Shown piece after piece: positions 1-50,453 of a stretch of 50,453 nt of DNA (positions are counted from its first letter, which is position 1; each line of letters opens with the position of its first letter). Below the pieces are notes generated by a model that ran no database searches, was not told the origin of the DNA, and saw only the letters and a list, made by a program, of their open reading frames with translations. The DNA comes from Brachyspira sp. G79 (GTDB lineage: Bacteria > Spirochaetota > Brachyspiria > Brachyspirales > Brachyspiraceae). A program made the translations under genes and the position numbers. The stretch is from the NCBI RefSeq assembly GCF_002379365.1, contig NZ_JQIU01000008.1, forward strand, positions 326,131 to 376,583. The letters are read 5' to 3'.

Positions 1-513
1 GAAATTATTAAAATCATTTTTACATATTTGCATTTATATTTATGATTTCAGGCTGAGTAAGAGTAATAATATATGATATGAAGAGAGCATTTAAGTAATT
101 AATGTTGTACATGAATCTCAAACCATAGTTCCTACGTTAAACTCATCAATAGATTAAAGTTGAATATAATAAATGCTTTTGAAGGTTTGATGTCCAATTG
201 TATAAAATACTATTAGCAATAGCATAAAGCTAGGATATAAGCGATAATAAAAATAAATTTACATACTTGAATTATGAATCTTTAAACTTATATATAAAAT
301 ATACATTTTTAAATGCATGAAATATGTATTGATGAAAGAATAATTATTGAAGCTAATATGAATTATATAAAGTTCCATAGCTGGTATAAGTGTTTTTTTG
401 AGGAATATTTTTCTATAGTTATTTATCGAAAAATAAAAAATATATTAAAGTAATTTATATATAGTGTATTTTAATATTTTTTATTAAATAATAAATTTTA
501 AGGAGTTTTTTAT
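1..513. other. AT-rich intergenic region, no gene seen
   Basis: No open reading frame with a ribosome binding site and no RNA gene is recognisable. The last part must hold the pepD promoter; a good Shine-Dalgarno AAGGAG lies at about 500-505, nine bases before the pepD ATG. Confidence 0.6.
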
Positions 514-1953
514 ATGGATTTAAATAATTTTAATGACCTTGATTCTAAGGAAGTATTTAGATGGTTTGCAGAAATAAGCAAAATTCCAAGAGAATCAGGA
601 CATGAAAAAGAAGTAAGCGATTTTTTAGTAAAATTTGCTAAAGATAGGAATTTAGAAGTATATCAAGATGAAAAAAATAACGTCATTATTAAAAAGAAAG
701 CTACAAGCGGATATGAAAATTTAAATCCTGTTATAATACAGGGGCATATGGATATGGTTTGTGAAAAGACCAAAGAATCAACTCATGATTTTAGGAAAGA
801 TCCTATTGAATTGGTAGTTGAAGGTGATATTTTAAGAGCCAAAGATACTACTTTAGGAGCAGACGATGGTATTGCTGTTGCTATGGGGCTTGCTTTGCTT
901 GATTCTAAAGATATACCTCATCCTGCATTAAATATATTATTTACAACTTCTGAAGAAACTAATATGGGCGGTGCTGCTGCAGTTACAGGAGAGCATTTAG
1001 ATGGAAAAACACTTATTAATGTAGATGCTGAAGAAGAAGGTATCTTTTTAGTAAGTTGTGCGGGAGGAGTTAATACATTAGTATCTTTTGATATAAAAAG
1101 AGAATCTAATAGTAATGAAGCATTAAAGATTGAAGTTTCAGGTCTTAAAGGCGGACACTCTGGTTTAGAAATTGATAAGCAAAGAGCTAATGCTATTAAA
1201 GTGTTGGGAAGACTTTTGTATGCAGTAAAAAATGATGTTAATATTGCCTGCATAGAAGGTGGTGCTAAACATAATGCTATTGCTAAGAGTGCTGATGCTG
1301 TTATTACTGCTAAAGATATTGATAAAGTAAAAGGAGCTATAGAAAAACTTGCTGATAGTATAAAATCCGAATACAAAGTTGAAGACCCAGACATGAACAT
1401 AACTGTTTCAAAAGCCGATAGTGTAAAAGAATGTTATACTAAAGATTTAACTGAAAGAGTTATAGACCTCATTATGCTTGCTCCAGATGGTGTTCTTTAT
1501 ATGAGCAGAGATATTCAAGGTTTAGTTCAGACAAGTGCAAATAATGGTGTTCTTAAAGAAGAAAAAGAGAAATTGACTTTAACTATATCTATAAGAAGTT
1601 CTGTTGAAAGTTCTTTAAATGAAATAACTTCAAGGATAGAAACTGCTGCTGCAAGAACAAATGCCAGCTATAAAGCTGAGGATGGATATCCTGCTTGGGA
1701 ATATGATGAAAACTCTAAAGTGAAAAATATAGCTTGTGATGTATACAAGAAAATTACAAAAAAAGATGCCAAAATAGAAGCTGTACATGCAGGTTTGGAA
1801 TGCGGAATATTAAAAAAAGCTTTGCCTAATGTTGATATGATAAGTATTGGACCTAATATTTGGGGAGCTCATACTCCAGAAGAACATTTAAGCATATCTT
1901 CTGCTGATACAATGTGGAAAGTCTTAAAAGAATTAATCATAAGTATAAAATGA
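514..1953 (+). CDS. pepD: Aminoacyl-histidine dipeptidase (PepD, M20 family)
   Basis: Cytosolic zinc dipeptidase that hydrolyses Xaa-His and other dipeptides, feeding amino-acid fermentation. The 479-residue length is typical of PepD. Metal-site residues are visible: H78 and D80 in GHMDMV, D117 in LGADDG, and the E147-E148 pair in TTSEET. The C-terminal half has HAGLECGIL and a SIGPNIWGAHTPEE segment typical of the family, with the last metal-binding His. The ATG follows AAGGAG at normal spacing. It stands alone, with a strong terminator directly behind it. Confidence 0.93.
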   Translation: MDLNNFNDLDSKEVFRWFAEISKIPRESGHEKEVSDFLVKFAKDRNLEVYQDEKNNVIIKKKATSGYENLNPVIIQGHMDMVCEKTKESTHDFRKDPIELVVEGDILRAKDTTLGADDGIAVAMGLALLDSKDIPHPALNILFTTSEETNMGGAAAVTGEHLDGKTLINVDAEEEGIFLVSCAGGVNTLVSFDIKRESNSNEALKIEVSGLKGGHSGLEIDKQRANAIKVLGRLLYAVKNDVNIACIEGGAKHNAIAKSADAVITAKDIDKVKGAIEKLADSIKSEYKVEDPDMNITVSKADSVKECYTKDLTERVIDLIMLAPDGVLYMSRDIQGLVQTSANNGVLKEEKEKLTLTISIRSSVESSLNEITSRIETAAARTNASYKAEDGYPAWEYDENSKVKNIACDVYKKITKKDAKIEAVHAGLECGILKKALPNVDMISIGPNIWGAHTPEEHLSISSADTMWKVLKELIISIK

Positions 1954-1978
1954 TTATAATACTATAAAATTTATAAAA

Positions 1979-2022
1979 ATCATAATGCTTTACTTTTTTG
2001 GTATAGCATTATGATTTTTTTA
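1979..2022 (+). terminator. Intrinsic terminator of pepD
   Basis: Perfect 11-bp inverted repeat ATCATAATGCT / AGCATTATGAT (1979-1989 with 2005-2015) followed by a run of T. Confidence 0.85.
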
Positions 2023-2366
2023 TATATTTTAATTGTTAATAGTAATTTATATGTTTTTTTATATATTAGATTAATCAGTTTTTTGAATAAAAATATGTTA
2101 ATAATTTTGTAGATATAATTTATAATAAACTTGAAAATAAATTATATTTTTTATATTAACAAACTAATAATTTTATAGAAAAAATTTCTTCTTGATTTAG
2201 CATATGAGAAAAATAGTTATATTTGAAATATTGATATATTTTATATAAAAAATTATAAAAGAATGAAAATGTAAGAAAATTGATATAAGTAAAGTTTAGT
2301 TTATAGGTATTGTTTTTATTAAGATATTAATATATATTAGATGTATATGTTATTTTGGAGAGTAAT
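2023..2366. other. AT-rich intergenic region upstream of cysK
   Basis: About 340 bases of almost pure A/T. No gene and no recognisable T-box or SAM-type leader is seen. It presumably carries the cysK promoter. Confidence 0.5.
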
Positions 2367-3281
2367 ATGATATATAACAGCATACTTGATTTAATAGGAA
2401 ATACTCCTATATTGAGACTAAATAATATAGAAGCAAAATTTGATTTAAATAAAAATGTGGAATTATACGGAAAGGTTGAAAAAACTAATCCAGCTGGTTC
2501 AATAAAGGATAGAGCTGTAAAACAAATAATATTGGATTTATTTAAAGATGGAAAACTAAAAGAGGGTTCAACTATAATAGAGCCTACATCTGGTAATACA
2601 GGCATTGCTATGGCAGCAATTGGCAGGTATTTAAAACTTAATGTTATAATAGTCATGCCTTCATCTATGTCTGAAGAGAGAAGAAAATTGATAAGAGATT
2701 ATGGAGCCAAACTTGAATTAGTTGACGGAGGAATGGATGCGGCAGTTGAAAGAGCTAATCAATTGAATAGAAAAATACCTGATTCTGTTATACCAGGTCA
2801 GTTTGTTAATGAGTCTAACGTTATGGCACATTATCTTACAACTGCACCTGAAATATTTAGAGATATGCTTGATGTTGATTATATTTTTGCAGGTATTGGT
2901 ACTGGAGGCACTATAACTGGGATTGGTCAGTATGTGAGGGATAATAAAAAAAATACAAAAGTTATTGGGGTAGAGCCTGAATCTTCACCTCTTTTAACTA
3001 AAGGTCGTGCTGCACCTCATAAAATACAGGGTATAGGGGCTAATTTTGTACCTAAAATATTGGATTTAACTGTGATATCAAGGATAATAGATGTATCAAA
3101 TGACAATGCAATAAATACAGCCAGAGAAATTTGTTTTAATGAAGGGTTATATGTTGGGATATCGTCTGGAGCTAGTGTTTATGCCGCTATCCATTTATCT
3201 AAAGAATTAGAGGAAACTAATAAAAAAATAAAAATGCTTTGTATTTTACCTGATACTGGTGAGAGATACTCTTGGAATTAA
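2367..3281 (+). CDS. cysK: Cysteine synthase A (O-acetylserine sulfhydrylase)
   Basis: PLP enzyme making L-cysteine from O-acetylserine and sulfide. The PLP lysine is K47 in NPAGSIKDRA; the substrate loop TSGNTG is at 74-79, and the glycine-rich GIGTGGTITG phosphate-binding loop follows. I start at the ATG at 2367, giving 304 residues, because GGAG at 2357-2360 sits six bases upstream; an in-frame TTG at 2355 overlaps that ribosome site. The stop lies 11 bases before the cysE start, so the two genes form a cysteine operon. Confidence 0.93.
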   Translation: MIYNSILDLIGNTPILRLNNIEAKFDLNKNVELYGKVEKTNPAGSIKDRAVKQIILDLFKDGKLKEGSTIIEPTSGNTGIAMAAIGRYLKLNVIIVMPSSMSEERRKLIRDYGAKLELVDGGMDAAVERANQLNRKIPDSVIPGQFVNESNVMAHYLTTAPEIFRDMLDVDYIFAGIGTGGTITGIGQYVRDNKKNTKVIGVEPESSPLLTKGRAAPHKIQGIGANFVPKILDLTVISRIIDVSNDNAINTAREICFNEGLYVGISSGASVYAAIHLSKELEETNKKIKMLCILPDTGERYSWN

Positions 3282-3292
3282 AGGATATATTT

Positions 3293-4015
3293 ATGAAATT
3301 AAAAACTTTTAATGAACTTCCTAATCAAAAAGATATAAAAGAGATTGTTAAACTTATTAGAGACTATGCTTTTCCTAATTTTTTTAGAGAGAGTCCTAAT
3401 AAAGATATTGTAAAAAAAAATATAGCAAAACTTTATATGAATATAGTTACTAATGATTCTTATTTGCTTGATTTTATAGAGCAGCTTGATGATATTACAT
3501 TAAGTTTGCAGAAGGATTTAGAGTTTTTTTATCAGTCGGATCCTGCCTCAAAATCTTATGATGAAATAGTATTAACTTATCCCGGATTTAGGGCTATTTT
3601 TCATTATAGAATAGCACATATATTTTATAATCAAAGAGAGTATTTAATAGCAAGAACAATATCTGAATTTGCTCATTCAAAAACTGGTATAGATATTCAC
3701 CCAGGTGCTTCTATAGGGGATTATTTCTTTATAGATCATGGTACAGGCATAGTTATTGGAGAAACAACTGTTATAGGGCATCATGTTAAAATATATCAGG
3801 GGGTAACTTTAGGGGCATTATCTTTAACTAATGGAAGGAGTTTGGAAGGACAAAAAAGACACCCTACAGTTTGTGATTATGTTACTATATATGCTAATGC
3901 TTCTATATTTGGTGGCAATACTGTTATAGGAGAAAACGCTATAATAGGTGCTAACTGTATAGTTTTAGAATCTGTTGAGGAAAATAAAAGGTTAACACTT
4001 AATAATGATATGTAG
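3293..4015 (+). CDS. cysE: Serine O-acetyltransferase
   Basis: Makes O-acetylserine from serine and acetyl-CoA, the substrate of the preceding cysK. It has the alpha-helical N-terminal SATase domain and then a left-handed beta-helix of hexapeptide repeats, with the signatures GIDIHPGASIG, DHGTGIVIGETTVIG and VKIYQGVTLGA. The start at 3293 (240 residues) is set by AAGGAT at 3281-3286; a TTG at 3272 overlaps cysK and has no ribosome site. The C terminus ends NNDM. Classical CysE ends in isoleucine, which docks into CysK, so complex formation may be altered. Confidence 0.92.
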   Translation: MKLKTFNELPNQKDIKEIVKLIRDYAFPNFFRESPNKDIVKKNIAKLYMNIVTNDSYLLDFIEQLDDITLSLQKDLEFFYQSDPASKSYDEIVLTYPGFRAIFHYRIAHIFYNQREYLIARTISEFAHSKTGIDIHPGASIGDYFFIDHGTGIVIGETTVIGHHVKIYQGVTLGALSLTNGRSLEGQKRHPTVCDYVTIYANASIFGGNTVIGENAIIGANCIVLESVEENKRLTLNNDM

Positions 4016-4286
4016 TTATTTATTTTTGTAGTTATGGTTTTGTTTTCTATTTTTTATATATTGTTTGTATAGTATTATATTTTAAATATAAAATAATAAA
4101 ATCATATTATGTATTTTTAATTTTGTTTTATAAAATTAGAAAATTTCAGCAGCTATATTATAAAAACTGTATGTCAGCAGATTTTTAATCAATATAATAT
4201 AAAATTTAATTGAAATAATAATCAAAATAATGTACTATTATGTTAATTAAATTATGTTAATTATGTGATTTATTAAAGGATTTTCT

Positions 4287-5309
4287 ATGGCTTCAGTTAT
4301 AACATTTGGAGAAATAATGCTAAGACTTTCTCCTCCTTCTAATTTAAGATTTGTGCAGACTGATTCTTATGATGCAAGATTTGGAGGAGGAGAGGCTAAT
4401 GTATCTTTTGCTTTATCAAATTTAGGAGTTGATACTTCATTTGTAACCAAACTTCCCAAAAATGATATTTCTCAGGCTTGTATTAATGAATTAAGACGAT
4501 ATGGTGTTGATGTATCAAATATAGTTTTCGGCGGGGAGAGAATAGGTATATATTTTTTGGAGAAAGGTGCTAGTCAGAGAGGTTCTAAAGTTATATATGA
4601 TAGGGCTAATTCTTCAATATCAAAATGTACTAAAGATGATTTTGATTGGGATAAAATTTTTGAAGGGGCAAAATGGTTTCATATTACTGGCATTACTCCT
4701 GCACTTGGTAAGAATGTTGCTGAAGTATCTATTGAAGCTTGCAAAAAAGCTAAAGAAAAAGGACTTATTATTAGCTTAGATTTAAATTTCAGAAAGAAAT
4801 TATGGACATCAAAAGAGGCTAATGAGACTATGAGTAAATTAATGCCTTACGTTGATATATGTATAGCTAATGAAGAAGATGCTGAAAAAGTATTCGGTAT
4901 AAAGGCAAAAGATAGTAATATAATAGAAGGCAAACTTTCTCATGATGGCTATAAAGAAGTAGCCAAAGAAATAGCTGATAGATTTAATATAAAAAAAGTT
5001 GGTATAACTTTAAGAGGATCAATTTCTGCGAGTGAGAATCTATGGTCTTGTATGCTTTATAATGGCAGCGAATATTTTTTCTCAAAAGAGTATTTAATAA
5101 AAATAGTAGATAGAGTAGGAGGCGGTGATAGTTTTGCTGCTGGTCTTATATACTCATTTTTAAATGGCAAAGATGACAGAGAAGCACTTGAGTTTGCAAC
5201 TGCGGCAAGCTGTTTAAAACATTCTATAGAGGGTGATTTTAATGTTGTAACAGTTGATGAAGTTATGACCGTTTATAATGGAGATGCTTCAGGACGTATA
5301 CAAAGATAA
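4287..5309 (+). CDS. kdgK: PfkB-family sugar kinase, probably 2-dehydro-3-deoxygluconokinase
   Basis: Ribokinase-fold kinase of 340 residues, likely phosphorylating 2-keto-3-deoxygluconate to KDPG. The opening VITFGEIMLRLSPP, the RFGGGEANVS substrate motif and the C-terminal VGGGDSFAAGL with catalytic D281 fit the KdgK branch. No KDPG aldolase is in the window, so the substrate is an inference from family resemblance. AAAGGA stands before the ATG. It is followed by another sugar kinase with its own promoter. Confidence 0.8.
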   Translation: MASVITFGEIMLRLSPPSNLRFVQTDSYDARFGGGEANVSFALSNLGVDTSFVTKLPKNDISQACINELRRYGVDVSNIVFGGERIGIYFLEKGASQRGSKVIYDRANSSISKCTKDDFDWDKIFEGAKWFHITGITPALGKNVAEVSIEACKKAKEKGLIISLDLNFRKKLWTSKEANETMSKLMPYVDICIANEEDAEKVFGIKAKDSNIIEGKLSHDGYKEVAKEIADRFNIKKVGITLRGSISASENLWSCMLYNGSEYFFSKEYLIKIVDRVGGGDSFAAGLIYSFLNGKDDREALEFATAASCLKHSIEGDFNVVTVDEVMTVYNGDASGRIQR

Positions 5310-5322
5310 TTTTAATTTATGG

Positions 5323-5350
5323 TTGACAATTAGTATTATTGTACTAAAAT
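5323..5350 (+). promoter_or_regulatory. Sigma-70 promoter of the ROK kinase gene
   Basis: TTGACA (5323-5328), 16-bp spacer, TAAAAT (5345-5350), about 35 bases before the ATG at 5385. Confidence 0.65.
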
Positions 5351-5384
5351 AGTATAATAAATATAAATTAGGAGTATTAAACAT

Positions 5385-6341
5385 ATGAAAGATGTAGTTA
5401 TAGCTATAGATATAGGCGGCACTTCTATGAAAGGTGCTGTTATAGAAGAAAACGGAAATATTTTATATAAAGATAATTTTGACGTTGATCCTAAACATAC
5501 TACAGAAGAACATGAAAAAGTTATTTCAGAGTTTGTAGAAAAATTAAAAAATAATATTCCTAATGATTATAAAGCTATTGGTTTGGGAATAGATTGCCCT
5601 GGTGTTATGAATAGAGAAACTCTTCATATGGGAGGAGCTGAAAATATACCTGGGCTTAAAGGATTGAAGTTTTCGGACATAGGGGATAAATTTAACTTGC
5701 CTACAAAAACTGCTAATGATGCTAGTATGGCCGCTTTAGGTGAGGCAAAATATGGCAGCGGTAAAGAAAAGGCTTATCAGTCTGTAATGTTTGTTACACT
5801 TGGTACAGGTGTTGGGGGAGGATTCGTACTTAATGGGCAGTTATTTACAGGTTCTTTGGGCGGAGCTGGAGAGATTGGACATGTATTTGTAGTTCCAGAT
5901 GGTGATAAATGTAATTGCGGTTCAAGCGGATGTATAGAGCGTTATGCCTCTGCTACTGGTTTTATTGCTATGGCTAAGCAAAAGATTCATAAAGGCGTTA
6001 TTCCTACATCTCTTACTTATGAAGAATTAGATAAAGGTAAGGCAAAAGCTTTATTTGATGCGGCTAAAAAAGGTGATGAACTTGCTAAAGAAACTATTGC
6101 AGAATGTTCTTATTATTTGGGTATGTCTATAGCACAGGCTTTGAATATGCTTGATTTGGATTTGGTACTTATAGGCGGAGGGCTTTGTAAGGATTTTGAT
6201 ATGATGATAGAGCATATTAAAAGAGGTGTAAGAAATTATGGACTTAGAATGATGGTTAATAATGTTGAAATAAAACCTGCTTCTTTGGGTAATGATGCGG
6301 GTGTTTTTGGATGTGCTGCTTTATTTTTCAGAAATAATTAA
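5385..6341 (+). CDS. ROK-family glucokinase
   Basis: Phosphorylates glucose or a related hexose with ATP. The 318-residue protein has the ATP-phosphate loop DIGGTSMKGAV at 9-19, the catalytic region TANDASMAALGEAKYG, the second glycine-rich loop TLGTGVGGGFV, and the ROK zinc site C176-x-C178-G-x-x-G-C183 followed by IERYAS. No helix-turn-helix region is present, so this is a kinase rather than a NagC-type repressor. The exact sugar cannot be read from the sequence. Confidence 0.88.
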   Translation: MKDVVIAIDIGGTSMKGAVIEENGNILYKDNFDVDPKHTTEEHEKVISEFVEKLKNNIPNDYKAIGLGIDCPGVMNRETLHMGGAENIPGLKGLKFSDIGDKFNLPTKTANDASMAALGEAKYGSGKEKAYQSVMFVTLGTGVGGGFVLNGQLFTGSLGGAGEIGHVFVVPDGDKCNCGSSGCIERYASATGFIAMAKQKIHKGVIPTSLTYEELDKGKAKALFDAAKKGDELAKETIAECSYYLGMSIAQALNMLDLDLVLIGGGLCKDFDMMIEHIKRGVRNYGLRMMVNNVEIKPASLGNDAGVFGCAALFFRNN

Positions 6342-6371
6342 ATTTTGAGTAAAAATATTTTAAAATAAATT

Positions 6372-6409
6372 AAGGCTTACTAATTATCATATATTAGTAA
6401 GCCTTTTAT
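6372..6409. terminator. Bidirectional terminator between ROK kinase and clpB
   Basis: Perfect 13-bp inverted repeat AAGGCTTACTAAT / ATTAGTAAGCCTT (6372-6384 with 6393-6405), with T on the right and A on the left, serving the two convergent genes. Confidence 0.85.
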
Positions 6410-6428
6410 TAAATTAAATAATTAAAAG

Positions 6429-9008
6429 TTATTTTTCAAATACTAAACTATCTCCTGATTTTTTTACTTTTATAGTATCTCCTTCTAAATATTTGCCTGC
6501 AAGCATTTCTTTAGCTAGAGGATTTTCTATATAGTTTTGTATAGCTCTTTTTAATGGTCTTGCTCCAAATTGAGGATCATAACCAATATCAGCAATATAA
6601 TCTATAGCTTCATCACTTACATCCAAAGTTATTCTTCTGTCTTTAAGTCTGTTAGCAACTCTATTTATTTGATTTCTTACTATCTCAGCAATATATTTTT
6701 TGTCAAGTCTAGTAAATGTTATTATTTCATCTATTCTGTTTAAGAACTCTGGTCTAAATGACATTTTTAAGAGTTCCTGAATTTTTTCTTTTATGTCTTT
6801 TACATCATTAGCCTCAAGAATCAAATCAGAACCCAAATTACTAGTCATTATTATAATAGTATTTTTAAAATCTACTATTCTGCCTTGTCCGTCTGTAAGC
6901 CTTCCGTCATCTAATACCTGAAGAAGTACATTAAATACATCAGGGTGAGCTTTTTCTATTTCATCAAAAAGTATAACAGAATAAGGTCTTCTTCTTACAG
7001 CCTCTGTTAATTGTCCGCCTTCATCATAACCAACATATCCCGGAGGAGCTCCTATAAGTCTAGTAACGGAGAATTTCTCCATATACTCACTCATATCTAT
7101 TCTTGTCAAAGCATGTTCATCGCTAAACAAGAAATCAGCAAGAGTTTTAGCAAGCTCAGTTTTACCAACTCCAGTAGGTCCTATGAATAAGAAACTTCCA
7201 AGAGGTTTATTTTCATCAGAAAGTCCAGCCCTGTTTCTTCTAATAGCATCAGCAACGGAAGTTATAGCCTCATCTTGTCCCACAACTCTCTTATGTAATA
7301 CTTCTTCAAGCTGTAAGTATTTTTGTTTTTCACTAGCAAGCATTTTGCTTACAGGTATTCCAGTCCATACAGATATAACCCTCGCTATATCATCTTCTGA
7401 AATCTCTTCTCTTAATAGTCTTTTTTTATCTGAGTTTTTAGCATCTTCCATTGCTTTAGAAGCCTCATCAAGTTTTTTCTGAAGTTCTGGAATTTTACCG
7501 TATTTTATTTCGGCAGCTTTTGCTAAATTTCCTTCTCTTGTATATTGAGTTTCTTTTATATTTAACTCTTCAAGTTCTTCTTTTAATTTTCTAGTCTCTT
7601 CAATTCTTCCTTTTTCATTATCCCATTGAAGTTTCATAGCATTACGCTCTTCTGAAAGCTCGGATAATTCTTTTTCTAGTTTTTCTAATCTTTCTTTAGA
7701 AGCAGGATCATTTTCTTTTGAAAGAGCCTGTTTTTCTATATTAAGCTGTAATATTTTTCTTTCTAATTTATCAAGTTCAGTAGGCTGACTGTCTATTTCT
7801 ATTTTTAATTGGCTTGCAGCTTCATCTACCAAGTCAATGGCTTTGTCTGGTAAGAATCTATTTGTTATATATCTGTTTGACAATACAGCAGCAGCAACTA
7901 AAGCATCATCTTTTATTCTTACACCATGATGAACTTCGTATTTATCTTTTAAGCCTCTTAATATTGAAATAGTATCTTCAACGCTAGGCTCTTTACAATA
8001 AACTTGCTGGAATCTTCTTTCAAGTGCTTTATCTTTTTCTATATATTTTCTGTATTCGTCTAAAGTAGTAGCACCTATTGCTCTTAATTCACCTCTTGCT
8101 AATGCAGGTTTTAATAAATTAGAAGCGTCCATTGCTCCTTCAGTAGCTCCCGCTCCCACTAAAGTATGAAGTTCATCTATAAATAATATTATGTTACCTT
8201 CTGATTTTTCTATTTCAGTAATAACAGCTTTTAATCTCTCTTCAAACTCCCCTCTGAATTTAGCACCAGCTACTAATGCTCCCAAATCCAAAGCTAGTAA
8301 TCTTTTATTTTTAAGTCCTTCAGGTACATCTTGAGAAACTATCCTTCTAGCAAGCCCTTCAACAATAGCTGTCTTACCAACACCCGGCTCACCTATAAGT
8401 ACAGGATTGTTTTTCGTTCTTCTTGACAATACCTGCATAACACGTCTTATCTCTTCATCACGTCCTATAACAGGGTCTATTTTTCCTTCTTTTGCTAATG
8501 CTGTTAAATCACGGCAGTATTTATCTAGTGCCTGCATTTTTGCTTCTGGGTCTTGGCTATTAACTCTCTGTCCGTTTCTTAATGCTTTTAATGCACTTAA
8601 AACTTCTTTTTTTGATATTCCGCTTTTTCTTAGCATGTCTCCTGCTTTATTGTCAGCTTCAACAAGTGCTAAGAATATATGTTCTGTAGATACATACTGA
8701 TCTTTTAAAGCATTTGCTTCTTTTTCTGCTTTTGCTAAAATTTTACCAGCATTAGATGATAAATGTAATTGAACATTTTCTCCTGTTACTTTCACATTTT
8801 CATCAACTAATCTTTGAGTTTTATCTATTAAAGTACTTATAGGAACACCTATTCTTTCTACTAAAGGCTGAATAAGTCCGTCTTCTTGTTTTAATAATGC
8901 TAGAAGTAAGTGTTCGCTTTTTATTTCATTATGATCTTCGCCATTAGCTATATTTGCAGCTTCATTTATAGCTTCTTGGGCTTTTATTGTATATTTATTA
9001 TAATCCAT
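6429..9008 (-). CDS. clpB: ATP-dependent disaggregase ClpB
   Basis: Hexameric AAA+ chaperone that rescues aggregated proteins with DnaK. The order is a Clp N domain (1-145), the first AAA+ module with Walker A GEPGVGKT at 206-213, a long charged coiled-coil middle domain (about 405-520) that marks ClpB rather than ClpA/C, and a second AAA+ module with GPTGVGKT near 608. The length of 859 is standard. No CIRCE operator was seen upstream. The start has an odd ribosome site, described separately. Confidence 0.97.
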
Positions 9009-9438
9009 ATTCTAATTCATAGACGGTTTTTTATACCGCCTCACTCCTTTATAAATTAATTATTTAAGTTTAATTAAATAATTTGTTTCAAGCATTTAAC
9101 TGCTATGCTTATATGCATGCAAAAAATGTGCCAATTGATAGGTTTGAAATGTTTTGTTTTAATACATCATGATTATATTTTATTAATTATTTTTTATGTT
9201 TTAATTATTATGATTGTATAAATTTTATATATATAAAATAATAATATGTATAAAAATAATACTATAAATAAATATATACTATCTATCTATATGATATTAA
9301 AACTGATTATTTTTTATTATTGATGATATTAGTAATAAAATATATCAACTTTTCCTGTTGCAAAAGCTTCAAAAGCAGATATATGGAAAAATTATGTAAT
9401 AAGAATATAAAATTGCAAATAACTAAAAAAGTTATTTA
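9009..9438. other. clpB leader and AT-rich spacer
   Basis: On the minus strand an AAGGAG lies about 40 bases before the clpB ATG. Between them are a small hairpin (GGCGG...CCGTC) and the two-codon mini-ORF ATG AAT TAG. The rest is AT-rich without a recognisable gene; the minus-strand promoter at 9439-9467 points into it and could feed clpB. Confidence 0.45.
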
Positions 9439-9737
9439 TATATACTGGAACAATTTTATTTTGTCAATTGCTGCACATTATACAGAATCATCAACTTTTT
9501 TTCCGCACAAAAAAGTTGATGCCAAAGGCACGCAGAGCGAAAAACTCAATTGCTAGAACTTTATATTTTAAATATATGTATTAAATGTATGGTAATACAA
9601 AAAATTGGGCTAAAAATACAGTATTTTTGGTTTTTTGTGCCAACAAAAGAACAGGGGTGCGGCACGACTGTGAAGCCCTGCCAATATTTTAAATTAAAAA
9701 AATTAATTTTGACAAATTGTAATTGTTTAGATATATA
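9439..9737. repeat. Dispersed intergenic element, copy A
   Basis: Non-coding element whose two ends each carry a perfect-spacing promoter pointing outward: leftward TTGACA-N17-TATATA (9467 to 9439) and rightward TTGACA-N17-TATATA (9709-9737). It shares several blocks with copy B at 39.3 kb, including a 25-base identical block (9656-9680 with 39616-39640) and a CTAGAACTTTATATTTT block at 9553-9569. Its interior is richer in G+C than its surroundings. Short frames crossing it show no family resemblance. Confidence 0.65.
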
Positions 9738-9746
9738 CGGATTTTT

Positions 9747-11486
9747 TTAGTTTATTTCGAAAATGTAATGGGTAAAAGCCTTATCAGGTTTAAAATAATC
9801 ATTGCTTTTATCTATAATTATTTTAATCATATCCGCCATAGCTTTATAATATAGATAATAATAATTATATTTTTTGTAGTCAGACATAGTTTTACTCATT
9901 TCAAGTAAATTATAATATTGTTTAGATAAATTCAATGCTTCTTGATATTGAGTATTCAATTTGAACTCTCTGTCATAATCTACCAAACGAACTAATTTTC
10001 CATTAAAATTAAATAAATCTGCTCCTCCACTTGCCCAAGCTGTAGATGAGGTTGTTTGATTTTTAGGAACTATTGTAACCCAATCTGTTTCTTTAGCATT
10101 ATCAGGGTGAACAGAGGACATTTGAATTTGATAAATACCTGAATTTTTTATATGTTCTTCTGTAATTGTGAAATTGGTTTCAAATCTTTCAACTGCTTCT
10201 ATAATTTCTTTTACAGGCGGTATTGGATATGTTGTATTAAAAGTTCTATAATATTTACCATTTAGTTCTGTGTATTTAGGTTCAAAAGGAGTAGTTTCTT
10301 TATCTCCGTATCCTAAAAGTGCTACATTATTAATGGGAACATAACCCAATTTAGATGTATCTACATTTTTCTCTTCCTTCCAATTTACACCATCTTCTGT
10401 TGACCATATTCCGTCTTCTATAGTAAAAAAATCAACGCCAATCATTTCATACCAAATTCCTCCAATGCATTCATATTTAGAAGTTTCTCCTCCGTATATG
10501 TATATTTTATCATTATAAAATTTTACATTAACCCCCCATCTTTTTTCTGGAAATGGAAATTGATTTGTAACCCAATTTTTCTCATCTGAAGTATCTTTTT
10601 CTATATCTACATAATAATATTCTCTACTATCCGATGAAAATTCGGGAGCTGAAGGATCTCTGTATCCTGTAGGATTTTCATCAACATATGTTCTTTTAGG
10701 AGTAAATAATAGTTTTCCTTTAAAATAAAAGAAAAATAAATATGCATGATATCCAAGTCTTCCTTGTATATTAGGATTATTAAAATTAGTATTAGGTAAA
10801 TAATATTTTTTTGAAATTTGATTTGCTGAATCATTCCAATTTATAAGGCTTGCAGATTCTCTATATCTAGGTCTTAGTTCATATAAATATATTACTCTAA
10901 AATTAGGATCATAAATTGATGTATTATCTACAATATTCCCATCAGGAAAGCTATATGTTTGACCTCTAATATATGTTACCGATTTTACTTCTGATAGTGT
11001 TGTTACTTTATTTTGTTCTATTAAAACTTTTCTTGAATTAAGGTTAGTCCAGTATTCTGTTTTTTCTAAATCATCACCCAATGAAAGGCTATGTATTTTA
11101 GTTATAGTTTTTCCATTATTATCTATTTTTAATACAGCTCCTTTACCTGTAGGGCTTAGTTTTTTAGTATTCGGATCATATTGGTATTCATTAGTAGCAA
11201 GTATATGCCATTCATTGTTAAATTTAAATCTTCTGCTGTATCCTCCAAATACTGTTCCGTTTTGTACGATTTCAGGGGTTACTATTATATATTTTTCTTC
11301 AATTTTCTCTGGGGGTATTTGCAATGTTGGGCTTGGTATAGGATATTGAGGTATTTGTTCATTATTTGGAAATTCTGTAGGAGGAGGTATTATTGAAGGA
11401 CTTAATAAATTTATTTTTTTACAAGATATAATAGAAATTGTAAAAAGTATTAACAAAAATATGGTTAAATATAATTTCTTATTCAT
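9747..11486 (-). CDS. Large predicted lipoprotein with Asp-box/Kelch-like propeller segments
   Basis: A 579-residue exported protein of unknown function. A hydrophobic signal (4-20) ends in the lipobox IISC with Cys22, followed by a proline-rich linker, so it is probably an outer-surface or periplasmic lipoprotein. It contains an Asp-box-like motif STEDGVNW and a Kelch-like strand NDKIYIYGGE, which suggest a beta-propeller; the C terminus is helical. A paralogue with the same C-terminal half lies at 32.8-34.6 kb but is interrupted. No strong Shine-Dalgarno precedes the ATG. A rightward promoter ends ten bases beyond its stop codon, aiming antisense into the gene. Confidence 0.75.
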   Translation of the reverse strand: MNKKLYLTIFLLILFTISIISCKKINLLSPSIIPPPTEFPNNEQIPQYPIPSPTLQIPPEKIEEKYIIVTPEIVQNGTVFGGYSRRFKFNNEWHILATNEYQYDPNTKKLSPTGKGAVLKIDNNGKTITKIHSLSLGDDLEKTEYWTNLNSRKVLIEQNKVTTLSEVKSVTYIRGQTYSFPDGNIVDNTSIYDPNFRVIYLYELRPRYRESASLINWNDSANQISKKYYLPNTNFNNPNIQGRLGYHAYLFFFYFKGKLLFTPKRTYVDENPTGYRDPSAPEFSSDSREYYYVDIEKDTSDEKNWVTNQFPFPEKRWGVNVKFYNDKIYIYGGETSKYECIGGIWYEMIGVDFFTIEDGIWSTEDGVNWKEEKNVDTSKLGYVPINNVALLGYGDKETTPFEPKYTELNGKYYRTFNTTYPIPPVKEIIEAVERFETNFTITEEHIKNSGIYQIQMSSVHPDNAKETDWVTIVPKNQTTSSTAWASGGADLFNFNGKLVRLVDYDREFKLNTQYQEALNLSKQYYNLLEMSKTMSDYKKYNYYYLYYKAMADMIKIIIDKSNDYFKPDKAFTHYIFEIN

Positions 11487-11849
11487 AACTTAAAAGATAT
11501 ATTCAATATTAATAAATATTATTCTGTTACTATGTAAATAATATTTATTGCTATTTACAGAAGAATATATTTATTTTTCTATCATATTATAAATATAATA
11601 AAAGTTATGAAATAAAATAGTATTTTTTATAATAAAATATTTTGTGATGTATAAATTATTTTTAGTATATTATATCTGTTTATTTATAATAATATTGTTA
11701 AAAGTAATACTTTATAATAATTGTAAGTAAATATATTTTACCTATAAAATTATAAAAAATAAACAAAAAAGTATTATTTATGTTCTTATTACTTGAATAT
11801 GAATAATATATTTATTATAATTAAACTATATCAAAATATTGGAGTTAAT
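11487..11849. other. AT-rich divergent intergenic region
   Basis: Separates the minus-strand lipoprotein from the plus-strand hydrolase. It must hold both promoters, but I see no clear consensus pair, gene or long hairpin. Confidence 0.5.
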
Positions 11850-12578
11850 ATGAAACCTATAATAGGAATAAGCGGAAGTATTTTAAGTAACGATAATGAC
11901 GGGGTATTTTCAGGATATGAGAGAGCTTATGTTAATGATGATTATGTTCTTTCAGTGTCAAGATCAGGTGGGATTCCTTATATTGTACCTATGATAGACA
12001 ATGATGAGGATATAAAGGAGCAAGTATCTCATGTTGATGGGATTTTGTTGTCGGGTGGGTATGATGTTGATCCTATTTACTGGGGTGAAGAAATTCATTC
12101 CAAATTAGGCAGAATATTTCCAAGAAGAGATAATCATGAATTAAAGATAGTTAAATATGCTTTAGAAATGAAGAAACCTATACTCGGTATATGTAGGGGG
12201 TGTCAGATTATTAATGTTGCTTTTGGAGGAAGTTTGTATCAGGATTTATCTCTTATAGATAATTGCTATATCAAACATTCTCAAAGTGCCAAACCTTATG
12301 AAGCCACACATAGTATGACAACTAAAGAAGGAAGTATTATCAGAGAGATAGTAGGCGAGAGTGTAAGAGTTAATTCTTTTCACCATTTGGCTATAAAAGA
12401 TTTGGGTAAAGGATTAATTGCTACAGGATATTCTAAAGACGGTATAGTTGAAAGTATAGAATATATGGAAGATGGTAATTTTGTGCTTGGAGTGCAGTTT
12501 CACCCAGAAATGATGCATGCCCATTATGATTTTGCTTTAGATATTTTTAAAAAATTTGTTTCAAAGTGTAATAAATAG
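11850..12578 (+). CDS. Gamma-glutamyl-gamma-aminobutyrate hydrolase-like protein (peptidase C26)
   Basis: Class-I glutamine-amidotransferase fold hydrolase of 242 residues, expected to split gamma-glutamyl amides such as gamma-glutamyl-GABA (PuuD-like). The nucleophile is C115 in GICRGCQ, and the His and Glu of the triad are H218 and E220 in VQFHPE. LLSGGYDVDP is the family's substrate-side motif. I start at 11850, where TTGGAG precedes the ATG; the in-frame upstream ATG has no ribosome site. The APC permease starts 22 bases downstream, so the pair may import and cleave one compound. The real substrate is unknown. Confidence 0.85.
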   Translation: MKPIIGISGSILSNDNDGVFSGYERAYVNDDYVLSVSRSGGIPYIVPMIDNDEDIKEQVSHVDGILLSGGYDVDPIYWGEEIHSKLGRIFPRRDNHELKIVKYALEMKKPILGICRGCQIINVAFGGSLYQDLSLIDNCYIKHSQSAKPYEATHSMTTKEGSIIREIVGESVRVNSFHHLAIKDLGKGLIATGYSKDGIVESIEYMEDGNFVLGVQFHPEMMHAHYDFALDIFKKFVSKCNK

Positions 12579-12600
12579 TGTTAAATTAAGGAGTTTTTAT

Positions 12601-13884
12601 ATGTCATCAAATAAATTAGGATTATTTAGTATAATATTATTAGGCATAAATGCAATAGTAGGTACTGGTATATTTTTACTTCCAAATCAGGCATATGCTG
12701 AAGTTGGAGTAACTAGTATAGGTGTAATAGTTTTTGATGCTTTTTTGGTTATAAGTATAGCATTATGTTTTGCTGAAATGGGCGGAATGTATAAGAATAA
12801 TGGAGGGCCTTATCTTTATGCCAAAGATGCATTTGGAGATTTTGTAGGTTTTGAAGTTGGTATAATGAAATGGGCTATAAGTATAATTGCTTGGGCAGCT
12901 ATGGCTATGGGTTTTCCTACTGCTTTAGGTGCTGTTTGGGCTCCTGCACAAAATCCAGTAGTTCAAAAGATTATAGCTATAACTATACTTGTTCTTCTTG
13001 GTATAATGAATATAATGGGCGTAAAAATATCAAAAATAATGAATAATATAGTAACTACTGGTAAATTAATACCTTTAATACTATTTGTTACTGTGGGGAT
13101 TTTCTTTATAAAAGGTGAAAACTTTGTTAATCCAGTTTCTGAAAGCGGAGAGGTATTATTAAAAGGTACTTTTGGAAGTGCAGCATTACTTATATTTTAT
13201 GCTTTTACAGGTTTTGAATCAATAGGAGTTGCAGCGGGAGATATGGATAATGCTAAAAAGAATGTACCATTGGCTATATGTATAGTTTTAATATTGGTAG
13301 CTATAATATATATACTTATACAGGTAAATAGTATAGGTATATTAGGAGCTTCTCTTGCGACAACAAGCACTCCAGTTGCAACAGCAGCAGAAAAGTTTTT
13401 AGGAAAATGGGCTGGAGCTATGGTAACAGCAGGTACTTTAATATCTATAGGTGGCATAAATATAGCTTCTTCATTTTTAACTCCTCGTGCTGGTGTTGCT
13501 ATGTCAGATGAACATCAGCTTCCAAGTATAATTTCAAAGAGAAATTCAAAAGATGTTCCTTATGTAGCAGTAATAATATCAGTAGTATTAACAGCTTTAG
13601 TAACATTAACAGGAAGTTTTACAACATTAGCAGCTATAAGTGTAGTATCACGTTTTGCTCAATATATACCAACATGTTTGGCAGTTCCAGTAATGAGAAA
13701 GAAAGCTCCTAATATGGAAAGAGGATTTGTACTTCCTTTTGGTCCTGTTATACCAATAGTTGCTACAGTTGTTAGTTTATGGTTATTATCACAGTCAGAT
13801 TTGAAAAAAATAATATTTGGTTTGGGCGGTTTAGTTATAGGAGCTATAGTATACTTTATAATGAAAATATCAAATAAAAAGTAA
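12601..13884 (+). CDS. APC-family amino-acid permease
   Basis: Integral membrane transporter of 427 residues with about twelve hydrophobic segments. The first segment carries the APC signature GINAIVGTGIFLLP, and FTGFESIG in the sixth segment matches the family's substrate region. It is likely a proton-coupled importer or an exchanger. The start at 12601 is chosen for AAGGAG eight bases upstream; the longer frame overlaps the previous gene. Transport of glutamyl amides, polyamines or GABA is suggested only by the neighbouring C26 hydrolase. Confidence 0.85.
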   Translation: MSSNKLGLFSIILLGINAIVGTGIFLLPNQAYAEVGVTSIGVIVFDAFLVISIALCFAEMGGMYKNNGGPYLYAKDAFGDFVGFEVGIMKWAISIIAWAAMAMGFPTALGAVWAPAQNPVVQKIIAITILVLLGIMNIMGVKISKIMNNIVTTGKLIPLILFVTVGIFFIKGENFVNPVSESGEVLLKGTFGSAALLIFYAFTGFESIGVAAGDMDNAKKNVPLAICIVLILVAIIYILIQVNSIGILGASLATTSTPVATAAEKFLGKWAGAMVTAGTLISIGGINIASSFLTPRAGVAMSDEHQLPSIISKRNSKDVPYVAVIISVVLTALVTLTGSFTTLAAISVVSRFAQYIPTCLAVPVMRKKAPNMERGFVLPFGPVIPIVATVVSLWLLSQSDLKKIIFGLGGLVIGAIVYFIMKISNKK

Positions 13885-13900
13885 TAAAAAATGTGGTGTT

Positions 13901-13950
13901 TACGGTATATAATATTGTTGTTAGGTGTTTAAAAACAGTTATATACCGTA
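13901..13950 (+). terminator. Long inverted repeat behind the permease gene
   Basis: Perfect 12-bp arms TACGGTATATAA / TTATATACCGTA (13901-13912 with 13939-13950) with a 26-base loop. There is no proper T-tail, so it may be a terminator, a processing hairpin or a binding site. Confidence 0.5.
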
Positions 13951-14023
13951 ATATTATATATAGTAATATGCTGTTTTATTTTAATATTTTTTAAATAAAA
14001 TTAAATATTATTTAAATAATATC

Positions 14024-14051
14024 TTGACAAATATTTAAAATAATATAACAT
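14024..14051 (+). promoter_or_regulatory. Promoter of grdX-trxB
   Basis: TTGACA (14024-14029), 16-bp spacer, TAACAT (14046-14051). The expected transcript start near 14058 is only about five bases before the grdX ATG, and no Shine-Dalgarno is visible, so the mRNA may be nearly leaderless. Confidence 0.6.
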
Positions 14052-14062
14052 AAACATGTAAT

Positions 14063-14458
14063 ATGAGTATGAGTATTAATAAAAAAAATATTTTAATAAC
14101 AAATAATCCCAGATTTAAAGAGGTGAATAGTTCTAACATAGAGATTTTTTATTTGCCAGATTTAGATTTTATGGGAATACTTTATAAGGCTAGAGATTAT
14201 ATACATTTATGTTATAAACTCTTAACTCACCCAATAGTAAGCAGTATAAAGCCTTATGAGACTCCATATAAAAGTATAGCTCTTTCTAATAATAATGGCG
14301 AACTTGATTTGGAGTCATTAGAACTAATAGAGAATTCTATAGCATTGACTAAGAATTTTTTAGATAAGCCTAGAAGAAAACTTACTGAATCTATAGATGA
14401 GGACTTTAAGTTAATAGATTATAAACTTGTTGTCGGAGCTATAGAGAGTATTTTATAA
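14063..14458 (+). CDS. grdX: GrdX family protein
   Basis: Small 131-residue protein of unknown biochemical role, found next to glycine, sarcosine and betaine reductase genes. The features I recognise are the N-terminal ILITNNP strand, the middle ARDYIHLCYKLLTHP segment and the KPYETPYKSIAL motif. It lies directly before trxB with a 24-base gap, as in clostridial grd clusters. A second ATG six bases downstream is possible; neither has a good ribosome site. The family call rests on motif memory and position. Confidence 0.8.
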   Translation: MSMSINKKNILITNNPRFKEVNSSNIEIFYLPDLDFMGILYKARDYIHLCYKLLTHPIVSSIKPYETPYKSIALSNNNGELDLESLELIENSIALTKNFLDKPRRKLTESIDEDFKLIDYKLVVGAIESIL

Positions 14459-14482
14459 TAGGAATTTGTAAGGAGATTATAG

Positions 14483-15442
14483 ATGAGTAATTTATATGAT
14501 TGTATTATAATAGGCGGCGGTCCATCTGGTTTAGCTGCTGCTGTATATTCTGCCAGAGCAAGATTAAAAACAGTTCTTTTTGAGAAAGGAAGTTTCGGCG
14601 GTCAAATTAGTATAACCGATGAAATAGCTAACTATCCAGGTTTTTATGAAGAGTCAGAAGAAGGAAGACACCCTAAACATCTTATAAATAAAATGATAGA
14701 ACAGGCTAAAAAATTTGGTGCTGAAATAGAACATAAAGAAGTTACAGATGTTAAGTTGGATGGAAAAATTAAAGAGGTAACATTATCTGATGGAACTGTT
14801 TATCAATCTAAAGTAGTTATAATAGCTACAGGTGCTCAGCCTAGAAAATTGGGCTGTAAGGGTGAATTAGAATATACAGGTAAAGGAGTTTCTTACTGTG
14901 CTACTTGTGATGCTAACTTCTTTGAAGGTATGGAAGTTTTCTGCGTTGGAGGAGGCGATACAGCTGTAGAAGAAGCTATGTATTTGTCTAAATTTGCTAG
15001 AAAAGTAACACTTATAGTAAGAAAAGATTACGTACGCTGTGCTAATTCTATCGAAGAAAAAGCTAAAGCAAATCCAAAGATTGAAATAAAATTTAGAACA
15101 GAACTTTTAGAACTTAAAGGTGATGGAATAGTTGAATCTGCTATATTCTTAAACAATGAAACAGGTGAAAAATATGAATATAAAGCAGATGAAGAAGACG
15201 GAACATTTGGTGTATTTATTTTTGTTGGTTATGTTCCTTTGACAAAATTGTTTGAAGGTAAAGTAGCTATGCAAGATGGATATATTCTTACAGATGAAGA
15301 GATGAAAACAAATGTTGAGGGTGTATTTGCTTGCGGAGATTTAAGACCAAAAATGTTAAAACAGGTTATTACTGCAGCAGCAGACGGAGCAATAGCTGGT
15401 ATTTCAGCAAACAAGTATATAGAAGAGAAATTTGTTGAATAA
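14483..15442 (+). CDS. trxB: Thioredoxin reductase
   Basis: FAD enzyme that passes NADPH electrons to thioredoxin, the reductant of the glycine reductase selenoprotein GrdA. The 319 residues show the FAD dinucleotide fold IIGGGPSGLAAA at 9-20, the redox pair C139-A-T-C142, the NAD(P)H fold VGGGDTAVEEA and the C-terminal FAD motif GVFACGDLR. AAGGAG precedes the ATG. In many clostridia a thioredoxin gene follows; here none does, and the position is taken by the UGA-containing leader. Confidence 0.95.
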   Translation: MSNLYDCIIIGGGPSGLAAAVYSARARLKTVLFEKGSFGGQISITDEIANYPGFYEESEEGRHPKHLINKMIEQAKKFGAEIEHKEVTDVKLDGKIKEVTLSDGTVYQSKVVIIATGAQPRKLGCKGELEYTGKGVSYCATCDANFFEGMEVFCVGGGDTAVEEAMYLSKFARKVTLIVRKDYVRCANSIEEKAKANPKIEIKFRTELLELKGDGIVESAIFLNNETGEKYEYKADEEDGTFGVFIFVGYVPLTKLFEGKVAMQDGYILTDEEMKTNVEGVFACGDLRPKMLKQVITAAADGAIAGISANKYIEEKFVE

Positions 15443-15463
15443 GTTAAAAAATAATAAAAAATG

Positions 15464-15491
15464 TTGACAATGATAAAAAAAATGTTATATA
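15464..15491 (+). promoter_or_regulatory. Promoter of the grdEABCD operon
   Basis: TTGACA (15464-15469) followed by a TATATA-type -10 at about 15486-15491 (spacer 16), 22 bases after the trxB stop. It would start a transcript near 15498 that runs through the leader ORF and the terminator before grdE. Confidence 0.65.
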
Positions 15492-15526
15492 TTATATAGT
15501 GTAAATAAAAATATTAAAAAGGATAT

Positions 15527-15697
15527 ATGTTAATGAAATTTAATAGCTGAGTAAATAATTTATCTTGCGGTGCAATGAGTAATTTATTTTATAGTTCTGC
15601 TGTAGAATTATATGGTTTGCAAAAAGCGAATTTCTCAGGGATTAAAGTTTATGTATATCTATTGTTGTGTGATTTTAAGAGCAGAATATATTTTTAA
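15527..15697 (+). CDS. Candidate selenocysteine leader peptide (in-frame UGA at codon 8)
   Basis: Small ORF of 56 codons if UGA is read through. AAAAAGG at 15516-15522 precedes the ATG at 15527; a second in-frame ATG is at 15533. Codons are M L M K F N S, then UGA at 15548-15550, then 48 further codons without a stop to TAA at 15695-15697. A SECIS-like hairpin follows the UGA. The peptide (...VNNLSCGAMSNLF...) resembles no family I know and has no thioredoxin WCGPC motif. The stop codon lies in the loop of a terminator hairpin, as expected for a regulatory leader. It could instead be a tiny selenoprotein or a decayed gene. Confidence 0.6.
15552..15591 (+). promoter_or_regulatory. SECIS-like hairpin in the grd leader
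   Basis: Apical stem TTGC-GGT-GCAA (15565-15575) over an A/U lower stem (15552-15563 with 15579-15591, one bulge and one mismatch). The GGT loop begins 18 bases after the UGA, exactly the spacing in both grdB genes, and the ten bases TGCGGTGCAA are identical to theirs. A loop beginning with G at this distance fits bacterial SECIS rules. Confidence 0.7.
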
Positions 15698-15723
15698 AAG
15701 AATATGTTTTTGCTCTTTTTTTT
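15677..15723 (+). terminator. Intrinsic terminator/attenuator before grdE
   Basis: AAGAGCA (15677-15683) pairs with TGCTCTT (15711-15717), extendable by three weak pairs, and is followed by eight T (15716-15723). The leader ORF covers the 5' arm and stops inside the loop. grdE begins 56 bases further on, so termination here would silence the whole operon. Confidence 0.75.
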
Positions 15724-15778
15724 GATGATATAATTATATGTACATATTTTATATAAAAAATAAAAAAAAGGAGACTAT

Positions 15779-17065
15779 ATGAAGTTAGAGATAGGCGAGA
15801 TTTATATTAAAGATATAAAGCTTGACAAAATTTCAAAAGTCGAGAACGGTGTGCTCTATGTAAATGTAGACGAGGTTACAAAAATAGTACTTGAAGATGA
15901 CAAACTAAAAAGTGTAACAGTTGATGTAGCTCGTCCTGGAGAATCAGTACGTATTACTCCAGTAAAAGACGTAATAGAGCCTAGAGTAAAAGTTGATGGA
16001 AGAGGCGGTGTATTTCCTGGTATGATATCTAAAGTAGATACAGTTGGAGAAGGTAAAACTCATGTATTAAAAGGTGCTGCTGTAGTTACTTGCGGTAAAA
16101 TAGTTGGTTTCCAAGAAGGTATCATTGATATGACAGGACCTGGAGCTGATTATACACCATTCTCAAAACTTAATAATTTATGTTTGCTTATAGAGCCAAT
16201 AGAGCCTATAGAAAAACATGATTATGAAGCTGCAGTAAGAGGAGCAGGTTTAAGAGTAGCTACTTATTTAGGAAAGTTAGCTAAAGATTTAAAACCTGAT
16301 AATACTTACAGTTATGAGACTAAACCTATATTTGAACAAGCAGCAATGTATCCTAATTTGCCAAAAGTAGGTTATATATATATGCTTCAAACACAAGGTC
16401 TATTACATGACACTTATGTTTATGGTGTAGACGCTAAAAAAATAGTTCCAACATTCATTTATCCAACAGAAGTAATGGACGGTGCTATAGTAAGCGGTAA
16501 CTGTGTATCAGCTTGTGATAAAAATACAACTTATCACCATTTGAATAACCCAGTAATTAGAGCTTTATATGAAAAACATGGTAAAGATATTAACTTTATG
16601 GGTGTTATAATAACAAATGAAAATGTATTCTTAGCTGATAAAATGCGTTCATCAGATTGGTCATCAAAATTAGCTAAATACTTCGGATTAGATGCAGTAA
16701 TCATCTCAGAAGAAGGATTTGGTAACCCAGATGCTGACTTGATAATGAATTGTAAAAAAGCAGAAGCATTCGGTATTAAAACTTGTATTATAACAGATGA
16801 ATATGCTGGAAGAGATGGTGCTTCACAATCTTTAGCAGATTCAGATGTATCAGCAAATGCTGTGGTAACAGCAGGTAATGCTAATGTAGTTATTAATTTA
16901 CCAAAAATGGATAAAATAATAGGTATGTTAGATTATACAGATAAAATAGCAGGCGGATTTGACGGATCATTAAAACCAGATGGTTCTATTGAAGCAGAAA
17001 TACAAGTTATTACAGGTGCTACAAATGAATTAGGTTTTAATAAATTTAGTGCTACAGGACTATAA
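15779..17065 (+). CDS. grdE: Glycine reductase component B, alpha/beta proprotein
   Basis: Substrate-binding part of component B, which binds glycine through a pyruvoyl group. The 428-residue proprotein is cut to two subunits at an Asn-Cys bond; here N241-C242 lies in SGNCVSAC, and the Cys becomes the pyruvoyl end. Other family blocks are VRITPVKDVIEPR, the FPG-MISKVDTVG region and EEGFGNPDADL. A strong AAAAGGAG precedes the ATG. It starts the operon grdE-A-B-C-D and lies behind the candidate selenium attenuator. Confidence 0.95.
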   Translation: MKLEIGEIYIKDIKLDKISKVENGVLYVNVDEVTKIVLEDDKLKSVTVDVARPGESVRITPVKDVIEPRVKVDGRGGVFPGMISKVDTVGEGKTHVLKGAAVVTCGKIVGFQEGIIDMTGPGADYTPFSKLNNLCLLIEPIEPIEKHDYEAAVRGAGLRVATYLGKLAKDLKPDNTYSYETKPIFEQAAMYPNLPKVGYIYMLQTQGLLHDTYVYGVDAKKIVPTFIYPTEVMDGAIVSGNCVSACDKNTTYHHLNNPVIRALYEKHGKDINFMGVIITNENVFLADKMRSSDWSSKLAKYFGLDAVIISEEGFGNPDADLIMNCKKAEAFGIKTCIITDEYAGRDGASQSLADSDVSANAVVTAGNANVVINLPKMDKIIGMLDYTDKIAGGFDGSLKPDGSIEAEIQVITGATNELGFNKFSATGL

Positions 17066-17119
17066 GTTTTGTGATGCTGATTTTTTAAAATATAAACAAA
17101 ATTTTTTAGGAGGAAAGCC

Positions 17120-17599
17120 ATGAGTATTTTAAATGGTAAAAAAGTAATTATCATTGGCGATAGAGACGGCATTCCTGGAGAAGCTATCAAAGCATGCGTT
17201 GAAACAGTAAAAGACGCAGAAGTTTTGTTTGCTGCTACGGAGTGTTTTGTTTGAACAGCCGCAGGAGCGATGGATTTAGAGAATCAAAAGAGAATTAAAG
17301 AATTTGTAGAAAAATTTGGGGGAGAAAATATAGTAGTATTATTTGGTGCTGCAGAAGCAGAAGCTACAGGTTTAGCAGCTGAAACAGTAATGATAGGTGA
17401 CCCTACTTATGCTGGTGCTTTAGCTGGAGTAGAATTAGGCTTAGCAGCTTATCATGCCGTAGAACCAGAATTCAAAGAAGCAGTAGATCCTGCTGTTTAT
17501 GAAGAACAGATTGGTATGGCAGAAATGACATTAAATGTAGATGAAATCATCGCAGAAATTAAAAAAATGCGTGATGAAAACTGCAAATATTTAAAATAA
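17120..17599 (+). CDS. grdA: Glycine reductase selenoprotein A (contains selenocysteine)
   Basis: Small selenoprotein that takes the carboxymethyl group from component B and hands it to component C. The gene must be read through the in-frame TGA at 17252-17254, giving 159 residues with Sec45 in the redox motif C-F-V-U followed by TAAGAMD. Standard gene callers would start at 17270 and lose the active site. TAGGAGG at 17107-17113 precedes the ATG at 17120. The upstream half ([19 protein letters not shown]) and the acidic C terminus fit GrdA. GrdA is shared with the second component-B set downstream. Confidence 0.96.
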
Positions 17600-17665
17600 T
17601 ACACTATAAACTTATAATTTTTTATAAAAAATAAATTCTCTAAAAAATAAAAATCCATTGTAATT

Positions 17666-17722
17666 AAAAACCAGTTTGGTTTTTTAAAAAATCGGCAGCC
17701 TTATATTTAATATTTGGTTGCC
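17666..17722 (+). terminator. Two hairpins between grdA and grdB
   Basis: First hairpin: AAAAACCA-GTT-TGGTTTTT (17666-17684) with a T-run, a small intrinsic terminator. Second: GGCAGCC / GGTTGCC (17694-17700 with 17716-17722) without a T-tail. They could reduce read-through, leaving more grdA than grdB message, or protect a processed 3' end. Confidence 0.6.
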
Positions 17723-17748
17723 TTATATTAAAAAATTAGGAGGCTTAA

Positions 17749-19047
17749 ATGCCACAATATAAAATAGTTCATTACATTAATCAGTTCTTCGCTAATATCG
17801 GCGGAGAGGAAAAAGCTGATATAGCTCCAGAAAAGAGAGACGGAGTTATAGGTCCTGGTGCAGGATTACAAGGCGAATTAAAAAAAGTAGGTATTGATGC
17901 TGAAATAGTTGCTACTGTTATATGCGGTGACTCTTATTTCAATGAGAATCTAGATAAAGCTAAAGCTGAAGTTTTAGAAATGATAAAAAGCTATAGCCCA
18001 GATTTAGTTATTGCTGGTCCTGCTTTCAATGCGGGACGTTATGGTACAGCTTGTGGTACTGTTGCTAAAATGGTACAAGATGAATTAAAAATTCCAGCTG
18101 TTACTGGTATGTACGTTGAAAACCCAGGTGCAGATATGTTTAAGAAAGATGTTTATATCGTTTCTACTAAAGATTCTGCTGCAGGTATGAGAAATGCTTT
18201 ACCAGTTATAGCTAAATTAGCTTCTAAACTTCTTAAAAAAGAAGAAATTGGAACTCCAGATGTTGAAGGATATATTCCAAGAGGAATACGTAAAGTATTA
18301 TTCAGAGATAAAATTGGTGCTGAAAGAGCTGTTGATATGCTTATACAAAAACTTAAAGGTGAAGCATTTACTACAGAATATCCAATGCCAGACTTTGACA
18401 GAGTAACTCCTGGTGAAGCTATTAAGGATATTACTAAAGCTAAAATAGCATTAGTAACAAGCGGTGGTATAGTACCATCAGGAAACCCAGACCATATAGA
18501 GTCTTCTTCTGCTTCTAAATATGGAAGATATTCTATAGATGATATGGGAGAAACAGCACATGGCGGTTATGACCCTACTTATGCTAACCAAGACCCTAAC
18601 AGAGTATTGCCTGTTGATGTATTAAAAGAGATACAAAAAGAAGGTAAGATAGGCGAGCTTTATCCTTATTACTATACTACAGTTGGTAACGGTACTTCAG
18701 TTAAAAATTCTAAAGCATTTGCTACTGAATTCGCTCAGACTTTAGTTAAAGATGGAGTTCAGGCTGTTATATTAACATCAACCTGAGGAACTTGTACTCG
18801 TTGCGGTGCAACGATGGTTAAAGCAATAGAAGCTACTGGAATACCTGTAGTTCATATTTGTACTATTGTTCCTATATCCTTAACAGTTGGTGCTAACAGA
18901 ATAGTTCCAGCAGTTGCTATACCTCACCCTCTAGGCAATCCTAACATGTCTAAAGAAGATGAGAAAAAATTAAGACGTACATTGGTTGAGAGAGCATTGA
19001 AAGCTTTAACAACTCCTGTAGATACACAAACAGTTTTTGAAGATTAA
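17749..19047 (+). CDS. grdB: Glycine reductase component B gamma, selenoprotein GrdB
   Basis: Selenoprotein subunit of glycine-specific component B. Its selenol attacks the activated glycine and forms Se-carboxymethyl-selenocysteine. Reading through TGA at 18784-18786 gives 432 residues with Sec346 in the motif U-G-T-C-T-R-C-G-A-T. The SECIS hairpin CGTTGC-GGT-GCAACG is at 18799-18813. The N terminus (YKIVHYINQFFANIGGEEKAD) is typical of the family. GGAGG lies before the ATG. Without recoding it would be split into a 345-residue piece and a 77-residue piece. Confidence 0.96.
18799..18813 (+). promoter_or_regulatory. SECIS apical hairpin of grdB
   Basis: Perfect 6-bp stem CGTTGC / GCAACG with loop GGT, starting 12 bases after the TGA; the loop is 18 bases from it. 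The same 15 bases occur in the second grdB-type gene at 26735-26749. Confidence 0.85.
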
Positions 19048-19109
19048 TTTGAAAATTTAAAATATTTATATATACTATTATATATAAATAAAAGTTTTAT
19101 AAAAATGAA

Positions 19110-19148
19110 GGGGGAGTACAAATATTTAATTATACTTGTATGTCCCCC
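19110..19148 (+). promoter_or_regulatory. Strong hairpin between grdB and grdC
   Basis: GGGGG (19110-19114) pairs with CCCCC (19144-19148), with inner pairing of TACAA and TTGTA. No T-tail follows. It is conspicuously G/C-rich for this DNA and is probably an mRNA processing or stabilising structure. Confidence 0.55.
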
Positions 19149-19194
19149 ATTATTTCATTCATTAAATAAAAAATAAATATTGGAGATTGAAAAG

Positions 19195-20781
19195 ATGAGT
19201 TATGCTGTATTAAAAGCTGCTGCTTATGCTATAGTACATGCCCCTGATATGGTTGTTAATAATGGTACTACGCAAACAGTAGAAAGAGAAGTTAATCCTG
19301 ATTCGGACTACTTGAAAAAACTTAAAGAACATCTTAGACCTTTTGAAGATGTTGTTAATTATGCACCTAACCAAACTTATATTGGTAATCTTCACCCAGA
19401 AGAATTGAAAAAACTTGCTTCTCAAGTATCTGAAGAAGTTAAAAAAGCTGGCGGAAGCTGGATAGGTGTGCCTTGTAAAGGTGAAAGAAATGGTAAATTC
19501 GGTGAAATTTTTGCTGAAGATGAATTCATCTTTATGATGAAAATATCTGATGTTTTTGAATTAGTATACTTAGAAGCTGAATTTGAGAAAAAAATGAAAG
19601 ATGCCTATATTGCTTCAGAATCTAAATATAAAACAGAAGAAGAAATCAATAAAGATTTAGCTCAGGTAAAATGTGAGACTAAAATCGATGAAATAGAAAA
19701 ATTAATAAAAGAAGAACATGCTGAAGGTTTATATTTCAATGAAAAATTAGTAGGCTGTATTAAAAGGGCACATGATGTTGATATTAACTTAAGCGCTCAT
19801 GTTATTTTTGAAAACTTAGCGGTTAAAGCTTCTGGCATTATGGCTTTAAAAGAACTTATTAGAAAGAAAAATATCGATCCTAAAACAGTAGATTTGGTTA
19901 TAGAATGTTCTGAAGAGGCTTGCGGTGATATGAACCAAAGAGGAGGCGGTAATTTCGCTAAAAGTATAGCTGAAGTTGCTGGAATACCTAATGCTACAGG
20001 TTTTGATATTAGAGGATTCTGTGCTGCTCCTTCCCATGCTTTGGTAACTGCTGCTTCTTTAGTAAAAGCTGGCTCTTATAAAAATGTAGTAATAGTTGCA
20101 GGAGGTGCCACTGCTAAATTGGGTATGAATGGTAAAAGCCATGTAACTAAAAATCTTCCTATTATTGAAGATATATTGGGTGCTTTTGCTGTACTTATCA
20201 GTGAGAATGACGGTGTACATCCAGTAATAAGAACAGATGTACTTGGAAGACACACTGTTGCTACAGGCTCTGCTCCTCAGGCTGTTATGACATCTTTGAT
20301 AGTAAATCCGTTAGAAAAAGCAAACTTAAAAGTTACAGATATAGATAAATATACTGTAGAAATGCAAAACCCTGATGTAACTAAACCTGCAGGTGCTGGT
20401 GATGTTCCAGAAGCTAATTATAAAATGATAGCTGCTATTGGTGTTAAAAAAGGTGATATAGAAAGAAGTCAAATAGCTGAATTCGTTGATAAGCATGGTA
20501 TGTCTGGTTGGGCTCCAACTCAAGGTCATATACCATCTGGAGTGCCTTATTTAGGTTATGCTATTGAAGATATTATGTCTGGTAAAATTAATCGTGTAAT
20601 GCTTATAGGTAAAGGTTCATTATTCTTAGGAAGAATGACTAATCTTTTTGACGGTATATCTGTTATTATCGAAAAAAATAACGGTGATAAATCTACAAGC
20701 GAAGGTGTTTCAAAAGAAGAAGTTAATAAACTTATTGCTAATGCTATGAGAGATTTCGCTAAAAGTATGTTAGGCGAGTAA
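19195..20781 (+). CDS. grdC: Glycine reductase component C, beta subunit
   Basis: Part of component C, which converts the selenoether-bound acetyl intermediate to an acetyl thioester and then, with phosphate, to acetyl phosphate. The 528-residue protein has a thiolase/FabH-like segment with a conserved Cys in DIRGFCAAPSHALVTAASLV, and the later AGAGDVPEANYKMIAAIGVKKGDI block typical of GrdC. The start at 19195 follows GGAG at 19182-19185; a TTG at 19180 overlaps that ribosome site. grdD begins 11 bases after its stop. Confidence 0.95.
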   Translation: MSYAVLKAAAYAIVHAPDMVVNNGTTQTVEREVNPDSDYLKKLKEHLRPFEDVVNYAPNQTYIGNLHPEELKKLASQVSEEVKKAGGSWIGVPCKGERNGKFGEIFAEDEFIFMMKISDVFELVYLEAEFEKKMKDAYIASESKYKTEEEINKDLAQVKCETKIDEIEKLIKEEHAEGLYFNEKLVGCIKRAHDVDINLSAHVIFENLAVKASGIMALKELIRKKNIDPKTVDLVIECSEEACGDMNQRGGGNFAKSIAEVAGIPNATGFDIRGFCAAPSHALVTAASLVKAGSYKNVVIVAGGATAKLGMNGKSHVTKNLPIIEDILGAFAVLISENDGVHPVIRTDVLGRHTVATGSAPQAVMTSLIVNPLEKANLKVTDIDKYTVEMQNPDVTKPAGAGDVPEANYKMIAAIGVKKGDIERSQIAEFVDKHGMSGWAPTQGHIPSGVPYLGYAIEDIMSGKINRVMLIGKGSLFLGRMTNLFDGISVIIEKNNGDKSTSEGVSKEEVNKLIANAMRDFAKSMLGE

Positions 20782-20792
20782 GGAGGTATTAG

Positions 20793-21968
20793 ATGAGTGA
20801 TGCTTCTAATTCAGCTATAAAATCTATGATAGGTGAAACTTTCCTTTCACTTGCTAATGCTTTAGAAACAGGTCAATTCGGAAAAAAAGTACGTGTTGGT
20901 ATTACAAACAGAGGTTCTGAGCATGGTGCGGATGCTGTATCTCTTGGCGGTGTAATAGCTATGAGCAGAAATAAAAATGTTGAAGTTGTTTTAATTGGTG
21001 AAAAAAATTCTACAGGATTACAAACAATAGAAACTGACTGCGATGAAAAAGCCCATAAAATAATGGAAGAAATGCTATCTAAAGGAGAATTGGATGCTTG
21101 TGTTACTATGCATTATCCTTTCCCTATAGGAGTATCTACTGTGGGAAGAGTTATATCTCAAGCTAATGGAAAAGAAGCATATATAGCTACTACTACAGGT
21201 ACTTCTGCTACAGTTAGAGATCAGGCTATGTTTAAAAATGCTATTTACGGAATAATAACAGCAAAAGCATGCGGTATACAAGAACCAACAGTTGGAATAC
21301 TTAATATTGATTCTGCCCGCACTGTAGAGAGAGCCTTAAAAGAATTAGCATCTAACGGATATAATATTAAATTCGGAGCTTCTAACCGTGCTGACGGCGG
21401 TGCAGTTTTGAGAGGAAATGATCTCATAACTGGTGCTGTTGATGTTGTTGTGTGCGATTCTCTTACAGGAAACATACTTATAAAGATGTTCTCATCATTT
21501 AACAGCGGCGGAAGCTATGAGGCTATAGGATATGGATATGGTCCTGGTATAGGATTCGGATTTAAAACTCCTATATTCATTATTTCAAGAGCTTCTGGTT
21601 CTAATGTTATTGCTGGTGCTATTGAATATGCTTATCAATGTATAAGTGGTAATTTAATAGATGTTATGAACAAAGAAGAAGAAGAAGTAAAAAAATATGG
21701 TTTTGATGCTATTTTAGATAGTTTAAAACCTAAAGCAAATGCTTCTTCAGGTGGAGAAAAATCTAAACCTTCTGTAGCTAAAGAAGTTGTAACTGCTCAA
21801 ATTCCTGGTGTTGAAGTTATGGATTTGGATGCAGCTGTTGATTTGGTTATGGAAAATGGTATATATGCTGAGTCTGGTATGGGCTGTACTGGACCTATTA
21901 TATTAGTAAGTGATAAGAATAAAGAGAATGCAGAAAATATTTTGAGAAAAGGCGGATTTATATCTTAG
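20793..21968 (+). CDS. grdD: Glycine reductase component C, alpha subunit
   Basis: Acyl-carrying subunit of component C, with a PlsX-like fold; its thiol holds the acetyl group before phosphorolysis to acetyl phosphate. The 391-residue protein has the C-terminal motif GMGCTGPIILVS with the likely acyl-carrying C365, and the VGITNRGSEHGAD block near the N terminus. AAGGAGG overlaps the grdC stop, so the two are translationally close. It ends the first grd operon before a strong terminator. Confidence 0.95.
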   Translation: MSDASNSAIKSMIGETFLSLANALETGQFGKKVRVGITNRGSEHGADAVSLGGVIAMSRNKNVEVVLIGEKNSTGLQTIETDCDEKAHKIMEEMLSKGELDACVTMHYPFPIGVSTVGRVISQANGKEAYIATTTGTSATVRDQAMFKNAIYGIITAKACGIQEPTVGILNIDSARTVERALKELASNGYNIKFGASNRADGGAVLRGNDLITGAVDVVVCDSLTGNILIKMFSSFNSGGSYEAIGYGYGPGIGFGFKTPIFIISRASGSNVIAGAIEYAYQCISGNLIDVMNKEEEEVKKYGFDAILDSLKPKANASSGGEKSKPSVAKEVVTAQIPGVEVMDLDAAVDLVMENGIYAESGMGCTGPIILVSDKNKENAENILRKGGFIS

Positions 21969-22037
21969 GTTAAGATTATCTGCTGTAAAGACTAATAACG
22001 ATTATAGTAACTTTTTTTACTAAACTTTGTAAATTAT

Positions 22038-22083
22038 GGAAACATTAGATATAAAAAATAATATCTAGTGTTTCCATTTTTTT
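22038..22083 (+). terminator. Terminator of the grdEABCD operon
   Basis: Inverted repeat of about 15 bp, GGAAACATTAGATAT / ATATCTAGTGTTTCC with one G-U pair (22038-22075), followed by A and a long T-run. Confidence 0.9.
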
Positions 22084-22118
22084 ATTTCATTAAAATATTA
22101 AAATCATAGGAGTTTATT

Positions 22119-22154
22119 ATGCGTTTAGTTTATTTTATTACTTATACTACATAG
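22119..22154 (+). CDS. Possible 11-residue leader peptide before the AGCS symporter
   Basis: TAGGAG at 22107-22112 precedes ATG CGT TTA GTT TAT TTT ATT ACT TAT ACT ACA TAG (peptide MRLVYFITYTT). The ORF runs into the 5' arm of the terminator-like hairpin at 22141-22200. A chance AT-rich mini-ORF cannot be excluded. Confidence 0.35.
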   Translation: MRLVYFITYTT

Positions 22155-22200
22155 ATTTTAATTAATAATTACTGATTAAATCTAATTAGTATAAGTTTTT
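22141..22200 (+). terminator. Terminator-like hairpin upstream of the AGCS symporter
   Basis: CTTATACTA (22141-22149) pairs with TAGTATAAG (22187-22195) and inner AGATTT (22153-22158) with AAATCT (22178-22183); five T follow (22196-22200). It lies between the mini-ORF and the symporter start, as in an attenuator. Confidence 0.45.
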
Positions 22201-22272
22201 ACCAATTCATTGTATGTAATAATGTATAATGAAAGTTTTATTATTGTCAAATTAAAAAAAGAGGAGAAAATT

Positions 22273-23706
22273 ATGACATTTGAACAATTTAATGATCAAT
22301 TATTAGTAATAGTTAATAAGGTTGCTGGTTTTTTATGGGATCCTTTACTAATTATATTGCTAGTAGGTACTGGTCTATTTCTTACTTTTAGATTGAAATT
22401 TGTTCAAGTAAGAGAATTTATTTATAGTGCTAAACGCACATTTAAAGGCTCTTCATCTTCAAAAAAAGGAGGAGCTGAAGAAGGAAAAATCAGTTCTTTC
22501 CAATCATTAGCTACTTCTATAGCAGGGCAAGTTGGTACTGGTAACTTAACAGGTACAGCTACTGCTTTATTAGCAGGAGGTCCCGGAGCTGTGTTCTGGT
22601 TGTGGGTATCTTCATTTTTGGGTATGGCTACTATATTTGCTGAAGCTAGTTTAGCAATTCATTTTAGAGAAAAAACTAAAGAAGGTAAATGGATAGGAGG
22701 ACCTTCATATTATATAAAACAAGCATTTAAAAATAGTTTTGGTAAATTTTTAGCAGGTTTATTCTCTATATTAATAATACTTGCTTTAGGATTTATGGGT
22801 AATATGGTGCAGTCAAACTCTATAGGTGTTGCTTTTAATAATGCTTTTGGTATTAATAAAATTATAATCGGGGTAGTTGTTGCTGTACTTGCAGGATTTA
22901 TATTTTTAGGCGGTATAGGAAGAATAGCTAAAACTACAGAAAAAATAGTTCCTATAATGGGTGTATTATATATATTAGGTGCTCTTGCTTTTTTAATCCT
23001 TAATATAGGCAAAATTCCTCAAGCTTTCCAAATGATATTTGTTGGTGCTTTTAATCCTCAGGCTGTAGTTGGAGGTGCTATAGGTATAGGTGTAATGAAT
23101 GCTGTACGTTTAGGTATTGCAAGAGGTTTATTCTCTAATGAAGCTGGTATGGGTTCTACTCCTCATGCCCATGCTTTGGCTGATGTTGATCATCCATGCG
23201 AACAAGGTGCTGTTGCTATAATGGGTGTATTTGCAGTATTTCTAGTTGTAACTTTGACTTCTTTAGTAATGCTTACTTCTGGGGTTTTGGACCAAGTATA
23301 TAATACTGGTGTAACTCAGGCTACTATTCCAGAAACACTTAAAGGTATAGGTTTGGCACAGGAATCTTTCAAAACTAAATTTGGAACTATAGGTGTTATG
23401 TTTGTAGCAATATCTTTATTCTTCTTTGCATTCTCTACAATTATTGCTTGGTATTTCTTTGGTGAGCAAAATATCAGATATTTGTTTGGTGAAAAAGCTG
23501 TAAGAGTATATTCTATACTTGCTATAATATTTATATTCATAGGTTCTACTTTAAAAGTTGATTTAGTATGGTCTTTATCTGACTGTTTCAATGCTATGAT
23601 GGTTATTCCTAACATTATAGGTGTATTGGCTTTAAGCGGTACAGTTGCTGTTTTGGCTAATGATTATCAGAAATTCAAAAAAGATAGAGATGATAAAGAT
23701 AAATAA
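22273..23706 (+). CDS. AGCS-family sodium:alanine/glycine symporter
   Basis: Inner-membrane sodium-coupled importer of 477 residues with about ten hydrophobic spans. AGCS signatures are visible: GQVGTGNLTGTATALLAGGPGAVFW near residue 80, GGPSYYIK, and GLFSNEAGMGSTPHAHA in the second half. Its position right behind grdEABCD suggests that it supplies glycine to the reductase, which is an inference from context. The start at 22273 follows GAGGAG; the longer frame from 22210 has no ribosome site. A leader hairpin and mini-ORF may control it. Confidence 0.92.
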   Translation: MTFEQFNDQLLVIVNKVAGFLWDPLLIILLVGTGLFLTFRLKFVQVREFIYSAKRTFKGSSSSKKGGAEEGKISSFQSLATSIAGQVGTGNLTGTATALLAGGPGAVFWLWVSSFLGMATIFAEASLAIHFREKTKEGKWIGGPSYYIKQAFKNSFGKFLAGLFSILIILALGFMGNMVQSNSIGVAFNNAFGINKIIIGVVVAVLAGFIFLGGIGRIAKTTEKIVPIMGVLYILGALAFLILNIGKIPQAFQMIFVGAFNPQAVVGGAIGIGVMNAVRLGIARGLFSNEAGMGSTPHAHALADVDHPCEQGAVAIMGVFAVFLVVTLTSLVMLTSGVLDQVYNTGVTQATIPETLKGIGLAQESFKTKFGTIGVMFVAISLFFFAFSTIIAWYFFGEQNIRYLFGEKAVRVYSILAIIFIFIGSTLKVDLVWSLSDCFNAMMVIPNIIGVLALSGTVAVLANDYQKFKKDRDDKDK

Positions 23707-23733
23707 TTTATAAATTAATTTAATCTTTTTATG

Positions 23734-23768
23734 GGACTTATATATGATTTATATAAGTCCTATTTTTT
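23734..23768 (+). terminator. Terminator of the AGCS symporter gene
   Basis: Perfect 11-bp arms GGACTTATATA / TATATAAGTCC (23734-23744 with 23750-23760) followed by a T-run. Confidence 0.9.
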
Positions 23769-23886
23769 TATGAAATATATTTATCAAATATAAATTTAAT
23801 AATAAAACTGTTTTTATGATGAATAAGAGATAATAAAAATTATTAAAAAATTATCTATAAAATAAAATAGTTTTGAAACAAGAATA

Positions 23887-23914
23887 TTGACAAAATATAT
23901 ATTTTGACTATAAT
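23887..23914 (+). promoter_or_regulatory. Consensus promoter of the second grd gene pair
   Basis: TTGACA (23887-23892), 16-bp spacer, TATAAT (23909-23914). The transcript would start near 23921, just ahead of the GCATC repeat tract, giving a leader of about 410 bases before the coding start at 24333. Confidence 0.75.
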
Positions 23915-23921
23915 ATATAAT

Positions 23922-24083
23922 ATGATGTATCTTGATTACTCAACATTAGGCATCGCATCGCATCGCATCGCATCGCATCGCATCGCATCGCATCGCATCG
24001 CATCGCATCGCATCGCATCGCATCGCATCGCATCGCATCGCATCGCATCGCATCGCATCGCATCGCATCGCATAATATTTTAA
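23922..24083 (+). CDS. Possible short ORF through the GCATC repeat, (IASHR)8
   Basis: Frame of 53 codons from ATG at 23922 to TAA at 24081-24083: MMYLDYSTLG, eight copies of the pentapeptide I-A-S-H-R, then IIF. The ATG lies at the predicted transcript start, so it would be read as a leaderless message; no ribosome site exists. The pentanucleotide never makes a stop in any frame, so openness alone proves little. It may be only a repeat artefact. Confidence 0.25.
   Translation: MMYLDYSTLGIASHRIASHRIASHRIASHRIASHRIASHRIASHRIASHRIIF
23950..24073. repeat. Pentanucleotide tandem repeat (GCATC)n, about 25 units
   Basis: Twenty-four perfect units plus four bases, without a single interruption, in the 5' leader of the second grd pair. 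A tract this long and pure is expected to change length by slippage. Five is not a multiple of three, so each unit change shifts any frame crossing it. Confidence 0.97.
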
Positions 24084-24332
24084 ATCATCTTAAGAAAAAA
24101 TCAGAATTTATATTTATAGAAATAATTTCAAATTTCCAAGTACAAATTTATTTAAAAATTCAAAAATATAATTTCATTTTATATATATCTCAAAAGAATA
24201 ATTTCTTATCAAATTTATCTTTAATACATTACATAAAGGTAAGAACTAAAATCTAATATTTTAAATTATTTAATTTCATTAAGCAAATTATCCTATTTTC
24301 ATTTCTTATAAATTAGTAAAAAGGAGAGAATT
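24074..24332. other. Leader between the repeat tract and the second grdE-type gene
   Basis: AT-rich stretch. The frame beginning at 24074 is open for 60 codons to TAA at 24254-24256 and would join the upstream ATG if the repeat lost one unit. A good ribosome site AAAAGGAG lies just before the ATG at 24333. Confidence 0.5.
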
Positions 24333-25655
24333 ATGGAATTACATATTGGAAATTTTTATGTAAAAGACATCAAATTTGGTGATAAGACCAAGTTTGAAAA
24401 CTCTACTTTAACAATCAATAAAGAGGAGGCTTTAAGTATTGTTAAAGAAGACAATCATATTACTGAGGCAGATATTATTATTGTTAAGCCTGGTGATATG
24501 GTTAGAATAGTTCCTGTTAAGGAGGCTATAGAGCCAAGATGCCGTTTAGACGGTAAAACTATTTTTCCGGGTGTTTTAGGTCCTATGTACAGAGCAGGTG
24601 ACGGAGTTATGCATGCTCTTAAAAACTGCAGTGTATTGGCGGTAGGAAAACATTGGGGCGGATTCCAAGATGGATTAATAGATATGGGAGGAGAAGGTGC
24701 TAAATATACATATTATTCAAGTCTTCTAAATGTATGTTTGGTTGCTGATACCGATGAAGAGTTTGAAAAAAGAGAACAGCAAAAGAAAAACAAAGCACTT
24801 CGCTGGGCTGGTATGAGACTTGCTGAATATTTAGGAAATTGTGTAAAAGAACAAAAACCTGAAGAGGTAGAAACTTATTCTCTTCCAAGTATAACAGACG
24901 CTTCAAGAGATGCTAAATTAGCTAAAGTAGCTTTAGTACTTCAGGCACAATCACAGATGGAAAATGACGGATATAATGATTTAGTTTATGGTTGGGATAC
25001 AAACAGAATGCTTCCAACTTTAATGCATCCTAATGAAATATTAGGCGGAGCTGTTATATCAGGTTCATTTATGCCTTGTTCTTCTAAATGGTCAACTTAT
25101 GATTTTCAAAATTTTCCAATGATCAAAAAATTATTTTCAGAACATGGAAAAACTATTAATTTTTTAGGAGTTATTTTTTCTAATCTTAATGTTGCTTTAG
25201 ACCAAAAAGAAAGAGCTGCATTATTCGTAGCACAAATAGCTAATAATATAGGGGCTGATGCTGCTATAGTAGCTGAAGAAGGATACGGTAACCCTGATGC
25301 AGACTTTATTGCATGTATAGTTGCTTTAGAAGATGCTAAAGTAAAAACTGTTGGTTTGACTAATGAATGTACTGGAAGAGACGGAGCTTCTCAGCCATTG
25401 GTAACATTAGATGAAAAAGCAGATGCTATAGTATCATGTGGAAATGTATCTGAGATGATAGAACTTCCTCCTATGCCTACAGTTATAGGAGAATTAGAAT
25501 CATTGGCAAGGGACGGATTGTCAGGCGGATGGAGTAATGATGCTGTGTTAGGTCCTTCAGTTAGAGAAGATGGTTCTATTATTATGGAAAATAATGCTAT
25601 GTTCTGCGGTGATATGGTTGTAGGTTGGTCTACAAAAACTATGGCAGAGTTTTAA
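24333..25655 (+). CDS. grdI: Component B alpha/beta-type subunit of a second reductase, probably betaine
   Basis: Paralogue of grdE, 440 residues, sharing MVRIVPVKEAIEPRCRLDG, EEGYGNPDADF and TGRDGASQ. Where GrdE has the cleavable Asn241-Cys242, this protein has Ser-Phe in SGSFMPCSSKWS, and the nearest Cys is three residues later. Loss of the pyruvoyl site fits a substrate with a quaternary or secondary nitrogen, because betaine cannot form a Schiff base. The BCCT transporter downstream supports betaine over sarcosine (GrdG). The subtype call is therefore inference; membership in the family is clear. Confidence 0.78.
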   Translation: MELHIGNFYVKDIKFGDKTKFENSTLTINKEEALSIVKEDNHITEADIIIVKPGDMVRIVPVKEAIEPRCRLDGKTIFPGVLGPMYRAGDGVMHALKNCSVLAVGKHWGGFQDGLIDMGGEGAKYTYYSSLLNVCLVADTDEEFEKREQQKKNKALRWAGMRLAEYLGNCVKEQKPEEVETYSLPSITDASRDAKLAKVALVLQAQSQMENDGYNDLVYGWDTNRMLPTLMHPNEILGGAVISGSFMPCSSKWSTYDFQNFPMIKKLFSEHGKTINFLGVIFSNLNVALDQKERAALFVAQIANNIGADAAIVAEEGYGNPDADFIACIVALEDAKVKTVGLTNECTGRDGASQPLVTLDEKADAIVSCGNVSEMIELPPMPTVIGELESLARDGLSGGWSNDAVLGPSVREDGSIIMENNAMFCGDMVVGWSTKTMAEF

Positions 25656-25666
25656 GGAGCTTAAAA

Positions 25667-26989
25667 ATGAAAAAAGGTATTTTATATATAAATCAATTTT
25701 TTGCTGGAGTAGGCGGAGAAGACATGGCTGATTATAAGCCTGAAATTAAATCAGAGTTAATCGGACCTGCTGCGGCATTTTCTAAGCATCTTAAAGGAGA
25801 GGTAGAAATTACTCATACTATTATATGCGGAGATAATTTCATCGGAAGTAATCCAGATGAGGCTTTGAATATTATAATTGGATTTTTAAAAGATAAAGAG
25901 TTTGATATATTTTTTGCAGGTCCTGCTTTTAGAGCTGGACGTTACGGTGTTGCATGTGGTAAAGTATGTAAGGCTGTAAAAGATCAATTCAAAGTTCCTG
26001 TAATCACTTCTATGAATGATGAAAATCCTGGTGTTGATATGTTCAAAAAAGATATGTACATATTTAAAGGTGGTGCTTCTGCTGCTGCTATGGGTAAAGA
26101 TACTTTAGCTATGAGTAAGTTTGCTGTTAAACTTTTAAAAGGTGAAGAGACTTTACCTGCTTCAGAAGAGGGCTATTTTGGAAGAGGTGTTAGAAAACAA
26201 ATTTGGACAAAAGATAATGTTCCAGCTACTGAAAGAGTTATGGATATGCTTCTTAAAAAGATTAAAGGAGAGCCGTTTACTTCTGAGCTTATTATACCTA
26301 AAAAAGAATTAGTACCTATAGCAAAAGCTGTAACAAAAGAAGAATTAAAGAAATTAGAAGTAGCTATAGTAACAAGCGGTGGTATAGTTCCAGTAGGAAA
26401 CCCAGACAGAATACAATCTGCATCTGCTACTAAATGGGGTAAATATGATATATCTAATTTAGATGATTTGGTAGAAGGTGAGTATATGACTATACATGCT
26501 GGTTTTGACCCTGCTGCTGCTAATGAAGACCCAGACAGAATAGTTCCGCTTGATGTTTTAAGAGCTTATCAGAAAGAAGGAAAAATAGGCGGCGTATATA
26601 AATATTTCTATTCTACAGTTGGTACTGGTACTACTCAGGCTGAAGCTGCACGTATGGGAAGAGAAATTGCTGATGAATTAGTGGAAGCTGGAATAAAAGT
26701 TGCTTTACTTGTTTCTACTTGAGGAACTTGTACTCGTTGCGGTGCAACGATGACAAAAGAAATAGAAAAAGCTGGAATAACTATAGTTCAGATTGCCAAC
26801 TTAATACCTGTTGCAAAAAGTGTTGGTGCTAACAGAATGGTTCCTGCTATATCTATACCATATCCTTTGGGCGATCCTGCAACTACTAAAGAAGAACAAT
26901 GGGCTTTACGTTATCACAGAGTTGGTGTTGCTCTTGATGCTTTATGTACAGATATAAAAGAACAAACTGTATTTGAAGTAAAAATATAA
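25667..26989 (+). CDS. grdH: Selenoprotein B of the second reductase, probably betaine-specific
   Basis: Paralogue of GrdB with selenocysteine. Reading through TGA at 26720-26722 gives 440 residues with Sec352 in U-G-T-C-T-R-C-G-A-T. The SECIS apical hairpin at 26735-26749 is identical to that of grdB. The start at 25667 has AAGGAG overlapping the stop of the previous gene; upstream starts overlap it. There is no grdA, grdC or grdD copy here, so these components must come from the first operon. Betaine as substrate is inferred from the BCCT neighbour; sarcosine (GrdF) is the alternative. Confidence 0.8.
26735..26749 (+). promoter_or_regulatory. SECIS apical hairpin of the second grdB-type gene
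   Basis: CGTTGC-GGT-GCAACG, identical to the grdB element, with the loop again 18 bases after the TGA. Confidence 0.85.
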
Positions 26990-27017
26990 TTTTTAAATAA
27001 ATTTCATTAATCATATG

Positions 27018-27047
27018 CAGTGCATTAATAATTATTTTGATGCACTG
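27018..27047 (+). promoter_or_regulatory. Hairpin between the grdH-like gene and the BCCT transporter
   Basis: Perfect arms CAGTGCAT / ATGCACTG (27018-27025 with 27040-27047) and no T-tail; probably an intercistronic stabilising or processing structure. Confidence 0.5.
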
Positions 27048-27078
27048 TATTCAAAATAATCATTAGGAAGGTATATTT

Positions 27079-28563
27079 ATGAGCGACAAGAAACAAATTA
27101 ATTATACTTTTATAATTTCTATTATAGTTACTTTATTAGTTGTTATATGGGGCATTGCTTCTCCAAAAACTTTTGAAACAGTTGCAAATACTATGTTTAG
27201 TTTTTTAGTAGATAAATTCGGTTGGTTTTATACTATTACAATGATGAGTTTTGTAGTGTTTGCTGTATGGATAGGTTTTTTCAGCAAATATAAAAATGTA
27301 AGATTAGGTGCTCAGGATTCTAAACCTGAATACAGTTTTTTAACATGGTTTGCTATGTTATTTTCTGCTGGTATGGGTATAGGATTAGTATTTTGGGGAG
27401 CAGCTGAACCCATGAATTATTTTGTGGCACCTCTAGGGGCTGAACCAGGAACTCCTGAAGCAGCACAATTTGCTATGCAGAAATCTTTTTTGCATTGGGG
27501 ATTTCATCCTTGGGCTAATTATGCTATTTTAGCTTTGGCATTAGCTTTAATGCAGTTTAGATATAATAAACCAGGAATGGTAAGCAGTGTATTTATTCCG
27601 CTTATAGGAGAGAAAAGAGTAAACGGACCTATTGGAAAAATTATAGATATATTTTCAATATTTGCTACTGTTGCAGGTATTGCTACTTCTTTAGGTCTTG
27701 GTACTTATCAAATTAACAGCGGTTTGAAATTCTTATTTAATGTTCCAGAAACAGTTTCTGTACAGTTAAGTATAGTTATAATAATTACTATAATATACAT
27801 TTTTTCTACAGTTACAGGATTAGACAGCGGTATTAAGCATTTATCTAATATTAATGTTTATATATTCACTTTTGTTATTATAGCTTGTTTTTTAATAGGG
27901 CCTAGTATTAAAATATTAGACACTATGATAGAGGCTACTGGCGATTATTTGCAGACATTTATAGGCAGTAGTTTAGAAACTGGGGCTTTCTTTAATAAAA
28001 AATGGTATGGTTCTTGGACTATATTTTATTTTGCTTGGTTTATAGCTTGGGCACCTTTTGTAGGTACTTTTATAGCACGTATATCAAAAGGACGTACTAT
28101 AAAAGAGTTTATTATTGGTGTATTAATAGCTCCTTCTTTGGCTTCTTTTATATGGTTTGTTATAGCTGGTACTATGGGTATAGAACAAGGATTAGAATTT
28201 GCTAAAGAAGCTATAAAATCTACTCCTACTACATTATTCAGCGTATTGAGCAATTATACATTTGGAAACATTATTTCTATGATATGTGTTTGTCTGCTTG
28301 TAACTTTCTTTGTTACTTCTGCTAATTCTTCCACATTTGTATTGGCTATGTTTAGTTCTAATGGAGATTTGAATCCTACAGGTCCTAAAAAGATTTTATG
28401 GGGTGTATTGCAGTCTGGATTAACTTTAGCTTTAATGATAGGTACATCTAATGGACTTCAAATGCTTCAAACTGCTTCTATAGCGGTGGCATTCCCATTT
28501 GCATTTATTATGATATTTGCTATGATATCAATAGTAAAGGTTTTGCAAAAAGATTATATTTAA
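27079..28563 (+). CDS. BCCT-family glycine betaine/choline/carnitine transporter
   Basis: Inner-membrane carrier of 494 residues with about twelve spans. BCCT signatures are present: SAGMGIGLVFWGAAEPM, FLHWGFHPWANYAILAL, and the hallmark GSWTIFYFAWFIAWAPFVG, which includes the aromatic substrate box. It follows the second grd pair closely and most likely imports glycine betaine as electron acceptor and carbon source. AAGGTA is the only ribosome site visible. Choline or carnitine remain possible cargos. Confidence 0.9.
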   Translation: MSDKKQINYTFIISIIVTLLVVIWGIASPKTFETVANTMFSFLVDKFGWFYTITMMSFVVFAVWIGFFSKYKNVRLGAQDSKPEYSFLTWFAMLFSAGMGIGLVFWGAAEPMNYFVAPLGAEPGTPEAAQFAMQKSFLHWGFHPWANYAILALALALMQFRYNKPGMVSSVFIPLIGEKRVNGPIGKIIDIFSIFATVAGIATSLGLGTYQINSGLKFLFNVPETVSVQLSIVIIITIIYIFSTVTGLDSGIKHLSNINVYIFTFVIIACFLIGPSIKILDTMIEATGDYLQTFIGSSLETGAFFNKKWYGSWTIFYFAWFIAWAPFVGTFIARISKGRTIKEFIIGVLIAPSLASFIWFVIAGTMGIEQGLEFAKEAIKSTPTTLFSVLSNYTFGNIISMICVCLLVTFFVTSANSSTFVLAMFSSNGDLNPTGPKKILWGVLQSGLTLALMIGTSNGLQMLQTASIAVAFPFAFIMIFAMISIVKVLQKDYI

Positions 28564-28593
28564 TCAATATATTCTATAGATAATATAATTTAT

Positions 28594-28630
28594 AAGAGAG
28601 AGTTTATTTTTTATAGGCTCTCTTTTATTT
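28594..28630. terminator. Bidirectional terminator between BCCT gene and ankyrin gene
   Basis: AAGAGAG / CTCTCTT (28594-28600 with 28618-28624) followed by T. The minus-strand ankyrin frame ends at 28625. Confidence 0.7.
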
Positions 28631-29391
28631 TATATATTCCTTTAATATTTTTACACATTCTTTATTATCAAGCATTTCTGCCCACATTAATGCTGTTGTT
28701 CCGTAATTATCTTTTTCGTATAAATCGCTTCCATTTTCTAATAACAGTTTTAATACATCAATACTATTACATTCAGCAGCAAGCATTAAGCAGTTATTTC
28801 CATCGCTGTTTTTAGCATTTATGTCTGCTCCGTTTTTTATCAAAACTCTCATATTATCATACAAATTGTTATAAGCAGCCCACATAGCACAGCTGCTTTT
28901 ATCTTCATCCATTTCATTAATATCTGCTCCATTATCTATTAAGAGCTGTATAATTTCAGGGTTATTTTTTTTTGCTGCCCATATAATAGGTTTTTCTCCA
29001 TATGTATTTTTTATATTTATATCAGCATTATTATCTAATAATATTTTAACAGCATCTATTTTTCCGTTTCCAGATGCCCACATAATAGGTGTTACGCCTT
29101 TTTTATCTTGTATATTTATATCAGCATTATTTTCTATGAGTATATTAACTATATCTATTTTATCATTTTCTATAGCAAACATTATAGCTGATTTACCGTT
29201 AATATCTTTTTATTTATATTAATTTCTTTTTTTATTAGCTCTTCTGCTATATCATTAAATCCAAAATAAGAGGATAACATTAAGGCATTAGTATCCTTAT
29301 AAAATACTGCATTATTTATATTTAGTGTTTCATTAATTAAGTTATTTATATCAAGGCTCTTTATTAAATTTATAATATTTTCATTTTCCAT
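28625..29391 (-). pseudogene. Ankyrin-repeat protein gene with a single-base frameshift
   Basis: Two overlapping frames make one ankyrin protein of about 255 residues. The first (from 29391) reads MENENIINLIKSLDINN...KKEININKK and then leaves frame; the second reads MFAIENDKIDIVNILIENNADINIQDKKGVTPIMWASGN to the end. The break is at a run of five T (29207-29211, A5 in the message). One extra A would give NKKDINGKSAIMFAI, exactly the expected ankyrin sequence. About six ankyrin repeats follow. There is no signal peptide, so it is probably cytosolic. It could be a true mutation, a switching tract or a sequencing error. Confidence 0.75.
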
Positions 29392-29411
29392 AATAATATC
29401 CTAATACAATT

Positions 29412-29774
29412 TTATTTTTTAGGTTTAAATGTTAATGATATAGAGTTTACGCAATGTCTTGTATTTTTTTCTGTAAGATGTTCTCCCTGAAATACATGTC
29501 CTAAATGTCCGCCGCAATTACTGCATGTTATTTCTATTCTGTATCCGTCTTCATCTAATGATCTTCTTACAGCTCCTTTTATCTCATCATCAAAACTAGG
29601 CCAGCCGCAATGTGATTTGAATTTGTCTTCTGAACGGTATAATTCAGCACCGCATTGTTTGCAGCAGTAGACCCCTTCTTCAAAAAAATCATTATATTTT
29701 CCTGTAAACGGATATTCAGTACCTTTAAAAATTATTACATTTTTTTCTTCTTGCGTAAGCTCTCTTTTTTCCAT
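29412..29774 (-). CDS. msrB: Peptide methionine-R-sulfoxide reductase
   Basis: Repairs methionine-R-sulfoxide in proteins using thioredoxin. The 120-residue single-domain enzyme has both zinc pairs, C38-K-Q-C41 and C84-S-N-C87, the GWPSF substrate loop with nearby C56 as possible resolving Cys, and the catalytic C108 in RHCVNS. AAGGAGG precedes the ATG. It lies between a GNAT gene and the ankyrin gene on the same strand, with short gaps, so the three may be co-transcribed. Confidence 0.96.
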
Positions 29775-29810
29775 AGTATATTTTTACCTCCTTTTTTATT
29801 TAATTTAAAA

Positions 29811-30383
29811 TTATAAAAAACTATTTATAATACTTTTTATTTTATCATTTGGAATATCTTTTATATTTATAATATCTTTAGGTTTATCAAGACTTTTAGA
29901 AATTTCCTTTTCAAATAGTCCTACATTATACCAATTATCACTTTTGTATCCTACATTATGATAAGTACCTATAAGATTAAATCCTAAAGAATAATGAAGT
30001 TTTTCGCTTTTTTCATTAGGCAGTGTAACTTTAGAATATACATTTTTTATTCCCTGATATTTCAAAATCTCTATAATTATAAAGCATAATTTTCTGCCTA
30101 TGCCTTTAGAAGTATTTGAATTATCTATATATACAGAAAGCTCTGTATTCCAGTTATATGCTTCTCTTTCCATAAACTTATTAGCATAAGCATATCCTAT
30201 TATTTTGCCACTTTCATCTTCGCATACTAAATACGGATATTTTTTAATTATATTTTCTATTCTTTTTTTGAACTCTTCTTCAGTTGGGAGTTTGTACTCA
30301 AAAGTAATAGGGGTATCAATATAATGAGAATATATTTTTAGTATTGATAAAGTGTCTTCTATAGCAGCTAGTCTTATTTTCAT
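29811..30383 (-). CDS. GNAT N-acetyltransferase, phosphinothricin acetyltransferase-like
   Basis: Acetyl-CoA dependent transferase of 190 residues. The N terminus IRLAAIEDTLSILKIYSHYI, the FEYKLPTEEEF segment, the acetyl-CoA loop NTSKGIGRKL and the HYSLGFNLIGTYHNVGYK end match the PAT/MnaT branch, which acetylates amino-acid-like amines such as methionine sulfone or phosphinothricin. The adjacent msrB makes an oxidised-methionine substrate conceivable, but that is a guess. Confidence 0.85.
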   Translation of the reverse strand: MKIRLAAIEDTLSILKIYSHYIDTPITFEYKLPTEEEFKKRIENIIKKYPYLVCEDESGKIIGYAYANKFMEREAYNWNTELSVYIDNSNTSKGIGRKLCFIIIEILKYQGIKNVYSKVTLPNEKSEKLHYSLGFNLIGTYHNVGYKSDNWYNVGLFEKEISKSLDKPKDIINIKDIPNDKIKSIINSFL

Positions 30384-30714
30384 TTTTATTTCTTTTTTAT
30401 TTATTTTAAATTATTATTTTATTATTATATACTGCAATTATATTTTTGGGAATATCAGTTGGTCTTTTATAATAAAATCGTTGACTTTTTTTTATAGTAT
30501 GATATTATATATGAAGCCGATTATATTGGTAAACTTTTCCATAATAGCAAAACGCTCTTAAATTATTAATTATTTTAATAATTAGAAAAGACGTTGTTAC
30601 TTTAATTTTAAGTAATCAAAGCATTATGATTTTTAATAATACTAATGTTTTTTATAATGTATGAAATTTATGGATAGGGTGCCGTAGTCGGTACTCTATT
30701 TTATTTTAAAGGAT
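30384..30714 (+). promoter_or_regulatory. Long structured leader of rpsB-tsf
   Basis: A promoter-like pair TTGACT (30481-30486), 16-bp spacer, TATTAT (30503-30508) would give a leader of about 200 bases. Near its end an 11-bp hairpin (30674-30684 with 30689-30699, loop TAGT) is followed by TTTTATTTT and then the ribosome site AAAGGAT. This resembles a ribosomal-protein autoregulatory or attenuator leader; it matches no motif I can name with certainty. Confidence 0.5.
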
Positions 30715-30720
30715 ATGATT

Positions 30721-31536
30721 ATGTCATTACCAGTTATGAAAGACCTTTTAGAGGCAGGCGTACATTTCGGACACCCAACTAGAAAATGGGACCCTAGAAT
30801 GAAACCATTTATTTTCCAAGAGAGAAATGATATCTATATCATCGACCTTATGAAAACTTTAACTTATGTAAAAAAAGCATATGATGCAGTTAAAGAAATG
30901 GCTAGAAATGGCGGAAATGTTCTTTTTGTAGGCACTAAAAAACAAGCTTCACAAAGCATAAAAGAAGCAGCTGAAAAATGCGATATGTACTATGTTAATA
31001 ACAGATGGCTTGGCGGTATGCTTACAAACTTTGCTACTATCAAAAAAAGTATTGCTAGACTTAAAAGAATAGAAAAAGAAGAAGTTGACGGTACATTCGA
31101 TAAACTTCCTAAAAAAGAGGTTATTTTACTTCTTAAAGAAAAAGAAAGATTAGAAAAAAACTTTGCTGGTATTAAAGATATGGAAAACTTGCCAGACATG
31201 CTTTTCGTAATAGATCCTATGCAGGAGGCTATTGCTGTGAGCGAAGCTAGAAAATTGGGAATACCTGTAGTTGCTGTAGTAGACACTAACTGTAACCCAG
31301 AAGTAATTGACCACCCTATACCTGGTAACGATGATGCTATCAGAGCTATAAGTTTATTTGCTGGTGTTGTTGCTTCTGCTGTTATAGAAGGTCAGAATGA
31401 AGCAGGTAAAGAAACATTGGCTAAACATGACTCTTCAAGCGAAGTACCAGAAGAAGAAGTTTATGACAATAGTGCTACTGAAGCGGCTGAAGCTATTGCT
31501 GAACAATATGGTGTTTCTCAGGAAGATGATGAGTAA
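30721..31536 (+). CDS. rpsB: 30S ribosomal protein S2
   Basis: Small-subunit ribosomal protein. The 271-residue sequence has the S2 hallmarks [33 protein letters not shown] and [31 protein letters not shown]-terminal acidic tail follows. I start at 30721 (MSLPVMKD), eight bases behind the AAAGGAT; an ATG six bases upstream is also in frame. It is followed by tsf as in most bacteria. Confidence 0.97.
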
Positions 31537-31581
31537 TTAAATACTAAAAATAATAAATTAAATATATAAGGATAATTTTCA

Positions 31582-32436
31582 ATGGCAAATATTAATATGG
31601 ATATTATTAAGGAGCTTAGAGAACGTACAGGTGTAGGCATTATGGACTGTAAAAAAGCTCTTCAAGAAACTGACGGTGATATGGATAAGGCTATTCGCCT
31701 TCTTAAAGAAAAAGGTGCTGCTGTTGCTGCTAAAAAAAATGAGCGTACAGTTAAAGAAGGTTCTATAGGTTTTTGTGTTAATGATGATAAAAATAAACTT
31801 GCATGCATAGAACTTCAATGCGAAACTGATTTTGTTGCTAAAAATGAATTATTTATCAATTTAGCTAAAGAGATTGCCAATACTGCTATGGGATTTGATG
31901 ATGTGTCAGTAGATTCTCTTCTAAATGCTAAAGGTTCTAATGGCGACACTATTCAAGGTATGATAAATGAAGGTATACAGAAATGGGGAGAAAAAACAGT
32001 ACTTGCAGAAGCTAAAGTTATGAAAACAGATGGTTTCTTTGGTACTTATTGCCACTTCAATAATAAACTTGTTGCTATAGTAGAATTTGATGTTAAACCA
32101 AAAGGTAAATGTATAGAAATAGCAGATCAAATAGCTATGCATGTTGCTAGTGAAAAACCTTTGGCTTTGAATAGGGAAGGAATTGACCCTAACGCTGTTA
32201 AAGAGCAAAAAGAAATATTTGAAAAACAAGTTAGAGATGCTGGCAAACCAGAAAATATGATAGAAAAAATAGTTGATGGTAAAATGAGTTCTTGGTATTC
32301 TGAAAGCGTGCTTATAGACCAAAAATTATTTACTGACAACAAAATCTCTATTAAAAGTTTGATAGATGAAATCTCTAAAGAAGCAGGTTCTCCAGCTACT
32401 ATTAAAAACTTTGTAATTGTTTCATTAGGTTTATAA
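31582..32436 (+). CDS. tsf: Elongation factor Ts
   Basis: Nucleotide exchange factor that recycles EF-Tu. The N-terminal UBA-like domain has IKELRERTGVGIMDCKKALQET, and the core has the EF-Tu contact motif CIELQCETDFVAKNELF. The length of 284 is normal. It lies 45 bases after rpsB, forming the usual pair, and ends before a strong terminator. Confidence 0.97.
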   Translation: MANINMDIIKELRERTGVGIMDCKKALQETDGDMDKAIRLLKEKGAAVAAKKNERTVKEGSIGFCVNDDKNKLACIELQCETDFVAKNELFINLAKEIANTAMGFDDVSVDSLLNAKGSNGDTIQGMINEGIQKWGEKTVLAEAKVMKTDGFFGTYCHFNNKLVAIVEFDVKPKGKCIEIADQIAMHVASEKPLALNREGIDPNAVKEQKEIFEKQVRDAGKPENMIEKIVDGKMSSWYSESVLIDQKLFTDNKISIKSLIDEISKEAGSPATIKNFVIVSLGL

Positions 32437-32463
32437 TTAAATAATTACTTAAAAATAAAAATT

Positions 32464-32497
32464 AAGCGGATTGTTATTTTTATGCAGTCCGCTTTTC
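32464..32497 (+). terminator. Terminator of rpsB-tsf
   Basis: AAGCGGA / TCCGCTT (32464-32470 with 32488-32494), extendable by three pairs, followed by T. Confidence 0.85.
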
Positions 32498-32513
32498 TAT
32501 TATCATATTATGG

Positions 32514-32823
32514 TATATACCTAAACAAATATGATTTGTCAGTTTTGAGTTATTAATAAATGTAATTATAAGTTATAAAAACATAAAGTATTATTAGTTG
32601 TTAATAAAATAAGTTTTATAAGTTTTAAATGTAAAATAAATAATTTATTTTACATAATAATAGGTAATCAGCCGCTACCACTTCGGGTACTTCCTCACTT
32701 CGTTCAGTCGCGTTGACATTTGATAATAATAAATAATACCGTGCGGGAAGGTGCACGCGAAGCGTCCCGAACGAAGATGAGGGGGAGCTCGCTGTTGACA
32801 AACTTAAAAATTTTCAGTATATA
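32514..32823. repeat. Dispersed intergenic element, copy C
   Basis: Bounded by a leftward promoter-like end, CTGACA-N17-TATATA on the minus strand (32542 to 32514), and a rightward TTGACA-N17-TATATA (32795-32823). The left end closely matches the inverted right ends of copies A and B (TATATA, then a CTAAACAA-type spacer, then TGTCA), and the right end matches copy D. The interior differs from the other copies and holds a G/C-rich patch (32673-32790). The right -10 box touches the stop codon of the lipoprotein pseudogene. Confidence 0.55.
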
Positions 32824-34623
32824 TCAATTAATCTCAAAAGTATAATGCGTAACAGCCTCGTCAGGACGGAAATAATCGCTGCCCTTGTCTTTAATTATTT
32901 TTAACATATCAGCCATAGCTTTATAGTATAAGAAATAATAATCATACTTTTTGTAGTCTTCCATAGTTTTAGAAGCCTCAAGTAAAGCATAATATTTCTG
33001 TGAAAGATTCAAAGCCGTTTCGTATTGGCTGTTTAATTTAAATTGCCTGTCATAATCCACCAAACGCACTATTTTGCTGTTGAAAGTAAATAAATCAGCT
33101 CCTCCGCTCTCCCAGCCTATAGCGGAAGTTAATTGATTATTAGGCACAACATTAATCCAGTCGGATTCCTGTGCTTTGTCTGGAGGAATTGAAGACACTT
33201 GTAATTGATAATAGCCAGACTTTTTAATATGCTCTTCTGTAACGGTAAAGTTAGTTTCAAATCTGTCAACCGTTTCCATAATCTCTTTAATTGGCGGCAT
33301 AGGATAAGTACTGTTGAAAGTCCTGTAATATTTGCCGTTTAACTCAGTGTATGAAGGCTCGAAAGGCGTACCGTCAGGAGGTTCGTATGATAATAAAGGA
33401 ACTTCATAATCAAATGTCCTATATATTCCAAGTTTAGAGATATCTACATCTTTTTCTTCTTTCCAGTTTATACCGTCTTCTGTTGACCATGTTTTTGAGG
33501 CATCTGCAGCAGGTTCACTAGTATATTTCCAAAGATTATCATTTTTATCATACTCATAATAATGAATATCGCCGCTTTCAAATACATATAATTTATTTTT
33601 ATCATATAAATCATACCGAATATATATATGTGTTTTTCTTCCTTCGCGTAGAGGAAATTCATGTTCTATCCAATTATTATTATCTGAAGTATCTTTATTT
33701 ACATCAACACTATAATATCTCATTCCAATACTAAATTTAGGAGCAGAAGGATCTCTGTATCCTTCAGGATTTGTATCAATAGGGCTTTCCTAAGCAAAAA
33801 GAAATAATCTGCCCTTAAGATAAAATAGTGATGAAAAACTTAAACCATGTACACCATATCTACCCTGTATAGTAGGATTATCTTTATTAGGCTTTGGAAT
33901 ATAATAAGTTTTATTTTCTCTATTTGCCGAGTATGCCCAATTTATAAGACTGTCTGATTCTCTGCTGATAAAATCCATAGTATAACTTGTATAGACACCA
34001 AAAGGATAGTAAGGAGGTGAATAAATAACACCATCAATATTTAGTTTTTCAAATTTTACTTCATATAAAAATTCGCCGTATGCTTTTTGTTCAGGATTTG
34101 ATGGTATTGATACTTTATTCGCTTCTATTATTAATTTTTTTGAATTTAGATTAGTCCAATATTCCGTTTGTTCTAAATCACTGCCTGAGGAAAGGCTGTG
34201 TATTTTGGTTATTGTACTGCCGTCATTTTCTATTCTTAATACTGCTCCTTTGCCTGTGTGGTTAAGTGTTTTTGTGTTTGGGTTGTATTGGTATTCATTT
34301 GTAGCTAAAACATACCAGTCATTTTTAAACTTAAATCTTCTTCCATATCCGCCGAACACTGTACCGTTTGCCACTACTTCGGGTTTCACTTCGATTGGCT
34401 TTTCTTCAATATCTCCTTCCTCTGGAGGCGTTGGAACTGGGGTTGGGTTTGGGTAGTCTGGTATTTCTGGTTTATCATCTTCTATATTTGGAAATGCTGT
34501 TGGGGGTGGTATATATGTGGGGCTTAATAAATTAATCTTCTTACATGACATTATCAATACTACTATCAAAATCAATAAAAGAAGTAAAAAATACATTTTC
34601 TTATTAATAAAGTTCTTTTTCAT
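32824..34623 (-). pseudogene. Paralogue of the large lipoprotein, interrupted by an in-frame TAG
   Basis: The frame from 34623 encodes a signal peptide, lipobox (IMSC), proline-rich linker and first half, and stops at TAG (33790-33792, minus strand). The same frame continues with E-S-P-I-D-T-N-P-E-G-Y-R-D-P-S-A-P and runs to 32824, so one base change splits an otherwise intact 599-residue homologue of the 9.7-11.5 kb lipoprotein. There the matching place reads TPKRTYVDENPTGYRDPSAP, so the TAG stands near Lys/Arg positions. The rest carries no other defect, which suggests a recent mutation or an expressed truncated lipoprotein. Confidence 0.8.
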
Positions 34624-34787
34624 ATAATAACTCCGTTACTTTTTACTGTAGAATTATCCCTTTATTAATTAATACGTAAAAAATTAAATATGCACGTAAA
34701 AAAATTGAAAATTTTTTAAAAAAATAGGCTTTTGAATATTAATAAATAATAAACAAAAACCTATAAATAAAAAATATATATCGGAGG

Positions 34788-36041
34788 CTAAAATTTGTGA
34801 ATGTCTATGTTTTTTTCTAATCTTTCTAATTCACTTTTTAAAAATTCTTTCCATTTGTCTGCTCTGAATATCGGAGAAGTTATGAATATATCTTTATCTC
34901 CTCTTCCAGACATATTAACTATAATTACATCATCTTTTGTGTATTGTTTGGCATATTCTATAGCCTTAGCACCAGCATGGGCACTTTCTAATGCAAATAT
35001 TACTCCCTCATTTCTAGCAAACTCTTTAACTGCATTAATTGCTTCTTTGTCAGTAGCATAAGTAAACTCTATTCTTCCAGATTCTCCCAAATATGCAAGC
35101 TGAGGACCTACACCGGGATAGTCCAAACCAGCAGATATAGACATAGTTTCTGATATTTCGCCATTTTCTTTTAATATAAATTTGCTCATATACCCTTGAG
35201 CTGCTACATCTTTGGCATAAGGGTTTTTCATTCTAATGGCATTTTCTCCGAGGTTCATGCTTATACCGCCTGCTTCAACAGCTATTAATTTTGGATTTTC
35301 TCTTTCTATAAAAGGCTCAAAAAATCCTATAGCATTAGAACCGCCACCTACGCATGCTATCATAGCTTTAACATTTAAATTCTTTTCTTGTATTTGTTTA
35401 TCCAATTCTTTTCCTATTACCGATTGGAAAGTCCTGACAATATCAGGGTAAGGGCTAGGTCCTACTGCACTTCCAAGCAAATAGTGAGTATCTTTTAAAT
35501 CTTTAACCCAATCTTCTAATGCCGCATCAACAGCATCTTTAAGTCCTCTTCCTCCTCTGGTGACCGACACTACATTAGCTCCGTATAGTTCCATAGAGGC
35601 TACATTAGGCTGCTGTCTTTTTACATCTATCTCGCCCATATATATAGAACATTCAAGTCCTAGCTTGGCACATGCTGCAGCGGTGGCAAGTCCATGCTGA
35701 CCTGCTCCTGTTTCTGCGATAATCTTCTTCTTTCCCATCTTCTTGGCTAAAAGTGCCTGACCTATTGAATTGTTAATCTTATGTGCTCCTGTATTTGCTA
35801 AGCCTTCAAGTTTCACATATATTTTAGCACCGCCGATTTTTTCTGATAGGTTTTTAGCATACATTAGAGGAGTAGGTCTTCCTATAAAATCAGCTCTTAA
35901 TTCCTCAAGCTCGCTTAAAAACTCTTTGTCATTAATGTAATGTGCAAATGCTTCTTCCAATTCAATTAATAATTTCTCTAATGGTTCTGGTACGAATCTC
36001 CCTCCGAATTTACCGAAGAACCCCTTATTACTGTTTTTCAT
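34788..36041 (-). CDS. trpB: Tryptophan synthase beta chain
   Basis: PLP enzyme joining indole and serine to make tryptophan. Numbered from the ATG at 36041 (417 residues), the PLP lysine is K88 in NTGAHKINN, the catalytic Glu is E110 in AETGAGQHG, and the phosphate loop is GGGSNAIG. AAGGAT precedes two nearby starts (36047 and 36041). No trpA or other trp gene is adjacent, so it may salvage indole or act as a serine deaminase. Confidence 0.93.
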   Translation of the reverse strand: MKNSNKGFFGKFGGRFVPEPLEKLLIELEEAFAHYINDKEFLSELEELRADFIGRPTPLMYAKNLSEKIGGAKIYVKLEGLANTGAHKINNSIGQALLAKKMGKKKIIAETGAGQHGLATAAACAKLGLECSIYMGEIDVKRQQPNVASMELYGANVVSVTRGGRGLKDAVDAALEDWVKDLKDTHYLLGSAVGPSPYPDIVRTFQSVIGKELDKQIQEKNLNVKAMIACVGGGSNAIGFFEPFIERENPKLIAVEAGGISMNLGENAIRMKNPYAKDVAAQGYMSKFILKENGEISETMSISAGLDYPGVGPQLAYLGESGRIEFTYATDKEAINAVKEFARNEGVIFALESAHAGAKAIEYAKQYTKDDVIIVNMSGRGDKDIFITSPIFRADKWKEFLKSELERLEKNIDIHKF

Positions 36042-36096
36042 AATCATAAATCCTTAAATTAAAATGTTTTTCTTAGTAATATTACTTTATATAGTA

Positions 36097-36124
36097 ATAT
36101 TAACACATCTATAAAATTTGTCAA
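36097..36124 (-). promoter_or_regulatory. Promoter of trpB
   Basis: On the minus strand TTGACA (36124 to 36119), 16-bp spacer, TAATAT (36102 to 36097), about 55 bases before the start codon. Confidence 0.65.
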
Positions 36125-36196
36125 GATATTTTTTTATTTTTATTATCAAAAAATAGTTTATAATAATTTAATAAAATGCCTATTGGAGTTATGCTG

Positions 36197-38252
36197 ATGA
36201 TGAAAGACAGAATAGAAAGCCTATTTGTTCAGGCAAGATTTTATTTTAATTTGGAGAAATATTCTTCTGCACTTAGAATATATTTTAAGATAATAAACTG
36301 TTTTGAAAATTATGATGAAGTATTAGAAAGCAATTATAAAGACAGATATTTTGCAAGAAGCTATTATAAAACAGCATTGACATTATATTATTTAAATAGA
36401 TATGAAGAGGCTATAGATTATTACAGTAAGGCTATAGAGATTAATCCTCTTTATGAAAAGGCTTTTATAAACAAAGGCATAATACTTGCAAAGTTAATGG
36501 CATTTGATGAGGCTTTATACTCATTTAATATGGCTCTGGAAATAAATGATAAATCCGAGATATCTTATTTTAATATAGGCATTATATATTCAAGACTTGA
36601 AAGATACGAAGACGCTTTATATTACTTTAATAAGGCTTCAGAACTAGGATATGATTATGCATATTTGAATGTTGCTATAGTATTAGAGAAGATTGGTAAA
36701 ATAGAAGAAGCATTTGAGGCATATGATAAAGCAGTGGCTATAAATAAATCTTTGGAGGTAATTTATTTAAATAAGGCTAGTCTTCTTATAAATATAAAAA
36801 AATATAAAGAGGCTATAGAATGTTTAGATAAATCTTTATCAATTTTAAATGAAAGAAATTCAAAAGGCGACACTATCATAAAAAATAAGGATTATATAGA
36901 GTATATAGAAATAGGCATGATGGAAAATGACACTATATACGACAGAATATATTTTTTAAAATCTGAGGCACTTATAGGTTTAGAGCAGTACGATTATGCT
37001 TTAACTCTTATATTAAATATCAAAGATTCTAAAAGTGTTAATATATTCAGCATTATATCAAGATTTATAGAATATATAGGCATAGAAAAAATTATTAATA
37101 CAATATTAAATGAAAATAGTTTCTGGACAGAAGAAAAAGAAGAATATTTTAATTTTATAGTAAGGGATATAAATATTGAAAATAGAATAAAATTAAAAAA
37201 GCTATGGATACTGCAGTATGTGTTTTTATATTTGGTATCAGTAAAAGATAATGATAAAGTTAATGAAATATCGCATTATACAAGTATTGAAGTATTTGAT
37301 GACATGGCGTTTGATAAGAGATATGATAAAGCAGATAACTCGAAATACAATACATACTTAAAGAAAAATAAACTTAGAATGACAAGCATAAAAAATGCAA
37401 ATGATCCTAAAGAAGGCAAGATATTGATGCAGCTTCTAAGAAATAATAATGTCAATTCAAAATATGCAAGCATTAATAATTTTATAGCATTACAAACATC
37501 ATTCAGTAGATGTAAAGACTCTCTTACTATGTATAGACTATACGGCAAATATGACAACAAAGAAGGTACGGGCTGCTGTTTAGTATTTGATAAATCTTTT
37601 TTTGATACATCTTTTAATAACTGCGGATCTAGTATTTTATTTTCATTTTCTTATGACAAAAATAATTATTCTAATATTGAGTTTTATGAAGAGCAGACTT
37701 TGCCTTTGTATTTTGTATTATATTATAATTACAAAAAAAAATGAAATAATATTTAATCCATGCGAATCAGATTATGATAATCTTATTATTAATCTAAATA
37801 AAGAATATGATGTTTGGAATGAAGGCAGTAAATTTTATGATAAATTAAAAAACAATATAGGATATATATTTTATTCTATGTTTAAGGTAATAAAGGATTT
37901 TAATTTAGAAGAATCGGCATTATCGTATCAGCTTCTTATGAATATGCAGTATTTGATAAAAGATGCTTCATTTATAGAAGAGCAGGAGATGCGTATTATA
38001 CAGCTTATAGAATATGGAAGTAATCCTCTTCATATTGATGATAAAATGAAACGCTCTTACAAAAATTATCTTTATATATTTGATAACAAGTCATTAAAAG
38101 AGGTAATATTAGCTCCTAAAGTAGAAGATGCTGATTTTTTAGTAGAAAAGTTTAATGATAGACTTGCAAAGGCTACAAGTATATATAATTCAAAAAACAT
38201 AAAAAATAAATATAAGATAAATGTTTATATATCTAATGCTCCTATATCTTGA
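36197..38252 (+). pseudogene. TPR protein with C-terminal DUF2971-like domain, split at an A9 tract
   Basis: The first frame runs to TGA at 37742-37744. N-terminal TPR repeats occupy roughly residues 45-215 (for example RYEEAIDYYSKAIEINP), suggesting protein binding. From about residue 355 a DUF2971-like pattern appears: HYTSIEVFDD, LRMTSIKNANDPKEG, SFSRCKDSLTMYRLYG, GCCLVFDKSFF. At nine A (37733-37741) the frame ends in YNYKKK-stop, while another frame continues the domain as NEIIFNPCESDYDNLI to 38252. Removing one A joins them into about 684 residues. The start at 36197 is eight bases from GGAG. Slippage could make both forms. Confidence 0.7.
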
Positions 38253-38276
38253 CAAATATGCATTAATAATTATAAT
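38249..38276 (+). promoter_or_regulatory. Consensus promoter of the repeat-rich lipoprotein gene
   Basis: TTGACA (38249-38254), 16-bp spacer, TATAAT (38271-38276), 31 bases before the ATG. The -35 box overlaps the stop codon of the preceding frame. Confidence 0.75.
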
Positions 38277-38307
38277 TTTAACATAAAAAGTATATAAGGA
38301 TTTCATT

Positions 38308-38853
38308 ATGAAAAATATTTATTTAGTTTTATTTATAGTTTTGTCATTATTTTTTGTTTCATGCGGAAAGGATAAAAGTGCTATAGATAAGGCAACTGAT
38401 AAAATAAATGAAAAAATAGATGATGCTTCAGATGCAGCTAAAGATGGTGTAAAAAAAGCAGGCGGGGCATTAGAAGATGTATCAAAAGCTATAGAAAATA
38501 TTGACACTGATAAATTATTAGAAGACGCTTCAAAAGCTATAGAAAATATTGATACTGATAAATTATTAGAAGATGCTTCAAAGGCTATAGAAAATATTGA
38601 TACTAATAAATTATCAGAAGATATTTCAAAAGCTATGGAAAATATTGATACTAGTAAATTACTAAATGAAGCTGCAAAAGCTATGGAAAATGTTGACACT
38701 AGTAAATTACTAGATGATGCTGCAAAGGCAATAGAAAATATTGACACTAACAAATTACCAGAAGATATTTCTAATGCTCTAAAAAATATTGATACTGGTA
38801 AATTATTAGATGATCTTTCTAAAGCTATAGAAAATGCAAAAAAATCTAATTAA
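38308..38853 (+). CDS. Small lipoprotein with seven 17-residue helical repeats
   Basis: A 181-residue predicted lipoprotein: hydrophobic signal, lipobox FFVSC with Cys19, then a charged helical region and about seven tandem repeats of the type SKAIENIDTDKLLEDA. The repeats are also clear in the DNA as a 51-base period (about 38470-38830). They should form long amphipathic helices, perhaps a coiled coil in the periplasm, in the manner of Lpp-type proteins; no catalytic motif is seen. AAGGAT precedes the ATG. Its function is unknown. Confidence 0.7.
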   Translation: MKNIYLVLFIVLSLFFVSCGKDKSAIDKATDKINEKIDDASDAAKDGVKKAGGALEDVSKAIENIDTDKLLEDASKAIENIDTDKLLEDASKAIENIDTNKLSEDISKAMENIDTSKLLNEAAKAMENVDTSKLLDDAAKAIENIDTNKLPEDISNALKNIDTGKLLDDLSKAIENAKKSN

Positions 38854-38871
38854 TAATTAAAGAGAAAAATT

Positions 38872-39303
38872 ATGTCAAAAAAAATAGCTATAGTAGTATG
38901 GAGTAAGACAGGCAACACTAGATTAATGTCTAAGGCTATAAAAGAAGGTGCTGAAAGTGTAGGAGCTTCTGTTGAAGTTTTTAAGTCTTATAATTTTGGC
39001 ATAGAGGAAACCGAAAGTTATGATACTATAGCTTTTGGCTGTCCTGCTATGGGTGCTGAAACTTTGGAAGATACAGAGTTTTTACCTATGTATGAAACAA
39101 TCAAACCTTATTTAAAAAATAAAAATATATTTCTATTTGGTTCTTATGGCTGGGGTGATGGAAAATGGATGAGAGATTGGAGAGAAGATGCTATTAATAA
39201 TGGTATATCTTTATTTAGAGAGCCAATAATAGCAAAAGAAACACCTTCAAATGATATACTTGATGAATTAAAAAGTGTAGGAAGAGAATTAGCATCTGCT
39301 TAA
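38872..39303 (+). CDS. Flavodoxin
   Basis: FMN-binding electron carrier of 143 residues. The phosphate-binding loop WSKTGNTRLM lies at 10-19, and later loops FGCPAMGAETLE and GSYGWGDGKWM sit where FMN contacts are expected. It could carry low-potential electrons in fermentation. The gene starts 18 bases after the repeat-rich lipoprotein. A leftward promoter of the neighbouring repeat element ends next to its stop codon. Confidence 0.92.
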   Translation: MSKKIAIVVWSKTGNTRLMSKAIKEGAESVGASVEVFKSYNFGIEETESYDTIAFGCPAMGAETLEDTEFLPMYETIKPYLKNKNIFLFGSYGWGDGKWMRDWREDAINNGISLFREPIIAKETPSNDILDELKSVGRELASA

Positions 39304-39308
39304 AAAAT

Positions 39309-39696
39309 TATATATTGGAACAATTTTTATTTTATCAATTGGTGCACATTATACAGAATTATGAACTTTTTTGCTGTACACACCATACCTAACGGTACTT
39401 CCTTCGTTTGCGGGTGGGCTTCACCAAAAGTTTTTATCCTTCGTATACATTTCACAAAAACGCAATTTCTAGAACTTTATATTTTTAAAATATGTATTAA
39501 ATGTATGATAGTATATAAATTCAGACTAAAAATTCAGTTCTTTCTCCATAGGCGTACAGCGTATGGTTCTTTTATACCACACCGCAGGCGGATATACATC
39601 ATAAAAGAAAACTGAGGTGCGGCACGACTGTGAAGCCCTGAAATATTTTAAATTTAAAAAATTAATTTTGACAAATTATAATTGTTTAGGTATATA
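39309..39696. repeat. Dispersed intergenic element, copy B
   Basis: Longer relative of copy A, lying between two convergent genes. The left end carries a leftward TTGATA-N18-TATATA (39338 to 39309) and the right end a rightward TTGACA-N17-TATATA (39668-39696). It shares with copy A the end sequences, the CTAGAACTTTATATTTT block and the 25-base block at 39616-39640, but has unrelated G/C-richer inserts between them. No convincing protein is encoded. Confidence 0.65.
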
Positions 39697-39805
39697 CTAA
39701 ATTAATTATAAATGTAAACCTGTCAATTTAATTATTGAGTTTATAATATATTTTTAAGTAAGTTTATAGTTAATGGCAATAAAATGTAACATAATAAAAA
39801 ATAGA

Positions 39806-41635
39806 TTATCTAAAGAATTTTTTGTCCAAATACTCTTTTGAAAGTCTTAATACAAAAGGTCTTCCATGAGGGCAGTTTGTAAGTATATTTTCTTCTTCAA
39901 GCAAATCAAGTAATGTCTGCATATCACTGTTTGAAAGTTTATCTCCAGCCTTTGGTGAATATTTGCATGATATTGTAGAGCAGGTATGTTTTATTATTTT
40001 TTCTAAATTATTATTGTCGCCTTTATTTATATAAATGTCTAAAATGTCTTTTATTATTTTTTCTATTTTTTGATTTCTAGGGATATATATTGGTATATCC
40101 TCCATTATAATGCTATGTTTTGAATTAGTTTCAAATTTTATTCCTATCTCTTCTATTGATTTTTTTGAAGAGTTTAAAATATCAATTTCATAATCCTTGT
40201 ATTCTATTTCGCATGGTATAAGCAGTTTCTCATATTCTATTTTTTTTGATATAAGAGTTTTATATATTCTTTCATAATTAAGCCTTTCATAAGCGGCATG
40301 CTGATCTATTATATACATTTCATTACCGCGCTCGGCTACTATATATGATGAAAATACCTGTCCTACGGCTTTTGTATATTCTCCGAATTCTGTATTATTA
40401 TGATTTGAAAGTGTTTCATTGTAATTAATTGTTTTTTGGTATGTATTATTAAATGTATAACTTTTTGAACGATTTTCATTTGAATAGTTTTGAACTGTTT
40501 GATTGTTATTATTAACTATATTATTATTTTTTGAATTATTGGCATTGTCAATATTATTATCAAAATTATTATTCTGTATAGGAAAAGTAGGTGTGATATC
40601 TTTATCAAGATCAACTTCTATGTTAACAGAATCAAAATTATTTACCGAATTTATATTATTTGATATAGCATTATACAGTATTCCAGAAATTTCTCTTTCA
40701 TTTTTTATTCTCACTTCTTTTTTGCTGGGGTGAACATTTACATCTATTTTACTACTATCAATATTAATATATAAGAAGAAGAAAGGATAACGCTCTTTTG
40801 GTATGGCATTAGAGTACGCATTTTTAATAGCGTAGGATAGAACTCTATTTTCTATAGGTCTGTTATTTAAGAATATAAAATTATTTTTTCTAATGGATTG
40901 GCTTATTTTTGAGTTTGAAAATAGCCCGTAAATTAACACATCATTTTTTTCTATCTCAATTTCTATTAAGTTTCTAAATATATTGCTGTCGGATAAATAA
41001 TTTTCGATTCTGTCTTTTATGTTATCCGCTTTTATATATGAACTTACTACTTTTCCATTATTTTTAAGTTTCATTGAAATTTGAGGCTGTACCAATGCCT
41101 CCATATCAAAAACTTCTTTAACAAGAAAAAACTCCCTTGAAATGTGTTTTAAAAATTTATATCTTGCAGGTATATTATAGAATAAATTTTTAGCTATAAC
41201 TTTTGTACCCTGTGAGGCAGCAGAAGGTTTATGCTCTATTATTTTACCGCCTTCTATAATTATTTTTCCTCCGTTATTTTCATCTCTGCTTTTTGAAACG
41301 ATTTCTAAATTTGTAACATCCGATATAGAAGCTAAAGCCTCTCCCCTAAAACCTAATGTATATATGGAGTCTAAATCTTCTATAGAATGTATTTTACTTG
41401 TAGCATGATGAGTAACAGCAAGAGGAAGCTCATCAAAATGTATTCCATCTCCGTTATCTTCTACAATCATGGATTTTATTCCTGCTTCTTCAACAGATAC
41501 TTCTATATCTGAAGCTCCAGAATCAACAGCATTTTCAAGCAGTTCTTTAAGCATAGAAGCAGGTCTTTCTATAACTTCTCCAGCAGCTATACGATTAGCC
41601 ACAGATTGAGGCAGTTTCATTATATTTTTATTCAT
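39806..41635 (-). CDS. mutL: DNA mismatch repair protein MutL
   Basis: Mismatch-repair ATPase of 609 residues. The GHKL motifs are clear: ELLENAVDSGAS, VEDNGDGI, TLGFRGEALASI and ASQGTKV. A low-complexity Asn-rich linker (about 355-405) leads to the dimerisation domain with DQHAAYERLNYE, matching the metal-dependent endonuclease motif DQHA-x2-E-x4-E, plus CPHGRPF at the end. So this is the nicking type of MutL, used where MutH is absent. Confidence 0.96.
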   Translation of the reverse strand: MNKNIMKLPQSVANRIAAGEVIERPASMLKELLENAVDSGASDIEVSVEEAGIKSMIVEDNGDGIHFDELPLAVTHHATSKIHSIEDLDSIYTLGFRGEALASISDVTNLEIVSKSRDENNGGKIIIEGGKIIEHKPSAASQGTKVIAKNLFYNIPARYKFLKHISREFFLVKEVFDMEALVQPQISMKLKNNGKVVSSYIKADNIKDRIENYLSDSNIFRNLIEIEIEKNDVLIYGLFSNSKISQSIRKNNFIFLNNRPIENRVLSYAIKNAYSNAIPKERYPFFFLYINIDSSKIDVNVHPSKKEVRIKNEREISGILYNAISNNINSVNNFDSVNIEVDLDKDITPTFPIQNNNFDNNIDNANNSKNNNIVNNNNQTVQNYSNENRSKSYTFNNTYQKTINYNETLSNHNNTEFGEYTKAVGQVFSSYIVAERGNEMYIIDQHAAYERLNYERIYKTLISKKIEYEKLLIPCEIEYKDYEIDILNSSKKSIEEIGIKFETNSKHSIIMEDIPIYIPRNQKIEKIIKDILDIYINKGDNNNLEKIIKHTCSTISCKYSPKAGDKLSNSDMQTLLDLLEEENILTNCPHGRPFVLRLSKEYLDKKFFR

Positions 41636-42011
41636 AGTTTTTATATTTTATCATAAAATAAAATAAAAAGAAATAATATTTTTATATATGTATTTTTCAA
41701 TATATAAAATTAATGTTTATTATTGGGCTATCATTTAGAGTTTAATGTAACTGGTAACAAATTATTATATTTTTTTTGTTGTTTAATGTATATATTATAT
41801 TTATTATTTGGTTTATATTTAAGCAGTATATTATATAAATTATATAATATATATAGTAAATTTAAATGCAGATAATATACTATAGTTAGGTATAATAAAA
41901 ATTTGTAATATTTAATTGAAATTGATAAAAAAATGTATTATACTAAAAGCAACGCATTAATATTATAAATAGAAATGCATAAAAATTAATAATTCTTTGG
42001 AGATTAAAATT
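41636..42011. other. Divergent intergenic region mutL/thl
   Basis: AT-rich. A promoter for thl is visible: TTGAAA (41916-41921), 17-bp spacer, TATACT (41939-41944). GGAG at 41999-42002 is its ribosome site. No mutL promoter could be named with confidence and no gene is seen. Confidence 0.5.
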
Positions 42012-43199
42012 ATGTCTAGAAAAATAGTAATAGCTAGTGCCTGCCGTACAGCAATAGGAAGTATGGGCGGAGCTTTAAGTACTGTTCCAGCAGCTGAACT
42101 TGGTGCAATAGTAATAAAAGAAGCTTTAAATAGAGCTAAAGTAGCTCCAAATCAAGTAGATATGGTGTATATGGGCTGTGTTATACAGGCTTCACAAGGT
42201 CAGAATGTTGCCCGTCAATGTTCTATAAAAGCAGGTTTGCCAGTAGAAGTTCCTGCTATGACTCTTAATGTAGTTTGCGGTTCTGGGCTTGATGCAGTTA
42301 ATGTTGCTGCTAATATGATAGCTGCAGGAAATGCTGATATAGTAGTAGCAGGCGGTACAGAAAATATGTCATTGGCTCCTTATGCTCTTAAAAAAGCACG
42401 TTATGGATACAGAATGGGTAATGACACTATTATTGATACTATGGTTAATGATGCTCTTTGGGATGCATTTAATAACTATCATATGGGTATAACAGCAGAA
42501 AATATCTGTGATGATTGGAAACTTACAAGAGAAGAATTAGATGCATTTGCTGCTAATTCTCAGCAAAAAGCTGTTAAAGCTCAAGAATCAGGAGCTTTCA
42601 CAAAAGAAATAGTTCCAGTAACAGTAAAAACTAAAAAAGGTGAAGTAGTTGTAGACAAAGATGAAGGTCCTAGACCTGGTACTACAGTAGAAACTTTAGC
42701 TAAATTAAAACCAGCTTTTAAACCAGATGGCGGAAGAGTAACAGCAGGTAATGCTTCTAGTATTAATGACGGAGCTGCTGCTGTAGTAGTAATGAGCGAA
42801 GAAAAAGCTAAAGAATTAGGCATTAAACCTATGGCTACTTGGATTGCAGGCGGTTTAGGCGGTGTTGAACCTAGAATTATGGGTATCGGACCAGTTGCAG
42901 CTACTAAAAAATTAATGGCTAAAACAGGTTTAACTATTAAAGACTTCGATATTATTGAATCTAACGAAGCTTTTGCTGCTCAGTCAGTTGCTGTTGGTAA
43001 AGAATTAGGTATAGATGTTGAAAAACAACTTAACCCTAACGGAGGAGCTATAGCTTTAGGACACCCAGTAGGTGCTTCAGGCTGCAGAATTTTAGTTACA
43101 TTACTTCATGAAATGGAAGCTAAAAATGCTAAAAGAGGTCTTGCTACTCTTTGTATCGGCGGCGGTATGGGCTGTGCTACTATTGTAGAAAGAGAATAA
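42012..43199 (+). CDS. thlA: Acetyl-CoA C-acetyltransferase (thiolase)
   Basis: Condenses two acetyl-CoA to acetoacetyl-CoA, the first step toward butyryl-CoA. The 395-residue protein has the nucleophile C89 in NVVCGSG, H351 in GHPVGASG and the proton-relay C381 in TLCIGGGMG. The start at 42012 ([16 protein letters not shown]) follows GGAG. It heads the set thl-crt-hbd. No acyl-CoA dehydrogenase or electron-transfer flavoprotein gene is in the window. Confidence 0.95.
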
Positions 43200-43256
43200 T
43201 GATATTTGGTTATTTTTTATAAAATTAAGTGTTATGGGTTTGATTTTTTTAATGAG

Positions 43257-43380
43257 ATAGCCTTATCAAATTAAGGTTATTAGATTTCATATAGTCGTGT
43301 TTTATATTTTAAGACATGGCTATATGAAAAATTATTTTATTATTGCTTATAAAAATTATTATACTTTTTTTATAAGTAAT
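43257..43380 (+). promoter_or_regulatory. Three consecutive long hairpins behind the thiolase gene
   Basis: Hairpin 1: ATAGCCTTA / TAAGGTTAT (43257-43280). Hairpin 2: about 20 pairs including perfect ends TTTCATATAG / CTATATGAAA (43285-43329). Hairpin 3: about 14 pairs, 43342-43355 with 43367-43380. None has a classical T-tail at its end. They may terminate, pause or stabilise the thl message. Confidence 0.6.
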
Positions 43381-43443
43381 AGTAATTTTAAAGTGATAAA
43401 TAAGTAATTATAACTGATAAAATAAGTTGTGGTGTATTTATAG

Positions 43444-43542
43444 GCGAGTTTATCACTAGCAATAAATGTGATAAACGAGCAGCTTATAACTGACAAAGGA
43501 AGTTATAAGCTATTTGTAAGCGAGTTTATCACTAGCAATAAA
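43444..43542 (+). promoter_or_regulatory. Possible RNA switch in the crt leader
   Basis: A 23-base direct repeat (43444-43466 and 43520-43542) contains TTTATCAC in both copies. GTGATAAA at 43468-43475 can pair with either copy, giving exclusive folds. Between them AGCTTATAACT / AGTTATAAGCT (43481-43491 with 43501-43511) is a perfect 11-bp hairpin. The second copy ends next to the ribosome site AAGGAG. Confidence 0.5.
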
Positions 43543-43554
43543 AAGGAGAAATCA

Positions 43555-44331
43555 ATGGAATTCGTTAAATATGAAGAGAAAGGCATGATTGGTATTATTA
43601 CTATCAGCAGAGAAAAAGCTCTTAATGCCTTAAACTCTCAAGTGTTAGATGAAATAGAAAAGACTTTTGACAGTGTTGATCTTAATAATATAAGATGTTT
43701 AATATTAACTGGAGCAGGTGAGAAATCATTTGTAGCAGGTGCTGATATATCTCAAATGAGTACATCTACTAAGGCAGAAGGTGAGGCTTTTGGTAAAAAA
43801 GGTAATGATATATTTAGAAAAATTGAAACATTCCCTATACCAGTAATAGCTGCTGTTAATGGTTTTGCTTTGGGCGGCGGATGTGAGATAGCTATGAGCT
43901 GTGATATTCGTATATGTTCTGATAATGCTTTATTCGGTCAGCCTGAGGTTGGTCTTGGTATTACTCCTGGTTTCGGAGGTACTCAAAGACTTCCTAGAAT
44001 AGTAGGTGTTGGAATGGCTAAACAAATGATTTATTCAGCAAAAAATATAAAGGCTGATGAGGCTTTAAGAATAGGACTTGTTAATGCTGTTTATCCTCAG
44101 GCAGAACTTATGGCAGCTGCAGAAAAATTAGCTTCTTCAATAGCTTCTGCTGCTCCTATAGCTGTAAGAAATAGCAAAAAAGCTATTAATGAAGGCTTAC
44201 AAGTTGATATGGATAAAGCTATTGTTATAGAAGAAAAATTATTTGGAAGCTGTTTTGAAACAGAAGATCAAAAAGAAGGTATGAAGGCTTTCTTGGAAAA
44301 AAGAAAAGTAGAAAAATTTGTTAATAAATAA
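43555..44331 (+). CDS. crt: Enoyl-CoA hydratase / crotonase
   Basis: Hydratase interconverting 3-hydroxybutyryl-CoA and crotonyl-CoA. The 258-residue crotonase-fold protein has the oxyanion-hole segments SFVAGADISQM and LGGGCEIAMSCD, with catalytic E111 and E131 (QPEVGLGITPGFGGTQRL). The start at 43555 is fixed by AAAGGAG seven bases upstream; a GTG at 43468 keeps the frame open but lies inside leader structures. It lies between thl and hbd in a butyrate-forming set. Confidence 0.93.
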   Translation: MEFVKYEEKGMIGIITISREKALNALNSQVLDEIEKTFDSVDLNNIRCLILTGAGEKSFVAGADISQMSTSTKAEGEAFGKKGNDIFRKIETFPIPVIAAVNGFALGGGCEIAMSCDIRICSDNALFGQPEVGLGITPGFGGTQRLPRIVGVGMAKQMIYSAKNIKADEALRIGLVNAVYPQAELMAAAEKLASSIASAAPIAVRNSKKAINEGLQVDMDKAIVIEEKLFGSCFETEDQKEGMKAFLEKRKVEKFVNK

Positions 44332-44473
44332 TTATTAGAATGCTAAATATAAAAATTGTGAGCTATAGTAAATCTATTTGCTATATATTTTGTCTCAATG
44401 ATACAGTGCGAGCGAACAATTTTTATTTGCAATAATAAAAAAATAATAATTTTTAAAATTAAGGAGTTAAAAA

Positions 44474-45316
44474 ATGAAAGTAGGTGTAATTGGTGCTGGT
44501 GCTATGGGTTCTGGTATAGCACAGGCTTTTGCTCAAACAGAAGGTTATGAAGTTTATTTGTGCGATATAAAAGAAGAATTTGCTGCAGGCGGTAAAGATA
44601 GAATTGCTAAAAGTTTTGCTGGAAGAGTTGCTAAAGGCAAAATGCAGCAGGCTGATGCTGATAAAATTTTAGCTAAAATTACTACTGGTCTTAAAGATAT
44701 TTGTAAAGATGCAGATTTAATAGTTGAAGCTGCTTTCGAAAATTTAGAAGTTAAGAAAACAACTTTCAAAGAATTACATGAAATTTGCAAACCAGATTGT
44801 ATATTTTCTTCTAATACTTCTTCGCTTTCTATTACTGAAATAGGTGCGGGTATGGGAAGACCAATTGTTGGTATGCACTTCTTCAATCCTGCTCCTGTTA
44901 TGAAGTTGGTTGAAGTTATTTCTGGTCTTAATACTCCTAGAGATGTTGTTGAAAAAGTTATTAAAATATCTCAGGAAATAGGTAAAACTCCAGTAGAAGT
45001 TAATGAAACAGCTGGTTTTGTTGTTAACCGTATACTTGTTCCTATGATTAATGAAGCTATTGAATTATATGCTATGGGTATAGCTTCTGCTGAAGGTATC
45101 GATAATGCTATGAAATTAGGAGCTAATCACCCAATGGGACCTCTTGCTTTAGGAGATTTAATTGGTCTTGATATAGTACTTGCTATTATGGAAGTTCTTC
45201 AAAAAGAAACAGGAGATCCTAAATACAGACCTAGTGCTTTGCTTAGAAAAATGGTTCGTGGCGGATTACTTGGTCAAAAAACTGGTAAAGGTTTTTATGA
45301 TTATTCTAAAAAATAA
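44474..45316 (+). CDS. hbd: 3-hydroxybutyryl-CoA dehydrogenase
   Basis: NAD(P)H enzyme reducing acetoacetyl-CoA to 3-hydroxybutyryl-CoA. The 280-residue protein has the Rossmann motif [14 protein letters not shown] at 4-17, catalytic H135 in [16 protein letters not shown] with E147, and [14 protein letters not shown] in the dimerisation domain. AAGGAG precedes the ATG. The gap from crt (142 bases) has no clear terminator, so they may be co-transcribed. Confidence 0.95.
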
Positions 45317-45352
45317 TTAAATAGTATTTTTGTTTATTTATGTTAAGAATTA

Positions 45353-45386
45353 ATGCGGGGGACTATATGTTCCCCGTATTTTTTTA
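45353..45386 (+). terminator. Terminator of hbd
   Basis: An 11-bp stem with a G/C-rich core (45353-45363 with 45369-45379) and a T-run. Confidence 0.9.
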
Positions 45387-45521
45387 GTCTATTTATTGAA
45401 TAAATTTGATATTATTGATTAAGGTTAAAAAAGTATAAAAAATTATGAAGTTTAATTGTATTTTTTTATTAGTTTTTATATAATTAAAAAATAAAAAATA
45501 AAATTATTAGGACAATTTATT

Positions 45522-45896
45522 ATGAAATATACTGAGATAAACGATGAAGGAATAGAAAAATTAATGGACATATTCTATGCAAGAATAAGAGTTCATAAAG
45601 ATTTAGGACCTATATTTAACGGTGCGGTTGGTATAGATGATGAATCTTGGGAAAGACATAAAGAAAAAATAGCAAAATTTTGGAAAACTATGCTATTGAA
45701 TAAAAGACTTTATATGGGAAATCCAGTTCAGCCTCATATTAATTTACTTCCTTTTGATATAAAATTATTTGATACTTGGCTTGAATTGTTTAAAGAATGT
45801 TTAAACGAGGTTTTTGAAGAAAAGGCCGCCAATAAATATTATGAGGTTGCAGAAAATATAGGAAGAAATTTTAAAGCTGTATTATTTCAGCAGTAA
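45522..45896 (+). CDS. Group III truncated hemoglobin
   Basis: Small 2-over-2 globin of 124 residues. The expected haem-pocket residues are visible: Y19 (B10), the HKDLGPIF segment, W54 in KFWKTML and the proximal H72 in QPHINL, followed by FDTWLELF. Group III members are thought to handle nitric oxide or oxygen in microaerophiles. It lies convergent to a MarR gene and shares its terminator; functional coupling is only suggested by position. Confidence 0.88.
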   Translation: MKYTEINDEGIEKLMDIFYARIRVHKDLGPIFNGAVGIDDESWERHKEKIAKFWKTMLLNKRLYMGNPVQPHINLLPFDIKLFDTWLELFKECLNEVFEEKAANKYYEVAENIGRNFKAVLFQQ

Positions 45897-45903
45897 TATT
45901 AAT

Positions 45904-45940
45904 AGGCAAGGGATAAATTATTTATCTTTTGCCTTATATT
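45904..45940. terminator. Bidirectional terminator between globin and marR
   Basis: About 14 pairs: AGGCAAGGGATAAA pairs with the complementary segment ending GCCT (45904-45934, two G-U), then TATATTTTT. It overlaps the marR stop codon. Confidence 0.7.
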
Positions 45941-46350
45941 TTTGATATATTATCTCTAATTTTTTCTAATATTTTTATAAATTTATCAGTGTCTTCTGTA
46001 TTTAGTTCTTTTACTATTGTTTCTAAAACTTTTTTTTCATAGTTTTCTATAATTGGAAGTTCTTTTTTTGATTTTGGGGTAAGATACAGTGAAAAAGCTC
46101 TTTTATCTAGTTTATTTTCTCTTCTCTCTATGAAAGATTTTACTTCTAATTTATCTATCATAGCTTTTACTGTGTTTTGATCTTTGTCTAATCTTATTGA
46201 GAGTTCTTTTTGAGATATCCCTTCTTCTTTAGCAAGTTCTTTTAATACTATTAACTGTTCGGGTGTAATATCAAAATCAATTATTTGTTTACCTATATAC
46301 TGATATATTTTTCTTGCAGTATAACAAACATCGTATCCTATATTTTTAAT
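45934..46350 (-). CDS. MarR-family transcriptional regulator with apparent AUU start
   Basis: Winged-helix regulator of about 138 residues. From ATT at 46350 it reads IKNIGYDVCYTARKIYQYIG, then TPEQLIVLKELAKEEGISQKELSIRL, the recognition helix region DQNTVKAMIDKLE, the wing with ERRENKLDKRAFSLYLT, and a C-terminal dimerisation helix. No ATG, GTG or TTG exists at the expected N terminus; the first in-frame ATG (46161) would remove the first half of the HTH. A perfect AAGGAG (46362-46357) lies six bases before the ATT. It is probably co-transcribed with the upstream hydrolase and may repress both. Confidence 0.75.
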   Translation of the reverse strand: MKNIGYDVCYTARKIYQYIGKQIIDFDITPEQLIVLKELAKEEGISQKELSIRLDKDQNTVKAMIDKLEVKSFIERRENKLDKRAFSLYLTPKSKKELPIIENYEKKVLETIVKELNTEDTDKFIKILEKIRDNISKI

Positions 46351-46365
46351 ATTAAGCTCCTTATA

Positions 46366-46400
46366 TAAAAAATGCTATCATATTTTTATAATGATAGCAT
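46366..46400 (-). terminator. Terminator-like palindrome between the hydrolase gene and marR
   Basis: Perfect 10-bp arms ATGCTATCAT / ATGATAGCAT (46372-46381 with 46391-46400). Read on the minus strand it is followed by six T, directly before the marR ribosome site. It could partly terminate the hydrolase message, or be an operator. Confidence 0.65.
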
Positions 46401-46435
46401 ATAATTTATTTTTTGTTAATAGCTTATATTATTAA

Positions 46436-47269
46436 TTATTGTTCAGCTCTTTTTATTAATGAGTTTAAATATTTTTCCATATCCTCTTTTGACATAATAA
46501 ATGGATTTTCTTCGCCGTTTTTTAAATTTCTTACTTTTTCTAAATTGGTATATCCGTTATCAGCAAATAAATGTGCTGTGAGAGAAACTCTTGCATTTCT
46601 TGACAGAGCTTCTTTTTTGAAATATTCTGCTGATTTTTTATATTCTGATATTAATTCTTTTTCTTTTGGAAGTCCAGTTCCTCCCCAAAGTACAGCAGTA
46701 TATTCTTTTCCTCTGAATTTTATGGGAAATATAAAAGAAGTGCATCCAGCAGTATGACCTGGTGTTTCTAATATAGTTATACTCATCTCTCCTAAAGTTA
46801 TTACATCTTTATCCTTTGAATAAATATCAACTTTGGTTTTTGGAGAACGAGGAGAATTTGCTCCAGTGTTTAAATTATACATTAACTCTTCATCTGTTTT
46901 TGTTAATACAACTTTAGCACCGTATTTTTCCCTTAAATATTTTGCTCCGCCGTAATGATCTCCATGACCATGACTTAATATTATATATTTTAAGTTTTTA
47001 GGGTCTAATCCAAAACCTTTGATACCTTCTTCTATGAGTTTGGCATCTCTGTCGTCCCACATAGAGTCTATAAGTATAAGTCCGTCAGAAGTATTTATTA
47101 CCCAAGCTACAACACTTACAGAGCCTATACAGTATACATTATCAAATACTTTTGCAGGCTTTAGAGGAGTGTTGTCATTTAGGTAATCCATTGGGGTTTT
47201 TTCGGCTGCAAATACTGAAAAAAACGATATTAAGAAAATTAAACAAGTTTTTTGTAATAAGTTTATCAA
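46436..47269 (-). CDS. Exported metallo-beta-lactamase-fold hydrolase
   Basis: A 277-residue secreted or periplasmic zinc hydrolase. A signal peptide (1-21, ending VFAAEK) is followed by the MBL fold with H100-x-H102-x-D104-H105 in LSHGHGDHYGG, the second His in ETPGHTAGC, and layout similar to subclass B3 beta-lactamases. Beta-lactam hydrolysis is possible but not shown; many relatives cleave other substrates. The start is TTG at 47269 with GGAGG six bases upstream. The promoter contains a palindrome, and a MarR gene follows. Confidence 0.82.
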   Translation of the reverse strand: MINLLQKTCLIFLISFFSVFAAEKTPMDYLNDNTPLKPAKVFDNVYCIGSVSVVAWVINTSDGLILIDSMWDDRDAKLIEEGIKGFGLDPKNLKYIILSHGHGDHYGGAKYLREKYGAKVVLTKTDEELMYNLNTGANSPRSPKTKVDIYSKDKDVITLGEMSITILETPGHTAGCTSFIFPIKFRGKEYTAVLWGGTGLPKEKELISEYKKSAEYFKKEALSRNARVSLTAHLFADNGYTNLEKVRNLKNGEENPFIMSKEDMEKYLNSLIKRAEQ

Positions 47270-47300
47270 TTTTTACCTCCTATTGATATTTTATGTCATA

Positions 47301-47329
47301 AATATAATACGTATACGTACTATTGTCAA
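47301..47329 (-). promoter_or_regulatory. Promoter with embedded palindromic operator
   Basis: Minus strand TTGACA (47329 to 47324), 17-bp spacer, TATATT (47306 to 47301). The perfect 12-bp palindrome TACGTATACGTA (47308-47319) fills the spacer, where a bound MarR dimer would block RNA polymerase. Confidence 0.7.
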
Positions 47330-47430
47330 TATGTAATTTTTATATAAAAAATAAAAAAATTCTATATTTGATTATTATAATAATATTTCATATATGTTAT
47401 AATTAAATATATCTTATTTTGGAATGAATT

Positions 47431-48579
47431 ATGTTAAGAAGGCTGATATTTATAATTTTTATTTTATCTTTAAATATTTTGTATTCTCAAGAGGAGCAAG
47501 AGCCTCCTGTTAATATACCAATAATAAAAGCTGTTGCAAACAATGATATTAATGGTTTAAAAAAGCTGATAAATGAAGGTTCTGATATTAATATAAAAGA
47601 TACTGAAGGCAATACGCCTTTAATATGGGCTTCACTTTTAGGATATGAAAAAATAGTTAAGGAGCTTTTAGCAAATGGAGCTGATATTAATATGGGTAAC
47701 AGTTTTGGAAATACTCCAATAATGGCAGCGGTTCTTGAAGGTAGCAGCAGTACTGTAAAGGAACTAATATCGAGTGGTGCTGATTTGAATCTTAAGAATA
47801 AAGATGGATGGACTGCTTTAATGTGGGCTTGTGTTAAAGGAGATTTATCAGTGTTGAGAATGCTTGTTAATGCTAAGGCAGATATAAATATAAAAGATAT
47901 TAACGGCAGTACGCCTCTTATGGTAGCTTCTGACAGCGGTTATTCTGGTATTGTTAAAGAATTAATAAAATTTGGAGTCGATGTTAATCAAAAAAATAAT
48001 TTTGGGGATACTGCTTTGATGATGGGTTCTATTATAGGCGATGTAACAATTGTAAGAGACTTAATTAAAGCTGGGGCTAATATAAATGAAAAAGGCTCTA
48101 ACGGAGGAAGTGCTTTAATATATGCAGCAAGATTTGGAAAAATAGATGCTGTTAGGGAATTAATAAAAAATAATGCCGATGTTAATATATCTGCTGATGA
48201 TGGTACTACTCCAATATTGGCGGCATGTATAGACGGATATAGTGATGTAGTAAAAGAACTTATAAAAGCTAATGCTGATATTAACAGAGCTGATAATGTT
48301 GGGTATAATCCATTAGTAGTTTCTTCAATAGAGGATCATATAGTTATTGTAGAGGCTCTTATTGATGCGGGGGCTAATATAGATTTTTCTACCAAAGAGG
48401 GATACACTCCGTTAATGGGGGCTGCTATAAAAGGAAATATTGAAATGGCTCAGGTTCTGCTTGATGCTGGGGCTGATATTAATTATAAAGCAGATAATGG
48501 AAAAACTGCTTTGATAATGGCCGAAGAAAAAGAACAGGAAGATATGGTTAATTTTTTAAAGGCTAACGGTGCTAAGTAG
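47431..48579 (+). CDS. Exported ankyrin-repeat protein
   Basis: A 382-residue protein: signal peptide (1-19, ending LYSQ) and then about ten ankyrin repeats of 33 residues that run to the C terminus, with the usual GNTPLIWASLLGYEKIVKELLANGADIN pattern spread over positions 52-79. It probably acts in the periplasm as a protein-binding scaffold. No other domain is visible. TTTTGGAA is the only ribosome site. The repeats are divergent enough that they are not recent DNA duplications. Confidence 0.88.
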   Translation: MLRRLIFIIFILSLNILYSQEEQEPPVNIPIIKAVANNDINGLKKLINEGSDINIKDTEGNTPLIWASLLGYEKIVKELLANGADINMGNSFGNTPIMAAVLEGSSSTVKELISSGADLNLKNKDGWTALMWACVKGDLSVLRMLVNAKADINIKDINGSTPLMVASDSGYSGIVKELIKFGVDVNQKNNFGDTALMMGSIIGDVTIVRDLIKAGANINEKGSNGGSALIYAARFGKIDAVRELIKNNADVNISADDGTTPILAACIDGYSDVVKELIKANADINRADNVGYNPLVVSSIEDHIVIVEALIDAGANIDFSTKEGYTPLMGAAIKGNIEMAQVLLDAGADINYKADNGKTALIMAEEKEQEDMVNFLKANGAK

Positions 48580-48599
48580 TTTCTATATTAGACTTGTTT

Positions 48600-48953
48600 C
48601 AAAACTACTTGACGAGATTGAGTATAAAATTATTTATTTTAAAATTACAGACAAAATGTTTTACATGTTGTATACACTATCATTTTAATATATAAACATG
48701 CGGTCATTCAGTGACTGTCTGTACCTGCTTCTTTGTTGCCTTAGGCAGGTGTGGTAGCATACACACCGACTGCATTTTTAGTCTAAATTTAAGTCATATT
48801 TCATATTTAATATATATTTAAAATAAAAAGTTCTAGCAATTGAGTTTTTTGTGAAACATGCCTGTTGCAAAAACTTTGACGAAGCTGCGGAAAAAAGTTG
48901 ATAATTCTATGTAAAGTGCATCAGTTGACAAAATAAAATATCTTCAGTATAGT
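48600..48953. repeat. Dispersed intergenic element, copy D (inverted, left end unclear)
   Basis: Reverse-complement relative of copy A: on the minus strand it shares the ATCAACTTTTTTCCGCA-like block and the ACTCAATTGCTAGAACTTT block. The right end carries TTGACA-N17-TATAGT (48925-48953), matching the inverted left end of copy A, and lies 64 bases before the next gene, so it is probably that gene's promoter. The other half (48600-48780) does not match the other copies. Confidence 0.55.
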
Positions 48954-49016
48954 ATTAGAATTAGCTAATAAAAATATTTAATTTGTGGTAGAATTTTGTA
49001 AGGAATATAAATTATT

Positions 49017-50435
49017 ATGAATATAGAATCATATCCAAAATGGGATAATTATTATATAGAATATGATAATAATTCTGAATTTCAATTGGATAAAACAGAG
49101 CGTCCTCCATTAATAGGAAAAAACAGATATGTTCCTAATGGGCTTTATGATGAAAAATGGGGAAATGTTTATGATGCTTATGGTAAAGCAGATTTAACTC
49201 CTTATTATATAGAGGCCCTTACAAGTGATGATAATAATGATGTTAATTTTGGAGTGTATGGACTTTATGCTGCAACTACTCATCAGGGAAGTGTTTATAA
49301 ATCTTCAAAAATGGCTGTTCCTTATTTGGCTGATTTACTTAAGTTTAATAATAATGCTTCAGAATTGGCATGCATATTTCTAGCAAGAATAGCATTAGGA
49401 GAAAATCATTTTATTAATACACCGTTTTTTTATAAGACAAAATATTACAGTACTGTTAAAAAATATAAAGATGAAATATTTGATTATTATAATAAAAGTA
49501 ATTCTTTAAATGCTATGCGTTTATTATGTTTTATATCAAAGTCTTTTCCTAAAGTTTTGAATGTTTCTTATGAAGAATGCTTGAAAATAGAAAATGGAAA
49601 TAAAACTAATGCTTATATTCGTCAGGCTTCTACTTTATTAGTACAAGGTTTTACAGCAGCACAATATAATTATAAAATTTCTAATAAAAATTATTATAAA
49701 GAATATCCAAATATTGATATGACAGATGACAGCTATAAAAAATTAGAAGTTCATAATCATATTAAAGAAGTCTATAATATTATGAAAACGAGTGAATCTC
49801 TCTTAGTTAGAGGCTCTGCTGCAATTTGTTTAGCCTATACAGGGGTGTTTAATAAAGAGATTTCTGATTTACTATTGTACATAGCTGAAAATAATTGTGC
49901 TGGTGTTGATTGGGTATGGGACGATAATTTTTCCAATATAGCAAAACATACATGGCTTTATTCCAGCGATATTGAAACATTATTAAATACTGAAGGCATT
50001 AAAACAAAAAGTGATATATTTATTGCAGGTGTTGTTAATAATGAAAAAAGTTATGATGATATATTAATTGAAACTTCTTTAAGAGTTTTTCCTTATAAAG
50101 AAAAAAGAAATGAATTAATAAATATAGAATTGAATAATATACAAAAAAGAGTATTAAAAATAATAATTGATAAAGCTCCTAATTTGCTTGGAAGTTATGA
50201 ACTATATGATATTAATATGCCTTTGAATATTGAAGCAGTAAAAAGACTTATAGATGATAATTATATAAAAAATAAGATACTATGTAAAATAATTAGTTCA
50301 AAGCCTTTATGGTATATAATAGAAAAAGCATTGATTAAAAAAGATGAAAAAACTATTACTGATACTATTATCAATAACAATATAGATGCATTAAAATTAT
50401 TATATGAAATATACGCACCTATAAAAATATTGTAA
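49017..50435 (+). CDS. HEAT-like repeat protein of unknown function
   Basis: A 472-residue soluble protein with no signal peptide. The segment ATTHQGSVYKSSKMAVPYLADLL near residue 90 resembles a motif I associate with HEAT-repeat proteins of uncertain role, some near toxin or immunity genes. Further helical pairs follow (SLLVRGSAAICLAYTGV). AAGGA lies twelve bases before the ATG, a rather long spacing. Its likely promoter comes from repeat copy D. The frame is complete and ends 18 bases before the window edge. Confidence 0.55.
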   Translation: MNIESYPKWDNYYIEYDNNSEFQLDKTERPPLIGKNRYVPNGLYDEKWGNVYDAYGKADLTPYYIEALTSDDNNDVNFGVYGLYAATTHQGSVYKSSKMAVPYLADLLKFNNNASELACIFLARIALGENHFINTPFFYKTKYYSTVKKYKDEIFDYYNKSNSLNAMRLLCFISKSFPKVLNVSYEECLKIENGNKTNAYIRQASTLLVQGFTAAQYNYKISNKNYYKEYPNIDMTDDSYKKLEVHNHIKEVYNIMKTSESLLVRGSAAICLAYTGVFNKEISDLLLYIAENNCAGVDWVWDDNFSNIAKHTWLYSSDIETLLNTEGIKTKSDIFIAGVVNNEKSYDDILIETSLRVFPYKEKRNELINIELNNIQKRVLKIIIDKAPNLLGSYELYDINMPLNIEAVKRLIDDNYIKNKILCKIISSKPLWYIIEKALIKKDEKTITDTIINNNIDALKLLYEIYAPIKIL

Positions 50436-50453
50436 TAGAGAAATAATAAAAAT

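Follow-up and report, generated by a model that had tools for sequence, protein, structure and literature searches.

We report a leader in front of the glycine reductase (grd) operon of Brachyspira sp. G79 that is probably a ribosome-mediated transcription attenuator, sensing the recoding of a leader UGA codon as selenocysteine (Sec). The way it is conserved suggests that transcription of the grd genes would depend on the ability of the cell to make selenocysteine. In the window, i.e. the whole stretch of 50,453 nucleotides that was analysed, a spacer of 336 nt separates trxB (14483-15442) from grdE (15779-17065), and promoter, leader ORF, SECIS and stem-loop all lie inside it. The features of the leader and of the genes that follow it are these:

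15464..15493, + strand: sigma-70-like promoter, TTGACA-18-TATATT; a weak candidate, kept in only part of the genus.
15519..15523, + strand: Shine-Dalgarno-like AAGGA of the leader ORF, read from the sequence.
15527..15697, + strand: leader ORF of 56 codons plus TAA; frame open in 12 of 12 species, peptide unconserved.
15548..15550, + strand: in-frame UGA, leader codon 8; invariant in 12 species.
15565..15575, + strand: SECIS apical hairpin UUGC-GGU-GCAA (TTGCGGTGCAA), 15 nt past the UGA, as in grdB.
15677..15717, + strand: intrinsic terminator hairpin with the leader TAA in its loop; the stem covaries.
15718..15723, + strand: U tract of the terminator, from sequence and fold.
15779..17065, + strand: grdE, start ATG 15779; first gene 3' of the putative attenuator and not a selenoprotein gene itself.
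17120..17599, + strand: grdA, selenoprotein gene with a single in-frame UGA.
17749..19047, + strand: grdB, selenoprotein gene; Rfam SECIS_4 at 18787-18824.
19180..20781, + strand: grdC, an ORF named by the grd cluster gene order in PMC2897892.
20793..21968, + strand: grdD, an ORF named from its cluster position.

The 56-codon ORF with UGA at codon 8, described in an initial annotation of this DNA, was found where it had been placed. It translates as MLMKFNSUVNNLSCGAMSNLFYSSAVELYGLQKANFSGIKVYVYLLLCDFKSRIYF and ends at TAA 15695-15697; ATG 15533 is an alternative to the start at ATG 15527. The SECIS-like hairpin with grdB spacing was likewise correctly located, the grdB-like loop lying at 15565-15575. 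A search for TGA-N15-TGCGGTGCAA with at most one mismatch returned three sites in the 3.29-Mb genome, namely the leader and two grdB-type genes, and none with the reversed control. With a relaxed pattern, 26 members of the genus yielded 12 leaders and otherwise only grdB-type sites (TGAGGAACTTGYACTCG...), the control again giving none. The leader UGA thus has the context of a functional Sec codon, since its spacing to the SECIS and the loop itself match those of grdB; the loop deviates in four pilosicoli-like species (G011, G013, G014 and G016), in whose leaders GUU replaces the GGU (or GGC) seen in grdB genes and in the remaining leaders. Like SECIS_4 (RF01990) of grdB, the leader element carries the same apical UUGCGGUGCAA at the same distance from the UGA, but its lower stem and codons differ, and Rfam gave no SECIS_4 match at the leader (below the E = 5 list), matching only the two grdB-type genes in this genome. 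The genome encodes selA, selB, selD and tRNA-Sec, a complete Sec machinery, and no SECIS-like site of the leader type was found at its selA or selD.

A SECIS-like element, reportedly described by Thanbichler and Boeck in 2002 (cited in PMC8124441), controls selAB in E. coli and acts on translation. It uses SECIS and SelB for gene control tied to Sec supply, as the Brachyspira leader would; unlike the leader, it lacks a UGA-containing reading frame that overlaps a terminator. By this precedent, SelB carrying Sec-tRNA might bind the leader SECIS as a mere sensor, with feedback repression and no readthrough. We regard this as very improbable, as it gives no reason for an in-frame UGA or for a frame that stays open 20-38 codons past the SECIS, and the leader precedes a selenoprotein operon, not selAB.

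Thirteen Brachyspira genomes with a trxB-grdE junction were covered by the genus search, and 12 of them keep the whole leader, with UGA as codon 6-12 of a short ORF, the SECIS loop, an open frame and a strong terminator. In 12 of the 13 species the loop follows the UGA by 15 nt and is nearly identical to that of grdB. This comparison of spacers had been set beforehand as one that could refute the attenuator, and the outcome, with UGA, SECIS spacing, open frame and terminator kept in 12 of 13 and the peptide drifting, supports the attenuator interpretation as far as sequence comparison reaches. From the SECIS to the terminator, in-frame stops are absent from all 12 leaders, while each other frame has 1-7 of them. 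Outside the SECIS and terminator dN/dS is about 1 or above, and the changes are spread evenly over the three codon positions. The tree of the leader stretch has a summed length of 5.4 substitutions per site. In simulated neutral evolution all 12 frames were open in 0 of 1500 runs, again in 0 of 1500 with branch lengths halved, and in 0.13% with them quartered, rough figures with a clear direction, from a tree that was built on the same short stretch and without indels.

A frame that stays open while its product drifts points to a regulatory leader peptide and not to a small selenoprotein. The combination of UGA, SECIS and open frame is typical of a selenoprotein gene, and the N-terminal MKFN.UVNN.SCGAM is similar in most species; a true small selenoprotein with a function of its own, the terminator being merely its 3' end, is nevertheless improbable. 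The conserved N-terminal letters overlap the SECIS and arm A of a helix described below, the very divergent G001 shares almost nothing except the SECIS, and an ordinary gene stops before its terminator, not within it. No purifying selection on the peptide was detected around or after the Sec (past the SECIS, dN/dS is near 1 or higher) and no Pfam match was obtained for the peptide, and the small selenoprotein was rejected on the former ground. Many clostridia have a thioredoxin-like ORF of about 110 aa at the equivalent position, which could make the leader a decayed fragment of trxA; decay of trxA or grdB, or chance, is however scarcely credible. UGA, spacing, frame and terminator are kept despite the wide divergence, and the sister genus has neither trxA nor a leader there. 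A decayed fragment was rejected on the lack of a Pfam match together with the frame being kept open.

The terminator stem, given as 7 bp in the initial annotation, proved to be longer, with 18 pairs, one bulge and -14.8 kcal/mol; the leader TAA does lie in its loop, as annotated. A terminator hairpin is found in each of the 12 leaders (-10 to -21 kcal/mol), and its eight outer pairs form in all 12 species. The stem covaries: four of these pairs vary, with two-sided changes among them (G-C to A-U, C-G to U-A and A-U to G-C). In six species the leader frame stops within the terminator loop or at its edge, in the other six past the hairpin, and in none before it. In eleven species 129, 144, 141 or 120 nt, each divisible by 3, separate the UGA from the terminator; in G001 the distance is 88 nt. 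In all 12 species, as in attenuation of the pyrBI type, the predicted leader ORF reaches into or past an intrinsic terminator and the frame is open in the absence of selection on the peptide. When RNA was folded with ribosome footprints blocked, the terminator had a probability of 0.75-0.98 with the RNA free or a ribosome at the UGA, and of 0.00 once the ribosome occupied the frame stop or the hairpin itself, a loss that follows from the geometry of the blocked footprint.

The relation of the leader frame to grdE bears on whether a readthrough ribosome acts elsewhere, either by shielding the mRNA from Rho or RNases or by coupling to grdE, with the hairpin as a processing or 3'-end element. The frame extends into the grdE start in G001 and stops 26-27 nt short of grdE in G011, G013 and G016, which would suit coupling; untranslated RNA past the UGA could also be a target of Rho or RNase. 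In six species, on the other hand, the leader stop lies 75-86 nt upstream of grdE, which there has its own strong Shine-Dalgarno AAGGAG, and the hairpin with its U tract covaries in all 12, with the frame stop always at or past its loop. Action at these other levels is therefore unlikely, though it is the least implausible of the alternatives considered.

The initial annotation lacked a covarying long-range helix, A:A', which encloses the leader start codon and the UGA:

15518..15557, + strand: helix arm A, containing the Shine-Dalgarno sequence, start codon and UGA; from individual folds, complementarity and covariation.
15629..15667, + strand: helix arm A', ending about 10 nt short of the terminator; from folds, complementarity and covariation.

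In most lineages A and A' are more complementary than shuffles, with z-scores of -3.7 to -1.4 in eleven leaders and +0.1 in G016 (mean -2.3). Of the 16 positions in a hand-made register for 11 species, ten pair in every species; at two, both bases change (A-U to G-C and C-G to U-A), and at the other four the only changes are to wobble pairs. The case for the helix is good but not final, since the two double changes probably arose on one branch and the regions were picked after the folds had been viewed. No rival antiterminator was found in silico, A' being unpaired with the terminator arm in all 12 leaders. A switch of the trp type was rejected on this account, and the simplest reading is that, after recoding, a ribosome covers the terminator, the mechanism of pyrBI.

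We infer recoding of the UGA, termination, its prevention by recoding, the effect of selenium and the role of A:A' from these arrangements. Without charged Sec-tRNA, due to low selenium or a saturated Sec machinery, the ribosome would terminate at the UGA, some 130 nt short of the terminator. The leader would then fold, A:A' closing over the leader start site, and the terminator hairpin would form and halt RNA polymerase before grdE. If SelB and Sec-tRNA are present at the SECIS, the ribosome would insert Sec, follow RNA polymerase for about 43 more codons and cover the 5' arm of the terminator, so that grdE-A-B-C-D would be transcribed. Once transcribed, A:A' would shut the start site behind a ribosome that had stopped at the UGA, and only the pioneer ribosome would test the selenium state. 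The leader may be a self-closing, one-shot checkpoint, at which Sec recoding is tried by a single pioneer ribosome before RNA polymerase has left the leader. A stop at the UGA would let A:A' lock the leader against another attempt, whereas Sec insertion would carry the ribosome past A' and the terminator and release the operon; we offer this refinement tentatively, at somewhat below even chances.

Closely following ribosomes are known to repress intrinsic terminators, and early coupling of ribosome and RNA polymerase is not assured unless the polymerase pauses (PMC4824070). The ribosome decodes UGA as Sec slowly, with a pause (PMC4513850), and recoding reaches at most 30-40% in E. coli. The slow decoding poses a kinetic problem, as the ribosome pauses and the terminator begins only 150 nt past the leader start codon. 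The leader is U-rich.

A promoter is present where it had been annotated, with -35 TTGACA at 15464-15469 and TATATT at 15488-15493, an 18-nt spacer and 11 of 12 matching positions. As a match alone it is weak, since the scan found fewer sites than shuffles did (1 observed, 4.0 on average), and it is only partly conserved and not a single fixed promoter of the genus. The extended -10 TGTTATATT recurs in five relatives and is absent from G001 and the pilosicoli-like group; in these the leader lies closely behind trxB and would act on transcripts from upstream. Another extended -10, TGATATAAT, lies just past the terminator at 15726-15740 of the window (G000) and likewise in G008 and G010, and could be a bypass promoter around the terminator in these three.

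The genome in which the junction has no leader, G019, is a reduced Brachyspira-type genome of 2.0 Mb with a trxB-grdE gap of 35 nt. In G011 (L053) an in-frame grdE-grdC fusion of 739 aa removes grdA and grdB and leaves the leader intact, presumably a recent event. These two cases, the GUU loop of the pilosicoli-like species, the missing Rfam score and the -10 past the terminator are counted against the putative attenuator, as are the slow decoding and the limited recoding of UGA. Of the three selenoproteins that the initial annotation would place under the gate, two, GrdA and GrdB, are encoded directly downstream; the gene of the third (25625-26989) follows another gap, which has a terminator-like hairpin of its own.

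Among known systems, the proposed attenuator appears closest to pyrBI attenuation by mechanism and to the SECIS-based control of selAB in E. coli by signal. As in the E. coli pyrBI attenuator, the leader ORF enters the terminator, a close ribosome would prevent the hairpin and an antiterminator is not needed. pyrBI differs in sensing UTP through RNA polymerase pausing, where the Brachyspira gate would be recoding of UGA as Sec, and the Brachyspira leader adds the paired helix over the leader start. The trp and his attenuators share with it a leader peptide that drifts apart from the sensing codon and a reading of the supply of a specific tRNA, but they work by stalling, with hairpins that exclude each other, and are on when charging is low, whereas in Brachyspira no antiterminator was found and the genes would be on when Sec-tRNA is available. 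The glycine riboswitch (RF00504) before clostridial grd operons is also a leader with a terminator ahead of a glycine reductase operon; it differs in sensing glycine by an aptamer, which is present upstream in clostridial loci and gave no match in the Brachyspira leader or the window. CUCAGG in A' resembles the 3' motif of the riboswitch by eye, but a riboswitch was rejected as Rfam gave no match.

The leader was not found in two genomes of the sister genus, ahead of second grdE copies, or before grdE in about 77 loci of spirochaetes, clostridia, fusobacteria and others. The detector recovers 7 of 7 Brachyspira leaders tested, and the search covers leaders with a SECIS of the Brachyspira type; its matches in the roughly 77 other loci were one poor candidate and three loci in which Rfam finds a glycine riboswitch. 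Given its absence from the sister genus and from other grdE loci, the design seems to have arisen within Brachyspira. An attenuator that senses stop-codon recoding was not found described in the literature searched, which comprised open-licence papers, and to our knowledge no earlier attenuator is known that reads the success of such recoding.

If the proposed mechanism is true, the 21st amino acid controls its own use at the level of transcription. Truncated GrdA and GrdB would be useless, and the mechanism would explain how they are avoided under selenium scarcity. The leader would also be a natural readout of Sec-tRNA supply and a possible selenium reporter, and the combination of UGA, SECIS, drifting open frame and terminator would provide a search template.

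A second grdE, about 65% identical and mostly behind a transporter-like gene, occurs without a UGA leader in G002, G001, G020, G018 and G016, so that in these species one operon may be gated and the other not. Across the 26 Brachyspira genomes selB is found in all and tRNA-Sec above the cut-off in 25, though grd is missing from about half of them; selenoproteins reported in PMC2897892 include a thioredoxin and a glutathione peroxidase.

Repeats of several kinds were observed elsewhere in the window. Upstream of the second grdE-type gene (24333), 24 perfect copies of GCATC at 23950-24073 lie inside a possible ORF from ATG 23922 (MMYLDYSTLGIASHRIASHR...). The array is not present at the equivalent place in G003 and G008, and a five-base repeat within a frame could be phase-variable. 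Further tandem arrays, with 7.6 copies of 48 bp at 38469-38836 and about 2 copies of 99 bp at 28976-29219, resemble coding repeats.
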